Positions 1-64,000 of a stretch of DNA of 64,000 bases are shown in pieces. Origin of the DNA: Anaerolinea sp. (lineage in GTDB: Bacteria > Chloroflexota > Anaerolineae > Anaerolineales > Villigracilaceae); contig DYID01000010.1 of assembly GCA_020723805.1 (NCBI GenBank), positions 34,852-98,851 on the forward strand, written 5' to 3'. The position numbers and the translations under genes were made by a program. The notes beneath the pieces were generated by a model. The model searched no databases. It was not told where the DNA came from and saw nothing but the letters and a program-made list of their open reading frames with translations. Each line of letters opens with the position of its first letter. The first letter of the stretch is position 1.

Positions 1-548
1 TCGAACTGACTGAGCGCATAGCCCAGCGAGTGCATCGTACGCATCCGCATATCGCCCACCGCCAGCCACTTGAGCCCGTCAATGCGCCCTTTCTCGCGCA
101 GGACGGTGTAGAGGTCGGTGAGAATTTGTGTGGGGTGTTCGCCCCAGCCGTCGCCGCCATTGATGACCGGCACGCTCGCCCATTTGGCGGCTTCGTGCGG
201 TGCGCCCTGCTGGAAGTGACGCATCACAATCACGTCGCCGTAGAACTCCAGCATCTTGACCGTGTCCTTGATGGACTCCTGGTAGAAGTCGCCTGCGCGA
301 GTCATCTTCGGGTCGGCGAAGCCGCACACATGCCCGCCGAGGCGATGCATCGCCGCTTCGTGCGCCAGACGCGTGCGCGTCGAAGGCTGATAGAACGCGG
401 TGACCAGCGTCTTTTCCCTGAGCAAATCCACGTTCTTCCTGGACCTGGCAATGGGTTCCATTTTCTGAGCCACATCGAACACATGGAAGAACTCATTGCG
501 CTCGAACTCCTTGAGCGACAAAATGTCGCGGCCGGCAAAACTACGCAT
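1..548 (-). CDS. Aspartate carbamoyltransferase-like protein (3' end outside window)
   Basis: Transcarbamylase-superfamily enzyme that moves the carbamoyl group of carbamoyl phosphate to an amino acceptor. Only the first 182 residues are in the window. Visible are the carbamoyl-phosphate loop STRTR (residues 56-60), the MRH motif (109-111) and HPTQ (138-141), in the order and spacing of ATCase. The ATG at 548 follows a strong AAGGAGG. In the 80s loop, where E. coli ATCase uses Ser80 and Lys84, the aligned positions here appear to be Ala and Tyr, so the acceptor may not be aspartate. It is the last visible gene of the purine operon, 201 bases after the M20 hydrolase. Family is near certain, substrate is not. 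Confidence 0.8.
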   Translation of the reverse strand, partial: MRSFAGRDILSLKEFERNEFFHVFDVAQKMEPIARSRKNVDLLREKTLVTAFYQPSTRTRLAHEAAMHRLGGHVCGFADPKMTRAGDFYQESIKDTVKMLEFYGDVIVMRHFQQGAPHEAAKWASVPVINGGDGWGEHPTQILTDLYTVLREKGRIDGLKWLAVGDMRMRTMHSLGYALSQF

Positions 549-691
549 ACGGACCTCCTTATGGATTTGAAAATGACGACGGCTGCGATGCCTCCTTTGC
601 TCCGCTAGTCTCTCTCTGGCGATTTTTTCGCTTCCTGCTTCGCCGATAAGGGTCTCTGACCAATAAGGTTTACTTCACTCATGTTACGCAC

Positions 692-745
692 CGTCCCGAA
701 GGTTTGGCGGGAAAACAGGCACAATTTGCGAGAACCTTCGGGACG
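692..745. repeat. Perfect inverted repeat after the M20 hydrolase gene
   Basis: CGTCCCGAAGGTT at 692-704 pairs perfectly with AACCTTCGGGACG at 733-745 around a 28-base loop. It begins four bases beyond the stop codon of the M20 hydrolase. There is no T-tract on either side, so it is either a factor-dependent or RNA-stabilising hairpin or a small palindromic repeat. Confidence 0.6.
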
Positions 746-749
746 TTAG

Positions 750-1970
750 TTACTTCACTTTGCCATCTTTCAAGATTTTCGGCAGCAGCGCATAGAATTC
801 CGTCGCCGCCACCACTTCATCGAGCGGGACATTTTCATCCCTCATGTGGGCGGTCTTCTCGTCGCCGGGACCAAACCCAATGGACGGGATACCCGCCTTG
901 CCCGCCCAATACGTGCCGTTGGTGGAAAAATCCCACGTTCCCAGCGGACGGCTCTCGCCCCACAGCGCCTCGATGGTCGCCTGCCCTGCCTGCGTCAGCG
1001 GGTGATTGTCATCCAACAGCCAGGCGGGATAATACTTGGAGACCGGGAAAACAAAACCGGTGTAGGACGGCTCATCGTAGAACAGTTCCTCCACATGAAT
1101 TTCATCCTGCAAGTAATCGGGGATCAAGCCCTTGATTTGTTGAATCACCTCCTCGCGCGGTTCGTTCGAGGTGATGCGGCGGTCGAGGTAGATGGTGAAC
1201 TGGTCCGGCACGGCGTTGATCGAAGCGGTGCGCGCCGAAACGTCGGTCACGGCAATGGAGGGATGCCCCTGAATCGGATGCGATCCCATCCCCAGGCGGA
1301 AGCGACGGTCCAGTTCGCGGATTTGGGTGATGACCGCCATCATCTTGTACACGGCATTGTCACCCAGATAATGAGATGCCGCGTGCGCCGACTTGCCGTA
1401 GGCGGTAATCTTCAACTCGATGCGCCCTTTGTGACCGCGATAGACGCGCATTTTGGTCGGCTCGCCGATGACGACAAAATCGGGCTTCACCTTCGGGTCA
1501 ACTTCCACAAAGGCGTTCGGGGCGATGCCGTCACACCACTCCTCCATGTTGCCGAAGTAGTAGGCGGTGTATCCCTCCAGCAGACCCAGGTCGCGCGCAA
1601 TGGCGAGACCATAGATCATGCCCGGCGTGGAGCCTTTTTCGTCGCACGCGCCGCGCGCATACAGCCGCCCGTTCTCGATCTTGCCCTTGAACGGGTCCCA
1701 TTCCCATTCGGCGGGGTCGCCGATGCCGACCGTGTCAATGTGCGAATCGAAGACGATGACCTTGGGACCGTTTCCGATGCGCCCCAGCACGTTGCCCATC
1801 TTGTCGAAGCGAGTCTCGTCGAAGCCGAGTTTGTTCATCTCGGCGATGATGCGCTCGCCCACTTCCTTCAACTGACTGTTCATGCTGGGAATGGCGACGA
1901 TCTCGCGCAAAAAGTTGATGATGTTTTCGCGGTTTTCTTCCACTCGTTTTTTGATTTCTTGCACTGTCAT
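750..1970 (-). CDS. M20-family metallohydrolase, YgeY-like
   Basis: Zinc-dependent M20 peptidase/deacylase of 406 residues. It most resembles YgeY, the putative hydrolase in the purine/selenium-metabolism cluster of E. coli. Metal-binding motifs are DSHIDT (residues 75-80), GACDEKG (Asp about 110) and the NMEE acidic pair (about 143-144). The central GHKGRIEL and SAHAASH stretches belong to the dimerisation domain. The start is set at ATG 1970, preceded by AAAAGAGG; the upstream in-frame extension runs into a duplicated remnant and is not native. It lies between the GxxExxY cassette and the carbamoyltransferase, in the same direction as the purine genes. The substrate is unknown; amide or carbamoyl bonds from purine breakdown are a guess. 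Confidence 0.8.
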   Translation of the reverse strand: MTVQEIKKRVEENRENIINFLREIVAIPSMNSQLKEVGERIIAEMNKLGFDETRFDKMGNVLGRIGNGPKVIVFDSHIDTVGIGDPAEWEWDPFKGKIENGRLYARGACDEKGSTPGMIYGLAIARDLGLLEGYTAYYFGNMEEWCDGIAPNAFVEVDPKVKPDFVVIGEPTKMRVYRGHKGRIELKITAYGKSAHAASHYLGDNAVYKMMAVITQIRELDRRFRLGMGSHPIQGHPSIAVTDVSARTASINAVPDQFTIYLDRRITSNEPREEVIQQIKGLIPDYLQDEIHVEELFYDEPSYTGFVFPVSKYYPAWLLDDNHPLTQAGQATIEALWGESRPLGTWDFSTNGTYWAGKAGIPSIGFGPGDEKTAHMRDENVPLDEVVAATEFYALLPKILKDGKVK

Positions 1971-1980
1971 ATTTACCTCT

Positions 1981-2182
1981 TTTGTAAATGATTTGCCACA
2001 GAGCCCACCGAGAATTTCGAGTCTCAATGATTTTCTATAGGGCAAAGTGTCTTATGCCGTGCTTGACCATTTCGAAATTGATTTGTAAATGATTTGCCAC
2101 AGAGTCAACTGAGAATGTTGAGACGATGATTTTCTAAAGGACAAAGCGCCTTATGCCGTCCTTGACCATTTTGGAGTTGAAA
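1981..2182. repeat. Imperfect tandem duplication of about 101 bp at the 3' end of the GxxExxY gene
   Basis: Unit A (1981-2081) and unit B (2082-2182) both begin TTTGTAAATGATTTGCCACAGAG and end with the reverse complement of the GxxExxY C-terminal codons. Unit B contains the real stop codon; unit A is a degenerate extra copy of the gene's last residues and downstream flank. Confidence 0.8.
2000..2081 (-). pseudogene. Degenerate 3' remnant of a second GxxExxY copy
   Basis: The reverse strand repeats the last codons of the intact neighbour (compare the KMVKDGIRRFVL end of the gene at 2134) with several substitutions and no upstream body. It is what remains of a tandem copy of the cassette or of its end. 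It lies directly upstream of the M20 gene and falsely extends that reading frame. Confidence 0.6.
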
Positions 2183-2588
2183 TTGATAAGTAATCCAACC
2201 TTTTTGCCCGTCAGTCTCATGTAGGACAATATCTGTGCTTCGAAAATCGGGTCATGCCGTTCGACGCTTTTGAGTTCCAAAATTACAGTGTCTTCGACAA
2301 GGATGTCAATATAATAATCTCCAATGGGCTTTCCCCTATACGCCACCGGTACCTTCACATTCTTTTCGACCTTCAATCCATCGGCTTCCATTTCAATGAC
2401 CATTGCTTCGTTGTACAATTTTTCCAGTAATCCAGGTCCGAACCGTTTATGAACTTCGATAGCACAGGCGATGATTCTCCGCATCAGGGGGTCATCCTGT
2501 GTGGGCAACTTCCGTTCTGGCAGGGAACGTATCACCATGATCTAGTCGCTCAATCCGTCTCATTCTCTCTGTGGTCTCTGTGGCAGAT
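2091..2588. mobile_element. Putative GxxExxY cassette bounded by inverted CTCTGTGG motifs
   Basis: The left edge GATTTGCCACAGAGTCAACTG (2091-) and the right edge (about 2565-2588, containing CTCTGTGGTCTCTGTGGCAG) are inverted copies of one another, about 22 bases with four mismatches. They enclose only the GxxExxY gene. A further copy of the left edge lies at 1990. The cassette separates the regulator from the hydrolase in an otherwise tight operon, which suggests insertion. No transposase is present. Confidence 0.5.
2134..2538 (-). CDS. GxxExxY family protein
   Basis: A 134-residue member of the GxxExxY family, small proteins related to the PD-(D/E)XK nuclease fold whose function is not settled. 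The naming motif is visible as GPGLLEKLY (residues 34-42), followed by a strand ending ILELKSV with the acidic-Lys pattern of this fold, and the conserved QILSYMRLTGKKVGLLINF stretch. It begins at ATG 2538. The gene sits inside a possible mobile cassette between the GntR regulator and the M20 hydrolase, so it probably has no role in the purine pathway. Confidence 0.8.
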   Translation of the reverse strand: MVIRSLPERKLPTQDDPLMRRIIACAIEVHKRFGPGLLEKLYNEAMVIEMEADGLKVEKNVKVPVAYRGKPIGDYYIDILVEDTVILELKSVERHDPIFEAQILSYMRLTGKKVGLLINFNSKMVKDGIRRFVL

Positions 2589-3301
2589 TACCCCCCAATC
2601 CGCCGCACCACATGGAAGTGAAAGTAGCCGGGGATGAAGTAACTCACTGTGTAATCCGCCACCTTGCCGCTCTCGTCGTAGAGTTGCGAGACGAATTGCA
2701 GCAGCACATCGCCGCGCTGAATTTCGAGCGCCTTTGCCACCTCGGCGGTTGCGTTGGTGGCGCTGATGGCGGCGCGGGAGACGGTCAGCCGGTCGCCGCG
2801 CCCCAGCATAAAGTCCAGAACAGAGCCGTTGAATTTTTCCGGCAGTTCGTCCGGCTTGAGGCGTTCGGCGGGGAGGGTATCCACCAGGTAGGCAACCGGG
2901 CGTCCCTCGGCGCACATCACGCGGCGGACGCGCGTGAGCAGGCTGCGCTCTGCCACACCCAGCCCCTCCGCCATCGCCTTGTCCGCTTCCACCTGTTCGA
3001 CGTGTAATTCTCCCACCGAAATTTCCAGGTTCATACGGCGCGCCATGGTGTCGAGACTTTCCAGCACCTCCAACCCGGCGTCAATGACCGGCACTTTGCC
3101 CACCACATACGTGCCAGACCCCTGCCGGCGGCGGATGATGCCCTGCGTCTCGAAGGTGCGCATCGCCTCGCGCAGGGTGGCGCGTGAAACGCCCAATTGT
3201 TTTGCCAGTTCGGGTTCCGAGGTCAGGCGTTGACCGGGCGGCGTCCGCGCAATCAGATTCGCCAGGTCTGCCTGTAATCTTTGAAACGGAAAGTGCGCCA
3301 T
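2588..3301 (-). CDS. GntR-family transcriptional regulator, HutC subfamily
   Basis: DNA-binding regulator of 237 residues with an N-terminal winged helix-turn-helix (LTSEPELAKQLGVSRATLRE, residues about 26-45, then RRRQGSGTYV) and a C-terminal UTRA ligand-binding domain. The ATG at 3301 overlaps the stop codon of adenine deaminase (TAATG), so translation is probably coupled and any longer N-terminus is excluded. It is most likely the operon's own regulator: a 7-1-7 palindrome typical of GntR sites lies on the promoter at 6949-6963. The effector may be a purine base or derivative; this is inferred from context only. Confidence 0.85.
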   Translation of the reverse strand: MAHFPFQRLQADLANLIARTPPGQRLTSEPELAKQLGVSRATLREAMRTFETQGIIRRRQGSGTYVVGKVPVIDAGLEVLESLDTMARRMNLEISVGELHVEQVEADKAMAEGLGVAERSLLTRVRRVMCAEGRPVAYLVDTLPAERLKPDELPEKFNGSVLDFMLGRGDRLTVSRAAISATNATAEVAKALEIQRGDVLLQFVSQLYDESGKVADYTVSYFIPGYFHFHVVRRIGG

Positions 3302-5088
3302 TACTCCTCCAGCACGGGGATGAATTTGAACTGCGTCACGTCCACCAGCCCCTTGTCGGAAATCCGCAGTTCGGGAATGACCACCAGCGCCAGCAGGGAT
3401 AACTGCATATTCGGGTTGTTGAGCGTACAGCCGCACGCCCGGAAGCCCTGCAGGATGGTTTCCGCCTTGCGGGCAACCACCTCTGCGCGTTCGGTGGACA
3501 TCAGCCCCGCGATTTTCAATTCGACCTTGCCGATGACCTTGCCGTCCTTGACCACCACCTGACCGCCCCCGCTTCGCGCCAGACTGTTGGCTGCGACTGC
3601 CATCGAAGCCTCGTCCGTGCCGACAACGATCATGTGATGTGAGTCGTGCGCCACGGTGGAAGCGACGGCGCATTTTTCGGTGAAGCCGAAGCCGCTCACC
3701 AGCCCCACCGTCACGCCGCCTGTGCTTTTGTGCCGCTCGACCAGCGCAATCTTGGCGATGTCGCGCGCGAGGTCGGGTTTGATTTCGCCGTTTTCAGGCT
3801 GAAGGTCGAAGGTCAAGTGGCGGGTTGGCGCCTGATTTTCAATGACGCCAATGACATTCGCCTTGACCTGCGACTTTTGACCTTTGACTGGTAACTTGAA
3901 ATCATCCGCCTTCAGCGGCTTTTTCAAATGCACCGAATTGACCGCCCAGGAGGGATAACTGAACTTCGGCAGGCTCACTTTCCACTTTCCGTGCTCGGCA
4001 ATGACCTGCCCCTTGGCAATGACCAGATCGGCATGAAAATCGCGCAGGTCTTCGACAATCACCACATCCGCCCAGCGCCCGGGGGCGATCATGCCCATTT
4101 CCTTTGCCACGCCGAAATGCTCGGCGGTGTTGATGGTCATCATTTGGATGGCGGTCATCGGCGGAAGCCCCTGCTCGATGGCATGCCGCAGGACGCGGTC
4201 CATGTGACCTTCGTGCGAGAGGGTTTGTGCGTGCGAGTCATCGGTGACGAGGATGAAGTGGCGCGGGTCGAGTCCCAGTTTGGTCACTGCGCCCACCTGC
4301 GAAGCCACGTCCAGCCAGGCAGAGCCATAGCGAAGCATGGCTTTCATGCCCTGCCGCACACGGACGACAGCATCCTCGAGGCGTGTACCTTCGTGGTCGT
4401 CCTCCGCGCCGCCGGCGGCGTAGCCGTGAAAGGGAAGTCCCAGGTCCGGCGAGGCGTAATGCCCGCCCACCGTCTTGCCGTGCGCGTGCGTGACCGCCAT
4501 CTCTTCGAGCATCTTTTTATCGCCCATGAACACGCCGGGAAAATTCATCATCTCGCCCAAGCCGATGATGCCCTTCCACTTCATGGCTGTGGCGACCTCC
4601 TTCGGTCCGATGGAGGCGCCGGGCGTTTCCAGCCCGGGCGCAGAGGGAACACAAGAGGGCATCTGCACCCACACGTGGATGGGTTGTTTCTGCGCCTCGT
4701 CCACCATCAACTTGACGCCCTTGAGACCGAAGACGTTGGCAATCTCGTGTGGGTCAATGAACATGCCGGTTGTGCCGCGCACTGCAACCGCACGCACGAA
4801 CTCCGTCACCGTGACCATGCCCGATTCGACGTGCATGTGACCATCGAGCAAACCGGGGACAAGGTAACGCCCGCCGGCGTCAATGACTTTGGTCTTTTTG
4901 CCGATGGTGTGACGTGCGCTTTCGCCCACGTAGGCAACATGCCCGTCTTTGATGGCGATGTCGGTGGCGGGGATGATTTCGCCCGATTGGACACAGACCC
5001 ACTGTCCGTTAAGAATGACCGTGTCGGCGGGGGTGCGTCCCATGGCGGTATCTACGAGGGCGCGGGTGAGTTTTGCGGATGCAGGCAT
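3301..5088 (-). CDS. ade: Adenine deaminase
   Basis: Amidohydrolase that converts adenine to hypoxanthine and ammonia (EC 3.5.4.2). The 595 residues match the two-domain Ade/AdeC family: metal-binding GLLDGHMHVESG, the PHEIANVFG segment, HASP-type loop HAHGKTVGGHYA, VTDDSHAQTL, and the C-terminal SGFGFTEKCA and VAHDSHHMIVVG motifs. The start is ATG 5088, preceded by CGGAG; an in-frame TTG five codons earlier has no such signal. The stop overlaps the GntR start. Two 7-bp-period stretches lie within the gene (3801-3818 and 3861-3895), giving the KGQKSQVK segment between the two halves. Confidence 0.95.
   Translation of the reverse strand: MPASAKLTRALVDTAMGRTPADTVILNGQWVCVQSGEIIPATDIAIKDGHVAYVGESARHTIGKKTKVIDAGGRYLVPGLLDGHMHVESGMVTVTEFVRAVAVRGTTGMFIDPHEIANVFGLKGVKLMVDEAQKQPIHVWVQMPSCVPSAPGLETPGASIGPKEVATAMKWKGIIGLGEMMNFPGVFMGDKKMLEEMAVTHAHGKTVGGHYASPDLGLPFHGYAAGGAEDDHEGTRLEDAVVRVRQGMKAMLRYGSAWLDVASQVGAVTKLGLDPRHFILVTDDSHAQTLSHEGHMDRVLRHAIEQGLPPMTAIQMMTINTAEHFGVAKEMGMIAPGRWADVVIVEDLRDFHADLVIAKGQVIAEHGKWKVSLPKFSYPSWAVNSVHLKKPLKADDFKLPVKGQKSQVKANVIGVIENQAPTRHLTFDLQPENGEIKPDLARDIAKIALVERHKSTGGVTVGLVSGFGFTEKCAVASTVAHDSHHMIVVGTDEASMAVAANSLARSGGGQVVVKDGKVIGKVELKIAGLMSTERAEVVARKAETILQGFRACGCTLNNPNMQLSLLALVVIPELRISDKGLVDVTQFKFIPVLEE
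3801..3895. repeat. 7-bp-period stretches inside adenine deaminase
   Basis: GAAGGTC twice at 3801-3814, then CCTTGAC, CTGCGAC, TTTTGAC, CTTTGAC, TGGTAAC at 3861-3895. The same GGTCAAA family recurs at 42222-42277. The reading frame stays open through both. Confidence 0.6.
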
Positions 5089-5134
5089 AAAGTCTCCGTT
5101 CAATGGTTTGCAGGCGCAGAAGAGGATGCTGTTC

Positions 5135-5479
5135 TTATTTCGGCAAAATGATTGGGAATCTCACCACATCAATGAAGCGCATGATTTCTGTGCCGGTGTT
5201 GTGGAACTGATGGCTCTCATGCGGCGCAACGTACAGGACAGCCCCTTCGGCAATGGGATGCGCCCCATCGTCCGATTCCACCTCGCCTCTGCCAGCCAGC
5301 ACGAAAATTTCATGTTCGGTATCGTGCTGGTGCATGGTGGAGGATTTGCCCGGCTCCAAATCGAGGATGCGCATGGCAAAGTTGCTGGCACCCTGCGAGG
5401 CATTGATTGCCCAACGCACGGTCAAGCCATCCACGCCGCTCGGTTCGACAGGCAGGTCACGATAATCCTTGATATACAT
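5135..5479 (-). CDS. Small cupin-domain protein
   Basis: Single-domain cupin of 114 residues. The first cupin motif (HQHDTEHEIFVLAGRGE, with two His and a Glu as metal ligands) and the second (PHESHQFHNTG) are clear, so a metal-binding beta-barrel is expected. The start is ATG 5479 after AAGGAG; it is 29 bases downstream of the 8-oxoguanine deaminase stop and 46 bases before adenine deaminase. Its role could be a purine-related oxygenase, an isomerase or a sensor; nothing in the sequence decides. Confidence 0.8.
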   Translation of the reverse strand: MYIKDYRDLPVEPSGVDGLTVRWAINASQGASNFAMRILDLEPGKSSTMHQHDTEHEIFVLAGRGEVESDDGAHPIAEGAVLYVAPHESHQFHNTGTEIMRFIDVVRFPIILPK

Positions 5480-5508
5480 TGGGCTCTCCTTTCTTGGTTT
5501 GAAGCGAT

Positions 5509-6906
5509 TCACAGACGAACAGACGAACCTTCCAACAACCGTTTCGCAGACCGGTTGTGCTTTTCGATCAATTTCCCTTCGTCAACGGTGACAACGCGTC
5601 CTTCCTTGACGATGAACTTGCCGCCCACCACCGTATAATCCACGCGGACGGGTTGACCAAACACGATGGCGGCGGCGGGGTCGTGCATCCCCGTAAATTC
5701 GATGCGGTTCAGGTTCACGGCGAAAAAGTCGGCGCACTTGCCGGGTTCGAGCGAGCCGATGTCGGTGCGCCCCAGCACCGCCGCGCCTCCGCGCGTTCCC
5801 AAATACAAGGCTTCCCGCGCGGTCATTAGTTTTCGGTTTGGATCGTTTGATAACGAAAACCCCGTAATTCCTTCCTTGACACGCGAAACGAGCATCGCGT
5901 TGCGGACTTCTGCCAACAGGTGCGAGCCGTCGTTGGAGGCGGAACCATCCACGCCCAAGCCCACGTTGACGCCCGCCTTGCGGTATGCCTTGACCGGCGC
6001 AATGCCCGATGCCAGCCGCATATTCGAGGTGGGGCAGTGCGCCACGCCGCAATTGTGTTTGGCGAAGACTTGAATTTCCTCGTCGTTTACCCAGACCGCG
6101 TGTGCAAACCATACGTCGCCGCCCACCCAGTCCACTTCCTGCATGTATCCGACGGGACGGTGACCGAATTTTTGCAGGCAGAATTGTTCCTCGTCCTCGG
6201 TCTCGGCAAGGTGCGTGTGCAAATGCACGCCATATTCGCGCGCCAGTTTGGCAGATTGCTTCATCAGTTCGCCCGTCACGCTGAAGGGGGAACACGGCGC
6301 AAGGACGATTTGCACCATCGAGCCGGGCTTCGGGTCGTGGTAACGCTGGATGAGGCGCTGGGAATCTCTGAGGATATTCTCTTCCGTATCCACTACGCTG
6401 TCGGGGGGAAGCCCGCCTTTCGATTCGCCCAGCGACATCGAGCCGCGCGAGGCGTGCAGGCGGAGACCAATCTCTTTGGCGGCAGCAATTTCATCGTCCA
6501 GTTTGGAGCCGTTGGGGAAGAGGTAGAGGTGGTCGGAGGCGGTGGTACATCCTGAGAGGGCAAGTTCGGTCAGAGCAGTTTGGGTCGAGATGAAGATGTC
6601 TTCCGGTTGGAGACGCGCCCAAATGGGATAGAGCGTCTTCAACCAGTTGAACAGGTTGGCGTCCTGCGCGGCGGGGACGGCGCGGGTGAGGGTTTGATAA
6701 AAGTGATGATGGGTGTTGACCAGCCCCGGCAGGAGGACGTGACCGCTGAGGTCGAGGACTTCGTCGGCGGTGGTGTGGCGCAAGTCTGAGACTTGCGCTA
6801 CTTCTTCGATGAAGCCGTCGCGGATAAAAAGACCACCATCCGAAAATTCGGTCTGGTGGTCGTCCATGGTGAGGATGTGGGCGTGTTTGATGAGTAAAGT
6901 CGCCAT
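5509..6906 (-). CDS. 8-oxoguanine deaminase (TRZ/ATZ amidohydrolase)
   Basis: Zinc amidohydrolase of 465 residues, likely converting 8-oxoguanine to urate (EC 3.5.4.32). Metal site residues are seen in LVNTHHHFYQTLTRA, HTHLAETEDE, FAHAVWV and GLGVDGSASND. The ASDHLYLFPNGSKLDDEI and SMSLGESKGGLPPDS segments are characteristic of 8-oxoguanine deaminases rather than of cytosine or guanine deaminases. It is the first gene of the purine operon, directly behind the promoter at 6966-6994. With adenine deaminase it would turn damaged or surplus purine bases into oxopurines. SsnA or S-adenosylhomocysteine deaminase are more distant alternatives. Confidence 0.85.
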   Translation of the reverse strand: MATLLIKHAHILTMDDHQTEFSDGGLFIRDGFIEEVAQVSDLRHTTADEVLDLSGHVLLPGLVNTHHHFYQTLTRAVPAAQDANLFNWLKTLYPIWARLQPEDIFISTQTALTELALSGCTTASDHLYLFPNGSKLDDEIAAAKEIGLRLHASRGSMSLGESKGGLPPDSVVDTEENILRDSQRLIQRYHDPKPGSMVQIVLAPCSPFSVTGELMKQSAKLAREYGVHLHTHLAETEDEEQFCLQKFGHRPVGYMQEVDWVGGDVWFAHAVWVNDEEIQVFAKHNCGVAHCPTSNMRLASGIAPVKAYRKAGVNVGLGVDGSASNDGSHLLAEVRNAMLVSRVKEGITGFSLSNDPNRKLMTAREALYLGTRGGAAVLGRTDIGSLEPGKCADFFAVNLNRIEFTGMHDPAAAIVFGQPVRVDYTVVGGKFIVKEGRVVTVDEGKLIEKHNRSAKRLLEGSSVRL

Positions 6907-6948
6907 GAGGTTGAGGGTGGGGAAGTTTAGATAATCTGACTAGACTGC

Positions 6949-6963
6949 ATTTGTCTGACAAAT
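6949..6963. promoter_or_regulatory. Palindromic operator, likely for the GntR regulator
   Basis: ATTTGTCTGACAAAT is a perfect 7-1-7 palindrome with the TTGT...ACAA core usual for GntR/HutC operators. It starts two bases downstream of the -10 box, over the expected transcription start, so a bound repressor would block initiation. A weaker palindrome, AGATAATCT, lies at 6929-6937. Confidence 0.65.
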
Positions 6964-6965
6964 TT

Positions 6966-6994
6966 AGTGTAGCAGAAGAAGGAAAGGATGTCAA
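6966..6994 (-). promoter_or_regulatory. Sigma70 promoter of the purine operon
   Basis: On the minus strand a perfect -35 TTGACA (6994-6989) is followed after 17 bases by -10 TACACT (6971-6966). The 8-oxoguanine deaminase ATG is 60 bases further on. A second TTGACA lies a few bases upstream in a partly palindromic stretch (about 6985-7018). Confidence 0.8.
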
Positions 6995-7083
6995 CAGGAA
7001 CAACATCCTGTCAACATCCTTCATCCCTGGCGTCATTCAGGACAAGATTGTTTTACGCACATTTCCCCCAGCGAGTCACATGC

Positions 7084-7920
7084 CTAGAGATGCCTGTCCA
7101 GCCACTCGATCATGACGCGGAAGACTTCCGCCTGCTGAGGCTCGTTGTGGATTTCGTGATACAGCCCATCCCAGATTTTCAAGGTGACGTCCTTGTTGTT
7201 CTCGCCTGCCAGTTTGGCGAAGTCTTCACTGCCGCTGGGATAGGTGATGGGGTCTGCTCCGCCGTGCATGATGAGGAGCGGCGGTTTGAAGTCTTTGGCG
7301 CGGGCAAAGCACAGCGCGATAGCATCCAGCCCAGCCTTGCCCAAGCCCAGGCTGACTTTATCGTGAACGAGCGGGTCGCTGACGTAAGCCTGCACCACCG
7401 CCGGGTCGTGCGAAAGCCCGTTCACTTCCAACTCGCTCTTCAGGGACAGGGTGGGGATGAGCGAACCAAGCACTTTGACCAGCGCAATCTTGGCTTTCTG
7501 CTCTTGCAAGGCGGAGCGCAAGCCGGCGCCCGTCACGATGACGCCCTGCAAACCTTCGGGATGCTGGAGGGTGTAAGTGAGGGTGAGCAGACCGCCCAGG
7601 CTGTGACCGTAGAGGAACAACGGCAGGCGGGGATGGTTCTGCCGCTGAAAGTGGATGAAGTTGTGGATATCGTTGAGGACGGTTTCGAGCGAGGGGAAAT
7701 GTCCGCGCGGACCGCCGCTTTGCCCGTGACCACGCAGGTCGAAGCCGAAGAGGGCATAGCCGGCATCGTTGAGCGCTTTGCCCACGTGGTTGTAACGCCC
7801 GGTGTGTTCGCCCAGTCCGTGCACGAGGCAGACGATGGCTTTGGGAGTCCCTTGAGGTTCCCAGCCCTGCATGTAGAAGGTGATGTCGTCATTCATTTCG
7901 GAGATGGAGGATGTGGTCAT
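7084..7920 (-). CDS. Alpha/beta hydrolase, monoacylglycerol lipase-like
   Basis: Serine hydrolase of 278 residues resembling lysophospholipase/monoacylglycerol lipase (Hydrolase_4). The catalytic triad is visible: Ser in GHSLGG (about residue 120), Asp in HGGADPIT (about 223), His in GLYHEIHNE (about 253); the oxyanion strand is LVHGLGEH. There is no signal peptide, so it is cytosolic. It follows the two V4R genes by 39 bases and ends 90 bases before the purine promoter region. Substrate is not predictable beyond a small ester such as a lipid. Confidence 0.85.
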   Translation of the reverse strand: MTTSSISEMNDDITFYMQGWEPQGTPKAIVCLVHGLGEHTGRYNHVGKALNDAGYALFGFDLRGHGQSGGPRGHFPSLETVLNDIHNFIHFQRQNHPRLPLFLYGHSLGGLLTLTYTLQHPEGLQGVIVTGAGLRSALQEQKAKIALVKVLGSLIPTLSLKSELEVNGLSHDPAVVQAYVSDPLVHDKVSLGLGKAGLDAIALCFARAKDFKPPLLIMHGGADPITYPSGSEDFAKLAGENNKDVTLKIWDGLYHEIHNEPQQAEVFRVMIEWLDRHL

Positions 7921-7959
7921 GGTTATTTTCTCAATACGGCGGGTGCAGGAGACCGCCTC

Positions 7960-8568
7960 CTACATTTTCCCGCCGGTGATGGTGAATTCGCAGGTCTGCT
8001 CGCCGCGGGCTTTGCAGGAGGTTTCTTCCACGTCGAAGGTGTGACCGGTTGCCCAGCGCAGGCTCTCTCGAATGAGTCCCTGGGTGACGTAGCAGATGGG
8101 TGCGGGAGCCGATTGACCGTCAGTGGAGGGAGAGGCATGGTCGGCGAGGAGCAGGTCGAGGTCGAGGGTGTGAAGCGTGATGTCTCCCGGCACAGCGCTG
8201 AGGAGTTTGGCGAGCAGGTCGAGGGTCGGTTTGCGGCGCGCGGCAAGGGGAAGTCGTTTGATGAGGGCGGCATGCATTCTGCTGTTGAGTGGGGCGTCTT
8301 CCAAAAGGCGCAGCCACAGGTTTTCGCCCACGCGGATGAGCGCACCGCGTGCGCCGCGTCCGTAGTAGGTGCGCAGGGCGGCTTGCAGGGCGGCGTAGAT
8401 GCGGGCGGCTTCGTGCGGGTCGGTTTTGATGAAGGTCTGCGGACTCGCCCATTCGAGGGGCAGTTTGGAAATGGAGAGCATGGCGTTGAACGGCTCGCCG
8501 CCCAGTTCTTTGGCAACCGTTGCGACAAAGCAACGCAAGACCCGCGCCGGCAGTCGGGGAACGTTCAC
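7960..8568 (-). CDS. V4R domain protein, second of a tandem pair
   Basis: A 202-residue protein with a C-terminal V4R (4-vinyl reductase) small-molecule-binding domain: a GR(G)ARG-type core near residue 72 and the closing ETSCKARGEQTCEF motif with the two conserved cysteines. It starts at GTG 8568, overlapping the stop of the upstream paralog by four bases (GTGA), so the two are co-translated. The pair shares the YGRGxRG and E-T-x-C-x-A-x-G-x-x-x-C-x-F patterns. V4R domains act as sensors or in tetrapyrrole and hydrocarbon metabolism; no catalytic domain is attached here. Confidence 0.75.
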   Translation of the reverse strand: MNVPRLPARVLRCFVATVAKELGGEPFNAMLSISKLPLEWASPQTFIKTDPHEAARIYAALQAALRTYYGRGARGALIRVGENLWLRLLEDAPLNSRMHAALIKRLPLAARRKPTLDLLAKLLSAVPGDITLHTLDLDLLLADHASPSTDGQSAPAPICYVTQGLIRESLRWATGHTFDVEETSCKARGEQTCEFTITGGKM

Positions 8569-9185
8569 TCGCGCACCTCGCCTACCTCAAAGCGGCAAAA
8601 CTCATCGCCTTTGGCGGCGCAGTGGGTTTCGACAATTTCGTATTCTTTGCCGGTTGCCCAAAGCACCGCTTCGGCGATGGAGCCGATGTAGAGGTAACAA
8701 ATGGGATGATCGCTGTGACGCCCATGACAAATGGCGCAGGTGGCGTCCACATAGGCGAGGCGGCCGCCGCCCTCATCCACCCAGGCGTTGACCTGCGGGT
8801 TGCTCTTTTTGAGCGCATCTGCCATGCTGTTCAAGATGAATTTGATGCGCTGGCGTTCGGGGAGGAGTTTCAAAGCGACGCCGGCAACGCCCAGCAATGC
8901 CGCCTGTTCGCGCACGGCATATTGAAAGGATGCCTTGCCGATGCGGCGCAGCATTCCCCGTCCGCCGCGCCCGTAGAAATCTTCGATGGCTTGATTCAAT
9001 TGGGCGTATTGCGAGGTCTTGATGGCGGGTTCCAGGTTGTTGGGCGGGAAGTTACCCACGAACCGTTCCAGCCCGCACGATTTGAGCACGGCGTTCAAGC
9101 CGTTGTCACCCATCACTTCCTGCATCGAGACCAGCGCCTGGCGTACCAGCGAATTGATGATGACCGCATCGTCTCTGGTTGTCAT
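8565..9185 (-). CDS. V4R domain protein, first of a tandem pair
   Basis: A 206-residue paralog of the following gene. The fold is recognised by FYGRGGRGMLRRIG (about residues 69-82) and the C-terminal ETHCAAKGDEFCRFE motif with paired Cys. An extra CAICHG in the middle gives additional Cys/His residues that could bind a metal or haem. The ATG at 9185 follows AAGGAGG. No DNA-binding or enzymatic domain is present, so a stand-alone ligand-binding role is likely. Confidence 0.75.
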   Translation of the reverse strand: MTTRDDAVIINSLVRQALVSMQEVMGDNGLNAVLKSCGLERFVGNFPPNNLEPAIKTSQYAQLNQAIEDFYGRGGRGMLRRIGKASFQYAVREQAALLGVAGVALKLLPERQRIKFILNSMADALKKSNPQVNAWVDEGGGRLAYVDATCAICHGRHSDHPICYLYIGSIAEAVLWATGKEYEIVETHCAAKGDEFCRFEVGEVRE

Positions 9186-9220
9186 ACCTGCCTCCTTTGG
9201 GTGGCTTGGAGCATATCACG

Positions 9221-9240
9221 GACACGTTAGAAAACGTGTC
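9221..9240. repeat. Short hairpin
   Basis: GACACGTT (9221-9228) pairs with AACGTGTC (9233-9240) around AGAA. A sibling hairpin, GGCGTT-AGAA-AACGCC, lies at about 14612-14627. Both contain GTTAGAAAACG and have no T-tract. Confidence 0.4.
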
Positions 9241-9242
9241 TT

Positions 9243-9392
9243 AGAGAGTGTTTTAAAAGTCCCTTATTTTGTGTCATTTGCGTAGGATGCGCTCTCTTGC
9301 GTATCCGTAGGCGACGTTACACCTGCCCTGGCGGGCGGTGCCAGGGGAGAACGTCGTCTACGCGCTAACCGGAAAAATTTAAAAGACTCTCT
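9243..9392. mobile_element. MITE-like element with 15-bp terminal inverted repeats
   Basis: AGAGAGTGTTTTAAA (9243-9257) and its inverted copy at 9378-9392 (14 of 15 match) bound 150 bases. An inner inverted repeat, CGTAGGCGACGTT (9306-9318) with 9350-9362, matches 12 of 13 and contains a further CTGGCGGGCGGTGCCAG-type core. TTA occurs at both outer edges, a possible target duplication. No coding sequence is inside. It fills the gap between the GNAT gene and the V4R genes. Confidence 0.55.
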
Positions 9393-9413
9393 TACGCCAT
9401 CTATTTTGGGCGG

Positions 9414-10268
9414 CTACATAGTTCCCTGCACGTGAAAAGTATACACGGGATACGCCTCGCCCGTGCGCCGAAAACCCATCCGTTGGTATAGCGCCAGCGA
9501 CGTGCGATTGTCGCTTTGTGTGTTGACCGTCAGTTTGAGGTAACCGTTTTGGACGAGCCGCCCGAACAGGTCGCCCAGCAGCGCCCTGCCCACGCCGCGT
9601 CCCTGCATGGAGGGATGCACCGCCAGGCGCGCCAGGTGCGCCCGCGTCCCCGCGCCTGTTGTGATTTGATATCCCACCACCTCGCCGCCGCTCTCCGCCA
9701 CCAGCGCAAAGAGGGACTGCGACAGCGCGCGGCGGAGTGTCTCCTGCGAATTGTGCCAGAGCGGATCAAACGCCGCGCCGTCCACCGCCGTGACAGCGGG
9801 CAGGTCCGCCGCGGTCATCGTGCGGATGCGGACGCCCGCCGCTTCGCTCCCCGCCCAGGGCTGGTACGTCCACTCGAGCATGACAATACTCTGACGGCTC
9901 TCGAAGCCGTGCCACTCCAGAACCTTTTGAAACCATGCGTGCTGGACGATGGCAGCAACAGTCGCTCCGCCGGCGAGCGCAATGTCCCTGCGTGCGGCAG
10001 ACCACAGCACCGTCCAGGCATTTTCCGCCGACCAATGCGCCGCATGAACAAACAACCGCACCCAGGCAATCCCTTCGGTTTCCTCCGGGCATGCCAGTGC
10101 GGCTGTGAGTTGCGAGCCTTCTTCCACCGTCCAGAAGAAACGGTCGCCCAGCCATTCGAGGGGCGAGCGCCAGTCCAAGTGACGGTGGGAGCGGGTCTCA
10201 AAGAAGACGAGGTTCGACAGGCGCTGATGGTCGCTGAGTTCTGCCGTGCGGGCTTGTGTGGTGATCAC
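9414..10268 (-). CDS. GNAT family N-acetyltransferase, double-domain
   Basis: Acetyltransferase of 284 residues. The C-terminal half is a complete GNAT fold with the acetyl-CoA loop RLAVHPSMQGRGVGRALL (about residues 213-230) and the closing NRTSLALYQRMGFR. The N-terminal half looks like a degenerate GNAT repeat without the loop. The start is GTG 10268, whose G overlaps the stop codon of the TPR gene, so it is coupled to it. Substrate is unknown. Confidence 0.8.
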   Translation of the reverse strand: MITTQARTAELSDHQRLSNLVFFETRSHRHLDWRSPLEWLGDRFFWTVEEGSQLTAALACPEETEGIAWVRLFVHAAHWSAENAWTVLWSAARRDIALAGGATVAAIVQHAWFQKVLEWHGFESRQSIVMLEWTYQPWAGSEAAGVRIRTMTAADLPAVTAVDGAAFDPLWHNSQETLRRALSQSLFALVAESGGEVVGYQITTGAGTRAHLARLAVHPSMQGRGVGRALLGDLFGRLVQNGYLKLTVNTQSDNRTSLALYQRMGFRRTGEAYPVYTFHVQGTM

Positions 10269-10798
10269 TACTTGATAAATCCGATGCGTCGTAAAAACTT
10301 CAAAATCCGCTGGGTAAGGTTGGGCTTTTCGACAAGGCGCAGGGAGTCGTACACGTCCATCTGCGCAGCGGTGATGCGCCCGCGTTTGAGGTTGAGGTTA
10401 GCGGCGGCTTTGCGAACGATGGAGTGCATGTCGCCTTCGCCAGCCTGTTCGAGCAGGTCGGCGGCGCGTTCGTATTCTGCCAGCGCTTCATCCACTTTTT
10501 TGAGTCCTTCCAAAGCGGCGGCGCGGTTGCTCACGGCAATGCCCTGCCGTTTCAAATCACCCGCTTGTTGGAAGATGATTTCCGTTCCGTCGGCGGCTTC
10601 GAGCGCCTCTTTTGCCTTGCCCGCCTGCAGAAGCGCCACGCTTTGATTGTTTTTCATCTCTGCCGCGTTCAATTCGTCCTGCAGAGAGGCGTATGCCTGT
10701 GCGGCTTGGGCAAAGAGGTCCGCCGCCGCGGCGTAATTTCCCTTACCGTATTCCTCCTTGCCTTGCTCAGCCAGTTGAAAGGGAGAGACGTTTTCCAC
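10268..10798 (-). CDS. Tetratricopeptide repeat protein
   Basis: A 176-residue cytosolic protein made mainly of TPR helices: AEQGKEEYGKGNYAAAADLF, then two further repeats with the usual small-large residue pattern (LNAAEMKNNQSVALLQAGKA and RQGIAVSNRAAALEGLKKVD). It ends in a basic tail. It lies 8 bases after the XRE regulator and overlaps the GNAT gene by one base, so the three form one operon. It is probably a protein-interaction scaffold; the partner is unknown. Confidence 0.8.
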   Translation of the reverse strand: MENVSPFQLAEQGKEEYGKGNYAAAADLFAQAAQAYASLQDELNAAEMKNNQSVALLQAGKAKEALEAADGTEIIFQQAGDLKRQGIAVSNRAAALEGLKKVDEALAEYERAADLLEQAGEGDMHSIVRKAAANLNLKRGRITAAQMDVYDSLRLVEKPNLTQRILKFLRRIGFIK

Positions 10799-10806
10799 GT
10801 TCGCAC

Positions 10807-11484
10807 CTATAGCGTAATATCCAGCAGGTCTTCCGCCACGGAGCGCAGTTTTTCCTTGGACATGCCGCTCAACTTCTTCGCCAGTTCCAGGTAGGGGCGG
10901 TTGACCGGCAGCGCCACAAACTGACGCAGTTCATCCGGCAGTTCGAGGAAGTTCTGGATGGCTTCTTCATTCATCATCCACTGCCCGATGGGTCCGCTGC
11001 GGTCGAAGAAGGATTCGATGCGCCCGCCCAAGGTGGAGACGAGCACTTCCAGTTCCGGCAAAGGGATGGGGCGTTCGCCCAGTTCGTAAGCCTTGATGCG
11101 TGCGCCGGGGATGCCGGTTTCGAGCGCCAGGCTGCGGATGGAGATGCTGGCGTTCGTCCGTTCCTGCCGCAGCAACGCTCCGATTTTTCGCTGGCGGACA
11201 GCCGTCAGTTTGGGGAGATCGAGGGTTTCGATGGGCTGGGGCGCATTGGATTTGGTTTGTTTACCCCAGAAGTGATCCATGGGCAAATCGAGGTAATAGA
11301 CGAGCGTCTCCAGTTCGGGCAGGGAAGGGGATTTCCGTCCCTCCTCGTAGGCACGAAAAGTGCCGCTCTTGACGCCAATGGCTTTGGCGCACTCGCCGAT
11401 CGTGCGGCGGGCGGCGAGACGGGCATCGCGGATCAAGACACCCAACTTTTTTGCGCGAATGGTGATCTGGGTCTTTTTGTCCAT
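10807..11484 (-). CDS. XRE-family regulator with two helix-turn-helix domains
   Basis: A 225-residue DNA-binding protein with two Cro/C1-type HTH domains: residues about 14-70 (TIGECAKAIGVKSGTFRAYE) and about 100-160 (SIRSLALETGIPGARIKAYE). The second half ends in an alpha-helical segment. The ATG at 11484 follows GAGGAACC, and an extended -10 (TGCTATAAT) lies just upstream. First gene of the XRE-TPR-GNAT operon, which it may autoregulate. Confidence 0.85.
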   Translation of the reverse strand: MDKKTQITIRAKKLGVLIRDARLAARRTIGECAKAIGVKSGTFRAYEEGRKSPSLPELETLVYYLDLPMDHFWGKQTKSNAPQPIETLDLPKLTAVRQRKIGALLRQERTNASISIRSLALETGIPGARIKAYELGERPIPLPELEVLVSTLGGRIESFFDRSGPIGQWMMNEEAIQNFLELPDELRQFVALPVNRPYLELAKKLSGMSKEKLRSVAEDLLDITL

Positions 11485-11500
11485 GGTTCCTCAATGCCCG

Positions 11501-11509
11501 ATTATAGCA
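11501..11509 (-). promoter_or_regulatory. Extended -10 promoter for the XRE-TPR-GNAT operon
   Basis: TGCTATAAT on the minus strand, 17 to 25 bases before the regulator's ATG. The -35 region would fall in the last codons of cpaF and is poor, as is usual with an extended -10. Confidence 0.55.
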
Positions 11510-11522
11510 GAGGGGGGCAGTT

Positions 11523-12836
11523 TTACCGCCTCGGTCCGATGCCGCCCGGCGGCATGTAGATATCGCCGCCGAGTTTGAAGCCGGCCGCTTCCAGCCGCGG
11601 AGTGAAGATGGGACGAATGCCGGTGGCTCTCAACTCGCCCAGCACTTTGCCATCGGGGGTGGTGCCGGTTTGTTCGAACTTGAAGATGTCGGTCAGCACC
11701 ACAACTTCACCTTCCATGCCCGCCACCTCGGTGATGGCGGTGACTTTGCGCGAGCCGTCCTTCAGGCGCGTCTGCTGGATAATGAGGTCAATGGCGGAGG
11801 AGATTTGCTGGCGCACCACTTTGAGGGGCAGGTCCATGCCCGCCATCAGTACCATGGTTTCCATGCGGGAGATGGCATCGCGCGGGGAGTTGGCGTGCAG
11901 GGTGGTGAGCGAGCCGTCGTGACCGGTATTCATGGCTTGGAGCATGTCCAGAGTCTCGCCGCCGCGGCACTCGCCTACCACGATACGGTCCGGGCGCATA
12001 CGCAGGGCGTTACGGACGAGATCACGGATGGTGACTGCGCCTTTGCCGTCTATGTTGGGCGCTTTTGTTTCCAGGCGCAACACGTGTTCCTGCTGGAGTT
12101 GCAATTCCGCCGCGTCTTCGATGGTGACGATGCGTTCGTTTTCGGGAATGAAACTGGAGAGGACGTTGAGGAGTGTGGTCTTGCCCGAGCCGGTGCCGCC
12201 CGAAACGACGATGTTCAAGTGGGCATGCACACAGGCGCGCAGGAACTCCGCCATGTTTCTGGTAAGCGAGCCGAACTCGATCAATTTCTCGATGGAGAGT
12301 TTATCCTTTTTGAATTTGCGGATGGTGATGCACGGACCGTCAATGGCAACGGGACGGATGACGGCATTGACGCGGGAGCCGTCGGGCAGGCGGGCGTCCA
12401 CGGTGGGGCTGTCGGCATCCACGCGGCGACCGAGGGGCAGGATGATGCGGTCAATGATGCGCATGACGTGGTCGTCGTCGTCGAAGGTGACGCCGCTTTT
12501 CATCAATTTGCCGTTCTTTTCGATAAAGACCTTTTTGGGTCCGTTGACCATGATTTCGCTGACTTCGGGGTCATCGAGCAGGGGCTGGATGGGACCGAAG
12601 CCGGTGAACTCGTCCACGATTTCGTGGAAGAGGTGTTTGCGCATGTCTTCGGGCAGGTTGACGCGGGTCTGGGCGTAGATTTCGGTCAGACGTTGACGAA
12701 TTAGTTCGGCGCGGTCGCCCAGTTGCAGAGGTTCGCCCTCCAGCGAACGGCTGACGCTTTCGACCAGGTAACGTTTGAATTTGAGCAGATCAGCGGAGGT
12801 GAGACGGTTGGGATTGGCAGAGATGGGCGTCGTCAT
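11523..12836 (-). CDS. cpaF: CpaF/TadA-type secretion ATPase
   Basis: Hexameric ATPase (437 residues) that powers Tad-type pilus assembly. Seen are the N-terminal helical region, the DFTGFGPIQPLLDDP-like segment, the EIMVNGP strand, Walker A GGTGSGKTT (about residue 215), the Asp box VTIEDAAELQ, Walker B IVVGECRGGE and the His box SLTTLHANSP. It is preceded and overlapped by a small gene (ATGA) and followed by the XRE regulator. No TadB, TadC, pilin or prepilin peptidase gene is in the window, so the rest of the machine must be elsewhere. Confidence 0.92.
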   Translation of the reverse strand: MTTPISANPNRLTSADLLKFKRYLVESVSRSLEGEPLQLGDRAELIRQRLTEIYAQTRVNLPEDMRKHLFHEIVDEFTGFGPIQPLLDDPEVSEIMVNGPKKVFIEKNGKLMKSGVTFDDDDHVMRIIDRIILPLGRRVDADSPTVDARLPDGSRVNAVIRPVAIDGPCITIRKFKKDKLSIEKLIEFGSLTRNMAEFLRACVHAHLNIVVSGGTGSGKTTLLNVLSSFIPENERIVTIEDAAELQLQQEHVLRLETKAPNIDGKGAVTIRDLVRNALRMRPDRIVVGECRGGETLDMLQAMNTGHDGSLTTLHANSPRDAISRMETMVLMAGMDLPLKVVRQQISSAIDLIIQQTRLKDGSRKVTAITEVAGMEGEVVVLTDIFKFEQTGTTPDGKVLGELRATGIRPIFTPRLEAAGFKLGGDIYMPPGGIGPRR

Positions 12837-13123
12837 TTGCTCACTCCCCCTTGCGTATCAGGCATGACCCAAACGATCTGGTCGCGGCGGACGGCGAGGA
12901 ACGGCGCATGGAACAGGGTCTGTCCATCGGGACCCTGCACCTGGACATCGGTGAGCGCCAGAAATTTTTCATCCTGGTCGAGCTCGTCTTTGACGCGCTG
13001 GTCGCGGCGCACGTGCATGTGTCCGCGCATGAGGTGGGTGGTGGTCTGAAGGGTCACGAAGACCGGCATCTTCGTGACAATATCGGTAAAGATTTTTCCC
13101 TTTTCGTCGTATTCGATTGTCAT
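12833..13123 (-). CDS. Small conserved hypothetical protein upstream of cpaF
   Basis: A 96-residue soluble protein, beta-rich by pattern, with no motif I can name. It overlaps the cpaF start by four bases, so the two are translationally coupled and probably work together. A short stretch (QTTTHLMRGHMHVRRDQRVKDE) is strongly charged with several His. The start at ATG 13123 follows GAGGTTGCC. It could be a regulator or anchor of the ATPase. Confidence 0.65.
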   Translation of the reverse strand: MTIEYDEKGKIFTDIVTKMPVFVTLQTTTHLMRGHMHVRRDQRVKDELDQDEKFLALTDVQVQGPDGQTLFHAPFLAVRRDQIVWVMPDTQGGVSK

Positions 13124-13273
13124 GGCAACCTCTCGTCATCCTGAGACAATGCGCCGCGCCGCCCTGCAAAAGAGCGGCACAAGCGGAAGCGGCATTGTCT
13201 CGTATGGTGTGCTGGATAACTAAAGTGTAGCCGAATTGAGCGGCAAGCGGCTTTGCACTTTAATTAACTCACC

Positions 13274-13345
13274 TTACGCAGTGGCGCGAGATTCATCTCG
13301 CGTTTTCAGGCGATATGAATGTCGCGCTACGAGAAAACTGCGTAA
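13274..13345. mobile_element. Palindromic dispersed repeat, copy 1
   Basis: Bounded by TTACGCAG (13274-13281) and CTGCGTAA (13338-13345), with an inner hairpin CGCGAGAT-TC-ATCTCGCG. A second copy lies at 58085-58175 in opposite orientation, about 90 percent alike apart from a 19-base insertion. Both copies are flanked by ACTCACC on one side and AACAT on the other. No coding capacity. Confidence 0.75.
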
Positions 13346-13360
13346 CATCGGTTAAGTTAA

Positions 13361-14548
13361 TTATGCCCCGCTGCGGGCGCGCAGTTGACGGGCGAGTTTG
13401 ACCATCTCTTCGGCGGTGGTTTTGAAGACGATGGAGGCGGTGTCTTTAGGGTACTTGGCGATGATGGGCTGGTTGAGGTTGTTTGCCAGTGTAAAATTGC
13501 TCCCCATGTAAGGCAGGGTGGTCTTGATGGGAAAGCCGATGATTTGCTCTGCCTCTGCTTTGGTCAAGCCTTCCAGCCCCACGGCGCGGTTCAGGATGCC
13601 ATACACGTTTTGCACGTCTATGCCTTGCTCGCTCAAATAATCCCAGACGGTTTTGGTGAGGCGCACGGTGCTGAGGTCGGTGGCGACGATAAGAGGGATG
13701 AGGTCGGCTTGCTGGATAAGGGGCAGGCTGATGCGCGAGAGGGAGCGTCCAAGGTCGAGGATGACGAAGTCGAAAGAGGCGCGAAGCAGGTCCACGATGG
13801 GACCGATGCGTTCGACGCGCAAATTTCCTGCCTGATGAGGATCGTAGCAGCCCGCCAGCAGGTGAAACTTCCACAATTCGGGTTGGGGCAGGTTTTTGAT
13901 GAAGTAATCTCCGCTCAATTCGCGGGCGGGAAGGCTCGCCGCTGTAAGCAGGTTTTGCTCCCCCTCGTAGCCGATGATCTGCGCAATGGAGCCGATGGGC
14001 AACACGAGGTCCACTACCACAACGCGCGCATCGGGGTGTTGTTCCTGGATGGTCATGGCGAGATTGGCGCACAGGGAGGATGTGCCGGTGCCGCCCTTGG
14101 CGCTCAGGAAGGTAAACAATAACCCTTTGCCTCGTGGGCTTTGCCCCGCTTCACTGCCTGCGCTTGCGGGCGTCTCTCCGCCGAAGATGCGTTCGAGCGC
14201 CTGATGCAATTGCAGAATCGCGCCGGATGCTTTGACGATATATTCGTTGACGCCGGCTTTCAGACAGGCTTCACGATGGGCAGGCGAGGGGTCGCTGGCG
14301 AAGGCAATGAGGGGAGTCTTTTCAGTGCGCGCGTTCTGACGCAGTTTGTGAATGAACTCGAGGTCGGGAATGTCCGAAAAGCTGGGATCGAACAAGATGA
14401 GGTCCGGCTGATCGCGCCAGGCTGAGATGAGCGCCTCTTTGCCCGACCCCGCTTCGAGGATGTCAAAGAGCCGTTCACGCAATATGTTTGCAAGATAGGA
14501 GCGTGTGGCTTGATTTTCATCCACAATCAGAACGGTTTTGCCGGGCAT
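13361..14548 (-). CDS. CpaE-like receiver/ATPase fusion protein
   Basis: A 395-residue protein joining an N-terminal response-regulator receiver domain (IVDENQ, candidate phospho-acceptor Asp in LILFDPS, Lys in YIVKAS) to a C-terminal MinD/ParA-type ATPase with deviant Walker A SAKGGTGTSS (about residues 149-158) and the FDFVILDLG strand. This architecture is that of CpaE/TadZ, which places the Tad pilus apparatus at a cell position. It is separated from cpaF by a palindromic repeat (13274-13345). Two sensor kinases and a response regulator lie directly upstream. Confidence 0.85.
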   Translation of the reverse strand: MPGKTVLIVDENQATRSYLANILRERLFDILEAGSGKEALISAWRDQPDLILFDPSFSDIPDLEFIHKLRQNARTEKTPLIAFASDPSPAHREACLKAGVNEYIVKASGAILQLHQALERIFGGETPASAGSEAGQSPRGKGLLFTFLSAKGGTGTSSLCANLAMTIQEQHPDARVVVVDLVLPIGSIAQIIGYEGEQNLLTAASLPARELSGDYFIKNLPQPELWKFHLLAGCYDPHQAGNLRVERIGPIVDLLRASFDFVILDLGRSLSRISLPLIQQADLIPLIVATDLSTVRLTKTVWDYLSEQGIDVQNVYGILNRAVGLEGLTKAEAEQIIGFPIKTTLPYMGSNFTLANNLNQPIIAKYPKDTASIVFKTTAEEMVKLARQLRARSGA

Positions 14549-14672
14549 GGTTTCTCCTTGAAGAGAGGATCGGCAGAATGTTCGTACCGGCGATGCTCTC
14601 TGACATGATTTCAGGCGTTAGAAAACGCCCGTTATGCGCTTTGCGACGTTTGCGCGTTTTTGGAGGACCTGC

Positions 14673-15371
14673 CTATTCCTCGATGGGAGGCATAAGGTAG
14701 CCCAGACCGGAGCGCGTCACGATGTGCCTTGGGCTGTGGGCATCGTCTTCGAGTTTCTGCCGCAGCCGCGCAATGCTCACCCAAAGGATTTCCTTGTCGT
14801 TGCGGTATTCGGGACCCCAAACACTGGTGAGCAAATCCTCGGAGGACAAGACCTTGCCGACGTTATGGGCGAATTGCAGCAGCAGGCGGTATTCGGTTGC
14901 CGAGAGCGAGACGGGAACTTCGCCCTTCCACACTTCGGCGCGGGCAAAGTCTATTTTCAGGTTGCCGTGGGTGAAGAAGCGCGACTGTCCGCCCACTTCG
15001 GGAGCGGGTTGGGCGCGGCGCAAAACAGCGCGGACGCGCGCCAGCAGTTCGGTGGCGGAAAACGGTTTGACGAGATAATCGTCGGCGCCCAGATCGAGCC
15101 CGCGCACGCGGTCCTGCTCGTCGCCTTTGGCAGTGAGGATGATGATGGGAGTATTGGAGAATTCACGGATGCGCTGGGTGGCGCCAAAGCCGTCCAGTTT
15201 GGGCATCATCACGTCCATCAGGACGAGGTCTATCGGCTGGTTGGAAAAGACATCCACTGCCTGCACGCCATCGGAGGCGGTGACCACCTCGTAGCCTTCG
15301 GTGCGCAGGTTCGCCTCCAGCAGGCGCAGGTAGCGCGGTTCGTCGTCCACAATGAGAATGCGTTTTGCCAT
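14673..15371 (-). CDS. OmpR/PhoB-type response regulator
   Basis: Transcription factor of 232 residues: receiver domain with IVDDE (residues 6-10), phospho-acceptor Asp in LVLMDVMMP (about 53), Thr in IILTAKG and Lys in YLVKPF, followed by a winged-helix domain (LSATEYRLLLQF, VLSSEDLLTSVWG, VSIARLRQKLE). The start at ATG 15371 follows AAGGAGG; a longer frame is open but overlaps the kinase. It is 10 bases downstream of the histidine kinase, its likely partner. Confidence 0.92.
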   Translation of the reverse strand: MAKRILIVDDEPRYLRLLEANLRTEGYEVVTASDGVQAVDVFSNQPIDLVLMDVMMPKLDGFGATQRIREFSNTPIIILTAKGDEQDRVRGLDLGADDYLVKPFSATELLARVRAVLRRAQPAPEVGGQSRFFTHGNLKIDFARAEVWKGEVPVSLSATEYRLLLQFAHNVGKVLSSEDLLTSVWGPEYRNDKEILWVSIARLRQKLEDDAHSPRHIVTRSGLGYLMPPIEE

Positions 15372-15381
15372 ACAGCCTCCT

Positions 15382-16572
15382 TCAGATGATTGCGGCTTGG
15401 TTGACGGGCAGTTCGATGAAGAATGTGGTTCCCTGACCGGGCTTCGACTCTGCCCAAATCTTACCACGATGCGCCTCGATAATTTGTTTGCAGATGTACA
15501 GTCCCAACCCGGTGCCGGTGGCGTTTTCGGTGCGGATGCGGTAGAAGCGCTCGAAGATGAGCGGCAGGGATTCGGGCGGAATGCCGGGACCGTAATCGGT
15601 GAAGGTGACGACCATCAGATGCCCCACCTGCTTCAAACCCACGACAATGGGTGAACCGGGAGCATATTTGACGGCGTTGGTAAAAAGATTCTCGAAGACT
15701 TGCGCAATGCGCACGCCGTCTGCCTGGATGGTGGTGGAGGAGCGCAGGTCGAGGGTCACATCCAGGTCTTTGTAGCGGGAGCGGATGCGGGTAGTAACAT
15801 CCCGCAACACAGCATCCAGCCTCAGGGGTTGGAAGCGCAGGGGGAGCGTTTTGCTTTGCAGGCGCGCCGATTCGAGCACGTTTTCGATGAGCAGGGAGAG
15901 GCGGTCGGCTTCTTCGTCAATGATGGTGAGAAATTCCTTTTGAGTTTCGGGGTCCCAAGAAGTGTCGTCGCGCAGGAGGCTGGTGCTGTAACCCTTGATG
16001 AAGCCCAGCGGGGTGCGCAGTTCGTGCGAGATGGTGCTGACAAAATCTTCTTGCAGTTGGATTTGCTGTTTGAGTTTTCCCATCTCTTCGTTCATTTGAC
16101 GCCAGGCACGGCGCTCGAACAGCATTGCAAGCAGACCCGCGCCCAACGCCGCCAGGGAGATATGCTCCGGCGTATAGGCGGGACCTCCAAAACGGACGAA
16201 GACCAGCGCGCCGTTCACCATTCCATCTGCATGGAGAGGCAGCCCCAGCAGGAAGGGCTGATGCACGCGGTCTTCGGAGGAGGAAAGACTGGCAGGCTCC
16301 TGAATTAAAAGTTGTTTGTTTGCCAGCACCTGACTGGCAATTTCCTCGCCCCAGGCGGCGTCGGCTTCGGCGGTTTTGGCGCGCCCGATGGCGCGGGCAT
16401 AGACGATTTCGAGAGCGCCGCTTTCTTTCTCCTGCAAATATGCCGCCACGTTGTCGAAGACAAACTCACGGCGAAGCGCCGTCAGGAATTTTTCGATGGT
16501 CAGGCGTGTTTCGTCCTGGCTGTTGATAATCTTGAATAATTCACCCACGTAGGAGATGGTCTGCGCGTCCAT
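15382..16572 (-). CDS. Histidine kinase with GAF-like input domain
   Basis: Cytosolic sensor kinase of 396 residues. Residues 1 to about 165 form a GAF-like domain (SYVGELFKIINSQDETRLTI to GALVFVRFG). A coiled coil leads to HisKA with the phosphorylated His in TISHELRTPLGFIKG, then HATPase_c with N-box ENLFTNAVKYA, G1 DYGPGIP and G2 GTGLGLYICK. No membrane segment is present. It is one base downstream of the other kinase, with which it is likely co-translated, and next to the response regulator. Confidence 0.9.
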   Translation of the reverse strand: MDAQTISYVGELFKIINSQDETRLTIEKFLTALRREFVFDNVAAYLQEKESGALEIVYARAIGRAKTAEADAAWGEEIASQVLANKQLLIQEPASLSSSEDRVHQPFLLGLPLHADGMVNGALVFVRFGGPAYTPEHISLAALGAGLLAMLFERRAWRQMNEEMGKLKQQIQLQEDFVSTISHELRTPLGFIKGYSTSLLRDDTSWDPETQKEFLTIIDEEADRLSLLIENVLESARLQSKTLPLRFQPLRLDAVLRDVTTRIRSRYKDLDVTLDLRSSTTIQADGVRIAQVFENLFTNAVKYAPGSPIVVGLKQVGHLMVVTFTDYGPGIPPESLPLIFERFYRIRTENATGTGLGLYICKQIIEAHRGKIWAESKPGQGTTFFIELPVNQAAII

Positions 16573-16573
16573 G

Positions 16574-17596
16574 TTATTTCGCCGCCGCCAGCAGAGGGAA
16601 TTTGAAAGTGCTTCCCCGCCCCTCTGCCGATTGCACTTCAATCATCGAGCCGTGCGCTTCGATGATTTGCCGCACCAGCGAAAGCCCCAGCCCCGTGCCG
16701 CTGTAACGCCGCGTGGACGAACTGTCGAGTTGATGGAACGGCTCGAAGATTTCCTCGAGGCGGTGGGCGGGAATGCCGATGCCGGTATCGGAGACGGAAA
16801 CGATGACCAGATTCTCGCCTTCGCGCCGGACGGCGACCGTCACGCTTCCGCCCGCCGACGTGAACTTGATTCCGTTGTCAATGAGTTGACTCAACGCCCA
16901 GCCGATTTTCTGCGGGTCGCCCTGCACAAGGGGCACATCTTCGTCAATGGCGGCGCGCAGGTTGATACCCCGCGCCTGCGCCTGCCCCATGAACGATTTG
17001 ACCGCCAAACTGGCGATGCGGCGGATGTCCATGTTTTCGAGTTTGATGCTCAGTTCGCCGCGCGAGGCAAGCGAGATCATGATGAGGTCTTCAATCAGCC
17101 CTTCGAGCCTGGCGGAGGATTGCTGGCTGACTTGCAGGGCGTGGCGCTGTTCTGCCGTGAGCGGTCCGAGCGATTCGGAAACGAGCAGTTCGATGTAGCC
17201 TTTGATGTGAGTAAGCGGAGTACGCAGTTCGTGGGAGATGTTGGCGATGAAGTTGGCTTTCAACTGACTGAGTTCGGAAACGCGCTGGAGCGCCTTTTCC
17301 AGTTCGGCGGTGCGCTCCTGCACGCGGCGTTCGAGGGTGCGGTTGGCGGCTTGCAGGGCAGCGCGCAGTTGCAAAATCTGTTCCGTGACCGCCTGGTCAA
17401 GGTCGGTGCGGGTGAGGAAGCCCAGGTCCACGAGCGCCTGCCCAAGCAGGATGGGGGTTCCTTTTTCGGTTTGTTTCAGTTGATGGTTGAGGGCGGTTTG
17501 CAGTTGTTCAGGCGTGATGAGTCCCTTTTGGATGAGGTATTCCCCCATACGCGGTACGAGCATTTCGGGAGAGAGCCGTGGCAGGGACTGTGTCAT
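16574..17596 (-). CDS. Histidine kinase with MshEN-like N-terminal domain
   Basis: Kinase of 340 residues. The N-terminus carries two copies of a motif matching the MshEN/GspE-N cyclic-di-GMP-binding pattern: RMGEYLIQKGLITPEQLQTA (about residues 16-35) and ILLGQALVDLGFLTRTDLDQ (about 49-68). A coiled coil follows, then HisKA (NISHELRTPLTHIKG) and HATPase_c (QLIDNGIKFTS, DTGIGIP, GTGLGLSLVR). The ATG at 17596 overlaps the stop of the amidohydrolase (ATGA). Cyclic-di-GMP control of this kinase is an inference; it would fit the neighbouring Tad pilus genes. Confidence 0.85.
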   Translation of the reverse strand: MTQSLPRLSPEMLVPRMGEYLIQKGLITPEQLQTALNHQLKQTEKGTPILLGQALVDLGFLTRTDLDQAVTEQILQLRAALQAANRTLERRVQERTAELEKALQRVSELSQLKANFIANISHELRTPLTHIKGYIELLVSESLGPLTAEQRHALQVSQQSSARLEGLIEDLIMISLASRGELSIKLENMDIRRIASLAVKSFMGQAQARGINLRAAIDEDVPLVQGDPQKIGWALSQLIDNGIKFTSAGGSVTVAVRREGENLVIVSVSDTGIGIPAHRLEEIFEPFHQLDSSSTRRYSGTGLGLSLVRQIIEAHGSMIEVQSAEGRGSTFKFPLLAAAK

Positions 17597-19209
17597 GCGC
17601 GGTACACCCATTCTCCATTGACCATTGTAGCCGAGGATTGCATGGCGAGCAATTCATCTGCATGACAATCGAAGGGGTCTTTTTCGAGGACAATGAGGTC
17701 GGCGAGATGACCGGGGGCGAGCCGTCCGAGGCGGTTTTCCAGGTAGGCGGCATAGGCGGGACCGAGGGTATATGCCTCCCAGGCTTGGGCGAGGGTCAGT
17801 TTTTGTTCGGGGTGCCAGCCTTCGGCGGAGGGAGAACCGTCGGCGCGGCGGCGGGTGACGGCGGCGTGCAGTCCCCAGAAGGGATTCGGGGAGTCCACCG
17901 GCGCGTCCGATCCGAAGGCGAGCCGCGCGCCGTTGTCCAGTTGGGTGCGCCAAGCGTAGGCGTAGGGGGTGCGTTCGGGTCCCCAGTAGTCGTCCGCCAT
18001 TTTCATGTCGGAGATGGCGTGGATGGGCTGCATGGAGGCAATGACGTTCAGCGCGCCGAGGCGGGCGAGGTCATCGGGGTGCAGCACCTGGACGTGTTCG
18101 ATGCGGTGGCGCAGATGCGGCAGGCGCTGTTCGCGTTCGTAGCGGCGGAGTTGTTCGTAGGCGTCGAGCACTTCGTGGTTGGCGCGGTCGCCGATGGCAT
18201 GGACGGTCATGCCCAAGCCGAGGCTGGCGGCTTTGCGCCCGTGTTCGAAGAGTTCCTCGCCGTCGAGGTTGAGGATGCCGCGGTTGTCTTCTTCGCCGAG
18301 GTAGGGCTGGAACATGGCGGCGGTGTGCGGACCGAGGGCGCCATCCATGAAGACTTTGACGTTGCCGATGCGCAGCAGGTCATCGCCGAAGCCGCCGCGC
18401 AACCCGAGTTCGTGGGCAGGGTCGAGCAGTTCGACGGGGATGTTTTTGAGGACGCGCAGTTTGAGTTTGCCCTGGGCGTGGAGCAGTTGGAGCGCCATGA
18501 AGGCTTCGCGGCGGTCGAAGTCGTGGACGCCGGTCAGCCCCATGCGCCAGAGGATGGGCTGCGCCTGCTCGATGGCTTCTGCAATTTGCTGAAGGGTGGG
18601 AGCGGGGATGGCGTCGCCGGCGAGCGACATGGCGGTTTCGAGCAGGATGCCGGTGGGGTTGCCGTGCACGTCGCGCTGGATGTGTCCGTTGGGCGGGTCG
18701 GGGGTCTGGCTGGTGATGTTTGCCAGTTTCATGGCGGCGGTGTTGACCCAGCCGGCATGGAGCGATTTGGCGGTGAGGTAGACGGGGTTGTGCGGGGCGA
18801 TGGCGTCGAGGTCCGAAGCGTGGGGCCACCCCCCCTCCCCCCCAGCCCCTCTCCCAGCGAGAGAGGGGAGCCAGGAGTTCTGATTCCAACCGTGACCGAG
18901 GATCCATTCGCCGGGTTTGGCTTGCTTCACGCGTTCTGCCACGCGGCGCAGGCATTCCTCCAGCGTGTCGGTTTCGCAGTCCACTTTTTGCAGGCTGAGG
19001 GCGTAGTGCTGGAGGTGGATGTGGGCGTCGGTGAGACCGGGGAAGATGAAGCGCCCGCCCATGTTTTCGGGCTGGGCGCGGGTGAAGCGGTTGAAGAGTT
19101 CGTCCGTGCCGCCGACGGCAAGGATGCGGTCACGTTCGATGGCGATGGCGGTTGCGGCGGGCTGCGCCGGGTTTTGGGTGTAGATGCGGGCGTTGTAGAG
19201 AAGTCTCAT
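17593..19209 (-). CDS. YtcJ-like amidohydrolase (amidohydrolase family 3)
   Basis: Metal-dependent hydrolase of 538 residues from the YtcJ/LAF3 group. Signature segments are FPGLTDAHIHL (metal His pair), KVFMDGALGPHTA, GMTVHAIGDRANHEVLDAYE, RIEHVQV, LAFGSDAPVDSPNPF and the C-terminal PGHLADLIVLEKDPF. An unusual 13-14-residue stretch (LPSLAGRGAGGEG, about residues 111-124) is encoded by a G/C-rich palindromic insert at 18826-18880. The gene overlaps parB and the downstream kinase by four bases each. Substrates in this family are varied; none can be assigned. Confidence 0.85.
   Translation of the reverse strand: MRLLYNARIYTQNPAQPAATAIAIERDRILAVGGTDELFNRFTRAQPENMGGRFIFPGLTDAHIHLQHYALSLQKVDCETDTLEECLRRVAERVKQAKPGEWILGHGWNQNSWLPSLAGRGAGGEGGWPHASDLDAIAPHNPVYLTAKSLHAGWVNTAAMKLANITSQTPDPPNGHIQRDVHGNPTGILLETAMSLAGDAIPAPTLQQIAEAIEQAQPILWRMGLTGVHDFDRREAFMALQLLHAQGKLKLRVLKNIPVELLDPAHELGLRGGFGDDLLRIGNVKVFMDGALGPHTAAMFQPYLGEEDNRGILNLDGEELFEHGRKAASLGLGMTVHAIGDRANHEVLDAYEQLRRYEREQRLPHLRHRIEHVQVLHPDDLARLGALNVIASMQPIHAISDMKMADDYWGPERTPYAYAWRTQLDNGARLAFGSDAPVDSPNPFWGLHAAVTRRRADGSPSAEGWHPEQKLTLAQAWEAYTLGPAYAAYLENRLGRLAPGHLADLIVLEKDPFDCHADELLAMQSSATMVNGEWVYRA
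18826..18880. repeat. G/C-rich palindromic insert inside the amidohydrolase gene
   Basis: A C-run followed by CCCCTCTC (18846-18853) and its complement GAGAGGGG (18861-18868). In frame it adds about 14 residues rich in Gly, Ser and Leu. Related sequences occur at 40447-40495 (non-coding) and 47196-47238 (coding, LPSPHARGDEGEG). Confidence 0.65.
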
Positions 19210-20054
19210 GTCAATTTTCCCAGCAGGGAATCCAGTTCTTCATCGGAGTAGTAGTAGATGATGACCCTGCCGCCCTTTTTGCCGTGCTTGACGGCGACCT
19301 TCGTCCCGAGGCTGACCCGCAGACGGCGCTCGATGTCGGTCACTTCTGCGCTGGGACCTGATCGTTTGCCTAAAGGCGTTTTCTTCCCGGAATATTTTCC
19401 TGCCAGCGCCTCCGTCTGACGGACGCTCAGGTCGAGGTTGATGACTTGTTTGAGTAGGGTTTCCTGCGCCTTGGCGGAGAGGGAGAGCATGGCGCGGGCG
19501 TGTCCTTCGGTGATGCGCCCGTCCACCAGCGCCTGTTTGACGGCGGCGGAGGCGTCGAGCAGGCGCAGGGTGTTGGTCACCGCCACGCGGCTCTTGCCGA
19601 CGCGCTCGGCGATTTTTTCGTGGGAGAGTTTGAACTCTTTGGCGAGCTGCTGGTACGCTTCGGCTTCTTCGATGGGGTTGAGGTCGGCGCGCTGGACGTT
19701 TTCGATGAGCGCCAGTTCGAGCAGCTGCTGGTCGGTGGCGCTGCGAATGACGACCGGCACGGTCTTCAGCCCGGCGCTGCGCGCCGCCTGCAGGCGGCGT
19801 TCGCCGGCGATGAGGGTGTAGGCGCCATTCTTGCCCGGCGAGACGATGAGCGGCTGGATGATGCCATGCTCACGGATGGAGGCGGCGAGGCTTTCCAGTT
19901 CTTCGGGGTTGAATGTCTCGCGCGGCTGGCGCGGGTTGGGCTGGATGAGGTCGAGGGCGAGTTGTGTGACGCCGCCCGCCTCGCCGCCGGCTTTGATTTC
20001 TCCCGCCGGGATGAGGGCGTCGAGTCCTTTGCCGAGACCGGTTCGTTTTGCCAT
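19206..20054 (-). CDS. parB: Chromosome-partitioning protein ParB
   Basis: Centromere-binding CTP-dependent clamp of 282 residues. The N-terminal RGLGKG-like start (RTGLGKGLDALIP) would contact ParA. The ParB/Srx domain shows box I-type QPRETFN, the CTP-binding GERRLQAA motif and ENVQRADLNPIEEAEA, followed by the HTH (HEKIAERVGKSRVAVTNTLRLL). The C-terminal dimer domain ends at DSLLGKLT. The start at ATG 20054 follows AAGGAG; parA ends 23 bases upstream. No match to the Bacillus-type parS palindrome was seen in the window. Confidence 0.95.
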   Translation of the reverse strand: MAKRTGLGKGLDALIPAGEIKAGGEAGGVTQLALDLIQPNPRQPRETFNPEELESLAASIREHGIIQPLIVSPGKNGAYTLIAGERRLQAARSAGLKTVPVVIRSATDQQLLELALIENVQRADLNPIEEAEAYQQLAKEFKLSHEKIAERVGKSRVAVTNTLRLLDASAAVKQALVDGRITEGHARAMLSLSAKAQETLLKQVINLDLSVRQTEALAGKYSGKKTPLGKRSGPSAEVTDIERRLRVSLGTKVAVKHGKKGGRVIIYYYSDEELDSLLGKLT

Positions 20055-20077
20055 GCTTTCTCCTTCTTGCGCAGCGA

Positions 20078-20851
20078 TTATTTTACGCCGTCGCCCTTCA
20101 ATAATTCCTTTGCCAGCGCTTCGTAGGCGGCGGCGCCCACGGAGGCGGGTGCATAGGCAGAGATGGGAAGTCCGTAGGAGGGCGCCTCTGCCAGGCGGAT
20201 GCTGCGCGGCACGATGCTCTTGAAGACCAGCCCGGGGAAGTGATTGCTGACTTCCTTCACCACATCGTGGGCGAGGGTGGTGCGGGCGTCGTACATGGTC
20301 AGGATGACGCCGCGTACTTTCAGGTCCGGGAAGAGAAGCGATTGGACGCGCCCGATGGTTTGGGTGAGCTGCCCCAGTCCTTCGAGGGCGAGGTATTCGC
20401 ACTGCACCGGGACGAGTACGCCGTTTCGAGCGGCAACCAGCCCGTTGACGGTCAGGAGTCCGAGCGAGGGCGGGCAGTCAATGAGGATGTAGTCGTATTT
20501 GTGGTCGAGCGATTCGAGGGCGGTCTTGAGGCGGAATTCGCGTCCGAGTTCGTCCACCAGTTCCACTTCCGCGCCTGCCAGCGACGGGGAGGAGGGCAGG
20601 AGTGAAAGTTTCAGGCGCTCGTTGAAGAGGATGGAGGAGTGCAGTACTTCGCCGCTGATGAGCGCCTCGTAGGTACCTGCCTGCACGGTGCGTTTGTCCA
20701 CGCCGAGGCTGGAGGTGGCGTTGGCTTGCGGGTCGAGGTCCACCACGAGGACACTTTGTCCCAGTTGGGCGAGGTAGGCGGCAAGGTTGATGGCGGTGGT
20801 GGTTTTTCCCACTCCGCCTTTCTGGTTGACGAGGGTGTAGATGCGGGTCAT
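20078..20851 (-). CDS. parA: Chromosome-partitioning ATPase ParA (Soj)
   Basis: ParA-type ATPase of 257 residues that moves ParB-bound origins. The deviant Walker A KGGVGKTT is at residues 11-18, the second motif VVDLDPQANATSSLG follows, and DYILIDCPPSLG forms Walker B. It is directly upstream of parB. The start codon is fixed by the conserved MTRIYTLVNQKGG, yet the bases just before it are a 7-bp repeat array with no Shine-Dalgarno sequence (20853-20914). Confidence 0.95.
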   Translation of the reverse strand: MTRIYTLVNQKGGVGKTTTAINLAAYLAQLGQSVLVVDLDPQANATSSLGVDKRTVQAGTYEALISGEVLHSSILFNERLKLSLLPSSPSLAGAEVELVDELGREFRLKTALESLDHKYDYILIDCPPSLGLLTVNGLVAARNGVLVPVQCEYLALEGLGQLTQTIGRVQSLLFPDLKVRGVILTMYDARTTLAHDVVKEVSNHFPGLVFKSIVPRSIRLAEAPSYGLPISAYAPASVGAAAYEALAKELLKGDGVK

Positions 20852-20852
20852 T

Positions 20853-20914
20853 ACGATTTGCGATTTGCGATTTGCGATTGACGATTGCGATTGGCGATTG
20901 ACGATTTGCGATTG
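20853..20914. repeat. Heptamer array abutting the parA start codon
   Basis: Nine units of the (A/G)CGATT(T/G) family, one of them 6 bases long, run from one base upstream of the parA ATG. On the coding strand this reads as AAATCGC/CAATCGT units ending AAATCGTA-ATG. The same family abuts the start codon at 39984. Confidence 0.85.
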
Positions 20915-20945
20915 GCGGCGTTAAGAACGTCTGTTACACTAACAT

Positions 20946-21797
20946 CTATGGGATGACCACCATCATGCTTTGTTCGATTTCCAGGCGGGTCGGAATGCCC
21001 GCCAGTCCTTCGCGTTCGACGGAGTGGGAGGCGAGCAGGGTGGCAAAGCGGGTGGCTTCCCAGGGGTCGCGGGTGGTCAGGTAGCGGAAGAAAAAGGCGG
21101 CAGCGAAGATGTCGCCTGCGCCGGTGGCATCCACTTCGCGGACGGACGGCGCACGGAAACGGCGGCGGTCGCCATGCCAGTAGAGGACTGCACCTGCCGC
21201 GCCTTCGGTGACGACGAGGATTTTTGTGTGTTCCGCCATGTGTTCGATGAGCAAGTCGTCGCCGTTTACGTCTTCGCGGCTGAGCACCACGGCGTCTGCC
21301 CGCGCCAAGGCGGGTTCGGCGTTGAGCCACTGACGAGGAAAGACGCGCCCATCCGAATCCCATTGACGCATCCAGCCTTGGGGAGTGAGCCCAAGCAATG
21401 TGGGAGCAAAACCGTCCGGCAGGATGGCATCCACTTCGTCGGCGATGGGGGCGAGGTGAAGGATGGGAGCGGAGCGCCAGGCAGCCGGCACACGGTCCAG
21501 CGGGATGCGCTCTGCGCGGGCGCGTAAATATTGGATGCGTCCCGTTTCGGTGTAGAGGTTTTCGTAGGTGGTGCTGTTTTGCGATGGGATGGAGACGATG
21601 GGAATGCCGTTCAGCGGTTCGAGGGAGAGGTCTGCGCCGGCGGCGGTGACGATGCCCACTCGCAAGCCGAGGGCGCGGGCGGTCAATGCGGCATAAGCAA
21701 CCGTCCCGCCCAGGTGTGCGCCCTGAGGCGTCAGGTCGCGCGCGGCGTGACCGATGACGAGGTAATCCACGGTTTCGAGCGGAACGACGCTGGACAT
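20946..21797 (-). CDS. PfkB-family carbohydrate/nucleoside kinase
   Basis: Ribokinase-like sugar or nucleoside kinase of 283 residues. The N-terminal GHAARDLTPQGAHLGGTVAYAA corresponds to the substrate-binding GG region, and VDATGAGDIFAAAF (about residues 223-236) carries the catalytic Asp and anion hole. It begins at ATG 21797, six bases after a TATAAT, so the transcript is probably leaderless. It lies between jag and parA; no pathway neighbour tells its substrate. Confidence 0.85.
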   Translation of the reverse strand: MSSVVPLETVDYLVIGHAARDLTPQGAHLGGTVAYAALTARALGLRVGIVTAAGADLSLEPLNGIPIVSIPSQNSTTYENLYTETGRIQYLRARAERIPLDRVPAAWRSAPILHLAPIADEVDAILPDGFAPTLLGLTPQGWMRQWDSDGRVFPRQWLNAEPALARADAVVLSREDVNGDDLLIEHMAEHTKILVVTEGAAGAVLYWHGDRRRFRAPSVREVDATGAGDIFAAAFFFRYLTTRDPWEATRFATLLASHSVEREGLAGIPTRLEIEQSMMVVIP

Positions 21798-21803
21798 GAG
21801 TGA

Positions 21804-21809
21804 ATTATA
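21804..21809 (-). promoter_or_regulatory. -10 box of a probable leaderless promoter (PfkB kinase)
   Basis: TATAAT on the minus strand, six bases before the ATG at 21797, with no Shine-Dalgarno sequence between them. The -35 is weak. Confidence 0.5.
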
Positions 21810-21871
21810 CCGTGAGAAGATTTGCCGACCCGTTAAAGAGTCTTTCCTCTTTCGTCCTTCGGTGAGTGCAA

Positions 21872-21959
<88 letters not shown>

Positions 21960-22706
21960 TCAGTCTTCCTTTGGGTAGATGACCACTTTGCGGTAGGGTT
22001 CTTCGCCGGTGCTTTCGGTGGTGACGGAGGGATGGTCGCGCAGGGCAAGGTGGATGATGCGGCGTTCGGCGGAGGGCATGGGTTCGAGCGTCTGTTTGCG
22101 TTTGTTTTTGACAACCTGCTCTGCCATGCGTTTTGCCATTTGAATCAACTGCCGTTCACGGCGGCTGCGATACCCTTCCACATCTACAACGAGTTGGATG
22201 AACTGCTCCACCATCTTGCCGAGGATGAGCGAGGCAACGTATTGAAAAGCGTTGAGCGTTTCGGAGCGACGTCCAATCAACACGCTCAGGTCGTCTCCGC
22301 GCACGTCCACGTTGATGACGCGGCGGTCGGGGCGGTCGTTTTCGGCGTAGTGAGCGGAGATTTGCGCTTCCAGTCCCATCAGGTGCAGGAGTTTGGAGAC
22401 GACGGCTTCAGCCTGGTCGAGCAGGGGATCATGTTCCGGCTGGGATTCGGCTTCTCGGACGGGAGCAGGCGTCGGTTCGGACTCGGAAGCGGCTGGTGCG
22501 GTTTCGACAGCCGGTTCCTCCGCCGGGGCATTGACCGTCAGGCGGACGCGCACTTGCGTTTTTCCAAATCCGAACAAGCCGCGGCTGCCGGCATCCAGCA
22601 CTTCCACGCGGACGGCATCGGCAGTAAGACCCAGTTCGGCAAGCCCCTGTGCGATGGCTTCCTCCACGGTCGGCGCGATGATTTCCAGAGTGGTGCGTGC
22701 GTTCAT
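21960..22706 (-). CDS. jag: Jag/KhpB RNA-binding protein
   Basis: RNA-binding protein of 248 residues with the usual three parts: Jag-N domain (residues 1 to about 55, GSRGLFGFGKTQVRVRL), a Pro/Glu-rich linker, a KH domain (GDDLSVLIGRRSETLNAFQYV, about 140-160) and an R3H domain (SRRERQLIQMAKRMAEQV, ending PSAERRIIHLALRDHP). It is 10 bases downstream of yidC, the conserved arrangement. In other bacteria KhpB with KhpA affects cell elongation and small RNA binding. Confidence 0.93.
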   Translation of the reverse strand: MNARTTLEIIAPTVEEAIAQGLAELGLTADAVRVEVLDAGSRGLFGFGKTQVRVRLTVNAPAEEPAVETAPAASESEPTPAPVREAESQPEHDPLLDQAEAVVSKLLHLMGLEAQISAHYAENDRPDRRVINVDVRGDDLSVLIGRRSETLNAFQYVASLILGKMVEQFIQLVVDVEGYRSRRERQLIQMAKRMAEQVVKNKRKQTLEPMPSAERRIIHLALRDHPSVTTESTGEEPYRKVVIYPKED

Positions 22707-22716
22707 GTCCGCCTCC

Positions 22717-23460
22717 TTATTCTTTTCTCAGGCCCTTCGGCAACAGGTTGCTCCAATTGGCTTTGCCCTGCGCGGCGTATTGGACGATGCCGAGCAGGTT
22801 GCTGGTGATGAAATAGACGGACAGCCCCGAGGGGAAGGTGAGGGCGAACCAGCCAAGCATGAGCGGCATGGTGATTGCCATGGACTGCCCCATAGCGGCG
22901 CTCTGGTCGTTGGGGTTGGTGGCGGGCGGCAGGGTGAGTTTGGATTGGATGTAGGTGGTCAACGCGACGATGATGGCGAGGATGTAGTACGGCTCGGGCT
23001 GACCGAGGTTCATCCACAGGAATTTGCTGTTGAGCGGGATGAGGTTGGCTACGTCGAGGAAATTGGGGTTGATGCTCTGGGAGAGTTTGAGCAGGTCGAG
23101 CGGGGTGGCGGCAAGGGCACGGATGATGCTCTGATAGAGAGCGATGAGGATGGGGAATTGAATGAGGGTGGGCAGGCAGGAGCCGAAGGGGTTGATGCCT
23201 CTTTCGCGGTAGAGGCGCATTTGCTCCTGCGCCAGTTTTTCGCGGTCTTTGGCGTATTTTTTCTGGATTGCCTGCCATTCCTTGTCGTTTTGCAAATCCT
23301 GCATGGCTTTGGCGCCCTTCATTTGCTGGGCGTTGAGGGGCCAGGTGACGATGCGGATGAGGATGGTAAACAGGATGATGGCAACGCCAAAGTTCTGTCC
23401 GATGATGTCATAAATCCACAACAGGACGTTAATGAAGATGGAAACGAAGAGATTCCACAT
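22717..23460 (-). CDS. yidC: Membrane protein insertase YidC/Oxa1
   Basis: Integral membrane insertase of 247 residues with the five-helix core and no periplasmic domain, as in Gram-positive and Chloroflexi homologues. Landmarks are the positively charged hydrophilic-groove residue in ILIRIVTWPLNAQQMKG (Arg about 36), the cytosolic coiled coil with NPFGSCLPTLIQFPILIALY, and the C-terminal GLSVYFITSNLLGIVQY. The start is ATG 23460 after AGAGGAAC. It is 8 bases downstream of the lipoprotein gene. Confidence 0.95.
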   Translation of the reverse strand: MWNLFVSIFINVLLWIYDIIGQNFGVAIILFTILIRIVTWPLNAQQMKGAKAMQDLQNDKEWQAIQKKYAKDREKLAQEQMRLYRERGINPFGSCLPTLIQFPILIALYQSIIRALAATPLDLLKLSQSINPNFLDVANLIPLNSKFLWMNLGQPEPYYILAIIVALTTYIQSKLTLPPATNPNDQSAAMGQSMAITMPLMLGWFALTFPSGLSVYFITSNLLGIVQYAAQGKANWSNLLPKGLRKE

Positions 23461-23468
23461 GGTTCCTC

Positions 23469-24575
23469 TTATTTCTTCGCGGGGAAGGTCCATACCTGGC
23501 GGCCGTTGGAATCGAGCGCCGCGAGGTAGAAATCGGTTTCGAGCGGGGCAACCAGGATCAGGTCGCCAGCCACGACCGGGGTGGTGTAGATTTTGCCGCC
23601 CACTGTCTCGAACCACAGGGTCTTGCCGTCTTTGCCGATGGCGTAAAGATTGCCGGATTCGGTGGCGAGCAGGAGGTGGTCGTTTTGCAGGATGGCGTTG
23701 GCGGTAATGGCGCCATCGGGCTGGATGCTCCAGTTCAGTTTGCTGTTGACGGCGTCGAAGGAGTAGAAGTTGCCTTTGAGGTCGCCAAAGTAGAGGGTGC
23801 TGCCGTCGAGGACGGGAGTGCTCCAGAGCCAGTATTCGGCGTCGAGGACAGATTGGTGCGCGCCGGTTTCGGGGTTGAATCGTTCGAGTTTCGAGGCAAG
23901 CGAGCCGACGTAGAGATTGCCGTCCGGTCCGAGGGCGGGAGCGCCGGGGATGGCGGCGGCGATGTCTGCCTGCCAGGCGATGGTGTAGTCGGCAAGGTTC
24001 ACGGCATGGACACGATGGTCGAGCGAGGTGACATAAACGCGTTTGCCGTCGGTGACAGGCTGCGCCCAGAGCCGCCCGCCGAGTTCAATGGTGGCGATGG
24101 GCTGTTTTTGCGATTGACCGTCGCTCAGGTCGAGAATGTAGAGGTTGCCGTCGGCGTTGGGGGCGAAGAGTTTGTTTTCCACCACGAGCGGGGCGGCGAC
24201 CCACGCGCCGCCGGCGCCGGTGAAGGTCCATTCGATGGCGGGGTTTTTGAAGTCGCCGTTAGTGATGAGGTCGCGCGGATTGAGGGCGTAGAGGATGTGT
24301 TTGCCGCCGGCGCTGCCGACAACGATCAATCCATCGGACGTGATGACGGGGGTGGCGTAGAATTGCGCTTTGTTGTCGTCGGGGTCGGAGAAGCGCCAGA
24401 CTTCGGCGCCGTCTTTGAGGTTGACGCCGTACACGAGGGATAGGTCGGCGAGATAGGCGGTGGTTTCATCGGCGGCAAGACCAGCCCAGGTGGTGCCGCG
24501 CACGGTCCCGCCACAGGCGCTCAGGAGGAGAGCGCTGAACAGAACCAGTGTCAGCAAAAGCAGTTTCTTTCTCAT
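23469..24575 (-). CDS. PQQ-like beta-propeller lipoprotein
   Basis: Secreted lipoprotein of 368 residues. The signal peptide ends in the lipobox LLSAC-G (Cys about residue 21). Seven or so PQQ/BamB-like blades follow (VNLKDGAEVWRF, ALNPRDLI, AVNLADYTIAWQ, IGKDGKTLWFETVGGKIYTTP, ALDSNGRQVWTFP). It is inserted between yidD and yidC, where most bacteria have no gene, with gaps of only 8 and 15 bases. That suggests a periplasmic-side role linked to YidC, by analogy with BamB as an assembly scaffold; this is inference. Confidence 0.85.
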   Translation of the reverse strand: MRKKLLLLTLVLFSALLLSACGGTVRGTTWAGLAADETTAYLADLSLVYGVNLKDGAEVWRFSDPDDNKAQFYATPVITSDGLIVVGSAGGKHILYALNPRDLITNGDFKNPAIEWTFTGAGGAWVAAPLVVENKLFAPNADGNLYILDLSDGQSQKQPIATIELGGRLWAQPVTDGKRVYVTSLDHRVHAVNLADYTIAWQADIAAAIPGAPALGPDGNLYVGSLASKLERFNPETGAHQSVLDAEYWLWSTPVLDGSTLYFGDLKGNFYSFDAVNSKLNWSIQPDGAITANAILQNDHLLLATESGNLYAIGKDGKTLWFETVGGKIYTTPVVAGDLILVAPLETDFYLAALDSNGRQVWTFPAKK

Positions 24576-24590
24576 TGGGATTTCGTACTC

Positions 24591-24881
24591 CTATGGAACG
24601 GGGTCGTAGCCCCCGGGGTTGAACGGGTTGCAGCGCAGGACGCGCCACGCCGCCATGAGCGAGCCTTTGATGACGCCGTATTTGTACACTGCCTGGTAAC
24701 CGTAGTGGGAGCAGGAGGGGTAGAAGCGGCAGGTGTTGGGAGGGAGTCCCTTCGAGATGGTCATCTGGTAGAGGCGGATGAGCGCCAACAGGAGGATGCG
24801 GGGAAGGTTCCAGAGAGTGCGCGGCATGTCGCGCAGACGCGGCTCGCTGGGATAGTCGTGAAGGTGAAATTCAGGATTCAT
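24591..24881 (-). CDS. yidD: Membrane protein insertion efficiency factor YidD
   Basis: Small membrane-associated factor of up to 96 residues that assists YidC-dependent insertion. The family core is complete: [28 protein letters not shown] with the three conserved Cys, then [20 protein letters not shown]. The start at ATG 24881 overlaps the end of rnpA by 11 bases; an internal ATG at 24827 (MPRTLWN) is an alternative, giving 78 residues. Confidence 0.93.
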
Positions 24882-25221
24882 GCGGCGGGGTGAGGAGTTT
24901 GGCGCGCTGGAAGAGGTCGAGCAAAGCCTGGCGGGTTTCTTCGAAGGAGGCGCGGGCAAGGCTGGGGCGGGCAATCAGGATCAGGTCGAAGTTCGAGGCG
25001 AGATGGGGGATGAGGCTGCGTGCCGCTTCCCGCAGGAGTCGTTTTGCCCGGTTGCGATGGACGGCTGTGCCGATGGTCTTGCCGGCGGCGATGCCCACAC
25101 GCAGGCGGGGTTGTTCGCTTTTTTGCACCATCAACACAACAAGCGGGTGGGCATAAGACTTGCCGGAACGCCGCACCCGCTTGAAATCTTCGGACCGGGT
25201 CAGACGAAACCTTCTCTGCAC
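24871..25221 (-). CDS. rnpA: Ribonuclease P protein component
   Basis: Protein subunit of RNase P (116 residues), which binds the catalytic RNA and pre-tRNA leader. Seen are the N-terminal [20 protein letters not shown] and the RNR motif in [17 protein letters not shown] (about residues 53-69). Start codon GTG 25221, 21 bases after rpmH. Conserved rpmH-rnpA-yidD order. Confidence 0.95.
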
Positions 25222-25242
25222 CCGCGACTCGTTTACGCTGTT

Positions 25243-25413
25243 TTACCAGCGAACCTTTTTGACGTGTTCGTTGGCAGTGACTGTCAATTTGTGACGCCCG
25301 CGCAGGCGGCGGCGTTTGAGGACGGCGCGCCCATCGGCAGTGGACATGCGTTTGCGGAAGCCGTGTACGCGCACGCGGCGGCGGATTTTGGGTTGATACG
25401 TTCGTTTTGGCAT
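25243..25413 (-). CDS. rpmH: 50S ribosomal protein L34
   Basis: Ribosomal protein L34 of 56 residues, highly basic, beginning [19 protein letters not shown] and containing the conserved [20 protein letters not shown]. Start ATG 25411-25413 after GAGGAAG. It is preceded by a strong promoter at 25477-25506. In most bacteria dnaA lies upstream in divergent orientation; here a TrkA-type gene does. Confidence 0.97.
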
Positions 25414-25476
25414 TCTATCTTCCTCATCTCAAAATAATTGCTGCGGTGTGATGCCCGCTTCATTGCAAGGCACGAC

Positions 25477-25506
25477 ATTATACCGTAGGGGTTTCGATTC
25501 GGTCAA
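25477..25506 (-). promoter_or_regulatory. Sigma70 promoter of the rpmH-rnpA-yidD-yidC-jag operon
   Basis: -35 TTGACC (25506-25501), 18-base spacer, -10 TATAAT (25482-25477) on the minus strand, 63 bases before the rpmH start. The -35 is two bases beyond the stop of the TrkA gene. Confidence 0.8.
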
Positions 25507-25507
25507 T

Positions 25508-26212
25508 TCAAGACTCGGTCGGATTCTTGCCGTTTCGGACGGGGTACACCGGAAAAGCAAGCAGGTCGGCGAGGCGCTTCACGCCCTCCGGGCTGGCAAC
25601 GGCGATGATTTCGTCGTTTTCGCGCAGGGTGCTGTCGCCGCGCGGCAGGGTCATAACGCCGTCGCGGATGATGGCGGCGATGACACAGTGCTCTGCCAGG
25701 TCCATGTTTTTGAGGGGGATGCCAATGGCTTTAGCGCCGGCGGGTACTTTTTCCTCCACCACGGAGTAACGTCCGCGGCGGATTTTGAAGAGGGTCATCA
25801 TGTCGCCCAGCGACATTTCTTCCTGGATGAGGTGCGCCAGTACGTCGGCGGCGTTGAGCGCCACGTCCACTTTGAATTTGTCGTTGAACAGCCAGGCGTT
25901 ATTGGGATTGTTGACGCGGGCGATGGTGCGCGGAACTTCGAACATGGTTTTGGCGATATAGCAGATTGCCAGGTTGAGCGCATCTTCATTGGTGACTGCG
26001 GCAATCACGTGCGCCTCACGCGCGCCCGCCGCTTCCAGCACGCTGGGGTTGACCGGCTGACCTTCGTAAATCACTTCGGTGGGAAGTTCCTGGTGCAGGT
26101 GCGAGAGCAGTTCGCGGCGGTTTTCCACCAGGCGCACCTTGTAATTCTGGTTAATCAACAAGTTAGCAAGACGCGCGCCGGTGCGTCCACCGCCGGTAAT
26201 GAGTACGAACAT
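25508..26212 (-). CDS. TrkA/RCK family potassium channel regulator, second copy
   Basis: Cytosolic nucleotide-binding regulator of 234 residues: Rossmann RCK_N domain with GGGRTGARLANLL (residues 7-19) and acidic ribose-binding residue in VRLVENRRE, then an RCK_C domain (about 140-220, IPLKNMDLAEHCVIAAIIR). It ends in a short odd tail, VYPVRNGKNPTES, that looks added by a small palindromic sequence at the gene end. It follows the other TrkA gene by one base (TAACATG). Confidence 0.88.
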   Translation of the reverse strand: MFVLITGGGRTGARLANLLINQNYKVRLVENRRELLSHLHQELPTEVIYEGQPVNPSVLEAAGAREAHVIAAVTNEDALNLAICYIAKTMFEVPRTIARVNNPNNAWLFNDKFKVDVALNAADVLAHLIQEEMSLGDMMTLFKIRRGRYSVVEEKVPAGAKAIGIPLKNMDLAEHCVIAAIIRDGVMTLPRGDSTLRENDEIIAVASPEGVKRLADLLAFPVYPVRNGKNPTES

Positions 26213-26213
26213 G

Positions 26214-26876
26214 TTATGCCTCCGCCTTTCCTGAAATGCAGGCTGTCAATTCGCCTATACCTTTGAATGTGGAACTGACGTCCAGCAGATCGCCGGTTTG
26301 CAGGATGGTATTCATATCCGGCAGGAATGAGCGCCCCGCTCTCGTCAGAGCCACCGGACGGCACTCCTGGATGTTTCCCAGCAATTCGCCCAAAGTATGC
26401 CCATCCCACGACTCGGGGATGCGAATCTCATAGATTTCCACTTCGCCGTTGCCGGCGGAATAGACGACTTTTTCAGAAGGGTTGATGAGCAATTCTTCGA
26501 CGCGCTGTGCGCCCCAAGTGGTGGAACCGACGGTTTGCAGCCCAAACGCTTCGATGACGCTGCGCAGGCTGGGGTCGTAGTTGCGGGCAACCGCTACAGG
26601 AACGTTGTAGAATTCGCGTGCCGCATGGCAGACCACTGCATTGAGGGCATCCGAATTGGTGACTGCTGCCAATCCATCCGCCTCGCGGATGCCGGCGCGT
26701 TCCAGAACCGATTCCGCCAGCCCTTCGCCTTCCAGCGTGCGCCCGCGGAAGTCGGGATGCAGGCGATTGAACGCCTGTCTGTTGACATCCACAACAACGA
26801 CATAATGCCCGCTTTTATATAAATGATAGGATAACTCCGCACCTACGCGGCCGCATCCGATAATCACAAAGTTCAT
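26214..26876 (-). CDS. TrkA/RCK family potassium channel regulator, first copy
   Basis: RCK protein of 220 residues with RCK_N (IIGCGRVGAELSYHL, residues 5-19; VVVVDVNRQAFNRL) and RCK_C domains (IRIPESWDGHTLGELLG onward). It overlaps the permease stop by four bases (ATGA) and is followed after one base by its paralog. The two are probably subunits or dimer partners gating the adjacent transporter in response to NAD(H), ATP or c-di-AMP. Confidence 0.88.
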   Translation of the reverse strand: MNFVIIGCGRVGAELSYHLYKSGHYVVVVDVNRQAFNRLHPDFRGRTLEGEGLAESVLERAGIREADGLAAVTNSDALNAVVCHAAREFYNVPVAVARNYDPSLRSVIEAFGLQTVGSTTWGAQRVEELLINPSEKVVYSAGNGEVEIYEIRIPESWDGHTLGELLGNIQECRPVALTRAGRSFLPDMNTILQTGDLLDVSSTFKGIGELTACISGKAEA

Positions 26877-28837
26877 TTCTTACTCCTTTTTTCCTTCTGC
26901 ACATGATAAGGCACGTCGGTGACGACAACCCCATGTTTGTTCAGTAATTCCTGTCGCAGCACATCTGCGGTGCGCATGTGCAAAGCCTTGTGCCAGCGTT
27001 TTGAGGGGATGAATTGCGGGACGACAATGGTGATGATCTCGCCGGCCTGGCGGTTTTCGATGATTTTTTTCAGATAGTCCAGCAACGGTTCGATCAACAA
27101 ACGGAAGGGCGAGTCGATGATAACCATGCGTGTGCCCTCTCCCCAGATTTTCCATTTCTTTTGTACCTTTTCGGTTTCCGCCGGGTCAATCGAGACATGA
27201 ACAGCGGTTACGTCATCCGAGAGCAGGCGGGCGTAGCGCAACGCTTCCAGCGTCCCCTGATGCACACCGCTGACCGGCAAAATGACGCGGTGGCGCGTCT
27301 GGCGGGACGGCAAACCCTGGAATTTATCCAAAGAGAGACGCGCTGCCAGGTCTTTGTAATGGCGATGGATGGTAAAGAACATCCAGACCAGTGTCGGGAT
27401 GATAATCAACACCACCCATGCACCCTCAGTGAACTTGGTGACAGCAAAGATGAGCATTACGACAAAGGTACACAAGGCGCCAAAGCCATTGATGATCATT
27501 TTTTGCCACCAATGTCTATCGTAACGCAATACGGAACCAGGCTCGACAATTTCCTTGCCTTCCGGGATGTGCCCGATCTTCCACCAGCGCAGCGCCATGC
27601 CGGTTTGGGAGAGGGTGAAGGAAAGAAAAACACCGATGGCGTACAACGGGATGAGCAAAGTAACGCTGGCTTTGAAGATAATAATCAGGATGGAAGCAAT
27701 GACCGAAAGCGTGACGATGCCGTTCGAATACACCAGGCGGCTTCCGCGAAATGTCAACTGCCTGGGAAGGTAACCATCCTTTGCAACCAGCGCACTCAGG
27801 CGGGGGAAATCAGCGAAGGCGGTGTTCGCCGCCATAATCAAAATGACAGTGGTCGCAGAGATGACCATCAGATACAAAATCCCGCGCCCGCCGAAGATGG
27901 TGCGCCCCAGTTGGGAGATCACGGTTTCCGTTTCGGAGGGGATTGCGCCAATGTGAGTGGCAAGGAATGAGATGCCTAAAAACAGGGTTGCCAGAATGAA
28001 CGCCATCCAAATCAAAGTAATCCCTGCATTTCGGCTGCGAGGTTCCTTGAAGGCAGTGATGCCATTGGAAATGGCTTCGATGCCGGTCAGCGCAGCAGTG
28101 CCGCTCGAAAAGGCGTGCAAAATAAGAAAAGGCGTGATGGCAGTCAACGCCCCTTCGATTTCGAGGTGAGGCGGGTCAATGACCACGCCCAGGGTGCCGG
28201 TAAAATACCGTATGAGACCGGTACCCACGGTGATGAACATCATCGCCACGAAAAAATAGGTGGGAATGGAAAAGGCAATCCCCGATTCCTTCACACCTCG
28301 CAGGTTGATCAGCATGATCAAGAACACGGCGGCAACGGAAAGCCATACGCGGTAGGGAAAGAGTTCCGGATACGCCGAAACGATTTGCGCCACACCCGCC
28401 GAAACAGACACGGCAACGGTCAGGATGTAATCGGTGAGCAGCGCCGCGCCCGCGATTTGGGCAGTCGCTTCGCCCAGGTTGTCGCGCGAAACGATATAGG
28501 CGCCGCCTCCGTCCGGATAGGCGTGAATGGTTTGCTCGTAGGAAAAAGTGACTATAGCCATCAAAACGACAATGGCAAGCGCAATCGGGAAGACGTACCC
28601 AAACGCCACCGTCCCCGCCGCCGCCAAAATGACCATGATTTCCTGAGTGGCGTAAGCGGTGGAGGATAATGCGTCGGAGGCAAAAACCGCCAAGCCAATG
28701 GCTTTGCCAATCGTTTGATGCGGAGCATCGGCAGTGGAGAGGGGACGCCCGATGAGCCAGTGACTCACAGAGCGCGGTGGTTGATAGTCGCTTTGCCGCC
28801 GCATGATTTCAGTTTGATTGTTTTGATCAATGGACAT
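26873..28837 (-). CDS. APC-superfamily permease, KimA-like potassium importer
   Basis: Membrane transporter of 654 residues. Twelve or so hydrophobic helices (about residues 30-470) begin with ASDALSSTAYATQEIM and TIHAYPDGGGAYIVSRDNLG, both typical of the APC/KUP-related KimA (YdaO) group. The C-terminus (about 490-654) is a cytosolic USP-like domain (HRVILPVSGVHQGTLEALRYA). The start is placed at ATG 28837; in-frame sequence further upstream is not conserved in type. Coupling to two RCK regulators supports potassium uptake; amino-acid transport is the alternative. Confidence 0.8.
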   Translation of the reverse strand: MSIDQNNQTEIMRRQSDYQPPRSVSHWLIGRPLSTADAPHQTIGKAIGLAVFASDALSSTAYATQEIMVILAAAGTVAFGYVFPIALAIVVLMAIVTFSYEQTIHAYPDGGGAYIVSRDNLGEATAQIAGAALLTDYILTVAVSVSAGVAQIVSAYPELFPYRVWLSVAAVFLIMLINLRGVKESGIAFSIPTYFFVAMMFITVGTGLIRYFTGTLGVVIDPPHLEIEGALTAITPFLILHAFSSGTAALTGIEAISNGITAFKEPRSRNAGITLIWMAFILATLFLGISFLATHIGAIPSETETVISQLGRTIFGGRGILYLMVISATTVILIMAANTAFADFPRLSALVAKDGYLPRQLTFRGSRLVYSNGIVTLSVIASILIIIFKASVTLLIPLYAIGVFLSFTLSQTGMALRWWKIGHIPEGKEIVEPGSVLRYDRHWWQKMIINGFGALCTFVVMLIFAVTKFTEGAWVVLIIIPTLVWMFFTIHRHYKDLAARLSLDKFQGLPSRQTRHRVILPVSGVHQGTLEALRYARLLSDDVTAVHVSIDPAETEKVQKKWKIWGEGTRMVIIDSPFRLLIEPLLDYLKKIIENRQAGEIITIVVPQFIPSKRWHKALHMRTADVLRQELLNKHGVVVTDVPYHVQKEKRSKK

Positions 28838-28911
28838 ATTCGCTCTACTATATGACAAAAAGAAGCCCCGCCGCCGGCGAGGAATGACATTATACGCCAC
28901 TTCCAACTGTT

Positions 28912-31900
28912 TTACAGAGGGGAGGAGGCTGCTGCCTTTGGCTGTGTCAGTGGAATTTGCAGGAAGAATGTGCTGCCTTTGCCGAGTTCGCTTTCCACCC
29001 AAACCTTGCCGTGATGGCGTTCGGCAATGGACTTGACAATGGCAAGCCCCAGCCCGGTGCCGCGCTGTGCCAGCGCCTCGCGGTGAGTGCCACGGAAGAA
29101 TCGCTCAAACAGACGCTTCCTGTCCTCCGGTTGGATGCCAATGCCGGTATCGCGGATGGCGAAGGTCAGGGTGTCGGGCGTGGTGAGCAGGTTGACGGTC
29201 ACTTCGCCGCCGTTGGGGGTGTATTTGATGGCGTTTTCAACCAGGTTATACACTGCCTGATGCAGGAGCGCCTGGTCGGCTTCCACAGCGTGCGGCATGT
29301 CGCGCGGGATTTCCACCGAGAGGGCAATATCCTTGCTGCGCGCCGCCATTTGCAGTCCGCCGGTGACGCGCTCAAGGATGTCGAGCACGGGGATGCTCTC
29401 GACCTGCAAGCCGATGCCAAAGTCAATGCGCCCCAGGTCGAGCAGGTTGTTGACCAGCCGTGACATGTTTTCCACGCCCTGCACAATCATGCGCACGTAG
29501 CCCTTTTGCTGTTCGTTCAGGTCGCCGGCGGTTTCGAGCATGGTGGCGTAGCCGCGCATCAGCGTGAGGGGTGAGCGCAGGTCATGGCTCACGGTGGAGA
29601 CGAATTCGGATTTGAGTATGTCAATCTCCTTGAGTTGAGTCACGTCGCGCAAGATGCACACGCGCCCCACCGTGCGCCCGTCGGCGGTCATGGCGGAGGC
29701 GGTGGCAAGGAAGGTCTTGCCGTCGGGCATTTTGATTTCGGCAGTGCGCTTCTCGTCGGATGCCTCCTGCAGGAGGTCGTAGAGCGGTTTGATTTGAATG
29801 GTGCGCTGGAGGTCCTGGCGTTCGCCGCGGCGGATGACCACATTGAAGAGTTGACTTGCCGCGGGGTTTGCCAGAATCAGGCGGTTCGATGCGTCGGTGA
29901 CCAGCACCGGGTCGGGCGTGGAGTTGAGGATGGTTTCCAGCTGACGCCGGCTGGCATCCACCGCCAGGAAGAGGCGGATGTTGGCGACTGCCAGCGCCGC
30001 CTGGGATGCCAGCGTGGTGAGGAAGCGCAGGTCGGCTTCATTGAAGACTTTTTGTTTTCTATATGCCGCCCACAGGACGCCGAAGTAACGGTTCTCGTGC
30101 CGCAGGGCGACGGCAGAGAGGGATTCGGGGTGGGGCAGGCTGGGGTCGAGGTCCAGTCCGCGGGTCCGCGAGAGAACCGCCATGACGACTCGCTCCTGCC
30201 GTTCGGTGAGGTCGAGGATTTGCTGGTCGAGGTGAACGTAGAGGTCCTTGTCGGGTCCGCTGGCGTAGCGGATGGGGATTTCCACGAGCCCGGGCATCAT
30301 CTCGCGCACAAGGACGATGCGCGCCGCGCTGGCGCCGCTTTCGACCACCGCTTTGAGGATGGCGCCCAGCGCTTCGTCCAGTTGCAGGGTGGAGGCGACG
30401 CCCTGACTGGCGGCAAGCAGGCGGTTGAGTTCGTCGAGGCGCCCCTGCAGGCTGACGCGCATTTGCTCGAAGGCGCGGCGCAGTTCGCCCACTTCGTCCA
30501 TGCCGCCGGTTTCGAGGGAACGGTCGAGTTTGCCGGCGGCGATGTGTTTTGCCTCGACGGCGAGGCTTTGCAGGGAGCCGGTCACCGTCCGCAGGCTCAG
30601 CCGCAAAGTGACCAGCGCAAACAAGCCGAGCAGGATGATCATGACCGAGATGGGCAGGGCGATGTCTATGGCGATTTTCTGGGTTTCCTGCGCGGGGACG
30701 GTCAGTACGATGGACCAGGGCGCGCCGGGGACGGGCTGATGATAGACCAGTTGGCGCGTGCCGTTGGGGGCGGTTTCCTGGTAGAAGCCGGCTTGCGGCG
30801 GGCGTCCGCCAGTGTAGGGGGTCATCACTTGCGAGGCGTGGGGGTGGTAGAGAATCATGCCCTGCTCATCCACCAACATGCCGGCGCCGTTCAGGTCTTG
30901 CAGGCTGTTGAGGCTGTCTGCCAGGGAACGCAGGTAGGGGTTGGTCTGCAGGTCGGTGCGGGCAATCAGCACGCGCCCGCTCCCCGGCAGGGCGGCAAGG
31001 AAGGCGATGCGCGCGCCGCCCGTCTCGCCGGGCGGGATGGCGTACATTTGAGAAGGCACTCCCTGCGCCGCGAGGGCGGCTCCGCTTTCTTCCGGCACGG
31101 TCAGGCGGGAGGAGACATCGGGCGGATAACTGGCAAGGACCACGTTGGAGGCGGTATCGAACAGGATGAGTTGACTGAAATAAGGGACGGAACGCATCTG
31201 TTCGCCCAGCAGGCTGGGGAGGTCACCCGAGGTTTCGTTCAAGCCCGGTGCGGATGCGATTTGACCCGCGAGGTTTTGCCCCGCTTCGAGGAAGAGCGGC
31301 ACACTCTGAGAGGCGGCTTGCGCCGTGCTGGCAAGGCGTTTTTCCAGCAGGTCGCGGGCGGCGCGCCCCGCGAGGAACCAATCGCCGAGCAGGAGGGTAA
31401 CCAGCAGGAGGACGATGACAGTCCCTGCGCCGGCGAGGAAGCGCGTCTCGATGCTTCGTTCGGCGGGCGAGGGCTGGAGAGAACCGACGCCGCCCCAGCG
31501 GGCGGGAAACGCCGCCGCAACGATTTGCGCAGCAAGACCGGCGAGGAACATCTCGCCGCCAAACGCGAGGGCAACCATGCCGGCGTTGCTGAAGGCATAA
31601 TCCAGTCGTTCGGTGACTGAGGCAGTGGGAATAACGAAGAATGCGCTAATGAGGAAGATGAAGACATGAAAGGGAACCAGGCTGAGTGCAGCAGCAATGG
31701 GCTGACTCAGGAAACGAAAAAACGGCGTGCGGTATTTTTGCCGCACAAAGACTGCAAACATTCCCGCCATCAAGCCGAGGTCGAGAGCGGTGAAGAGGCT
31801 GTGAGTATCCCAAAATCCGCGCAGCAAGCCGCCGAAGACGCCGAGCGCCGCCGCGGCGAACGGTCCGAGCCAGCCGCCGGCAAGAGTCCAAGGAACGGCG

Positions 31901-32184
31901 GAGAAAAGCAGGAGGGTGGAACCGGGCGGTTCGGCGGGCAGTCCAGGCACGGGCAGGGATGCGGCGGAGAACTTCAATCCAATGAAGAGGGAGGCTGGAA
32001 TGGATGCGGCAAACAGAGCAGCAATAATTCCCCCGCTGCGCCGGTCCCACGCCGTTTGATAGCCCCGCCAGTTATAGAGCGCCAGCCCCAACAGACCGGC
32101 AAATCCCAGCCACACCAGCCAGCCCGCCAGCGGGATGGGATTGAGATAGGGCAGGCTGGTCAACAGCGAGGCGATGAAACGCAT
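28912..32184 (-). CDS. Large multi-domain sensor histidine kinase
   Basis: Membrane sensor kinase of 1090 residues. The first about 225 residues hold six or more transmembrane helices. Another helix near 255-275 leads to an extracellular Cache-like region (about 280-520), a further helix (about 525-550), HAMP (about 555-605), GAF (about 620-770), PAS (about 780-880), HisKA with TVSHDLRSPLTLMRG, and HATPase_c (NLVENAIKYTPNGG, DTGIGI, GTGLGLAIVK). No response regulator is adjacent. The ATG at 32184 is seven bases from a TATAAT, so it is probably leaderless. Confidence 0.9.
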   Translation of the reverse strand: MRFIASLLTSLPYLNPIPLAGWLVWLGFAGLLGLALYNWRGYQTAWDRRSGGIIAALFAASIPASLFIGLKFSAASLPVPGLPAEPPGSTLLLFSAVPWTLAGGWLGPFAAAALGVFGGLLRGFWDTHSLFTALDLGLMAGMFAVFVRQKYRTPFFRFLSQPIAAALSLVPFHVFIFLISAFFVIPTASVTERLDYAFSNAGMVALAFGGEMFLAGLAAQIVAAAFPARWGGVGSLQPSPAERSIETRFLAGAGTVIVLLLVTLLLGDWFLAGRAARDLLEKRLASTAQAASQSVPLFLEAGQNLAGQIASAPGLNETSGDLPSLLGEQMRSVPYFSQLILFDTASNVVLASYPPDVSSRLTVPEESGAALAAQGVPSQMYAIPPGETGGARIAFLAALPGSGRVLIARTDLQTNPYLRSLADSLNSLQDLNGAGMLVDEQGMILYHPHASQVMTPYTGGRPPQAGFYQETAPNGTRQLVYHQPVPGAPWSIVLTVPAQETQKIAIDIALPISVMIILLGLFALVTLRLSLRTVTGSLQSLAVEAKHIAAGKLDRSLETGGMDEVGELRRAFEQMRVSLQGRLDELNRLLAASQGVASTLQLDEALGAILKAVVESGASAARIVLVREMMPGLVEIPIRYASGPDKDLYVHLDQQILDLTERQERVVMAVLSRTRGLDLDPSLPHPESLSAVALRHENRYFGVLWAAYRKQKVFNEADLRFLTTLASQAALAVANIRLFLAVDASRRQLETILNSTPDPVLVTDASNRLILANPAASQLFNVVIRRGERQDLQRTIQIKPLYDLLQEASDEKRTAEIKMPDGKTFLATASAMTADGRTVGRVCILRDVTQLKEIDILKSEFVSTVSHDLRSPLTLMRGYATMLETAGDLNEQQKGYVRMIVQGVENMSRLVNNLLDLGRIDFGIGLQVESIPVLDILERVTGGLQMAARSKDIALSVEIPRDMPHAVEADQALLHQAVYNLVENAIKYTPNGGEVTVNLLTTPDTLTFAIRDTGIGIQPEDRKRLFERFFRGTHREALAQRGTGLGLAIVKSIAERHHGKVWVESELGKGSTFFLQIPLTQPKAAASSPL

Positions 32185-32191
32185 GAAGAAA

Positions 32192-32197
32192 ATTATA
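32192..32197 (-). promoter_or_regulatory. -10 box of a probable leaderless promoter (sensor kinase)
   Basis: TATAAT (minus strand) seven bases before the ATG at 32184. No ribosome-binding site fits in between. Confidence 0.45.
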
Positions 32198-32291
32198 GCC
32201 CTAAATTGTTTGAATGAGCCACATTGCCCGTAACATGGCATGAGGCAGAATGCTTCACTCTCTGCGCTTTTTCAAAGATATTTGCAAACCA

Positions 32292-32816
32292 TCAAAATAA
32301 ATAGTCAAAAGAAAATTTATAGATGATCCCAAGGCATCCTTTCCTGTAGGTGATGAAGATATTACTATTCGGACGCAACTCCAGACCCAAATCAAGCTGA
32401 TAAACAGGCAGCACTCGAATGCCCAACTCAGGCACATCGGCTTTTATCAAAATATATTTCCGACGGCCTGCAAAATAAGCAAAAGAGTCCAGTATTTTGA
32501 CGCTTGCGCGTTTTTTTGTAGTCCAGAAAGGCAAGGCGTTTATCAACTTAATGATTGAAATGCCAGTGTAAAAAAGTATGAGAGTTGGAAAGAAAAGCCT
32601 AACAAGAAAGCTGCTGCCTCCCCACAAGAAACTGAAAAGGACAATTGTGACCGCCACGTCTATCAAGTTGAATGAAAGCCAAAAACCCGTATCCGACCTC
32701 CACACAACTGTTGACCATTTTTTCAAGTGATATGCCCAAACAGGGCGTTCAATCTGAAGAAAAAAGCCGCTGAAATTGATGGCAATCACAATGAACCAAA
32801 AAATATCGTTGCTCAT
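32292..32816 (-). CDS. Hypothetical membrane protein in an AT-rich island
   Basis: A 174-residue protein with three or four hydrophobic segments (FWFIVIAINFSGFFL near the N-terminus, WLSFNLIDVAVTIVLFSFLW about 47-66, VRLFFPTLILFYTGISIIKL about 72-91) and a C-terminal soluble part. I recognise no family. The surrounding 32240-32900 is clearly richer in A and T than its neighbours, and codon use differs, so it may have been acquired. It starts at ATG 32816; the promoter is not obvious. Confidence 0.6.
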   Translation of the reverse strand: MSNDIFWFIVIAINFSGFFLQIERPVWAYHLKKWSTVVWRSDTGFWLSFNLIDVAVTIVLFSFLWGGSSFLVRLFFPTLILFYTGISIIKLINALPFWTTKKRASVKILDSFAYFAGRRKYILIKADVPELGIRVLPVYQLDLGLELRPNSNIFITYRKGCLGIIYKFSFDYLF

Positions 32817-32926
32817 TTTTTGCTCAATTGCTGCAAATGTTTTTTAAGCCGGTTCATTCGGGATGCGTCTCTGCTCTCTGTTCGGTATGGCAAGAGAAGG
32901 CACCCTGAGGCATAGCCCGGCGTGCG

Positions 32927-33643
32927 CTACTGATACGCTCCACGATAAGATTCAGGGAGCAGTTCTGCCAGCGAGCGCATGATGTGTTCTGTTCCCTCTT
33001 GCAGTGACTGGTGGTGATCGCCCGTCTCGTTCAGGTAAAACGGCTTGCCCACCGTGAGGGTGACGGGCGCACGTTTGAGCCGGCGCATGTGACCGTAGAC
33101 ATTGTCGTTCTCGGTGCCGGTCATCGCCACCGGCACGACCGGCGCACCGGATTTGAGCGCCAGGAACGCCGCGCCTTCCGTCCCCTCCTCCAAGCCGCGA
33201 ATGAGCGACTGCCTGCCCTCCGGGGCGAGGGTGAGAAAGCGTCCCTGAGATAAAGCATCGAGTGCGGCGCGCACAGCCTTACGGTCCGGTTTGCCGCGGT
33301 GTACCCAGATGACGCCGTAGGCGCGGAAGAGCGGTCCCACCAGCCAGTGGGCGCTCAATTCGATTTTGCCCATGCCATCCAACAGCGCAGGGACAGATGC
33401 GGCGAGCAGGACAACATCTGCATCGCCCAAGTGATTGATGACGACCAGCGCCGGTCCGTGTGCGGGGAAGTTTTCCATGCCGCGGATGACGGGCTTGAGG
33501 AAGAGAAAGGTCAGCAGTTTTGCCAGCCCGCGTGCCAAGATGCGAAACAGACGACGGGGCAGCGTGAGAGGGGGAAGGAAAACCAGTTCGGGACGCCACC
33601 AGTCGGTGACGGGTTTAGGCGGGGAAGATGGCTGAGTCTGCAT
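32927..33643 (-). CDS. 1-acyl-glycerol-3-phosphate acyltransferase (PlsC family), second copy
   Basis: Membrane-associated acyltransferase of 238 residues. Motif I is modified to NHLGDADV (the HX4D box) and motif III is APEGRQS; VWVHRGKPDR corresponds to motif II. N-terminal hydrophobic segment about 27-50. Its start lies 29 bases inside the preceding acyltransferase gene, so the two are translated together. The likely reaction is acylation of lysophosphatidate or a related glycerolipid. Confidence 0.85.
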   Translation of the reverse strand: MQTQPSSPPKPVTDWWRPELVFLPPLTLPRRLFRILARGLAKLLTFLFLKPVIRGMENFPAHGPALVVINHLGDADVVLLAASVPALLDGMGKIELSAHWLVGPLFRAYGVIWVHRGKPDRKAVRAALDALSQGRFLTLAPEGRQSLIRGLEEGTEGAAFLALKSGAPVVPVAMTGTENDNVYGHMRRLKRAPVTLTVGKPFYLNETGDHHQSLQEGTEHIMRSLAELLPESYRGAYQ

Positions 33644-34304
33644 AGACGCCGCGGTATTCCTCGGGCAGCAGCCCGGCGAGATGCCGCATGACCAGGTCGG
33701 CATTCGCCTGGCGGATTTCGTGTCTTTCCCTGCCTTTGGCGGTGTTTTCGGGCAGGAGGATGGGTTTGCCGATGCGCAGTTCGAGCGTCGGGCGTTCGCC
33801 GCGCCGGGCGCGCTGCCAAAAATCTTCGGTGGTGCCGACAATCGCCGCCGGCATGACCGGCACGTTGGTCTGCTCGACGATGTAGGCAATGCCGGGCAGG
33901 GCGTGCCGCATGGCGGGGACGTGGGAACGTCCGCCCTCGGGCGCCATCAAGAGCGGAAAGCCGGCTCGAAGCACAGCGATGACGCGCTGAAACAAGGCGC
34001 GGTCATATTCGCCGCGATGGACCGGGATGACGCCGTATGCCCGCAGTAATTGTCCCTGAGCGGGCTTGTCGAACACATCTGCCGCGCCGATGATTTCCAA
34101 TGGTTGGGTCCAAAAGGCGGCGGCAAACGGCGGATCATAGATGGAGACGTGATTCATGGCAGCCACATACGGTCTGCCCAAAGGTACGTTCTCGACGCCG
34201 GTGATTTTTATCTCTGCCAGAATATGAAAAATCCCCCGAAAGACCGTCCGCAAAATCGGGCGGCTCAACCTGTATTTCAACGGAACACGGTAGGCACCGT
34301 TCAT
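33615..34304 (-). CDS. 1-acyl-glycerol-3-phosphate acyltransferase (PlsC family), first copy
   Basis: PlsC-type acyltransferase of 229 residues with AMNHVSIYDPP (NHX4D motif I, catalytic His about 49), VIPVHRGEYDR (motif II) and APEGGRS (motif III). The start is ATG 34304, overlapping the cmk stop (ATGA). It differs enough from the following paralog to suggest different acceptor or acyl-chain preference, for example the two steps of lipid assembly. Confidence 0.87.
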   Translation of the reverse strand: MNGAYRVPLKYRLSRPILRTVFRGIFHILAEIKITGVENVPLGRPYVAAMNHVSIYDPPFAAAFWTQPLEIIGAADVFDKPAQGQLLRAYGVIPVHRGEYDRALFQRVIAVLRAGFPLLMAPEGGRSHVPAMRHALPGIAYIVEQTNVPVMPAAIVGTTEDFWQRARRGERPTLELRIGKPILLPENTAKGRERHEIRQANADLVMRHLAGLLPEEYRGVYADSAIFPA

Positions 34305-34984
34305 TTGCACAACGCCAGCACCTTTTCGAACACTTCGTCTATGCTCATTTTATCCGAGTCAATGATGATTGCATCCGGCGCCGCCTTGAGCGGAGCCACG
34401 TCGCGGGTCGAATCAATGCGGTCGCGTTCGATGACCTTCGCCAGAATGTCTTCGTACTTCACGTTTGCGCCGCGGGCAATCAATTCGTTGTATCGCCGCC
34501 GGGCGCGTTCTTCGGCGGAGGCGTCGAGGTAAATCTTCAAATCGGCTTCCGGCAGGACGACCGTGCCGATGTCGCGTCCCACCATCACCACCCGCCCGCG
34601 CTGACCGATGCGCCGCTGTTGTTTGCTCAACGCCGCCCGCACACCGGGATAGGCGGAGACAATCGAGACGTTGGCGTCCACGATGGGAAGACGCGTCTCC
34701 CAAGTGATGTCTTTGCCCCCCACCAGGACATCGCAAACGCGTCCATCGGACTTGGAGGCGGGCGCCACATCAATGGGCGTTCCCTCCGCCAAAGCCGTGA
34801 CCTGCGTTTCGTCTTGCACGTCAATATCGCGGTCGAGGGCGAGCCAGGTGATGGCGCGGTACATCACGCCGGTATCGAAGAACAGATAGCCGAGGGCTTC
34901 AGCAAGTTTCAACCCCAGCGTGGATTTGCCCGAGGCGGCGGGTCCGTCAATGGCGATGATGGAGGGGGGATGGGTTTTGGTCAT
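34301..34984 (-). CDS. cmk: Cytidylate kinase
   Basis: Phosphorylates CMP and dCMP to the diphosphates using ATP. The 227 residues show the P-loop GPAASGKST (14-22), FDTGVMYRAITWLAL, the NMP-binding insert around VANVSIVSAYPGVR-like DANVSIVSA, GRDIGTVVLPEADLKIYLDA and the lid RARRRYNEL. The start is ATG 34984. It is four bases downstream of the GT-C membrane protein gene. The cmk-plsC order is common in bacteria. Confidence 0.95.
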   Translation of the reverse strand: MTKTHPPSIIAIDGPAASGKSTLGLKLAEALGYLFFDTGVMYRAITWLALDRDIDVQDETQVTALAEGTPIDVAPASKSDGRVCDVLVGGKDITWETRLPIVDANVSIVSAYPGVRAALSKQQRRIGQRGRVVMVGRDIGTVVLPEADLKIYLDASAEERARRRYNELIARGANVKYEDILAKVIERDRIDSTRDVAPLKAAPDAIIIDSDKMSIDEVFEKVLALCK

Positions 34985-34988
34985 GGAG

Positions 34989-36704
34989 TTAGGGTTGTCC
35001 GTTCTGGCGCGCATCGGGGAACAGGTCGTCGCGCACCCAGAGGATGATGGTTTCGGTCTCGTGCGGCAACTGGCGGAAGACCAGCCAGCGGAGCCAATCG
35101 GGCGATTGGATGTTTCCCCAGGCGGGAAACTGACGCCAAGTGAAGTCCTGTCCGCGATAGGCGGCGGAGAGACTCGGTTCATCCACCAGCGGGGTGATGA
35201 CGAGCGGCGGCGGGTTCAACGGGTCGAGAGCGGTGACCACTTGCAGCGGATGGTTGCGCAGCGCCCATTCGAGCGCGGGGGATTGAATGCCCATCACGGC
35301 GACGGGCTGTGCCTCGATGTTTCCGGTGCTGAGGAGGGAAGCCTGCTGAACGGAAGAGACGAGCAGGTTTTCATGAACCGGCGGCTGGTCTGCCGACCAT
35401 AATTCCACGCCATTGGGGAAACGCACACCGCTCGCGCCCCAGGCGGCGGCGAGGGCATAGACGCCAAGGAACAGCGCCCCGGACCAGGTCGCTCCGAGGC
35501 GGGCGGTGCGCGGCGACCAGCCGAAGGCGACCAAAATCGTGCTGACGATCAGGATCAGCGCCGCACCGAATAAAATCACATAGCGCGGTCCAAACGGCAG
35601 GGTGTACAGTCTGCCCAGGAACGCAATGGGCGTCGGCGTGAAGTGTTCGTAGGGGTTGAGCGCAATGTTGGCGACGTTGAACCAGATGTAGATGAGCAGG
35701 ATGAGCATGGCGCCCGCCACCACACTGACTTCGATACGTTCCAGCGGGTGAAGGTCGAAGGCGCGGGCAAGTTCCTGCGCCGCGAGGATGAGCAGGGGAA
35801 TCACCGCCCAGACGAGTTCAGCCGGCTGTCGGTAGAAGGCGGCAAGCAGCAGGGAAACGCCCAGCCAGACGCTCAAGCGGGTCACGCGCGGACTGCCGAG
35901 GCGGAATCCGCGGATGAGGGCGAACATGGCGAGGAAAATTCCAAACGGCTCATAAACGAGGAACGTGAACAATACCCGCCCCGGATTGAACACAGACGAG
36001 ACAACCCAGCCTTGCAGGTAGGCGGGGAGCGAGGCAAAGAAGGCGCTCAGTCCGCTGGGGACGGTGAAGAAGAGCGTGCCGGCGAGGAGGAGGGTGGAGA
36101 GGAGGGAGAAGCCCGTTTTGGGCAATTGGTAATTGGTAATTGGGTTCTTGGGGAGGGTGATGCGCTGGATGAGGAGGAGGGGGAGGATGAGCATCAGGAA
36201 GCCGGACCAGATCGAAGGTCCAGAGAGGAGCGCAAGCGCGGCGAAAATTCCGGCGGGGATGGCGCGTCCGTTCCTCCACATCCCCCAGGCAAAGACGAGA
36301 AAAGTCAGGGCGAGGATGGTCCCGTTTGCCTGACGGGAGAGGGCGGTGAGGGCGGGGTCGAAGGCGAACAGGAAGGCAAGGATGAGCGCCGGGAGCGGTT
36401 TGAGGCGGTCGCGGAAGAGGCGAGGGGCAAAGACAAGAGCGCTGCCTGCCAGGGCGGGGAGGAGACGCGCCGTGAAGTTGGTCGCTTGGGTGAGGAAGAA
36501 CAGCAGACTGGTGAAGAGGAGGTAGGCGGGTTGGGGGTCGAGAAGGGGGCGCTGCCCCTGTGCGAGGTGGAGGGCTTGCAGGGCAAGGCGGGCTTCGGAG
36601 TCGGTGAGGGGGCTGGCTCCCAGTTGGATAAGGCGAAAGCCAATGGCAACAAGAAAAGCCAGCCCGTACAGCCAGCCTTCGTATTTGAGTCGGGGGGAAG
36701 TCAT
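34989..36704 (-). CDS. GT-C type membrane glycosyltransferase, Agl23/PMT-like
   Basis: Membrane protein of 571 residues with about eleven helices. An early extracytoplasmic loop LGASPLTDSEARLALQA carries the acidic residues where GT-C enzymes bind metal and lipid-phosphate sugar. A heptamer array in the middle encodes NPITNYQLPK (about residues 186-195). The C-terminal soluble part is about 120 residues. It resembles the Agl23-type proteins that accompany YYY-domain proteins; the donor is probably a polyprenyl-phosphate sugar. Confidence 0.7.
   Translation of the reverse strand: MTSPRLKYEGWLYGLAFLVAIGFRLIQLGASPLTDSEARLALQALHLAQGQRPLLDPQPAYLLFTSLLFFLTQATNFTARLLPALAGSALVFAPRLFRDRLKPLPALILAFLFAFDPALTALSRQANGTILALTFLVFAWGMWRNGRAIPAGIFAALALLSGPSIWSGFLMLILPLLLIQRITLPKNPITNYQLPKTGFSLLSTLLLAGTLFFTVPSGLSAFFASLPAYLQGWVVSSVFNPGRVLFTFLVYEPFGIFLAMFALIRGFRLGSPRVTRLSVWLGVSLLLAAFYRQPAELVWAVIPLLILAAQELARAFDLHPLERIEVSVVAGAMLILLIYIWFNVANIALNPYEHFTPTPIAFLGRLYTLPFGPRYVILFGAALILIVSTILVAFGWSPRTARLGATWSGALFLGVYALAAAWGASGVRFPNGVELWSADQPPVHENLLVSSVQQASLLSTGNIEAQPVAVMGIQSPALEWALRNHPLQVVTALDPLNPPPLVITPLVDEPSLSAAYRGQDFTWRQFPAWGNIQSPDWLRWLVFRQLPHETETIILWVRDDLFPDARQNGQP
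36121..36148. repeat. Heptamer array inside the Agl23-like gene
   Basis: GGCAATT, GGTAATT, GGTAATT, GGGTTCT in unbroken 7-base phase; encodes ITNYQLP on the minus strand. Confidence 0.8.
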
Positions 36705-36777
36705 GGGATTATTTTACCTGTTATTGCGGGTTACATGAGGCGGCGAGTTACAACGGAAGGCAAAGGATGGATTGTGC

Positions 36778-36783
36778 TACAAT
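36778..36783 (+). promoter_or_regulatory. Extended -10 box before the TumE-type module
   Basis: TGTGCTACAATTT. The same 13 bases occur before the toxin-antitoxin module at 51833, a sign of a shared promoter type. The -35 is poor here. Confidence 0.5.
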
Positions 36784-36804
36784 TTATTTAGACTGAGGTG
36801 TCTT

Positions 36805-37098
36805 ATGAACCTTTCCGTAAGAACAAAATCGTCTCGATATGAAAAGGGCAGCGTCCGCAATGCGTTGACTTTTGCATTGAACAGCGCCACGTCGAACGCG
36901 CGTCAGCGCATGAAGCATTACGATGCCCTTTGCAAACGGTTCGAGAAGAAATACAAGATGTCGTCGGAAAAATTTCTGGAGCAGTTTGAGGCGGGCAAGC
37001 TAGGCGACGAACAGGAATTCTTCGATTGGTATGCCGCCTTGCGCGGAGTGAGATTATGGCGCGAGCGGTACGAGATTCTTTCGGGGGTCTCCATTTGA
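36805..37098 (+). CDS. Putative antitoxin of a TumE-type module
   Basis: A 97-residue charged, helical protein starting at ATG 36805. The C-terminal pattern (KKYKMSSEKFLEQFEAGKLG, then FFDWYAALRG) is that of small antitoxins whose genes precede DUF6516/TumE genes. The downstream toxin gene begins inside its 3' end. No DNA-binding domain is obvious, so its neutralising role is inferred from position. Confidence 0.65.
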   Translation: MNLSVRTKSSRYEKGSVRNALTFALNSATSNARQRMKHYDALCKRFEKKYKMSSEKFLEQFEAGKLGDEQEFFDWYAALRGVRLWRERYEILSGVSI

Positions 37099-37466
37099 AA
37101 TCGCGCGAGTATTATGCCGGCGTGCAGAAGGCAATTCTTGCCGCGCCGCATGTCATTCAGACGCGCATCTCCTTCGATGAAATCTCGGAGGAAGAGTGTT
37201 ACATCAAAGGAGAAATCACGCTCAATGGCGGATATGAATTGCATGTCGCCGAATATGTCGTCACAGAGCCGGAGTTCAAGAGGCTGAAATACCGCTTTCA
37301 CCTTCAAAAGCCCGATGGACGGCTGATTGTCAGGTGGGATAACTCGCCGCATCATCCCGAAGTCAAAACGCATCCCGATCATGTCCATGTTGAGGGAAAG
37401 GTCATGGCATCACACCCAATGGATATTCCACAAGCGCTGGATGCCATCCTGCTATTCATCGAGTGA
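37056..37466 (+). CDS. TumE-family (DUF6516) toxin-like protein
   Basis: A 136-residue member of the TumE family. The diagnostic C-terminal block is present: LKYRFHLQKPDGRLIVRWDN followed by SPHHPEV, HPDHVHVEG and the DIPQALDAI helix. Start chosen at ATG 37056, with GGAG seven bases upstream, which gives a 43-base overlap with the antitoxin gene. The 3' end overlaps the convergent YYY gene by 11 bases. The module is an island on the plus strand between glycan genes. Confidence 0.75.
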   Translation: MARAVRDSFGGLHLKSREYYAGVQKAILAAPHVIQTRISFDEISEEECYIKGEITLNGGYELHVAEYVVTEPEFKRLKYRFHLQKPDGRLIVRWDNSPHHPEVKTHPDHVHVEGKVMASHPMDIPQALDAILLFIE

Positions 37467-39984
37467 GTCCTGCCGGCGATGGCACTTCGTAAATGGTGAC
37501 GCTTCCCTGTTGGAAGACGCGCCCGAGGAAATTGTTGAATTTCTCTTCGTTGACGCGGTAGGAATTGCGCTCGAGATTGCCGACAACCACATAACGGACG
37601 TTGTATTGCCGAAGGAGAGTTTGGGTGGTTTGCCAGTCGGGGGTGGTGTAGAGGGTTTCGATGTCACTCGTGCGCTGGGCAAGGATGCCCTGAAAATCGG
37701 TGCCGCGCCATTGACCTTCGTGGTTGCCCCAGCCCAGGATGGTGGGGCGTCCGCTGTAGATGGAGATGCGTCCCACGCTGGAATAGGGATTGCCCGTCGC
37801 TTCGAGGATGACTCCATCCGGCGCGGACTTCAGCCAGAGGATGGCGGCGGCTTCGTCGGGGTTTTCGCGCTGGAGGCGGTCAAAGTCGTCGAGGGTGAAG
37901 CCGAAGGGCGGCTGGAAGTTGTTCGCCTTGTTCGGGAATCCCAGCACGGGGTAGGTCAGCCCGACAAGGAGGACGAGGGCGATGACGACGTTGAACACGG
38001 CATTCGCTGCGCCGCGCAAATTCTTCAGCAGGACAGCCGTCCCGTAGGATGCGGCGATGCTGAGCAAAATCCATGCCTGATAATAGAACTTGAAGACGGT
38101 GTTGATGCGGTAGCCGAAGTTGTCCTGAAGGTAGAGGAAATCGGGACCGAGGATGAGGAGGGCGCCGAGGGTGGTGAGGAGGAGAATGAAAGAGGAAAGA
38201 GGAAAGGGGGAGGTGGAAAGTGGGGAGTGGGAAGTGGGGAGTGGGGAGTGGTTGGTGGTCGAGAATAAAAATGCCAGGGCGGGAAGCAAAAGCCCAAGCA
38301 GGGTGAGCAGGCTTCCGATGTGGTAGAGGCGGCGCGTGAAACTGTCGGCGAGGAAGGTGGCGGCGTCGCGTTCCTGTCCCTGCAGGATGGGCAGGACGAG
38401 TTCCGGGCGCAGGCGGTAGGCGAGAAATCCCATCGCCAGCATGGTGAGGAGGAGCAGGATAACGATGCCCAGCGAGGCGGCAATCCCCTTGCCCCAGGCG
38501 GCGGGTGTGTTGGTACGCCAAAGATAAATGAGCCACGCAAAGAGCGGGACGAACAGCGTACCCCACATCACCCACAGATGCGCGCCGCGCGTGACGTACA
38601 TGAAGTTCGGCACGATGCCGCCCGCCTGCGAGTCGAAGCCGATGAAGAAGGGCAGATAGAGAACGTAGGCGGTGACGAGGAGGGGGACGCCGAACAGCAG
38701 GACATCCTCGATTCTTTCCCAGCCCCAGCCTGCTTCCCGCACCCGAGCCAGCGCATAACTGAAAACGACCACCGCCGCGACGGGCAGGATGTCCCAGGTG
38801 TTGAGGAACGCCATGCCGCCCAGCAGAAACGCCGCCAGCAGGAAGCCGGTCCTGCTGAGATGCAGTTCGCCGAAGTATAAGTTCATCCGTCCGCGGAAGC
38901 CGCCGAGGAACAAGTTCAACGCAAAGGCGATTGCCAGCAGAAAAAAGGGAATGGACAGCACATGCGGATGCAGGTCGCCGAGCAGGAAGGAGAAGGCGGG
39001 GAACTCGTCAATGGCTTCGCGGAAGATGCCGTTGAGGTCGTAGTCCTGCACCACGCGGGAGGCGCGCCACCACCACCAGAAACGGTCGGGTGTCCATTGC
39101 GGAACCGTCGGCGGGGGATTGCGCAGTTCGGGGATGTCGAGCCAGGTCCAGAAGTTGGAGCCGTCGCGCCAGAAGAGTCCGCGTGCGTGGAGGACTTCGA
39201 GGAAGCCTTCGACGTTGGAGATGAGGAGGAGGAAAAGAGGGGCGAGGAGAGGAAAGAGGAAAGAGGAAGGAGATTTTGGATTTTGGATTTCCGATTTTAG
39301 ATTTTGGATTTCGGATTGGGGATTGGTAAGTGGTAAGTGGTAATTCTTTAGAAGATTGTAAAGGATGCCATAGGCGCCGAGGGCGGCGAGACCGAAGATC
39401 AACGCCAGCATGAGGTTGAACGCTGCCGTTGCCGGGACGCCGGTGAATTTCGCCAGCATGGCGGTCATCACATAGCCGAAGTAGTAGTAGGAGATGGCGT
39501 ATCCCGAAAGCCACAGGTCGCGCGGAGGGAACGCCGGCGAGTTCATGATGCCGTTGATGAACATCAATTCCATCGGTTTTTCGGTGCCGAGGATTTCGGG
39601 GTTTGCCGCGCGGAAGAACGCCATGAAGCCGAAGGCGGCGAGGAAGAGGAGCTCGGCGGTGAGGAGTAGGGGGGTGTTGGTTTTGAGCCAGGCGGTGAGT
39701 TCAAGAATTGGTAATTGGTAATTGGGTAATTGGTAATTAGCGAGAAATGCCCAGGCGCTCAAGGCGATGAGGATTGCCAACGCCAGAAGAAGTCCGCCCA
39801 GGTCGTTTTGGGCGATGCCGAGGCTGGCAGAAAGCCAGAAGAGGTATCCCCCCAGCATCAAGCCGAGGGCGCGGGCGAGGGTGTAGCCGCGGTCTGCCAG
39901 CGACGGGAAGAGACGGTACGCCAGCGGGAAGGTGAGCCAGCCAAGCAGGGTGATGAGGAGGTACCAGGAGAGGAAGGAAGACAT
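37456..39984 (-). CDS. YYY-domain (DUF2298) membrane protein
   Basis: Very hydrophobic protein of 842 residues with some fifteen transmembrane helices. The naming tri-tyrosine lies in LSGYAISYYYFGYVM, and EFPAFSFLLGDLHPHVLSIP is the second conserved block; both align with the C-terminal half of the 1623-residue protein at 40505. The C-terminal soluble region has IYSGRPTILGWGNHEGQWRG. Three heptamer arrays lie inside (38188, 39251, 39706), encoding segments such as NYQLPNYQLP. A fourth touches the start codon, which has no Shine-Dalgarno. Probably a membrane glycosyltransferase or lipid-sugar handling protein. Confidence 0.8.
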   Translation of the reverse strand: MSSFLSWYLLITLLGWLTFPLAYRLFPSLADRGYTLARALGLMLGGYLFWLSASLGIAQNDLGGLLLALAILIALSAWAFLANYQLPNYQLPILELTAWLKTNTPLLLTAELLFLAAFGFMAFFRAANPEILGTEKPMELMFINGIMNSPAFPPRDLWLSGYAISYYYFGYVMTAMLAKFTGVPATAAFNLMLALIFGLAALGAYGILYNLLKNYHLPLTNPQSEIQNLKSEIQNPKSPSSFLFPLLAPLFLLLISNVEGFLEVLHARGLFWRDGSNFWTWLDIPELRNPPPTVPQWTPDRFWWWWRASRVVQDYDLNGIFREAIDEFPAFSFLLGDLHPHVLSIPFFLLAIAFALNLFLGGFRGRMNLYFGELHLSRTGFLLAAFLLGGMAFLNTWDILPVAAVVVFSYALARVREAGWGWERIEDVLLFGVPLLVTAYVLYLPFFIGFDSQAGGIVPNFMYVTRGAHLWVMWGTLFVPLFAWLIYLWRTNTPAAWGKGIAASLGIVILLLLTMLAMGFLAYRLRPELVLPILQGQERDAATFLADSFTRRLYHIGSLLTLLGLLLPALAFLFSTTNHSPLPTSHSPLSTSPFPLSSFILLLTTLGALLILGPDFLYLQDNFGYRINTVFKFYYQAWILLSIAASYGTAVLLKNLRGAANAVFNVVIALVLLVGLTYPVLGFPNKANNFQPPFGFTLDDFDRLQRENPDEAAAILWLKSAPDGVILEATGNPYSSVGRISIYSGRPTILGWGNHEGQWRGTDFQGILAQRTSDIETLYTTPDWQTTQTLLRQYNVRYVVVGNLERNSYRVNEEKFNNFLGRVFQQGSVTIYEVPSPAGLTR
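38188..38257. repeat. Heptamer array inside the YYY gene
   Basis: Ten units in phase: GAAAGAG, GAAAGAG, GAAAGGG, GGAGGTG, GAAAGTG, GGGAGTG, GGAAGTG, GGGAGTG, GGGAGTG, GTTGGTG. Encodes a Ser/Pro/Leu/Thr-rich segment with 7-residue period. Its first part matches the array at 21872. Confidence 0.85.
39251..39341. repeat. Mosaic heptamer array inside the YYY gene
   Basis: Thirteen units without a phase break that pass through four families: GGAAAGA x2, GGAAGGA, GATTTTG x2, GATTTCC, GATTTTA, GATTTTG, GATTTCG, GATTGGG, GATTGGT, AAGTGGT x2. On the coding strand it yields NPQSEIQ-NLKSEIQ-NPKSPSS, a 7-residue repeat. Confidence 0.9.
39706..39741. repeat. Heptamer array inside the YYY gene, N-terminal part
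   Basis: AATTGGT x2, one 8-base unit AATTGGGT, AATTGGT, AATTAGC. Encodes NYQLPNYQLP; the extra base is tolerated because the total length keeps the frame. Confidence 0.85.
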
Positions 39985-40019
39985 TCGATTTACGATTTGC
40001 GATTTACGATTTTAGATTG
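39985..40019. repeat. Heptamer array abutting the YYY start codon
   Basis: TCGATTT, ACGATTT, GCGATTT, ACGATTT, TAGATTG. On the coding strand the array ends AAATCGA directly before ATG 39984, as at parA. No ribosome-binding site is present. Confidence 0.85.
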
Positions 40020-40049
40020 CTTTGTTGTGATCGTCCAAAAATCGGCGTA

Positions 40050-40081
40050 GTTGGTAATTGGTAATTGGCAACTGGTAATTA
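40050..40081. repeat. Heptamer array starting at the DUF952 stop codon
   Basis: GTTGGTA, ATTGGTA, ATTGGCA, ACTGGTA, then ATTA containing the stop codon of the DUF952 gene. Coding strand: TAA-TTACCA-GTTGCCA and so on. Confidence 0.85.
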
Positions 40082-40435
40082 AAAATCGGGCAGGGTGAAG
40101 GAGCCGGTGGAGTCGAAGACGAAGTCGAACACGTTGACGACGGCGTTGAGGTTGATGGGACCGTAGATGTGCGGGAAGAGGTCGCCGGCGGGAACGCCGG
40201 GGGGTGGAGTTCCGCCGGAGGGGGCTTCCCATTTCAAGGTCGAGGTGAGAAGCGAGGGTGCGATCATGAGCAGGACGAGTCCACTTTGTCCCTTGTAGAA
40301 TTTTTCAGCCACCGGCAATATCTGGGCGGCAGTGGAACAGTGGATAAAGCCTTCGGTTTGCAGGCTTGGAGCAATGTATTCGCCTTTTGCCTGAGCGGAT
40401 TCCCAATCTGTGCGGGAGGTGATGTGGAAGATCAT
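40079..40435 (-). CDS. DUF952 family protein
   Basis: Small cytosolic protein of 118 residues. The start MIFHITSRTDWESAQAKGEY, the block GFIHCSTAAQILPVAEKFY and the closing FPHIYGPINLNAVV identify DUF952, a family of uncertain function related in fold to ADP-ribosyltransferase-like domains. An Ala/Pro/Gly-rich stretch (SGGTPPPGVPAGD) is longer than usual. The intergenic gap to the YYY gene consists almost entirely of two heptamer arrays. Confidence 0.85.
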   Translation of the reverse strand: MIFHITSRTDWESAQAKGEYIAPSLQTEGFIHCSTAAQILPVAEKFYKGQSGLVLLMIAPSLLTSTLKWEAPSGGTPPPGVPAGDLFPHIYGPINLNAVVNVFDFVFDSTGSFTLPDF

Positions 40436-40446
40436 GGCAGCTCCTT

Positions 40447-40495
40447 GCCCTCATTCCCCATCTCCCACAAGAGGAGAAGGGGGATGGTTAGGGTG
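40447..40495. repeat. Non-coding copy of the G/C-rich palindromic insert
   Basis: CCCTCATTCCCCATCTCCC ... GAGGAGAAGGGGGATGG ... TAGGGTGA. Lies between the DUF952 gene and the 1623-residue gene. Same family as 18826-18880 and 47196-47238. Confidence 0.5.
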
Positions 40496-40504
40496 ATGGA
40501 ATAA

Positions 40505-43500
40505 CTATGGCATTACTTCATAAATAACCGTTTGCCCGTCACGGTACACGGAGCGCCAGAGCGTGCCGTCGAATTGTTCGAATTTGGCGATGCCCTCCGG
40601 CGTGTAGGCGGCGCGTTCGAGTTGACCGACGATGATGTATTGTACGCCGTATTTTTGCAGGAAATCGCGGGCGTAGGCGGCGGTGAGGCTGTTGTAAAAC
40701 TCGCCGACTTCGTTGACGCGGTCCTGCACCCAGGTGGCGGTGAATACGCGCTGCTGGCGCTGGTGCCAGTTCCAGCCCACGACGCCGGGCAAGCCGGTGT
40801 AGATGGTGAAGCGCGTACACCAGCGGTATTCGGAGCAGTTCGCCTCGACGATGACAGGCGAGCCTTGCACGTTGTCCTGCATCCAGCGGATGGCGCGGTA
40901 GTCTTCGCTGAGGTCGAGGCGTTGACCGAAGTCGTCGTAGTAGGCGTACTTCATGAAGGTCATGGCGTCGAGGGTGTGCGGCGCTTCGCGGACCCAGCGG
41001 TCGCGGATTTTGCCCGAGGTACCGGTGATGGTGAAGAGCAGTGCGCCGGAGACGAGGAAAATCATCATGCCCTGCCAGAAGGCGCGCCAGCCAGGCAGCC
41101 ACTGAGGGATGGCGGGCAGTGTCCATGCCAGGGCGGCGCCGGAAGCGGCGGCAAGCAGGAGCCAGGCTTGCAGGTAAAACTTGAAGATGGTGTTTTGCCG
41201 CCCAATGTCGCCGCGCACGACGACGACTTCAACGATAATGGTGATGAACAACGCCGTGCCAATCAGGAAAAGGGCGAAACGCTTTTCGTCATTCAAGTGC
41301 GGGTTCAGCAGTAAGACGCCTGCCCACGCCGCCAGCGGCACGGCAATCCACCCAACGCTCGTGCCGTGATATTGAAGCGCAAGGATGACAATAACCAGCG
41401 TCACCAGCGCGCCTTCGATGAGCAGTTGATAGGGCTTGAGTTTTTGCAGGGCAGAAAGCGGCGTGAGGCGCATCCATTCGCGCGTTTCCCACGTCATCCA
41501 TGCCGCCACGATGAACAGGAACACACCCCACATCGTCAGGTACGAGGCGAACGGTGTGAACGGTCCACGCCAGGGTTCGAGCGCGCTGTACGCCTGGCTG
41601 TACCAGATGCGGTACGGTTCGTAGAGCAAGCGTGCGAGCAGGTAGAACGCGGCGATTGCTCCAACCGTCACCCCGATGCGTTTGTAGAGGTTTTCGGCTT
41701 CGGAATAACGCAGGATGGAATATCCCAGCGCGATGATGCAGACGAGGAGATAGGTGTACGAGTCGGACAGATTGGTGGGATACGCCGCGCCGGCGATGAG
41801 CGCGCCGACGACGATTCCCAACCCCGCCGACGCCTGATTCTTCCACCTCCCGCGCGCCGCCACCACTGACAGCGCCCAACTGAGCGCCAGCAGCGCGATG
41901 GGCATGACGATCATGTGTGCGTGCAAGTCGCTGTAGAGGAAGGTGAAGAGCGGGAATTCGGTGATGGAGTTGTCGGGTCCGGGCGGGACGACGCGGCTGG
42001 GGTTCCAGTACCAGTCTCCGGGTCCGATGGGAAGCGGGATGCCCTTGAGGGTCATGAGGAATCCCTGAATCGCCCAGGATGTACGCTGGAAGAAGGACGC
42101 GTTCCAGTCGAACATGCCTGCCGCGCCGAGTTGCTGCATCTTCTGGTAGAGGAGTTGAAGTGTGCCGAGGTTACCCAGCAGGATGGTGAGGGCGGAGGAG
42201 GCAAGACCCGAAACCAGTCGCAGGTCGAAGGTCAAAGGTCGGTCATCGCTGACTTTTGACCTTTGACTTTCGACCAGATTCCAGCCGAGGGAGAAGGCGG
42301 AGATGCCAACAACGGCGAAGAGGGTGGGAAGGATGAAGTTGTAGGCGATGGAGGGGACGATGCCGAGCAGTTTGACCGGCGTGCCGACAATGACGAAGCC
42401 GTAGTAATAGTAGTTAATGTAACCGCCGGCAAACCAGGGGTCGTAGGGCGGAAAGGTGGTGCTTTTGATGACCGCGTTGAAGTAGGAGAAGTCCATGGGG
42501 CGCTCGCCGCCTTTGAAGGGATGCCACATATCGGGGTTGCCGAGGCGGATGAGCAGGTCAATGAGGAAGAAGGCGAGGAAGAGCCCTTCGATGGTCAGGA
42601 AGTAGCGGCGGCGGGTCTGCCATTCTTCGCGCAGTTCGGCGCGTTGATGCCAGGCAAGCACTGAGCCGGCGAGGAGGAGCGCACCGAAGACCACCGCAAT
42701 GACGGCGCGCGTGTAGGGGATGCCAAGCGAACCCGCCAGCCACGAGAAGTAGGCGAGGAGCACCAGTCCCAGCGCGCGGCTGAGGGGGTAGCCTTTGTCT
42801 GCCAGACCGGGCATGGCGAGACGGATGACAGGGTAAACAGCCAATCCCAGCACGAAGATGAATAGATACCAGACGAGCAGTCCGAAGAAGGGATATTTGT
42901 TTTGGAGCCAGTCGTAATCGAAGAGGTCAGACCAGGTTCCACCGGCGCGCTGGCTGGCAAGCCGGTCTGGGGGGAGGAGCAGGGTGGAGAATTCGTCGAA
43001 CTGGCGCGGGGTGAGGTGGATGGCTTTGCTCAGGTCAACCGTGCCGAGTACGGCGCGGACCTGTTCGGGGTCGAAGTCCGCGTTCTTTTTGAAGATGAAG
43101 ACCTTGGGATGGTCGTAGAAGGTGAAGGCTTCTTCGGCGTATTGGTCGTTGATTTCGATCCTGCCGAGAAGCGGCAGGTCGAGTTTGGGGAAGGTCTCGA
43201 AGACGGCGACGAGGTCGAAACCGAGGCGTCCCTGGTAATCGCCGGGGTGTGCTTCGTAGTAGCAGGTGATGATGTCGGCGGCGGGAGGACAGCCCATCAG
43301 TTCGCGGTAGTAGAGCGTGGTGAGGGGATAGCGTTCCGGCAGGCGGGTGATTTGGGCGTATTGGTGGTTGGTGGGGATGAGGATGTAATCGGCTTCGCTG
43401 AGGGTATTGACGAAACGTTCGAGTTTGTCCGGGTTGTCGTCCCAGTAGACTTGGAGGTTGAGGTCGCCGCGGTAGATGCCGCCGAAGGCGTCGTAGCCGT

Positions 43501-45376
43501 CTATGCGGAAGGGCAGACCGTAGTCGTAGTCGGTTTCATTGGCGAGGGCGGCGCCGTTGACGAGCAGTCTGCCGGAGTCGAGTTCGAAGCGCAGGAAGAA
43601 TTGCTGTCCGCGCGAGGCTGGGATGGGTTTGTCGAGGGTGAGGATGACTTCCCGTCCGCGCGGGTCGCTGGCGGGGGCGAGGTCGGCGGTCAGCGTGGCA
43701 GCGGCGAGGGTCTGCTCGGAGGTTGGAGCAGGCGTATCGGAGAGGAGCAGGCGGAGGGTCGAGAGGGAAGCAGAGGGGTTCGCCGCGTATCCGAGTTTGA
43801 CGGATTGAATCAGCCCGTCGGCGTTGGCGACGAAGGAGGTGTCGAATGGAAATTGCGCGTCAATGAAACCGCCGCTGGGGAAGGGCAAGGGCTGGTTGTA
43901 GATGCCGTTGGCGGTCTGGTATTGGATGTTGATGGGACCCGGCACGTTCTGGAAGAGCCAGCGCGAGGCGGCGATGCGGGGTTCGTCACGCAGGTAGATG
44001 CTTTGGAAGGCGAACGCCCAGCCGGCGGTGAGGGCAATGACGACGAGGGCGAGGACAGCACGGAAGATGTTAGCGGTTTTGAGGAGTTTGTAATTGGTAA
44101 ATGGTAATTGTTCGAAGACGAACCATGCCGCCATCATGGCGAGGAGGGGGTAGATGGGCAGTTGGTAGCGCATGGTGGGGTTGAACTGGAGCGACTGCCA
44201 GAGGAAGTAGGCGGCGGTCCAGCCCCAGAGCAGGGCGTGACGCCATTCGCCTTTGAGGATGCGCCAGCCCATGTAGAGGAAGCCCGCCCAGGCAAGGATG
44301 CCGAGGGGAAGACCCAGCCCCCAGAGGGTGAGGTTTTGGAACGAGTAGAAATGCGAGCGGCGCGCCCATTGCAGGTTCCAGGGCAGGTCGGCGTCGCCTT
44401 TTGCCTGGATGCGCTGTTCCTGAATGTTGGCAATCCATTGCTGACTGGGAAGGATTCCGTCGAAGGCGTAGGGTTGGAAGAGCCGGAAGGAGAGCAGGGC
44501 GGCGAGTCCGCCGGCGATGAGGGAAGCAGTGATCAGTAACCAGTACTCAGTGGTCAGTGGACGGTTGGTGGTTGAAAGTGAGGGGGAATCATGAGCAGAG
44601 GTCAAAGTGTGCCGGTCGGTGATGAAATAGCGCAATGCAAACGCGCCGGGGAGCAGCAGCGCCAGCGGGTAGATGTTGACCTTGGATGCCATCGCCATGC
44701 CGAAGGCAAAGCCGAAGGCAAGGCTGAGGAGGAAAAGAGGGCGGGTAAGTAGTGAAAAGTAATTGGTAATTGGTGATTGGTCATTGGAGGGCGGAGTATC
44801 CAGAATTCGCACTGCGAAGTAGATGGCAAGGAAGGCGAAGGCATTGACGAACAGGTCTGTGGTGAAGAAGTGCGACTGCTGGATTTGCATGACGGTCAGG
44901 GCGGAGAAGAGCGAGGCGAGCAAGCCAACCTTGCGTCCGTACATGCGCGAGACGAGGAGGTAGAGGAAGAAGATGGCAAACAAGTCTGCCAGGGCGGAGA
45001 ATTGACGTCCCAGGGTCTTCACATCGAGCGCGCCGGTGGCATCCGCCGCAATGCGGACGATGGTCAACGGCAAATTGCCATAGACGAAGAAGGTGTAACC
45101 GCGGTTGTAGGGGTTAAGGGGTGAAGTCTTGCTGTCGAAGTATTCGGCAGTGGTGAGCCAGCGTTTCTGGTCGGGGGGGCAGGCATCCACAGGGGTGATT
45201 TCGTCCGTACAGACTTGCGCACGCAGGCTGCCCAGCACGCCGGTCAGGAAGTTTTCGTCGGGGTGCTGGTGCTGTCCCTCACCCCAGTTCACGCCGGTCA
45301 GGCGCAAATAACCAGCCAGAAGAAAAACCAGCAAAAAGAGGACATCGTAGAGCCAGAAATGTTTTTCGCGATTCAT
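40505..45376 (-). CDS. Giant GT-C glycosyltransferase / YYY-domain fusion membrane protein
   Basis: A 1623-residue integral membrane protein made of two parts. Residues 1 to about 830 are GT39/ArnT-like: the first loop RLTGVNWGEGQHQHPDENFL carries the catalytic-type acidic pair, followed by about eleven helices and an extracytoplasmic beta-rich region (about 480-780). Residues about 840-1623 are a YYY/DUF2298 domain: GGYINYYYYGFVIVG and SITEFPLFTFLYSDLHAHMI, ending with TIYTGLPGVVGWNWHQRQQR. Heptamer arrays at 42222, 44090, 44524 and 44745 insert variable segments such as SPITNYFSLL. Likely transfers a lipid-linked sugar on the outer face of the membrane. Confidence 0.8.
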   Translation of the reverse strand: MNREKHFWLYDVLFLLVFLLAGYLRLTGVNWGEGQHQHPDENFLTGVLGSLRAQVCTDEITPVDACPPDQKRWLTTAEYFDSKTSPLNPYNRGYTFFVYGNLPLTIVRIAADATGALDVKTLGRQFSALADLFAIFFLYLLVSRMYGRKVGLLASLFSALTVMQIQQSHFFTTDLFVNAFAFLAIYFAVRILDTPPSNDQSPITNYFSLLTRPLFLLSLAFGFAFGMAMASKVNIYPLALLLPGAFALRYFITDRHTLTSAHDSPSLSTTNRPLTTEYWLLITASLIAGGLAALLSFRLFQPYAFDGILPSQQWIANIQEQRIQAKGDADLPWNLQWARRSHFYSFQNLTLWGLGLPLGILAWAGFLYMGWRILKGEWRHALLWGWTAAYFLWQSLQFNPTMRYQLPIYPLLAMMAAWFVFEQLPFTNYKLLKTANIFRAVLALVVIALTAGWAFAFQSIYLRDEPRIAASRWLFQNVPGPINIQYQTANGIYNQPLPFPSGGFIDAQFPFDTSFVANADGLIQSVKLGYAANPSASLSTLRLLLSDTPAPTSEQTLAAATLTADLAPASDPRGREVILTLDKPIPASRGQQFFLRFELDSGRLLVNGAALANETDYDYGLPFRIDGYDAFGGIYRGDLNLQVYWDDNPDKLERFVNTLSEADYILIPTNHQYAQITRLPERYPLTTLYYRELMGCPPAADIITCYYEAHPGDYQGRLGFDLVAVFETFPKLDLPLLGRIEINDQYAEEAFTFYDHPKVFIFKKNADFDPEQVRAVLGTVDLSKAIHLTPRQFDEFSTLLLPPDRLASQRAGGTWSDLFDYDWLQNKYPFFGLLVWYLFIFVLGLAVYPVIRLAMPGLADKGYPLSRALGLVLLAYFSWLAGSLGIPYTRAVIAVVFGALLLAGSVLAWHQRAELREEWQTRRRYFLTIEGLFLAFFLIDLLIRLGNPDMWHPFKGGERPMDFSYFNAVIKSTTFPPYDPWFAGGYINYYYYGFVIVGTPVKLLGIVPSIAYNFILPTLFAVVGISAFSLGWNLVESQRSKVSDDRPLTFDLRLVSGLASSALTILLGNLGTLQLLYQKMQQLGAAGMFDWNASFFQRTSWAIQGFLMTLKGIPLPIGPGDWYWNPSRVVPPGPDNSITEFPLFTFLYSDLHAHMIVMPIALLALSWALSVVAARGRWKNQASAGLGIVVGALIAGAAYPTNLSDSYTYLLVCIIALGYSILRYSEAENLYKRIGVTVGAIAAFYLLARLLYEPYRIWYSQAYSALEPWRGPFTPFASYLTMWGVFLFIVAAWMTWETREWMRLTPLSALQKLKPYQLLIEGALVTLVIVILALQYHGTSVGWIAVPLAAWAGVLLLNPHLNDEKRFALFLIGTALFITIIVEVVVVRGDIGRQNTIFKFYLQAWLLLAAASGAALAWTLPAIPQWLPGWRAFWQGMMIFLVSGALLFTITGTSGKIRDRWVREAPHTLDAMTFMKYAYYDDFGQRLDLSEDYRAIRWMQDNVQGSPVIVEANCSEYRWCTRFTIYTGLPGVVGWNWHQRQQRVFTATWVQDRVNEVGEFYNSLTAAYARDFLQKYGVQYIIVGQLERAAYTPEGIAKFEQFDGTLWRSVYRDGQTVIYEVMP
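42222..42277. repeat. Palindromic heptamer array inside the giant gene
   Basis: AGGTCGA, AGGTCAA, AGGTCGG, TCATCGC, TGACTTT, TGACCTT, TGACTTT, CGACCAG. The left three units are the inverted complement of the right units (17 of 18 bases pair), so the array folds into a hairpin and keeps 7-base phase throughout. Confidence 0.85.
44090..44110. repeat. Short heptamer array inside the giant gene
   Basis: GTAATTG, GTAAATG, GTAATTG; encodes PFTNYKL. Confidence 0.75.
44524..44579. repeat. Heptamer array (CAGT family) inside the giant gene
   Basis: AAGCAGT, GATCAGT, AACCAGT, ACTCAGT, GGTCAGT, GGACGGT, TGGTGGT, TGAAAGT. The last two positions G-T are constant over eight units. Encodes STTNRPLTTEYWLLIT. 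Confidence 0.8.
44745..44786. repeat. Heptamer array inside the giant gene, N-terminal part
   Basis: GTAAGTA, GTGAAAA, GTAATTG x2, GTGATTG, GTCATTG. Encodes SNDQSPITNYFSLLT in a loop between helices. Confidence 0.85.
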
Positions 45377-45446
45377 AAATCTCTTTTGTTACCGCCAAGC
45401 ACGCGAAGAGCGCAAAGAGGAAAAAGAAGTTTCGTGCGCCTGGCGG

Positions 45447-47576
45447 TTAATTGTTCGCAGGTACAAAATACATCCAAAAATCGTGACCGGGCACGTCCGA
45501 GTCGAACAGGCGCAGCTGCCCGTTCGGATACAACGCCTTTAAGACGTTCAAGGTCTCCGTGTCGTTGAACTCCGCCGCTTCCACGTTCGCCCGCACAATG
45601 AACAACTTGGGTCCCGTCACTTCGAGCGTGGAGGGCAGGTTCTCGCGCCACATTGCCATGTCGCGGTTGGGGATGCCCGCCCAAACCGCCGGCAGACGCG
45701 TGTCCACCCAATGCGGGTACGGCACGATCCAGACGGTGTCGGTACGTCCGTAGTTCCGTTCGAACTCCTTGATGACCCGCCCCATGTCGGACGTGTTCCA
45801 CGAAGCCTGACGGAAGGCGTTGTAATACTGATGGAAGACCAGATCGTAGTTTTGATAAGCAGAGACCGCCAACAGAATGCCCGCCACAACCCCGGCAAGG
45901 ACTTTGCGCTTCTTTTCCACGCCGAAGCCTGTCACCAGACCCTCGAGCGCCATCGCCCCGATAATGAACGCCGGGATGTAGGCGGCGCCGGCGCGGTTCA
46001 AGGCGGGATTCTCGCCCGGGAATGCCAGCGAAAGCGACGACGGCAGTTGTAGCAGCGGGATGGAGACCAGCAGGAACAAGTCCAGCCAGTGGCGGCGGCG
46101 AACGTAACGCACGAGAACCAGCACAACGCCCAAGGCAAACAACGCCGCAGAGACCACATCCAGCGCGGGGCGGTGGGTGACGGAATGCACCCAAATCTCA
46201 CCGTCGTCGAGGTTGAACATCTTGAGCGCGTTCCAGACGTTCGAGAAGAAAATCTCGTAAGCAGGACCCGGCAGCGGCTGTTCCGTTCCGCTCAGGCGCG
46301 AGAAGGCGCGGAAGCCGAACTCCGTTGGATGGTCAACCCAATAGCGCAGGAGAGGCAGAAAGACGAAGAGCGAGGTGAGCGCAAGCATCGTCAGCCAGAG
46401 GGGCAAGTCCCTGCGCGCGCCTTTGGATTGAGCATGAAGCCAATAGAGGACGAATGCGGCAACGACGACGAACGGCATGATGCGCATGGGGCTGTAACCG
46501 TGCAAGCCCAGCCCGAGGAAGAGACCGGAGAGGAGGAAGTCGTTGCGGCTGCGGGTGCGCAAGCCGCGGATTAAGAAAAAGAGCGTCGGCGCGGCAAAGA
46601 GTGGATAGAGCGGGAAGCGCAGTCCAACGCGGCTGATGACGTTGGGCCAGTAGCCGATTCCCGTCAGGATGAAGGCAAAGAGTCCCACGCGCGGTCCGCC
46701 AATCTCTTTGCCCAAAAGATAAACGAACGGCAGGGTCAAAAAACCGAGAATGGCAGTGCCGAGTTTGAGGCTGAGGAACGACAGCCCGGTGCCGAAGAGT
46801 TTGGCGACGAGCAGCGTCCAGTACATTTGGAGTGCTTCGCGCCCGGTGTTGCGCGGGAAGAAGATGCGGGTTTGCCCCTGAGAAACGTCGTACACGTCGA
46901 GGATTTTTTCGGCGTGGTCGCTGAACGGTTCGGGTGGGACGCTGGCGGTCTGAGAGAAGCGGAAGAAGAAGATCAGCGCCGTGGCGGCGACGAGGAGGAG
47001 GGTCCAGGCATTGAAACGGAGGGGGGGCGCAGTGCGCGGCTGGTCCACCCAGAAGGCGAATACAAACAGCGCCACCGCCGCCAGCCAGACAATGAGGTTG
47101 GTCGCCGTGAAGAGGTTATTCTTGAAAAGCGCAAACGCCGCAATCGCCAGCGGAATGCTGATGAGCAGAGCGAGGCGGCGGTAAGTCAGCGGGTCGCCCT
47201 CTCCCTCGTCTCCTCTTGCATGGGGTGAGGGAAGAATCCATTCGCCGCGCTGGATTGCCCAGCCGAGCAAGGCAAAGGCGGCGAGGTAAAAGGCAATTCC
47301 CAAAGGGGAAACGATGGAAGGCGGCTCGAAGGTGTTTTGTCCGATCAGGGCGAGGAGGAGAGCGAGGAGGGAACGCCAGGGGAAGGGGTGGTAAGCGGTA
47401 AGTGGTAAGCGGGGTTCTTCAACGTGAATGCTTTCGGCAGGCGGCTGGCGGCTGGGAATGGCAAACTGACTTTTGCCGGGCAGTTGAATCCGCTCGCTGC
47501 CGAATCGAAACAGGGATTTGACGTAATCGAGAACGCTGGGTTCCTGGGGTTCGGGTTGGGGCGCTTCGTTGTTCAT
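45447..47576 (-). CDS. GT39-like membrane glycosyltransferase
   Basis: Membrane protein of 709 residues with a cytosolic N-terminal extension of about 65 residues and roughly twelve helices. The first large loop (PPEPFSDHAEKILDVYDV) has the Asp/Glu pair of GT-C enzymes, and RIFFPRNTGREALQMYW follows. The C-terminal soluble domain is about 130 residues. Two repeat-derived insertions are visible: LPLTAYH from a heptamer array (47390) and LPSPHARGDEGEG from a G/C-rich palindrome (47196). It lies between a methyltransferase and the giant YYY protein. Confidence 0.8.
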   Translation of the reverse strand: MNNEAPQPEPQEPSVLDYVKSLFRFGSERIQLPGKSQFAIPSRQPPAESIHVEEPRLPLTAYHPFPWRSLLALLLALIGQNTFEPPSIVSPLGIAFYLAAFALLGWAIQRGEWILPSPHARGDEGEGDPLTYRRLALLISIPLAIAAFALFKNNLFTATNLIVWLAAVALFVFAFWVDQPRTAPPLRFNAWTLLLVAATALIFFFRFSQTASVPPEPFSDHAEKILDVYDVSQGQTRIFFPRNTGREALQMYWTLLVAKLFGTGLSFLSLKLGTAILGFLTLPFVYLLGKEIGGPRVGLFAFILTGIGYWPNVISRVGLRFPLYPLFAAPTLFFLIRGLRTRSRNDFLLSGLFLGLGLHGYSPMRIMPFVVVAAFVLYWLHAQSKGARRDLPLWLTMLALTSLFVFLPLLRYWVDHPTEFGFRAFSRLSGTEQPLPGPAYEIFFSNVWNALKMFNLDDGEIWVHSVTHRPALDVVSAALFALGVVLVLVRYVRRRHWLDLFLLVSIPLLQLPSSLSLAFPGENPALNRAGAAYIPAFIIGAMALEGLVTGFGVEKKRKVLAGVVAGILLAVSAYQNYDLVFHQYYNAFRQASWNTSDMGRVIKEFERNYGRTDTVWIVPYPHWVDTRLPAVWAGIPNRDMAMWRENLPSTLEVTGPKLFIVRANVEAAEFNDTETLNVLKALYPNGQLRLFDSDVPGHDFWMYFVPANN
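47196..47238. repeat. G/C-rich palindromic insert inside the GT39-like gene
   Basis: CGCCCTCTCCCTCGTCTCC ... GGGGTGAGGG. It encodes PSPHARGDEGEGD, matching in type the insert in the amidohydrolase (PSLAGRGAGGEGG). Confidence 0.6.
47390..47410. repeat. Short heptamer array inside the GT39-like gene
   Basis: GGTAAGC, GGTAAGT, GGTAAGC. Encodes RLPLTAY. Confidence 0.75.
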
Positions 47577-47584
47577 TCTTCCAA

Positions 47585-47605
47585 ACTGGTAATTGGTAAA
47601 TGGTT
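47585..47605. repeat. Heptamer array overlapping a methyltransferase stop codon
   Basis: ACTGGTA, ATTGGTA, AATGGTT. The TAA stop of the gene at 47604 is part of the first unit on the coding strand. Confidence 0.8.
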
Positions 47606-48317
47606 ATTGCTTTCTTGCAATCACAATGATGCTTTCCCCCCAACGATACGGAAGGAAGACCAAGCCGGTCATTGCCTGAAACCCGCCGAGCGAGCCGAAG
47701 AACAGTTTCTGAAGCATGGGCGGCACAAAGCGGATGTAGGGAACGTCCCAGAAGCCGTCGGCGAATACTTTGAGCGGATCGAAGCCCGCACTGCGAATCA
47801 TCTCCAGCCATTCGGCGGGAGGCTTCAGGGAAATGTGCGTCGGGTCTTGATAGCCGATCCAGCGGTCGCCTTTCCAGGGTTTGAGCAGGGAGTCGAGGTT
47901 GGGGGTGGCGAGGATGAGCGTGCCGCCGGGTTCGGTGACGCGCGCGATTTCCCGAATCGCCTTTTGCGGGTCGGGCAGGTGTTCGACGATGTGCTTGATG
48001 ATAACGACGTTAAATGAGTGCTTGGTAAAGGGCAATTCCTGGGCGCTGGCGGTGTGCAGGCGGGAGGTGTTTACAACCTCTTTGGATTTTTTCACCGCCC
48101 AGTGGTTGATGTCTATGCCGCAGGTTTCGAAGGTATCTTCGAGTTGAGCGACGAGATGCCCCATGCCCGACCCAACCTCCAGCAGGCGCGCGCCGCGCTT
48201 GCCGTATCTGCGCGCCAGCATGGCATAGAAGCGGTTCGACCACCAATACATGCTGTATTTGGCAAAGGAGACGTTGGCGTAGGTGTGGGAGGAGAAGTAG
48301 GTTTCGTCGAAGGACAT
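47604..48317 (-). CDS. SAM-dependent methyltransferase (class I)
   Basis: Methyltransferase of 237 residues. SAM-binding motif I is LLEVGSGMGHLV (about residues 43-54), the acidic strand is CGIDINHWAV, motif IV is NVVIIKHIVEHLPDP and the post-motif EPGGTLILATPNLDS. It is preceded by a perfect heptamer array and no ribosome-binding site. With the adjacent methyltransferase it probably decorates a sugar or polyprenyl-linked intermediate of the glycan pathway. Confidence 0.85.
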   Translation of the reverse strand: MSFDETYFSSHTYANVSFAKYSMYWWSNRFYAMLARRYGKRGARLLEVGSGMGHLVAQLEDTFETCGIDINHWAVKKSKEVVNTSRLHTASAQELPFTKHSFNVVIIKHIVEHLPDPQKAIREIARVTEPGGTLILATPNLDSLLKPWKGDRWIGYQDPTHISLKPPAEWLEMIRSAGFDPLKVFADGFWDVPYIRFVPPMLQKLFFGSLGGFQAMTGLVFLPYRWGESIIVIARKQ

Positions 48318-48330
48318 GGGAGATGGTGGA

Positions 48331-48377
48331 AATTGGTAATTGGTAATTGGTAATTGGTAATTGGTAATTGGTAATTA
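48331..48377. repeat. Perfect heptamer array between two methyltransferase genes
   Basis: Six identical AATTGGT units (48331-48372) followed by AATTA, which contains the stop codon of the gene at 48375. It is the only sequence between this stop codon and the next gene's 5' leader. Confidence 0.95.
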
Positions 48378-49136
48378 CTTCTTTCGAGCGATGTAGAAGG
48401 TGAACGTTCCGTCCTCTATCGGTTCGGGTGAGGCGTAGCGTTCCACGAACTTCCTCGTAAAAAACAAATTCCATCTCGTCCGCGAGAGAATCCATTTGCC
48501 AGTAAGCACACGCGCGAACACGGATGGAACGCCGAAATAATGTCCCCATTCTAACACGCGCATCGAGGCAGGTGGGAAGTAATGCCACCAGCGCGTCAGT
48601 TCGAAGCCCGCGCGTTCGAGACGTTCCTGCCACACGTCCGGTTCGTCCGCATGATGGACGCGCGAGATTTTGCGGAACCATTCGGTGTAGCCCTTGCCCA
48701 GGATGCGCGAGAGCGAGAGTTCGCTCAAGTAACGCGGATTGGGCACGCAAAAATAGAACGGCGCGCCGGGTTTCAGCACACGGGCGGTTTCGCGCAGGAC
48801 ATCGTCAATGTGCGGGATGTGTTCGAGTACCGAGTTGCTGAATCCGCTCGAGAAGTACGCATCTGGAAACGGGACGCGGGAGCCGTCCGCTTCGACAAGA
48901 AATTTGTACGCCCCATAGCGCTTCGCCTCGTGGATGGGAGCGTGCCAGGGGTCGAGTCCCACGTCAATTTTGCGGTCGAAGGTCAGCGAGGCAAAGTGTC
49001 CGTCGCCGCAGCCCACGTCCAAGACGGGGGCGGGCAGGGGCAAATCCTGATAATACGAACTTTCCACTGCGCGCAAAAAGGCGCGGAAGTAGGGCAGGTC
49101 GCGCAGGTGGAGAAAAAGAAAATCCTTTTTTGGCAT
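48375..49136 (-). CDS. SAM-dependent methyltransferase (class I)
   Basis: Methyltransferase of 253 residues with VLDVGCGDGHFA (motif I, about residues 38-49), GLDPWHAP (motif II) and SNSVLEHIPHIDDVLRE (motif IV), then LKPGAPFYFCVPNPRY. The C-terminal half differs from its neighbour, so they are not recent duplicates. TATCAT lies six bases before the ATG. First gene of the glycan operon segment in this direction. Confidence 0.85.
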   Translation of the reverse strand: MPKKDFLFLHLRDLPYFRAFLRAVESSYYQDLPLPAPVLDVGCGDGHFASLTFDRKIDVGLDPWHAPIHEAKRYGAYKFLVEADGSRVPFPDAYFSSGFSNSVLEHIPHIDDVLRETARVLKPGAPFYFCVPNPRYLSELSLSRILGKGYTEWFRKISRVHHADEPDVWQERLERAGFELTRWWHYFPPASMRVLEWGHYFGVPSVFARVLTGKWILSRTRWNLFFTRKFVERYASPEPIEDGTFTFYIARKK

Positions 49137-49185
49137 GGTAAAATGATAGCGCTTTCAAAAAAGTGATAGCAGAATTGAGGTATGT

Positions 49186-49458
49186 ATGGTTCGCATGATG
49201 ATCCAACTGACCGAGGAACAGGTCAAGGCGCTAAAGGCACTGGCAAAAGCCCGCAAAATGCCGGTGGCTAAACTGGTGCGCGAGAGCGTGGCGGCTTACG
49301 TATCCGCTGCCGTAAAAGACCCTGAACGGATGAAGAAGAAGCGCCGCGCGCTGGCGGGTCTGGAAAAGATCAGGAATGCAAAGTTTCGGGACATCGAAGG
49401 TAAAAAAGACCTGGCGGTCAATCACGATAAATATCTCGAGGATATATACGCCTCATGA
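49186..49458 (+). CDS. Ribbon-helix-helix antitoxin (VapB-type)
   Basis: A 90-residue protein with an N-terminal RHH/CopG domain (MIQLTEEQVKALKALAKARK, then KLVRESVAAYV) that would bind its own promoter, and a basic C-terminal tail that would wrap the toxin. It overlaps the PIN gene by four bases (ATGA). Confidence 0.85.
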   Translation: MVRMMIQLTEEQVKALKALAKARKMPVAKLVRESVAAYVSAAVKDPERMKKKRRALAGLEKIRNAKFRDIEGKKDLAVNHDKYLEDIYAS

Positions 49459-49850
49459 TCTACGTGGATACATCAGCCCTTCTTGCGTTGGTAAACGAGG
49501 ACGATCCCGCTCACGATCAAGCCATGCGAACCTGGCAACGATTGATCGAAGAAGAGGAGTATCTGGTTTGCAATAACTATGTCCTCGTTGAAAGCATTGC
49601 CTTGATCCAGCGCCGCATCGGATTGGAGGCTGTGTCCATTTTACACAATGACATCATCCCTTTCATCGAAGTGGAATGGCTTGACGAGCAGATTCACAAC
49701 GCCATCGTCAAAGCGGTGATAAAAACAAACCGCCGGCAGATCAGCTTTGTGGATAACGCCAGTTTCGACACGATGCGGCGGCACAATATCGAAACTGCAT
49801 TTGCGTTCGACAGCCACTTTTCTGACCAGGGGTTTGATGTCATTCCCTGA
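49455..49850 (+). CDS. PIN-domain toxin (VapC-type ribonuclease)
   Basis: A 131-residue PIN nuclease. Catalytic acidic residues are seen in YVDTSALLAL (Asp about 5), VLVESIAL (Glu about 46) and SFVDNASFD (Asp about 99 and 103), with the closing FAFDSHFSDQGF. In VapBC systems this cleaves RNA when the antitoxin is degraded. The module lies between the methyltransferase and the GT4 gene on the opposite strand. Confidence 0.88.
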   Translation: MIYVDTSALLALVNEDDPAHDQAMRTWQRLIEEEEYLVCNNYVLVESIALIQRRIGLEAVSILHNDIIPFIEVEWLDEQIHNAIVKAVIKTNRRQISFVDNASFDTMRRHNIETAFAFDSHFSDQGFDVIP

Positions 49851-49852
49851 GG

Positions 49853-50068
49853 TTACTGCCGCGCCTCGGCAGTGGGTTTGATAATCCAATACGCCAGCGC
49901 GCCCAGCAGGGGAACAGCACAGATGAGGAGCGCCCAAATCGCCAGCGGCGCGCCGCTCAACTTTTTCTTCGACAGGTCAATCAGCGAAACGATTGGCAAG
50001 CCGATCAGTAAAATGGCAGAGAGCAACTGAACGAGCAGAAAACCGATATTGATTCCGATGGCGTCCAT
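49853..50068 (-). CDS. Small membrane protein with PLDc_N-type domain
   Basis: A 71-residue protein with two hydrophobic helices separated by a basic linker (SLIDLSKKKLSGAPLAIWAL), ending with PLLGALAYWIIKP, the pattern of the PLDc_N region found at the start of cardiolipin synthases. No phospholipase domain follows. It ends three bases from the convergent PIN gene. Role unknown. Confidence 0.7.
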   Translation of the reverse strand: MDAIGINIGFLLVQLLSAILLIGLPIVSLIDLSKKKLSGAPLAIWALLICAVPLLGALAYWIIKPTAEARQ

Positions 50069-50070
50069 GT

Positions 50071-51234
50071 TTACCTTCCTTTCTTCATCAAACGTTCGAA
50101 TAGTTTCTCGTATTCCTGCGCAATCGCATCAGGATTATACGTCTTCTTGATGGCTTCCACATCACCCCTGAATTTTTGCGGTTCATTCAGGACCTCGAGG
50201 ATGGATTCCGCCAAACTGACCGCATCTCCGATTTTGGCGACTTTCCCCATCCCGTGCATCGTCACAGGCTGGCGCACGCCCGGCAAAGCCGAAGGGACGC
50301 ACGGCACGCCGTTCATCATCGCTTCGATTTGCACGAGACCAAACGCCTCGGTCGAGTTGAGCGAGGGGACGGTCAGCACATCGAGGTTGGGGTAGAACGC
50401 CGCCATCTGAAGGGGGTCGAGGTTGCCGAGAAAGGTCCAGTGACCGGCAATCTCGTATCCACGGATGCGCGGCATGAGGCGGTCATAGTATGCCTGTTCG
50501 CCCATCACGTTTTGATACGTCCCTGCAAAGAGCACCTGCGCTTTCGGATACTTCTTCAGGATGATGGGCAGGGCATCGAGCAGGACCTCCACGCCTTTTT
50601 CGGCGGCAAAACGCGCCGCCATGCCGATGACTGGTCTGCGTTCGGGGATGTGATGTTCACGGGCGAACGCCTCCACCGCGCCGGGGAGTGGATTCGGCAA
50701 TTCGACGGGGGGCAGGATGGGGGTCAGTTTGGAGGCGTAGCGGGAGAGGTAGGGCGAATGGTCGGCGTAGTCCTGGGTGTAGGTCACGATATGATTCGCC
50801 AAAATCCCCGCCAGGTTGTTCTGAAAGTCCACGACGGCGTTGACGAAACGGTTGAAGAGACCGGACGGGAGTTGCAGGTCGCAGTGGTAGGTGAGGACGG
50901 CGGGCTTGCCGAAGAGACGTCCGCGGAAGGCGACGCCGGGCGCATCGAACTGCGGGAGATGCAGTTGGACGACATCGTGCTGTGCCACGAGTTTGGTGGC
51001 GACGAAGCCAAACGTGGGAGCGATGACACCCTTGCTGATTCGCGCCGCAACGGGAACGCGAACAATCTTTACGCCGTCCATCGTTTCTTCGCGCGGAAGG
51101 GACGGGTCGTATTGTGTGGTCATCACGGTGACCTGGTGTCCGCGTTTGGCGAAGGCGCGCGCCAGGCGTTCGGCGTAGATGGTGAGACCCGACGTATGCG
51201 GGCGGTAGTAGGTGAGTACGGTGAGGATTTTCAT
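50071..51234 (-). CDS. Glycosyltransferase family 4
   Basis: Cytosolic GT-B glycosyltransferase of 387 residues. The N-terminal half begins MKILTVLTYYRPHTSGLTIY with the acceptor-side loop; the C-terminal half has GMAARFAAEKGVEVLLDALP, the donor-binding EAFGLVQIEAMMNGVPCVPS (E-x7-E motif) and a terminal helix. It resembles WsaF/PimB-type enzymes using nucleotide or GDP sugars. Probably a TATAAT ten bases before ATG drives a leaderless or short-leader transcript. Likely builds the cytosolic part of the glycan that the GT-C proteins extend outside. Confidence 0.85.
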   Translation of the reverse strand: MKILTVLTYYRPHTSGLTIYAERLARAFAKRGHQVTVMTTQYDPSLPREETMDGVKIVRVPVAARISKGVIAPTFGFVATKLVAQHDVVQLHLPQFDAPGVAFRGRLFGKPAVLTYHCDLQLPSGLFNRFVNAVVDFQNNLAGILANHIVTYTQDYADHSPYLSRYASKLTPILPPVELPNPLPGAVEAFAREHHIPERRPVIGMAARFAAEKGVEVLLDALPIILKKYPKAQVLFAGTYQNVMGEQAYYDRLMPRIRGYEIAGHWTFLGNLDPLQMAAFYPNLDVLTVPSLNSTEAFGLVQIEAMMNGVPCVPSALPGVRQPVTMHGMGKVAKIGDAVSLAESILEVLNEPQKFRGDVEAIKKTYNPDAIAQEYEKLFERLMKKGR

Positions 51235-51244
51235 AAGCGCGGGG

Positions 51245-51250
51245 ATTATA
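51245..51250 (-). promoter_or_regulatory. -10 box of a probable short-leader promoter (GT4)
   Basis: TATAAT ten bases before the ATG at 51234, with a GTGACA-like -35 about 15 bases upstream. Confidence 0.45.
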
Positions 51251-51358
51251 ACAAGGGTTCACTGTTGTCACGCAGATTAGGTGGTCTCTGCCGCCATCCC
51301 CCATCGGCAGCAGGCAGAGCGACTTCCGTTTGATACAATCAGCGCACCGAGGTCATTC

Positions 51359-51766
51359 ATGCAAAACAAATATCTCCACTGGTTCATCACAACGTTGAAA
51401 GAAGCGGCATGGGCGCCGCTGGCGGTGTTTGGGTTTTACGTCTTCGGGCTGTTCACCCGCCTGTATGACTTGTTTCCCCCGCTGGATGTTCCCACCCATT
51501 TCATGGGCGGCGTGGTCATCACCTATTTCTATCGCGCTGCCATTCGCAATGCCCAACGGTTGGTGGGGGAGATTCCATTTCCCGTTCAAGTGGTCTTTGC
51601 CTTTACCTGCACCGGCACCACAACCGTCTTCTGGGAATTCTACGAAAACTTTGCCGACCATTTCCTCGGCACGCACATGGTACGCGGGCTGGAGGATACG
51701 ATTGTGGATTTGATTTTGGGGGTGTCGGGGGCGCTGGTGTTGAGCGTGTTGTACCGGAAAAGATGA
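51359..51766 (+). CDS. Small DUF2238-like membrane protein
   Basis: A 135-residue protein with four hydrophobic helices. Conserved-looking residues occur in LDVPTHFMGGVVITYFYR, WEFYENFADHFLGTH and EDTIVDLILGVSGALV, which resemble DUF2238/YjdF-type membrane proteins. The ATG at 51359 has GAGG upstream. Its 3' end is duplicated downstream of the neighbouring toxin-antitoxin module (52527-52628). Confidence 0.7.
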   Translation: MQNKYLHWFITTLKEAAWAPLAVFGFYVFGLFTRLYDLFPPLDVPTHFMGGVVITYFYRAAIRNAQRLVGEIPFPVQVVFAFTCTGTTTVFWEFYENFADHFLGTHMVRGLEDTIVDLILGVSGALVLSVLYRKR

Positions 51767-51782
51767 TGGTTTCCAACAGCTC

Positions 51783-51799
51783 GGTTGCACTATGCAACC
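51783..51799. promoter_or_regulatory. Palindromic operator on the toxin-antitoxin promoter
   Basis: GGTTGCA-CTA-TGCAACC, perfect 7-base arms. It covers the -35 box (TTGCAC), as expected for autoregulation by a FitA/VapB-type antitoxin. Confidence 0.6.
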
Positions 51800-51813
51800 A
51801 GATGTGCTACAAT
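51785..51813 (+). promoter_or_regulatory. Promoter of the second VapBC-type module
   Basis: -35 TTGCAC (51785-51790), 17-base spacer, -10 TACAAT (51808-51813) with the extended TGTGC element. Start codon at 51833 after AAGGAAAG. Confidence 0.7.
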
Positions 51814-51832
51814 TTTTCAAAAGGAAAGCAAA

Positions 51833-52075
51833 ATGAACACCCTTCATGTCCGCAACGTGCCTGATAGTCTCTATCAACGCATCCGTGCGCTGGCACATCT
51901 CAAAAACCGTTCCCTGAGCGCACAGGTGATCACCCTGTTGGAGCAAGCGGTGGAAGCGGAAAAACGCCGGCTGGAACAGACAAAAGCGCTGAACTCCATT
52001 CAGCGCAGGCGCTTCAAGGTCACCAAGAACGCCCCCTCATCGCTCGATCTCCTGCGTGAGGATCGCAGCCGATGA
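51833..52075 (+). CDS. FitA/VapB-type antitoxin
   Basis: An 80-residue ribbon-helix-helix protein: NTLHVRNVPDSLYQRIRALA and RSLSAQVITLLEQAVE form the DNA-binding dimer, and a basic tail follows. It overlaps the PIN gene by four bases. The gene is flanked by a duplicated end of the membrane protein at 51359. Confidence 0.88.
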   Translation: MNTLHVRNVPDSLYQRIRALAHLKNRSLSAQVITLLEQAVEAEKRRLEQTKALNSIQRRRFKVTKNAPSSLDLLREDRSR

Positions 52076-52506
52076 CCGAGCCTGTTTTACAATGTGTGCT
52101 GGACGCCAGCGTGGGAATCAAATTGTTCGTCGAGGAGGAGTTTTCAGACAAGGCGGAAAGGTTGTTTGCCAGACTTGCCGAGGATGTTCAAACGGAAATC
52201 CATGTCCCTGACTTGTTTTACATCGAATGTGCAAATATCCTGTTGAAGTACACCCGCCGCTTCAACCGCCCTCTGGAAGATTCCCTGGCAGATGTCAGGG
52301 ACTTGAACAGCCTTGATTTGAGAATCACCTCCACCAGTGAACTGATCGAAGATGCGCTTCAACTGGCAAACGAGAAAAACCTGACCGCCTACGACGCCTG
52401 TTATGCTGTGCTGGCGCAGAAACTGGGATTACCCCTCATCACCGCAGACGCCCCAATGACAAATGCCGTTGACTGGGCAATCTGGATTGGCGATTTCGAC
52501 ATATAG
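52072..52506 (+). CDS. PIN-domain toxin (VapC-type ribonuclease)
   Basis: A 144-residue PIN nuclease. Acidic active-site residues lie in CVLDASVGIKLF (Asp about 11), FYIECANIL (Glu about 52) and TAYDACYAVLA (Asp about 107), with LITADAPMTNA at the end. Not closely alike to the other PIN protein of the window, so the two modules were acquired separately. Confidence 0.87.
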   Translation: MTEPVLQCVLDASVGIKLFVEEEFSDKAERLFARLAEDVQTEIHVPDLFYIECANILLKYTRRFNRPLEDSLADVRDLNSLDLRITSTSELIEDALQLANEKNLTAYDACYAVLAQKLGLPLITADAPMTNAVDWAIWIGDFDI

Positions 52507-52526
52507 CGCGCAGGAAATGGACACCG

Positions 52527-52628
52527 CGCACGATGCGCGGACTGGAAGCTGCGATCATGGATTTGATTTTGGGGGTTTCGGATGCACTGGTGTTGTCGGT
52601 GCTACAGGAAAAGGGAGATGCAATTTGA
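52527..52628 (+). pseudogene. Duplicated 3' fragment of the small membrane protein gene
   Basis: Reads RTMRGLEAAIMDLILGVSDA and onward to a stop, matching the C-terminus of the gene at 51359 (MVRGLEDTIVDLILGVSGA) at nucleotide and protein level. The two copies, about 100 bases each, flank the VapBC-type module like direct repeats. Confidence 0.8.
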
Positions 52629-52664
52629 ACAATTGTGGGTGGTGCAACAATAAACAATCGTCCT

Positions 52665-53423
52665 TTATTTCTTGATCGTTTTCAGCAATCGGGTAAATTC
52701 CCGGTTGATTGCCTCATACCCAGCAGAATTCAAATGCAATTCATCAATGCGATACGTATCACGCAATCTTCCACTTTCATCTGCCAAAATTGCAAAAGTA
52801 TCAAAGACAATGACATTATCGTCACCAAGAGACTTGATAAACTGATTGACATCGTCTATCGCTAAGGGGATATCCTCAGACCAAAATATTTTTCTCTGGA
52901 TTGGAAATTTGCCAACAGGGAAAACCGTGGTGACGATCACAGTTATCCCTTGGTCACGCGCCAAGTGAACTATTTGTTGAATATTCCTTTTGCAATTCGC
53001 GGTAATGGCGGTTTTTTTATCCGGGAACAAAGGAATGGTTTTCAAATCGTTGATGCACACTTGAACGACAAGAATTTCCGGACTTAAAGGCTGAACATGG
53101 GCATTGTAACGTTGAAGAACTTGATTTGATGTTTGAGAGCCTATACCGCGATTTATGAACTCAAACTCATTGAGAGAAGGCGACGGCCAACTTGCGGCTC
53201 TGGAATCGCCAAAGAATACAACCTTTGTGGCTTCAGGTTTCAGGGTTTCCGTTTGCTGTGCATCTGTCGGAAAGAACTCAAGATTTAATGGATCTAAACG
53301 TAAACTATTAAGCTGAAAGTAATACAGCCGGCTATAGTTAAACAAGAAAAAATTCAGCATCACTGAACCAGTCAGTAATGCCGCCAGCAGGAAACAAATA
53401 ATTCTGCCGATTTTCTTTTGCAT
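52665..53423 (-). CDS. SGNH/GDSL hydrolase, membrane-anchored
   Basis: A 252-residue protein with an N-terminal transmembrane anchor (IICFLLAALLTGSVMLNFFLF) and an SGNH hydrolase domain: VVFFGDSRAASW (nucleophile Ser), RGIGSQTSNQVL (Gly block), VQVCINDLKT (Asn block) and the catalytic Asp/His in DELHLNSAGYEA. Probably an extracytoplasmic esterase, for instance removing O-acetyl groups from a glycan. The gene is AT-rich compared with its neighbours. The start at ATG 53423 is uncertain by a few codons. Confidence 0.8.
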   Translation of the reverse strand: MQKKIGRIICFLLAALLTGSVMLNFFLFNYSRLYYFQLNSLRLDPLNLEFFPTDAQQTETLKPEATKVVFFGDSRAASWPSPSLNEFEFINRGIGSQTSNQVLQRYNAHVQPLSPEILVVQVCINDLKTIPLFPDKKTAITANCKRNIQQIVHLARDQGITVIVTTVFPVGKFPIQRKIFWSEDIPLAIDDVNQFIKSLGDDNVIVFDTFAILADESGRLRDTYRIDELHLNSAGYEAINREFTRLLKTIKK

Positions 53424-53444
53424 GTCATCATCCAAAACCAATCC

Positions 53445-54470
53445 CTAAAACAGCTCCCGGTTTTCCTTCACCCAATTGAACAACATCTCGATGCCCTGTT
53501 CCAAGCCGATCTTCGGTTCCCAGCCCAATTCCTGTTTTGCCTTGCGCGTATCGGCGTAGAAAACCTTCTGGTCGCCGGGACGCCAGTCGGCGCGGGCGAC
53601 TTCGATCTTTTTGCCCAACAGACGTTCGAGGATGGGACCGAACTCCGCCCAGATGGACATGACGTTGCGCGCTCCGCCGCCCATGTTGTAGATCTGACCT
53701 TTTGCCGCGTCAATCTTTTCAATCGCGGCGTCGTAGGCGTTCAGCAAATCTTCCACATGCAAAACGTCACGCACCTGCTTGCCATCGCCGTAGATGGTGA
53801 TTTTGCGTCCCGTCACCGCGGCGATGATCATCCACGCCAGCCAGCCCTGGTCTTCGATGCCGAACTGACGCGGTCCGTAAATGCAGCTCTGACGGAAGAC
53901 CACAGTCCGCAGACCGTAAATGCGCGCGTAATCGCGCACGTACTGGTCGCCCGCGCCCTTGCTGCACCCATAAGGGGAATGAAAATCAATCGGCTGGCTT
54001 TCGGGACAGCCGTGTTCCAGTTCGGCGTAGCGCCAGCGCGTGGCTTCCTCGACGACCTTCACGTCCTCCATCCCGCCGTACACCTTGTTGGTGGATGCAT
54101 AGAGGAAGACCGGGTCCCGTCCCGAAAGCCGCGCGGCTTCGAGCGTGTTGAACGTGCCGAGCGCATTCGCTTCGAAATCCTCTCGCGGATTCGTTACGGA
54201 TGTCGTCACGGCGACCTGCCCTGCCAAATGGACGATGACATCCGCATCCTTTGCCGCCTCTGCAATCTGGTCGGCGCTTCGCACATCTCCGACGATGAGC
54301 CGGAAGGCGTCGTCCCCGAACTGACTCTTCAACCAGTCAATGTTGCGCGGAGCGCCCGCGCGGGAGAGGTTGTCGAAGATGGTGACCTGCTCGTTTCGTT
54401 GAATCAACCTGCGGGCGTAGTTCGAACCGATGAATCCCGCCCCGCCTGTAATCAGATACTTCCTAGTCAT
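53445..54470 (-). CDS. NAD-dependent epimerase, CDP-paratose 2-epimerase-like
   Basis: Extended short-chain dehydrogenase of 341 residues acting on a nucleotide sugar. NAD-binding TGGAGFIGSNYARRL (residues 8-22), active-site YGCSKGAGDQYVRDYA with the Tyr-x3-Lys pair (SPYGCSK), and RQSCIYGPRQFGIEDQGW, which is typical of the CDP-paratose/tyvelose epimerase group. It overlaps the flippase-like gene by eight bases. It would supply a modified sugar to the glycan pathway. Confidence 0.85.
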   Translation of the reverse strand: MTRKYLITGGAGFIGSNYARRLIQRNEQVTIFDNLSRAGAPRNIDWLKSQFGDDAFRLIVGDVRSADQIAEAAKDADVIVHLAGQVAVTTSVTNPREDFEANALGTFNTLEAARLSGRDPVFLYASTNKVYGGMEDVKVVEEATRWRYAELEHGCPESQPIDFHSPYGCSKGAGDQYVRDYARIYGLRTVVFRQSCIYGPRQFGIEDQGWLAWMIIAAVTGRKITIYGDGKQVRDVLHVEDLLNAYDAAIEKIDAAKGQIYNMGGGARNVMSIWAEFGPILERLLGKKIEVARADWRPGDQKVFYADTRKAKQELGWEPKIGLEQGIEMLFNWVKENRELF

Positions 54471-55458
54471 TGCTCTGTCTATTCCTCAGGTTCATCAATT
54501 GTTGATAGACGCCGGAAAGGGTCTGCCCCTGAATGGACAGCCCGATGGCGCCCAGCACCATGCTGTTGAGATAGTTGTAAAAGCGCGTGGTCAACGCCAC
54601 AGCGAACGAGGTGGATTCGTCGCCGGAGAGAACGGTCATGGCGTAGGTGTAAACGCCCTCGAAGGTGCCCACCGCGCCCGGCAGGGAGGGAATTGCGCCG
54701 CCGAACGCCGCCATCCCCAGCCCAAACATCGCCCAGACGACGGTGGCTTCGGGGAAGAACGAGGTGATGATGAAATAATACGAAACGATGGCAGTGCCCC
54801 AGTTGACCGTCATCCAGAAGAGGAAGCGCAGGAAGAGCCAGCCGTCGGTCAGCACACCCAGCCCGGCGAAGAACGATTCGAGGAAACTGCCGCCAACACG
54901 TTGCAGAAGGGGCCAGCGCGCGCTGATTTTATGGAAGAGATCGAGCGCCCATTGGTGAGTGCGCGCCAGCACGTACATGGCGAGCAGTCCAACCACCACC
55001 ACCGCGCCGACGATGTACGCCGCGCGGTCGGCGCCTTCCACGTCCACCACGAAGGGCAGAGCCGCCAGCAGGAGCGCCGCCGAAAAGCCCAAGTCCACCA
55101 CGCGCTCGATGACCACGGTCGGCAGGATTTCCATGAACTTCATGTCGCTCTTGCGGCTGAGCAGAAAGGCGCGTCCCAGTTCGCCGAGGCGGAAAGGCAG
55201 GACGTTGTTGAGCAGATAGCCGGCGCTCAACGACCAGAACACATCCTTGAACGCGCCGCGGTTGCGCAGGAGCGTCCACCACACCATGCCGCGGATTGCC
55301 ATCCACACGAAGCCAATCGCCAGCCCAATGGAGAGGCGCACGTAGTTTGCGTTGCGAATGGCTGCGACCATTGCCCGTAGGTCCACCACCGAGAGGATGG
55401 CGATGATCAAGCCGATGCTGATGACGGCTCCGGGGAGCCAGCGTTTCCATTCTTTCAT
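54463..55458 (-). CDS. UPF0104/LPG-synthase-TM family flippase-like membrane protein
   Basis: Membrane protein of 331 residues with seven or eight helices and the family blocks RGMVWWTLLRNRGAFKDVFW, LLNNVLPFRLGELGRAFLLS and GAIPSLPGAVGTFEGVYTYA. Related proteins (AglD-C, MprF N-terminal half) move lipids or lipid-linked sugars. It lies between lepA (3 bases) and the epimerase. Confidence 0.85.
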   Translation of the reverse strand: MKEWKRWLPGAVISIGLIIAILSVVDLRAMVAAIRNANYVRLSIGLAIGFVWMAIRGMVWWTLLRNRGAFKDVFWSLSAGYLLNNVLPFRLGELGRAFLLSRKSDMKFMEILPTVVIERVVDLGFSAALLLAALPFVVDVEGADRAAYIVGAVVVVGLLAMYVLARTHQWALDLFHKISARWPLLQRVGGSFLESFFAGLGVLTDGWLFLRFLFWMTVNWGTAIVSYYFIITSFFPEATVVWAMFGLGMAAFGGAIPSLPGAVGTFEGVYTYAMTVLSGDESTSFAVALTTRFYNYLNSMVLGAIGLSIQGQTLSGVYQQLMNLRNRQSND

Positions 55459-55461
55459 GTT

Positions 55462-57261
55462 TTATTCCTCGTCCAGTTTCAAGACTGCCATGAACGCTTC
55501 CTGCGGGATTTCCACGTTGCCGACCATCTTCAAACGTTTCTTGCCCTTCTTTTGTTTCTCGAGCAGTTTCTTCTTGCGGGTGATGTCGCCGCCGTAGCAT
55601 TTCGCCAGCACGTCCTTGCGGGTCGCCTTGACATTGGCGCGCGAGATGATACGTCCGCCAGCGGATGCCTGCACTGCCACATCGAACAACTGGCGCGGGA
55701 TCAAATCCTTCAGTTTGGTGATGAGACGCTGTCCCTTGTGGTAGGCGTCCTTTTTGTGGACGATGGTTGCCAGCGCGTCCACCGGCTCGCCGTTGACGAG
55801 GATTTCGAGTTTTTGCAGTTCGTCCGGGCGGTATTCGAGGAATTGGTAATCGAGCGAGGCGTAACCGCGGGTACGCGATTTCAGGTCGTCGAAGAAGTCC
55901 ACGATGATTTCGGAGAGCGGAATCTCAAAGTCCAGTTGGACGCGGTGCGGCGCGGGATATTCCTGCTTCTTGAAGATGCCGCGCCGCTTGGTCACCAGTT
56001 CCATGATGGGACCGTAATAGTCGGTTGGGGTGATGATTTCGATGGTCATCCAGGGTTCGCGGATTTCGACGATTTTGGATTCGTCGGGCAATTCGGCAGG
56101 CGAATCGACCGGGATGACCGAACCGTCCACCATCAGCACTTGGTATTCCACCGAGGGCGCAGTGAACAGCACATCGAGGTTGTATTCGCGCTCGATGCGT
56201 TCCTGGATGATTTCCATGTGAAAAAGCCCAAGGAAGCCGGCGCGAAAACCGAAGCCCAGCGCCTGCGAGGTTTCGGGCTGGTAGGTGAGCGAGGCGTCGT
56301 TGAGTTGCAGTTTTTCGAGGGCGTCGCGCAGGTCGGCGTAGTCATCCGCTTCGACGGGATAGATGCCGGCGAAGACCATCGGTTTGGGGTGGCGGTAACC
56401 GGGCAACGGTTCAGAAGCGGGAGCCGCCGCGCTGGTGATGGTATCGCCCACACGGCATTCATGCACCGTCTTGAAGCCGGTGGCAATGTATCCCACTTCC
56501 CCCGAACCCAGCCTTTCGACGGGCGTCATGCCGGGGGCAAAGATACCGATTTCCACAGGCTTCATATCGGCGCCGGTGGCGAAGAGGCGCAGAACGTCGG
56601 TCGTCTTGAACGAACCCTCGAAGACGCGCACATAGGCGACGACGCCTTTGTAGGGGTCGTAGTGAGAATCGAAGACGAGCGCGCGCAGAGGGGCGTCGTC
56701 CGCGTCTTTCGGCGGAGGGACGCGGGTGACGATTGCTTCGAGGACTTGTTCGACGTTGATGCCCTCCTTCGCCGAGATGCGGATGACCGATTCAGGCGGG
56801 ACCCCCAGCAGGCTGCCCACATCTTCAGCCACTTCATCGGGACGGGCGGAGGGCAGGTCAATTTTGTTGATGACTGGGATGATGGTCAGGTCGGCTTCGA
56901 GCGCCTGATAAAGGTTGGCGAGGGTTTGCGCTTCGATGCCCTGCGTGGCATCCACCACCAGCACCGCGCCTTCGCAGGCTTTGAGGGCGCGGCTGACTTC
57001 GTAGCCGAAGTCCACGTGACCGGGGGTATCAATCAGGTTGATTTCGTATCGCGGCCCGTCTTTGGCGGTGTAATACATGCGCACGGCGGAGGCTTTGATG
57101 GTGACGCCCTTTTCGCGCTCGAGGTCCATGCTGTCGAGCACCTGCTCGGTCATGTCGCGGTCGGAGATGGCGCCGGTCAATTGCAGGAGACGGTCGGCAA
57201 GCGTGGATTTGCCGTGATCCACGTGGGCAATGATGCAGAAGTTGCGGATATGGTCGGTCAT
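55462..57261 (-). CDS. lepA: Elongation factor 4 (LepA)
   Basis: Ribosome-associated GTPase of 599 residues that remobilises stalled ribosomes. G1 AHVDHGKST (about residues 11-19), G2 region [12 protein letters not shown]3 [10 protein letters not shown]4 NKIDLPSA; then the EF-G-like domains and the LepA-specific C-terminus ([29 protein letters not shown]). The ATG at 57261 has no clear Shine-Dalgarno; a TATACT lies 16 bases upstream. Confidence 0.97.
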
Positions 57262-57277
57262 AGGTTTTGCGTGCGGA

Positions 57278-57283
57278 AGTATA
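57278..57283 (-). promoter_or_regulatory. -10 box of the lepA promoter
   Basis: TATACT on the minus strand, 16 bases before the ATG; the -35 position holds TTTTTG within the upstream terminator. Confidence 0.45.
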
Positions 57284-57301
57284 ACCGATTCCTACCTCGT
57301 C

Positions 57302-57331
57302 AAAAAAACAGCGTACGCTGGGTACGCTGTT
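57302..57331 (-). terminator. Rho-independent terminator
   Basis: Minus strand: AACAGCGTAC, 5-base loop, GTACGCTGTT, then a run of seven T (57308-57302). It ends the transcript of the unknown gene at 57398 just before the lepA promoter. Confidence 0.85.
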
Positions 57332-57397
57332 GGCGGGCTAACTCGAGACAGAGCGTCAGGATGCAACGCCGCTGAATGATTCGAACGTTTTGCGAAT

Positions 57398-58051
57398 CTA
57401 TTTGGCTGGCTTCCCTGCGGCATTGTCTCCCGAAGGCGCAGCCGCGGGCGGGCGCAGGAAGTCAATCAATCGGTTCGCCTCCTCGACAAACCGATCCGCC
57501 ATTTGCGTCCCAATGAGATCAGGGATGGGCAGAAAGAGAAGCGTTTGCATCATGAAGATGGTCAACTCAAGGATCGAATCCGCATCTCCTTCGACGAAAG
57601 GCTCCTCGCCGTTGTACTTCGCAATGCGGACGCGGATGTGGGAACGTTTATTGATGTAATCATAATAAACATCCCGATAAAACATCTTCCAGTTGTTGGG
57701 GAGTTGATTGGAGACCAGGAAGGCATTGGCAAGTTCGGGACCATAGAGCGAGATGATGGTACGCAGGAAGTTCATCACATCGTGCGGGGCGGCGTCGCGA
57801 ATATCCTCCAGCCGTTTTGCCTGATCGGGCTGCGCCACATTGAACAGGAGATCGGTGCTTTCCTTCCCCAGATAATTATCCAGGCTTGCAAAAATGGCTC
57901 TCCAGGTGGTTCCGTCAATGTTAGCGAGGCGCTTGTCGAGAATCTCGCGCACCTGGCGCTCGGCGTCCGGATGGGATTTGAGGAACGCCTGCAGGGCTGC
58001 CACACTGACGGGCACCCATTCTGGCAACGTTGCGGCGGTAACATTATCCAT
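57398..58051 (-). CDS. Hypothetical protein
   Basis: A 217-residue soluble protein of unrecognised family, mostly alpha-helical, acidic, with a Pro/Ala-rich C-terminal tail (RPPAAAPSGDNAAGKPAK). Residues about 90-130 (NFLRTIISLYGPELANAFLV) form a hydrophobic core. The start is ATG 58051. It follows the gene at 58186 after a palindromic element, and a terminator closes it, so it is the last gene of that group. Confidence 0.65.
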   Translation of the reverse strand: MDNVTAATLPEWVPVSVAALQAFLKSHPDAERQVREILDKRLANIDGTTWRAIFASLDNYLGKESTDLLFNVAQPDQAKRLEDIRDAAPHDVMNFLRTIISLYGPELANAFLVSNQLPNNWKMFYRDVYYDYINKRSHIRVRIAKYNGEEPFVEGDADSILELTIFMMQTLLFLPIPDLIGTQMADRFVEEANRLIDFLRPPAAAPSGDNAAGKPAK

Positions 58052-58084
58052 TGTTCATTCTCCTTATGCAATTATTCACTCACC

Positions 58085-58175
58085 TTACGCAGTTTTCTCG
58101 TAGCGCGACACATTGTTCCCGAATGGGGGGGTATGTCGCCCGAAAACACGAGATAAATCTCGCGCCACCGCGTAA
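58085..58175. mobile_element. Palindromic dispersed repeat, copy 2
   Basis: TTACGCAG (58085-58092) and CCGCGTAA (58168-58175) bound 91 bases. Inverted relative to copy 1 at 13274-13345; carries an extra 19 bases with a G-run in the loop. Lies between two unknown genes. Confidence 0.75.
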
Positions 58176-58185
58176 CATGAGTTAT

Positions 58186-59310
58186 TCAGCCGGACGCCCA
58201 CCGGGTTTGAGTAGAGGGGGGGCTTTCCCGGAGTTCCACGGCTGGCATAGTCTCTGCTTGCGGCTGGCGGGGCGGGACACTGGCTGAGGTCCCCATGGTT
58301 TCGGAAATGTTTTTGTTGTGCTTGAAAATTTCATCAATCAATTCATCAATCTTGCCGAGGATGACGCGGGCGTTTTCCCTGCATTCCATTGCAATAAGAT
58401 CCGCCGCAGTGATGGCTTCATCCATTTCGCTGAGAGCGTCATCAATAACGCTCTCGATTTCTGCCGGGCGGAAACTGTCGGGAGATTTGGATACTTTCTC
58501 CACTTCCTCGAATGCCCTGCCCAGCGACGCCTTGAAAATATCGTCTTGTTTGAATTCGTCCGCCAGGGCAGAGGGGACGATTTCGGTCATTTTGATTTTG
58601 CCCAGTTGGCTCTTGATTTTGTTCCAGTAGTCGCGGCTGTAGGTATCCTGACGCCTCTCCTTGCCGTCGTACAATCTGGCTCTGGTCTCGTTGCATTGCA
58701 CCCACTGCTCGCGCGACTTGATGTAGCCGTTTACATAAGCGTCCAGCTTGCTCTGGTGTTTTCTTATCTTTTCCAGCAAATCCCTGCCAACACTGATGAT
58801 GTCTACAGACGCCCCCTCGCTGCGGGATTGTTGGATGGCTTTTTCGTTATCCCTGCCCTGGGATCGCGTGAAGGCTTCCTCTCCTCCGCTCCTGCGGCGC
58901 ATATCCGGCGAATCATCCGGCAGTATATCCCTCAGGAGGGGAATCAGATCCCTGGCGTCCTCTTTTGTCAACAGGTGGGTATATAAATTTCGTACTGTGG
59001 GGAATAATTCGATTTGGCAGTAGGTCAGCACGGACGAAGAATCCTGCAAATGTTTGTCGCGTTCAGTGGCAAGGACAGGGTTGTTTCCAAACTTGTCCCG
59101 TTCGTCCACGCTTTCCAAACCAAAAATGCTGGCTCGCAGCCTGGTTACATTTTCTTTCAGTTTGTTGCGAAATTCCTCCTGGCGGGTCACATCCAACGGA
59201 GAAGGCAAAATAAAGGTGGATTTTATAAAGGCAGAATCGGCGGAGAAGAATCCCAAAAGCTTCTCCATTTTGCTTAAGCATTGCCTTCTCTCGTCGTATT
59301 CGGGCGGCAT
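58186..59310 (-). CDS. Hypothetical protein, coiled-coil rich
   Basis: A 374-residue soluble protein with long charged helices (about residues 45-90, 170-260, 290-340) and a Pro/Ser-rich tail. No motif is recognised. It starts at ATG 59310, 24 bases after the gene at 59335, so the two are co-transcribed. The helical pattern suggests a structural or scaffolding role, but there is no direct evidence. Confidence 0.65.
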   Translation of the reverse strand: MPPEYDERRQCLSKMEKLLGFFSADSAFIKSTFILPSPLDVTRQEEFRNKLKENVTRLRASIFGLESVDERDKFGNNPVLATERDKHLQDSSSVLTYCQIELFPTVRNLYTHLLTKEDARDLIPLLRDILPDDSPDMRRRSGGEEAFTRSQGRDNEKAIQQSRSEGASVDIISVGRDLLEKIRKHQSKLDAYVNGYIKSREQWVQCNETRARLYDGKERRQDTYSRDYWNKIKSQLGKIKMTEIVPSALADEFKQDDIFKASLGRAFEEVEKVSKSPDSFRPAEIESVIDDALSEMDEAITAADLIAMECRENARVILGKIDELIDEIFKHNKNISETMGTSASVPPRQPQAETMPAVELRESPPSTQTRWASG

Positions 59311-59334
59311 GATGATCTCGCTTCGACCAATGGG

Positions 59335-59868
59335 TCAGGGAATGGGAATGCCCAAGACGAGCCCCAGGGCTTTTGCCAGCGTATACGCCTTGGTGAAAAT
59401 CGCTCCGGCGCGCGCCGCCTGCTCGACAAATTGACTGGCGGTATCCAGAACCTTTTGCACCGTCCACTTTTCACCGGGAGGCGGGGGCGGTAATGCCTGT
59501 TCGTCCACCTGCGCCGGCGGATTCTGTTTGCTGGTTTCGACGACCTGCCTGGTCAACTTTTCCAGGGCGGGGACGATCTCAAACTCAAAATCAACCTTGG
59601 CGGATTCAATGTTTTTGATGAGTTTGTAGCGCTGGTTCGCCAAAGTCGGATCGGTTTTGAAAGGGTCTTCTTTTTCAAGATTGTCCAAAGCTTCGAGGTC
59701 GGTTCTGATACTTACCAGCATTTTGCGCACGTTCTTGCGCAATTCTGCCGCGTCCCCCTGATACAGTTGGTGGAGTTTTTCGCTCGCCAGCAGCGTATCC
59801 ACCTGTTGAAGAGTCTTGGCTATCTCTTCGGCATCGCCTTGCGAAGATTCCACATATTCGCTTGTCAC
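59335..59868 (-). CDS. Hypothetical protein with proline-rich linker and hydrophobic C-terminus
   Basis: A 177-residue protein of unknown family. Residues 1 to about 115 are helical and acidic; a linker with PPPPPGEKW follows, then an amphipathic or membrane-seeking C-terminal helix (AARAGAIFTKAYTLAKALGL). The start is GTG 59868, placed exactly behind a perfect AAGGAGGTGA; an in-frame ATG nine codons upstream lacks such a signal. First gene of a group of three unknowns. Confidence 0.65.
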   Translation of the reverse strand: MTSEYVESSQGDAEEIAKTLQQVDTLLASEKLHQLYQGDAAELRKNVRKMLVSIRTDLEALDNLEKEDPFKTDPTLANQRYKLIKNIESAKVDFEFEIVPALEKLTRQVVETSKQNPPAQVDEQALPPPPPGEKWTVQKVLDTASQFVEQAARAGAIFTKAYTLAKALGLVLGIPIP

Positions 59869-60262
59869 TCTCACCTCCTTGCCGCTAAAAAACATAAAGC
59901 GCCGGCTCAGAATTTGGGCGCGAAACGATTATAACCCACAAGAGCCTTTGCAGAACAACGAGATTTCAAATGGCATACAGGCGCCTTTGCAGAAGGAGTG
60001 GCGCGAACCCAAGACATTATGTTAGGGTCTGTATGCAAAATGCTTTGCAGGATGGTCAAGTAGGAGGCGGGGTCTCGATACGCCTTTCGGACTACTCGAC
60101 CACCGCCGTATCGAGACCACCATTTGAGTTTGCATACACATCCTAACAAATTTTGAGTGATCCCACAAACCATCTCAAAAACGACCCACCTGCCCCGCCT
60201 CGCTTCGACCACTCGCAACGCAGGCTCTCCACGCTCCAGGCTGATTCCGTTAAAATTGCCAC
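59869..60262. other. 394-base intergenic region with a MITE-like element
   Basis: Divergent promoter region between the unknown operon and the FmdB gene. Apart from the element at 60020-60148 it holds repeats of GCGCC-TTTGCAGA (about 59947 and 59981) and no open gene. Confidence 0.6.
60020..60148. mobile_element. MITE-like element with 20-bp terminal inverted repeats
   Basis: TGTTAGGGTCTGTATGCAAA (60020-60039) and its inverted copy at 60129-60148 match at 18 of 20 positions. Inside is a second inverted repeat, GGTCTCGATACG with CGTATCGAGACC (about 60070-60119), around TCGGACTACTCGACCACCG. No coding capacity. Confidence 0.75.
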
Positions 60263-60640
60263 ATGCCCGCCTACGACTTCATCTGCAATGACTGCAACCA
60301 GCGCTTCGAGGTATTCATGACCTTCGCCGAGTACGGCAAAAAGACCGTCAAATGTACATTGTGTGGGAGCAAAAACGTCCGACGGCGGATGACGAAGGTA
60401 CGCATTGCCAAATCGGATGAAAGCCGCATGGAGTCAATGGCAGACGATTTCAGCGGCTTCGAAGGCTTGGAAGAAGACCCCCGCGCCATGGGCAGGATGA
60501 TGCGAAAACTGGGAAAGGAAATGGGCGAGGAACTGCCGCCCGAATTCGACGAAGTGGTGGAGCGGCTGGAGAAGGGTCAAAGCCCCGAGGAAATCGAAAA
60601 AGAGGTTCCCAGCCTGAGCGGAGATTCCAGCGAAGAGTAA
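60263..60640 (+). CDS. FmdB-family zinc ribbon protein
   Basis: A 125-residue protein with an N-terminal zinc ribbon: MPAYDFICNDCNQRFEVF and CTLCGS give the four cysteines (C-x2-C, C-x2-C). The rest is acidic and helical. FmdB-type proteins are putative regulators. TAAAAT lies six bases before ATG, another leaderless-looking start. A bidirectional terminator follows. Confidence 0.85.
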   Translation: MPAYDFICNDCNQRFEVFMTFAEYGKKTVKCTLCGSKNVRRRMTKVRIAKSDESRMESMADDFSGFEGLEEDPRAMGRMMRKLGKEMGEELPPEFDEVVERLEKGQSPEEIEKEVPSLSGDSSEE

Positions 60641-60668
60641 AGCAGAGCAGACTTCAGGTCCGAAAAAG

Positions 60669-60699
60669 AACCGCCCTTTTACCAAGGGCGGTTTTCGTT
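60669..60699. terminator. Bidirectional rho-independent terminator
   Basis: AACCGCCCTT (60669-60678), loop TTACC, AAGGGCGGTT (60684-60693), with TTCGTT on one side and GAAAAAG on the other. Serves both the FmdB gene and the convergent gene at 60703. Confidence 0.85.
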
Positions 60700-60702
60700 G
60701 TG

Positions 60703-61377
60703 TCACTCTTCCTTGCCTGCTACGACTTTCTCCACCTGCTTTGCGGTATCCTTGAGGTTGCGGACGCGCCCCAGCATATCGTGCCAGAAGGAACTGCCGG
60801 CGCTCGCCGCCAGCCCGGTGACGACCGTCCCGCCGATTTGCCCGGCTGGCGTATTGAGCGCCGCCGCCACCTGCGGAGAAAAGAATGAACCGAGGATATC
60901 GAACGTGTTGATTTGCAGGGCAAATGCAATGACAATACCAATCGCCGCCGAAAGCGTGCGCAAAATGGTGATGCGCTGTTTTGTGCTGGCGGCGTAGCGC
61001 TCGCGCAAAATCGCCAGTTTGATGGCGACCTCCTTACGGGTGGTGTTTACCTGTTCTTCCAGCCCCAATTCCTCCAGCGTCTTCACCGCGCTGCCCGCCA
61101 CGTCCTTTGCCATGCGGTTCAATTCATCCAGGTCCAGGCGGGTCTTTTCGGCAACCGTCTGAATGGCAACCACCTTCGCCGCCTCGCCCGAACCTTCCGG
61201 CAGCCACTCCTGCACCGACTTCACCACATCGTCCGGGTTGACCTGTTTCTGCAAGCCTTTGAAGAATGAAAACGGCTCCAGGATGGTCTCCACGCTGACC
61301 GACAAGACCAGCAGGATCGCGAAGTACGCGCCCAACACGCCAAGGACTGCCGAAATGCTATTGATATCGAATTCCAT
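60703..61377 (-). CDS. Hypothetical membrane protein
   Basis: A 224-residue protein with an N-terminal helix (SAVLGVLGAYFAILLVLSVS), a cytosolic helical region (about 35-125) and a second hydrophobic stretch (ITILRTLSAAIGIVIAFALQ, about 135-154) followed by a Gly/Ala-rich segment. No family recognised. ATG 61377 follows AGAGGAG; a TATACT lies about 30 bases upstream. Confidence 0.65.
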   Translation of the reverse strand: MEFDINSISAVLGVLGAYFAILLVLSVSVETILEPFSFFKGLQKQVNPDDVVKSVQEWLPEGSGEAAKVVAIQTVAEKTRLDLDELNRMAKDVAGSAVKTLEELGLEEQVNTTRKEVAIKLAILRERYAASTKQRITILRTLSAAIGIVIAFALQINTFDILGSFFSPQVAAALNTPAGQIGGTVVTGLAASAGSSFWHDMLGRVRNLKDTAKQVEKVVAGKEE

Positions 61378-61501
61378 GGGGATTCTCCTCTATAAGATTG
61401 GCTGTGGACAGTATATCATTTCCAACGTTTCGCAGACGATTTCCCGCCTCTTTCCTACGGGACGCTTGCTTCGCCTTCAACGGTTTTTTCTCCGCCTGAA
61501 G

Positions 61502-61906
61502 TTATCCTATATCGCCCTGCTGACTATCGCAGGATTCTTTTACTGAGGACAGAAAGCCTTCCGCAACTTTAACTGAACGATATGCATCTCCCGACGTGAC
61601 ATGCATGGAAACACCGTAGTCCCCGATACTGCGAAGTTCGAATAACCAGTTGAGTTTCTTCCCTTCGTCCTGGTCCAACATCCCTGTTTTGACAAAATGT
61701 TGATGAATGAGGGCGATGACGCCGCTATGTTTGGTTGTATCGAGCCCCTGTTTCAACAAAAGCGCACTGGCTGAATAAAAAGCGGCATAATAGGCGCGCG
61801 ATGCGGCAATGTCAAAATATCCCTTCTCCAACAAATCTTTCGCGGCATTCAGGTTCGTTTCAGCGCGTTCCAAATTCGATGCGATCTCATTGGAAAAATC
61901 ATCCAT
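61502..61906 (-). CDS. HEPN-domain protein (toxin partner of an MNT module)
   Basis: A 134-residue HEPN protein: helical, with ASRAYYAAFYSASALLL and the motif RSIGDYGVSMH, corresponding to the R-x4-6-H ribonuclease signature region. The ATG overlaps the stop of the nucleotidyltransferase (TAATG). In HEPN-MNT modules the HEPN subunit is an RNase toxin that the MNT protein inactivates by adenylylation. Confidence 0.85.
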   Translation of the reverse strand: MDDFSNEIASNLERAETNLNAAKDLLEKGYFDIAASRAYYAAFYSASALLLKQGLDTTKHSGVIALIHQHFVKTGMLDQDEGKKLNWLFELRSIGDYGVSMHVTSGDAYRSVKVAEGFLSSVKESCDSQQGDIG

Positions 61907-62223
61907 TACACTGCCACCCCTTCGCGCCGCACATTCCGATATAAAGAAAGATTGCCCGCTTCAAAATCGCCAACTGAAACAGGCTTGGCTGAAATCAATC
62001 GTTCGGATTCGAGCTGGATGGGATACAAAAGGTCAACTAAATTCCATAACTCGGCGAAATAATCCAGCGGCGGCTCGAGCAATACAAGCAAATCAATGTC
62101 GCTGGCGGTTGTTGCTTCTCCGCGAGCCAGTGAACCATACAAAATCACACCCTTGAGCCGCTCCCCGTAGTATTTTACAAGGGTTGCTTTGCATTTTCGG
62201 AGAATCTCGTCAAGCTCAACCAT
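61906..62223 (-). CDS. MNT-type nucleotidyltransferase (antitoxin)
   Basis: A 105-residue minimal nucleotidyltransferase with the signature GSLARGEATTASDIDLLV (about residues 31-48; the Gly-Ser and Asp-x-Asp metal ligands). A TATAAT lies eight bases before ATG 62223, so the transcript is probably leaderless. Coupled by overlap to the HEPN gene. Confidence 0.87.
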   Translation of the reverse strand: MVELDEILRKCKATLVKYYGERLKGVILYGSLARGEATTASDIDLLVLLEPPLDYFAELWNLVDLLYPIQLESERLISAKPVSVGDFEAGNLSLYRNVRREGVAV

Positions 62224-62231
62224 CGAATAAT

Positions 62232-62237
62232 ATTATA
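62232..62237 (-). promoter_or_regulatory. -10 box of a probable leaderless promoter (HEPN/MNT module)
   Basis: TATAAT on the minus strand eight bases before the ATG at 62223, with no ribosome-binding site. Confidence 0.5.
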
Positions 62238-62255
62238 CAGCAGGAACTTTCGCTC

Positions 62256-62870
62256 TTACTCGCTCATTCTGGAAAGAATTACCTTCCTCAACTCCTCCTG
62301 CACCCGTTCCCACGGTTGTGACGCGTCCACCACCACCCAGCGCTGCGGCTCCTGTTTCACCATCTCCAAATACCCCGCGCGGACGCGTTGATGGAACTCG
62401 ACAGTGTAAGCGTCCATGCGGTTCCATTCATTGCCTTTTTTCTTGCGCTTGAGACCGGTTTCCACATCCACGTCGAGCAGGAGGGTTAGATCTGGGACCA
62501 AGCCTCCGGTGGCGTACCGCACCAGAGCGCGAATCTGCTCGAGGTCCTGCTGGTGACCGTAGCCCTGATAGGCGATGGTCGAATCGTAATAGCGGTCCGA
62601 GATGACAATTTCTCCAGCCGCCAGCCGCGGCTTGATGACCTGTTCCACAATTTGAGCGCGCGCCGCCTGGTAGAGCAGGGTTTCGGTGCGGGGGTGCATC
62701 TCAGCGTTCTTCATGTCGTGCAGAATGTCGCGGATTTGCTCGCTGATGGAGGTGCCGCCCGGTTCGCGCGTTGGAAAGACCACATATCCTTTGCCGCGCA
62801 GGTATTCCACCAAGTGAGGAATGTGAGAGGTCTTGCCGGAACCTTCCGGTCCTTCGAGGGTGATGAACAT
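62256..62870 (-). CDS. tmk: Thymidylate kinase
   Basis: Converts dTMP to dTDP with ATP (204 residues). P-loop EGPEGSGKTSH (residues 6-16), the DR(Y/H) motif SDRYYDSTIAYQGYG with the DRY motif, EPGGT and the LID region DVDVETGLKRKKKGNEWNRM. Start ATG 62870; a longer open frame upstream is out of register with the family. Codes for the enzyme of DNA precursor synthesis; isolated between the HEPN module and the GIDE gene. Confidence 0.95.
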   Translation of the reverse strand: MFITLEGPEGSGKTSHIPHLVEYLRGKGYVVFPTREPGGTSISEQIRDILHDMKNAEMHPRTETLLYQAARAQIVEQVIKPRLAAGEIVISDRYYDSTIAYQGYGHQQDLEQIRALVRYATGGLVPDLTLLLDVDVETGLKRKKKGNEWNRMDAYTVEFHQRVRAGYLEMVKQEPQRWVVVDASQPWERVQEELRKVILSRMSE

Positions 62871-62901
62871 ATCCTGATTGCTCGCTCCGGGAAATGGCGC
62901 T

Positions 62902-63627
62902 CTAGCGGCTTGCAAAGAAGAGAGCCAACGCAACTCCGACAACAACGCCGACCAAAACAGTGGCAACGACCTGCCAGGAAAACCTGCCCAGCAATCGCAG
63001 TTTGCCTTGATCGCTGACAATAAGCGGCGAATTGGCATCCATCACCCGTGCCCCAAGCTGCGATGAAGTCTTGCCAAGCAGATAGATCTGATCGCCCTGT
63101 TCAATGTATCGCTCCTGAACGCGCATGTTCTTGTTCAGGTTTAGAAAACCCTTCGTGTTCACGCCTATTTCGTTCAGTGCCGCCTGGGTTCCCTCGTCCA
63201 GTGAAGAAAAAAGGCTGGATGACTGGCTCGCATCGTTGCGCAGAAGGAGTTCCATGTGCGGACCGGGATGAACCCGCATTCGCCCGGTGCCATCGTATAC
63301 ATCGAACGGCGCTGTGGATGTATTGCTGTAAACAGTGACCCAATGGGAACTTTTACCGGAACTGCGCCTCTCCGCCACCTCGACCTGCCACAAAACACAG
63401 GGCGTCTTCGTGATGGGGCTATGGAGGATCGTTTCACCATCAGCCTTGCCAACGATCTCGACCTGTTCGCCCGCCGGAAGCAAGGCGATCTCACTGGTTG
63501 ACGTCCGGACCATGCGCAAAATTTTCCCGATCGTCCTATAGGACAAGAGTAGCCCCAGGAAACCACCCAAGGCGCCTCCCCCGATGGTCATCAGATTGTT
63601 CTTTATAAAATCCAACAAGGTATCCAT
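62902..63627 (-). CDS. GIDE-domain membrane protein (MULAN-like, no RING)
   Basis: A 241-residue protein with a membrane segment at each end (about residues 12-32 and 220-238). The middle matches the GIDE/BAM domain of mitochondrial E3 ligase MUL1: PAGEQVEIVGKADG, SPITKTPCVLWQVEVAERR, VHPGPHMELLL and GDQIYLLGKTSS. The eukaryotic RING finger is absent; the protein ends after the second helix. Bacterial members are of unknown function. Start ATG 63627. Confidence 0.75.
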   Translation of the reverse strand: MDTLLDFIKNNLMTIGGGALGGFLGLLLSYRTIGKILRMVRTSTSEIALLPAGEQVEIVGKADGETILHSPITKTPCVLWQVEVAERRSSGKSSHWVTVYSNTSTAPFDVYDGTGRMRVHPGPHMELLLRNDASQSSSLFSSLDEGTQAALNEIGVNTKGFLNLNKNMRVQERYIEQGDQIYLLGKTSSQLGARVMDANSPLIVSDQGKLRLLGRFSWQVVATVLVGVVVGVALALFFASR

Positions 63628-63835
63628 GTCAATCACTCCATGACTGCCCGGCAGAGGTTGGCGTATGTGAATCCCTGACGGAGCCTTTGGGAACTTCAAA
63701 TGCTATGAACATCAGCAATTTCAATGCCAATTATAAGGTTGGATTCAACAATTTAACACATTTTGTACACAATCCTTTAACTCATCTGTAACAATCGGAG
63801 AATAAAATTTTTTTGAAATAGACAAGGAGATTCGA

Positions 63836-64000
63836 ATGTCTTTGAAGAAAGTTTTGTATGTTCTATTTGTGATCGTCATTGCGGGTGGATCGGCGCTGAC
63901 GGGCGCGGCGGCAGGCGGATTTGCCGTCTATCGGGCGGTACAGCAGCGCAACAGTTTACCCCCCTCTGTTCAAAACATCCTGACGGCGAATAGCCCGGCG
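63836..64000 (+). CDS. N-terminus of a secreted or membrane-anchored protein (partial)
   Basis: 55 residues are in the window, starting at ATG 63836 after AAGGAG. A basic start and a hydrophobic stretch (VLYVLFVIVIAGGSALTGAA) form a signal peptide or anchor, followed by a charged linker (YRAVQQRNSLPPS). It could be the start of an HtrA-like protease or another exported protein; too little is seen to decide. Confidence 0.6.
   Translation, partial: MSLKKVLYVLFVIVIAGGSALTGAAAGGFAVYRAVQQRNSLPPSVQNILTANSPA

Follow-up and report, generated by a model that had tools for sequence, protein, structure and literature searches.

On the minus strand of the window (the whole stretch of 64,000 nucleotides that was analysed), parA (20078..20851; 257 aa, Pfam AAA_31 with E 7e-58) is followed on its 3' side by parB (19206..20054; Pfam ParB_N, HTH_ParB and ParB_C), while a pfkB-family kinase gene (20946..21797) and, further upstream, jag (21960-22706) lie 5' of it in the same direction. 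The parA ATG (20851-20849) is the earliest ATG, GTG or TTG in the open frame, and homologues align from the same residue. The gap between pfkB and parA measures 94 bp, 62 of which are taken up by heptamer units. These form an array of the AAATCGY family (20853..20914, minus strand), delimited by the sequence itself, by TRF and by a comparison of 109 genomes. Read on the coding strand, its nine units are CAATCGC, AAATCGT, CAATCGC, CAATCG (the one unit of 6 nt), CAATCGT, CAATCGC, AAATCGC, AAATCGC and AAATCGT, followed by a single-base spacer, A (20852), and then by the ATG; the last AATC lies 3 nt 5' of the start codon. TRF placed the array at 20854-20917, with a score of 79 at period 7 and of 100 at period 21. 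The coordinates, the count of nine units and the end one base before the ATG, as given in an earlier note on this DNA, were confirmed by the sequence and by TRF. The same note had described parA as devoid of a Shine-Dalgarno (SD) sequence, and indeed no SD-like word, defined here as AGGA, GGAG, GAGG or AGGT at -17..-4, is present in that interval. An Rfam scan of 18000-26000 returned no riboswitch or other known RNA at gathering scores, and an RNA of this kind was therefore rejected as the parA leader.

A second array of the AAATCGY family in the window (39986..40012, minus strand) abuts the start of the gene at 37456-39984, which encodes a DUF2298 membrane protein; here the last AATC is found 2 nt 5' of the ATG. 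Within the same reading frame, three further heptamer arrays run in frame (39706-39738, 39248-39343 and 38188-38258). In-frame heptamer arrays inside long ORFs appear as low-complexity stretches (e.g., NYQLPNYQLP, SEIQNLKSEIQNPKS), and another was observed in the ORF at L123 8257-11886, which we take to resemble an ABC transporter gene. An array of a different family, GAAAGTA, with approximately eight units (21898-21956), sits 3 nt past the stop codon of jag and is mostly absent from the aligned stretch of G017.

Heptamer arrays across the genome

The window contains 12 exact lag-7 runs with a length of 10 or more, compared with 0.05 on average in 20 first-order Markov sequences. Over 444 kb of the same genome, 67 period-7 arrays were counted, versus none in one first-order Markov random set. 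Lags of 14, 21, 28 and 35 yielded 57, 37, 21 and 13 arrays, and the other lags from 2 to 34 yielded 0-7 each, except for 11 at lag 24. As both the lag-7 runs and the period-7 arrays far exceed those of random sequence, the array at parA cannot be attributed to chance. Several heptamer families were recognized in the window and the sampled genome, including AAATCGY, AATTACC, GAAAGTA and ACTGATC.

A 141-base query containing the parA array retrieved 41 matches in its own genome (including itself and one to the coding part), and a 72-base query found matches in 14 of 18 genomes of the window's own genus, g1 (g1, g3, g7, g8 and g9 are genus labels), at E <= 1e-6. An element specific to parA was thus rejected, the array family being genome-wide, and the impression that the array is peculiar to parA was not borne out, as other genes carry a like leader. 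For a closer description, 806 kb from the window's genome and seven g1 relatives were taken around array matches. The AATC family, comprising any period-7 array with AATC in its consensus (a few of which, such as AGTAATC, are possibly unrelated), was intergenic in 79 of 96 cases in this sample. The arrays were picked by similarity to that of parA, so their frequency is not a genome-wide one; their orientation and distance to genes were not selected for.

Composite arrays were found in L123, L168, L174 and L175 and on the minus strand of the window near 40000. In all five places printed, two of them orthologous, AATTACC units lie on the 5' side and AAATCGC units on the 3' side within 90 bp, and some of these arrays contain intermediate units between the two. 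A gradient of unit quality by position within AATC arrays was weak and is set aside here. At one and the same site, sister species were also seen to carry different families, AATTGGT or AATTACC in one and a GTCGAAG-like family in the other (L123/L185 and L161/L184), indicating that array families turn over at fixed sites.

Shine-Dalgarno use at parA among relatives

The 16S rRNA of the window organism has a normal tail in which the anti-SD is kept (GGATCACCTCCTTTCT), and an SD-like word stands at -17..-4 in 158 of 317 sampled genes, versus 12% at -37..-24. Taken together, the normal tail and this enrichment indicate that the SD system is present in the organism.

The start of parA was compared among genomes of the same family, using 110 of 117 matches (30 + 20 + 60), of which 109 were readable (L143 has N at the start; G019, G055, G061, G077, G083, G088 and G093 were left out). 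An SD was present in 84 of the 85 genomes outside g1 and g3, the sole exception being L157, and in none of the 24 inside (Fisher p 3e-23, although the genomes are related and the events far fewer than the counts). In G101, parA aligns at a GTG preceded by different DNA, and this start is possibly misplaced. Outside g1 and g3, the SD is usually GGAGG and parA starts with GTG, TTG or ATG; in many of these genomes, the SD-bearing DNA resembles the last codons of pfkB, and parA overlaps or nearly touches its upstream gene (as judged by resemblance to the pfkB 3' end). AAATC heptamers point at the parA ATG in 17 of the 24 g1/g3 genomes, with the last AATC at 2-4 nt from the start in 15 and at 10 nt in two. 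The earlier proposal that the array stands in the place of the ribosome-binding site (RBS) is therefore upheld by the comparison. The remaining seven genomes have other leaders, with neither array nor SD, which means that the array is not required at parA.

A second replacement was found in G000, where a gene (L137) is preceded by a flush array without SD, while its relatives L199 and L203 carry GGAG or AGGA and no array. The four best named relatives of parA are Chloroflexota MAGs. In a more distant Chloroflexota MAG outside the family (62% identity), parA is immediately preceded by an 8-nt repeat, AATTACCC (L009 1-34), and the contig begins inside this repeat array.

Orientation, spacing and accessibility at start codons

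Read 5' to 3' on the AATC strand, the 3' end of an array faces a start codon in 50 cases of the g1 sample and is flush with it (within 4 nt) in 23 of them; these represent 19 distinct genes by reading, as the pool includes orthologue pairs, and most start positions derive from a home-made codon-usage gene caller. By contrast, none of 33 reverse-oriented AATC arrays came within 4 nt of a start (p 6e-7), and other heptamer families did so in 2 of 37 facings. No flush array is accompanied by an SD (0/23); among the 12 genes with an AATC array ending 5-20 nt from the start, nine have one at -17..-4. In all 23 flush cases, 2, 3 or 4 nt separate the last AATC from the ATG (9, 11 and 3 cases, respectively), and the start codon is ATG throughout, compared with 125 of 159 SD-less genes of the window's own genome (p 0.009). 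Insertion of the array between a pre-existing SD and the ATG was rejected, since only three of the 23 flush arrays have an SD-like word just 5' of them, near the background of about 12%. A general AAATC ribosome-binding word was likewise unsupported, because AAATC is hardly enriched before genes that lack an array (of 505, 22 have it at -20..-1 and 16 at -40..-21).

The spacing was also examined without gene calls. In the 18 g1 genomes, the pattern AAATCNNAAATC-N(0..12)-ATG gave 277 raw matches and the reverse control GATTTNNGATTT-N(0..12)-ATG, which by symmetry has an equal number of opportunities, gave 128, nested matches being counted in both. For the distance tests, any row in which a repeat word came later or an ATG came earlier was dropped, which retained 111 of 144 rows from the 10 other g1 genomes with all matches listed (four of these genomes had contributed to the flush set as well). 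The last AAATC was 2, 3 and 4 nt from the ATG in 22, 21 and 22 of these (65/111), with 1-8 matches at each remaining distance. For the reverse control (50 of 53 rows kept, 44 with the same filter), the corresponding counts were 5, 4 and 4 (13/44; p 0.001). In g3, 24 of 54 rows (from 64) fell at 2-4 nt, as did 30 of 53 (from 73) in G054 (g9), G007 (g8) and G006 (g7), a trio chosen after its many matches had been seen, whereas the 12 other genomes examined gave a flat distribution (15 of 64 rows, from 73). In G054, G007 and G006, parA itself retains an SD. Relatives such as G008 and G063, unlike these three, have few AAATC leaders near an ATG. Judged from these patterns, the putative AAATC leader type is patchy across the family, and its spread could mean transfer or repeated origin.

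The mean predicted unpaired probability over -18..+12 is 0.652 for the 23 flush leaders, compared with 0.501 for SD genes (n=119; p 2e-9) and 0.499 for SD-less genes (n=120; p 7e-9); that of the parA leader alone is 0.632, and the 60-nt flush leaders, when reverse-complemented, give a mean of 0.448. An A is present at -7 and at -14 in all 23 flush leaders, at -6 and at -13 in 20 each, at -12 in nine, and at -3, the Kozak-like position, in six. In Flavobacterium johnsoniae, A at -6 and -12/-13 raises translation, and A at -6 does so in Escherichia coli too, according to the available part of the report (PMC6847099).

Origin and possible function of the arrays

The array at parA is probably, though by no means certainly, a 5' leader that would act as an SD-independent, A-rich translation-initiation region. 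The spacing lock to the ATG and the conservation between species point to such a putative working leader. On the coding strand, the array offers an A-rich stretch every 7 nt with little G and a low potential for pairing, and its last units, counted from the AUG, would bring As to about -5 to -8 and -12 to -15, close to positions at which an A is known to favour initiation in a bacterium poor in SDs. We infer that the array is transcribed and used by the ribosome: it may keep the start region single-stranded and so help the 30S subunit to bind, possibly with ribosomal protein S1 as mediator. Such a leader would represent a second way of starting translation, coexisting with the SD mode, given that the anti-SD is normal and that SDs precede half of the sampled genes. 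That about half of the sampled genes are without an SD in any case counts against the leader reading. As to its origin, the array would be one member of a polar AATC heptamer family whose 3' ends end up abutting ORF boundaries; at parA and at one further gene, such an array stands where relatives have their SD. Directional extension may halt at sequence under selection; where it removed an SD, the A-rich array could have stood in for it, and selection would then have fixed the spacing. A broader scheme can be advanced only tentatively: a polar, self-propagating heptamer may spread 3' on the G-poor strand through unconstrained DNA, overwriting SDs and supplying spacing-locked A-rich leaders for ribosome entry, so that genes would repeatedly switch their mode of initiation, with unit number perhaps setting the strength of the leader.

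A simpler history, which we regard as rather unlikely to be the whole account, is that the arrays have no function and grew neutrally, mutational extension proceeding 3' on the G-poor strand until an ATG, an SD or a stop codon was reached and overwriting SDs where this was tolerated. Stops, like starts, have arrays flush with them: the 3' end is no more than 4 nt from a stop codon in 17 of 27 cases, compared with 4 of 45 for the 5' end (p 2e-6), and this asymmetry implies an intrinsic direction. Stop-side spacing of the last AATC is mixed (8/17 at -2 and 5/17 at +3), and in eight of the 17 the final TC of an AATC is also part of the neighbouring gene's stop codon, which reads TCA on the AATC strand, as was seen in L124, L167, L188, L190, L199, L201, L202 and L214. 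Since no RBS role exists at stops, flushness alone proves no function. The constant 5' position of AATTACC in the composite arrays also fits neutral growth, as does the matching strand rule of the GGGAATC-type repeats of Xanthomonas and Nostoc, which show strand-dependent closeness to start and stop in the available portion of that report (PMC4692102); polymerase slippage has been proposed as the source of heptamer repeat growth, in work cited in the accessible text of PMC4679880 and PMC4692102. However, neutral growth predicts neither the lock at 2-4 nt from the ATG nor the absence of other start codons from the flush set, and it leaves unexplained why the AATC family alone, and not other heptamers, abuts starts. 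Given the flushness at stops, polar growth contributes to the placement of the arrays, alongside any leader function.

Slippage might instead change the number of units and hence the expression of parA, as in a phase-variation leader or in the tuning by unit number that the earlier note suggested, which seems improbable. In a comparison between species, with one genome per species, parA has nine units in the window genome; G111 and G105 each show three AATC words there, and G066 shows one. At other genes, the flush array is kept in sister-species orthologues with a unit number that differs in several, and other orthologues are without an array. Several of the differences in length between orthologues are multiples of 7, as tuning would have it, but many are not; moreover, diverged and imperfect units should reduce slippage, and the genes with flush leaders resemble varied housekeeping genes, not surface genes, as judged by their N-termini. 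Least credible, and in our view very improbable, is that the array is upstream DNA (a promoter or a repeat-binding site) and that transcription begins at the ATG. The lack of an SD, the ATG start and the array directly upstream would all suit a leaderless mRNA, and leaderless genes do occur in bacteria, as described in the available part of PMC3160421. Against this, no sigma-70-like promoter was found in 20800-22000 in a search of that type only, the heptamer holds no TATAAT-like hexamer, and parA follows a co-directional gene at 94 bp, a distance that in many relatives shrinks to almost nothing or to an overlap with the gene upstream. The putative A-rich leader, placed in part by polar growth, is the reading that we favour. 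On this reading, the parA orthologues would be a natural series showing how a chromosome-partition gene had its SD exchanged for a tandem-repeat leader, and the positional rule, with the last AATC 2-4 nt before the AUG, is directly testable with reporters. The same reading would connect translation initiation with an old puzzle, the preference of many bacterial genomes for heptamers among tandem repeats, and it suggests that a basic signal can come to be carried by a repeat array.

No description of the AAATCGY heptamer family was found among the titles and abstract openings listed in searches of open-access literature. The closest precedent is that of the TAACTGA heptamer direct repeats of Beggiatoaceae, some Cyanobacteria and Bacteroidetes (MacGregor 2015, PMC4679880). 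In the accessible part of that study, these repeats are mostly intergenic and oriented toward start codons, the largest class ending 1 nt upstream; they overlap the place of the RBS, 132 of 170 sets are without an RBS, the genes are varied and include essential ones, and a translational role was proposed. Similarly, the AATC arrays are tandem, 7-nt, mainly intergenic and start-oriented, and end within a few nt of a start without an SD. They differ in their units (AAATCGY and relatives, imperfect, nine at parA) and in the phylum, and our analyses add the SD-to-array exchange across genomes, the spacing lock, the control of accessibility on the reverse strand and the flushness at stops to what the consulted portions of that study describe.

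Other systems share single traits with the present arrays. The survey of 7-nt long simple sequence repeats by Mrazek et al. (2007), as cited in the available text of PMC4679880 and PMC4692102, likewise reports an excess of heptamers over other periods; it is a general survey, and these citing papers attribute to it no rule of placement at start codons. The SD-independent initiation of Bacteroidetes likewise involves A-rich, weakly structured leaders, and the anti-SD is retained there too. As at -6 and -12/-13 are helpful in that system; the flush AATC leaders mostly have an A at -6 and -13, fewer than half have one at -12, and only a minority at -3. In the available part of PMC6847099, such initiation is phylum-wide and is not described as involving tandem repeats. 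The GGGAATC and GGGGA(C/T)T heptamers of Xanthomonas and Nostoc are, like AAATCGY, genome-wide and intergenic, with a closeness to start and stop that depends on the strand (PMC4692102, in its accessible portion). They are G-rich quadruplex formers, whereas AAATCGY has no G-run, and replacement of the RBS was not found described in that portion. By one reading of the same portion, it is again the G-poor strand that points toward the ORF, as it does here. A strand polarity common to unrelated heptamers, insofar as these partial accounts allow the comparison, hints at a common mechanism of growth.
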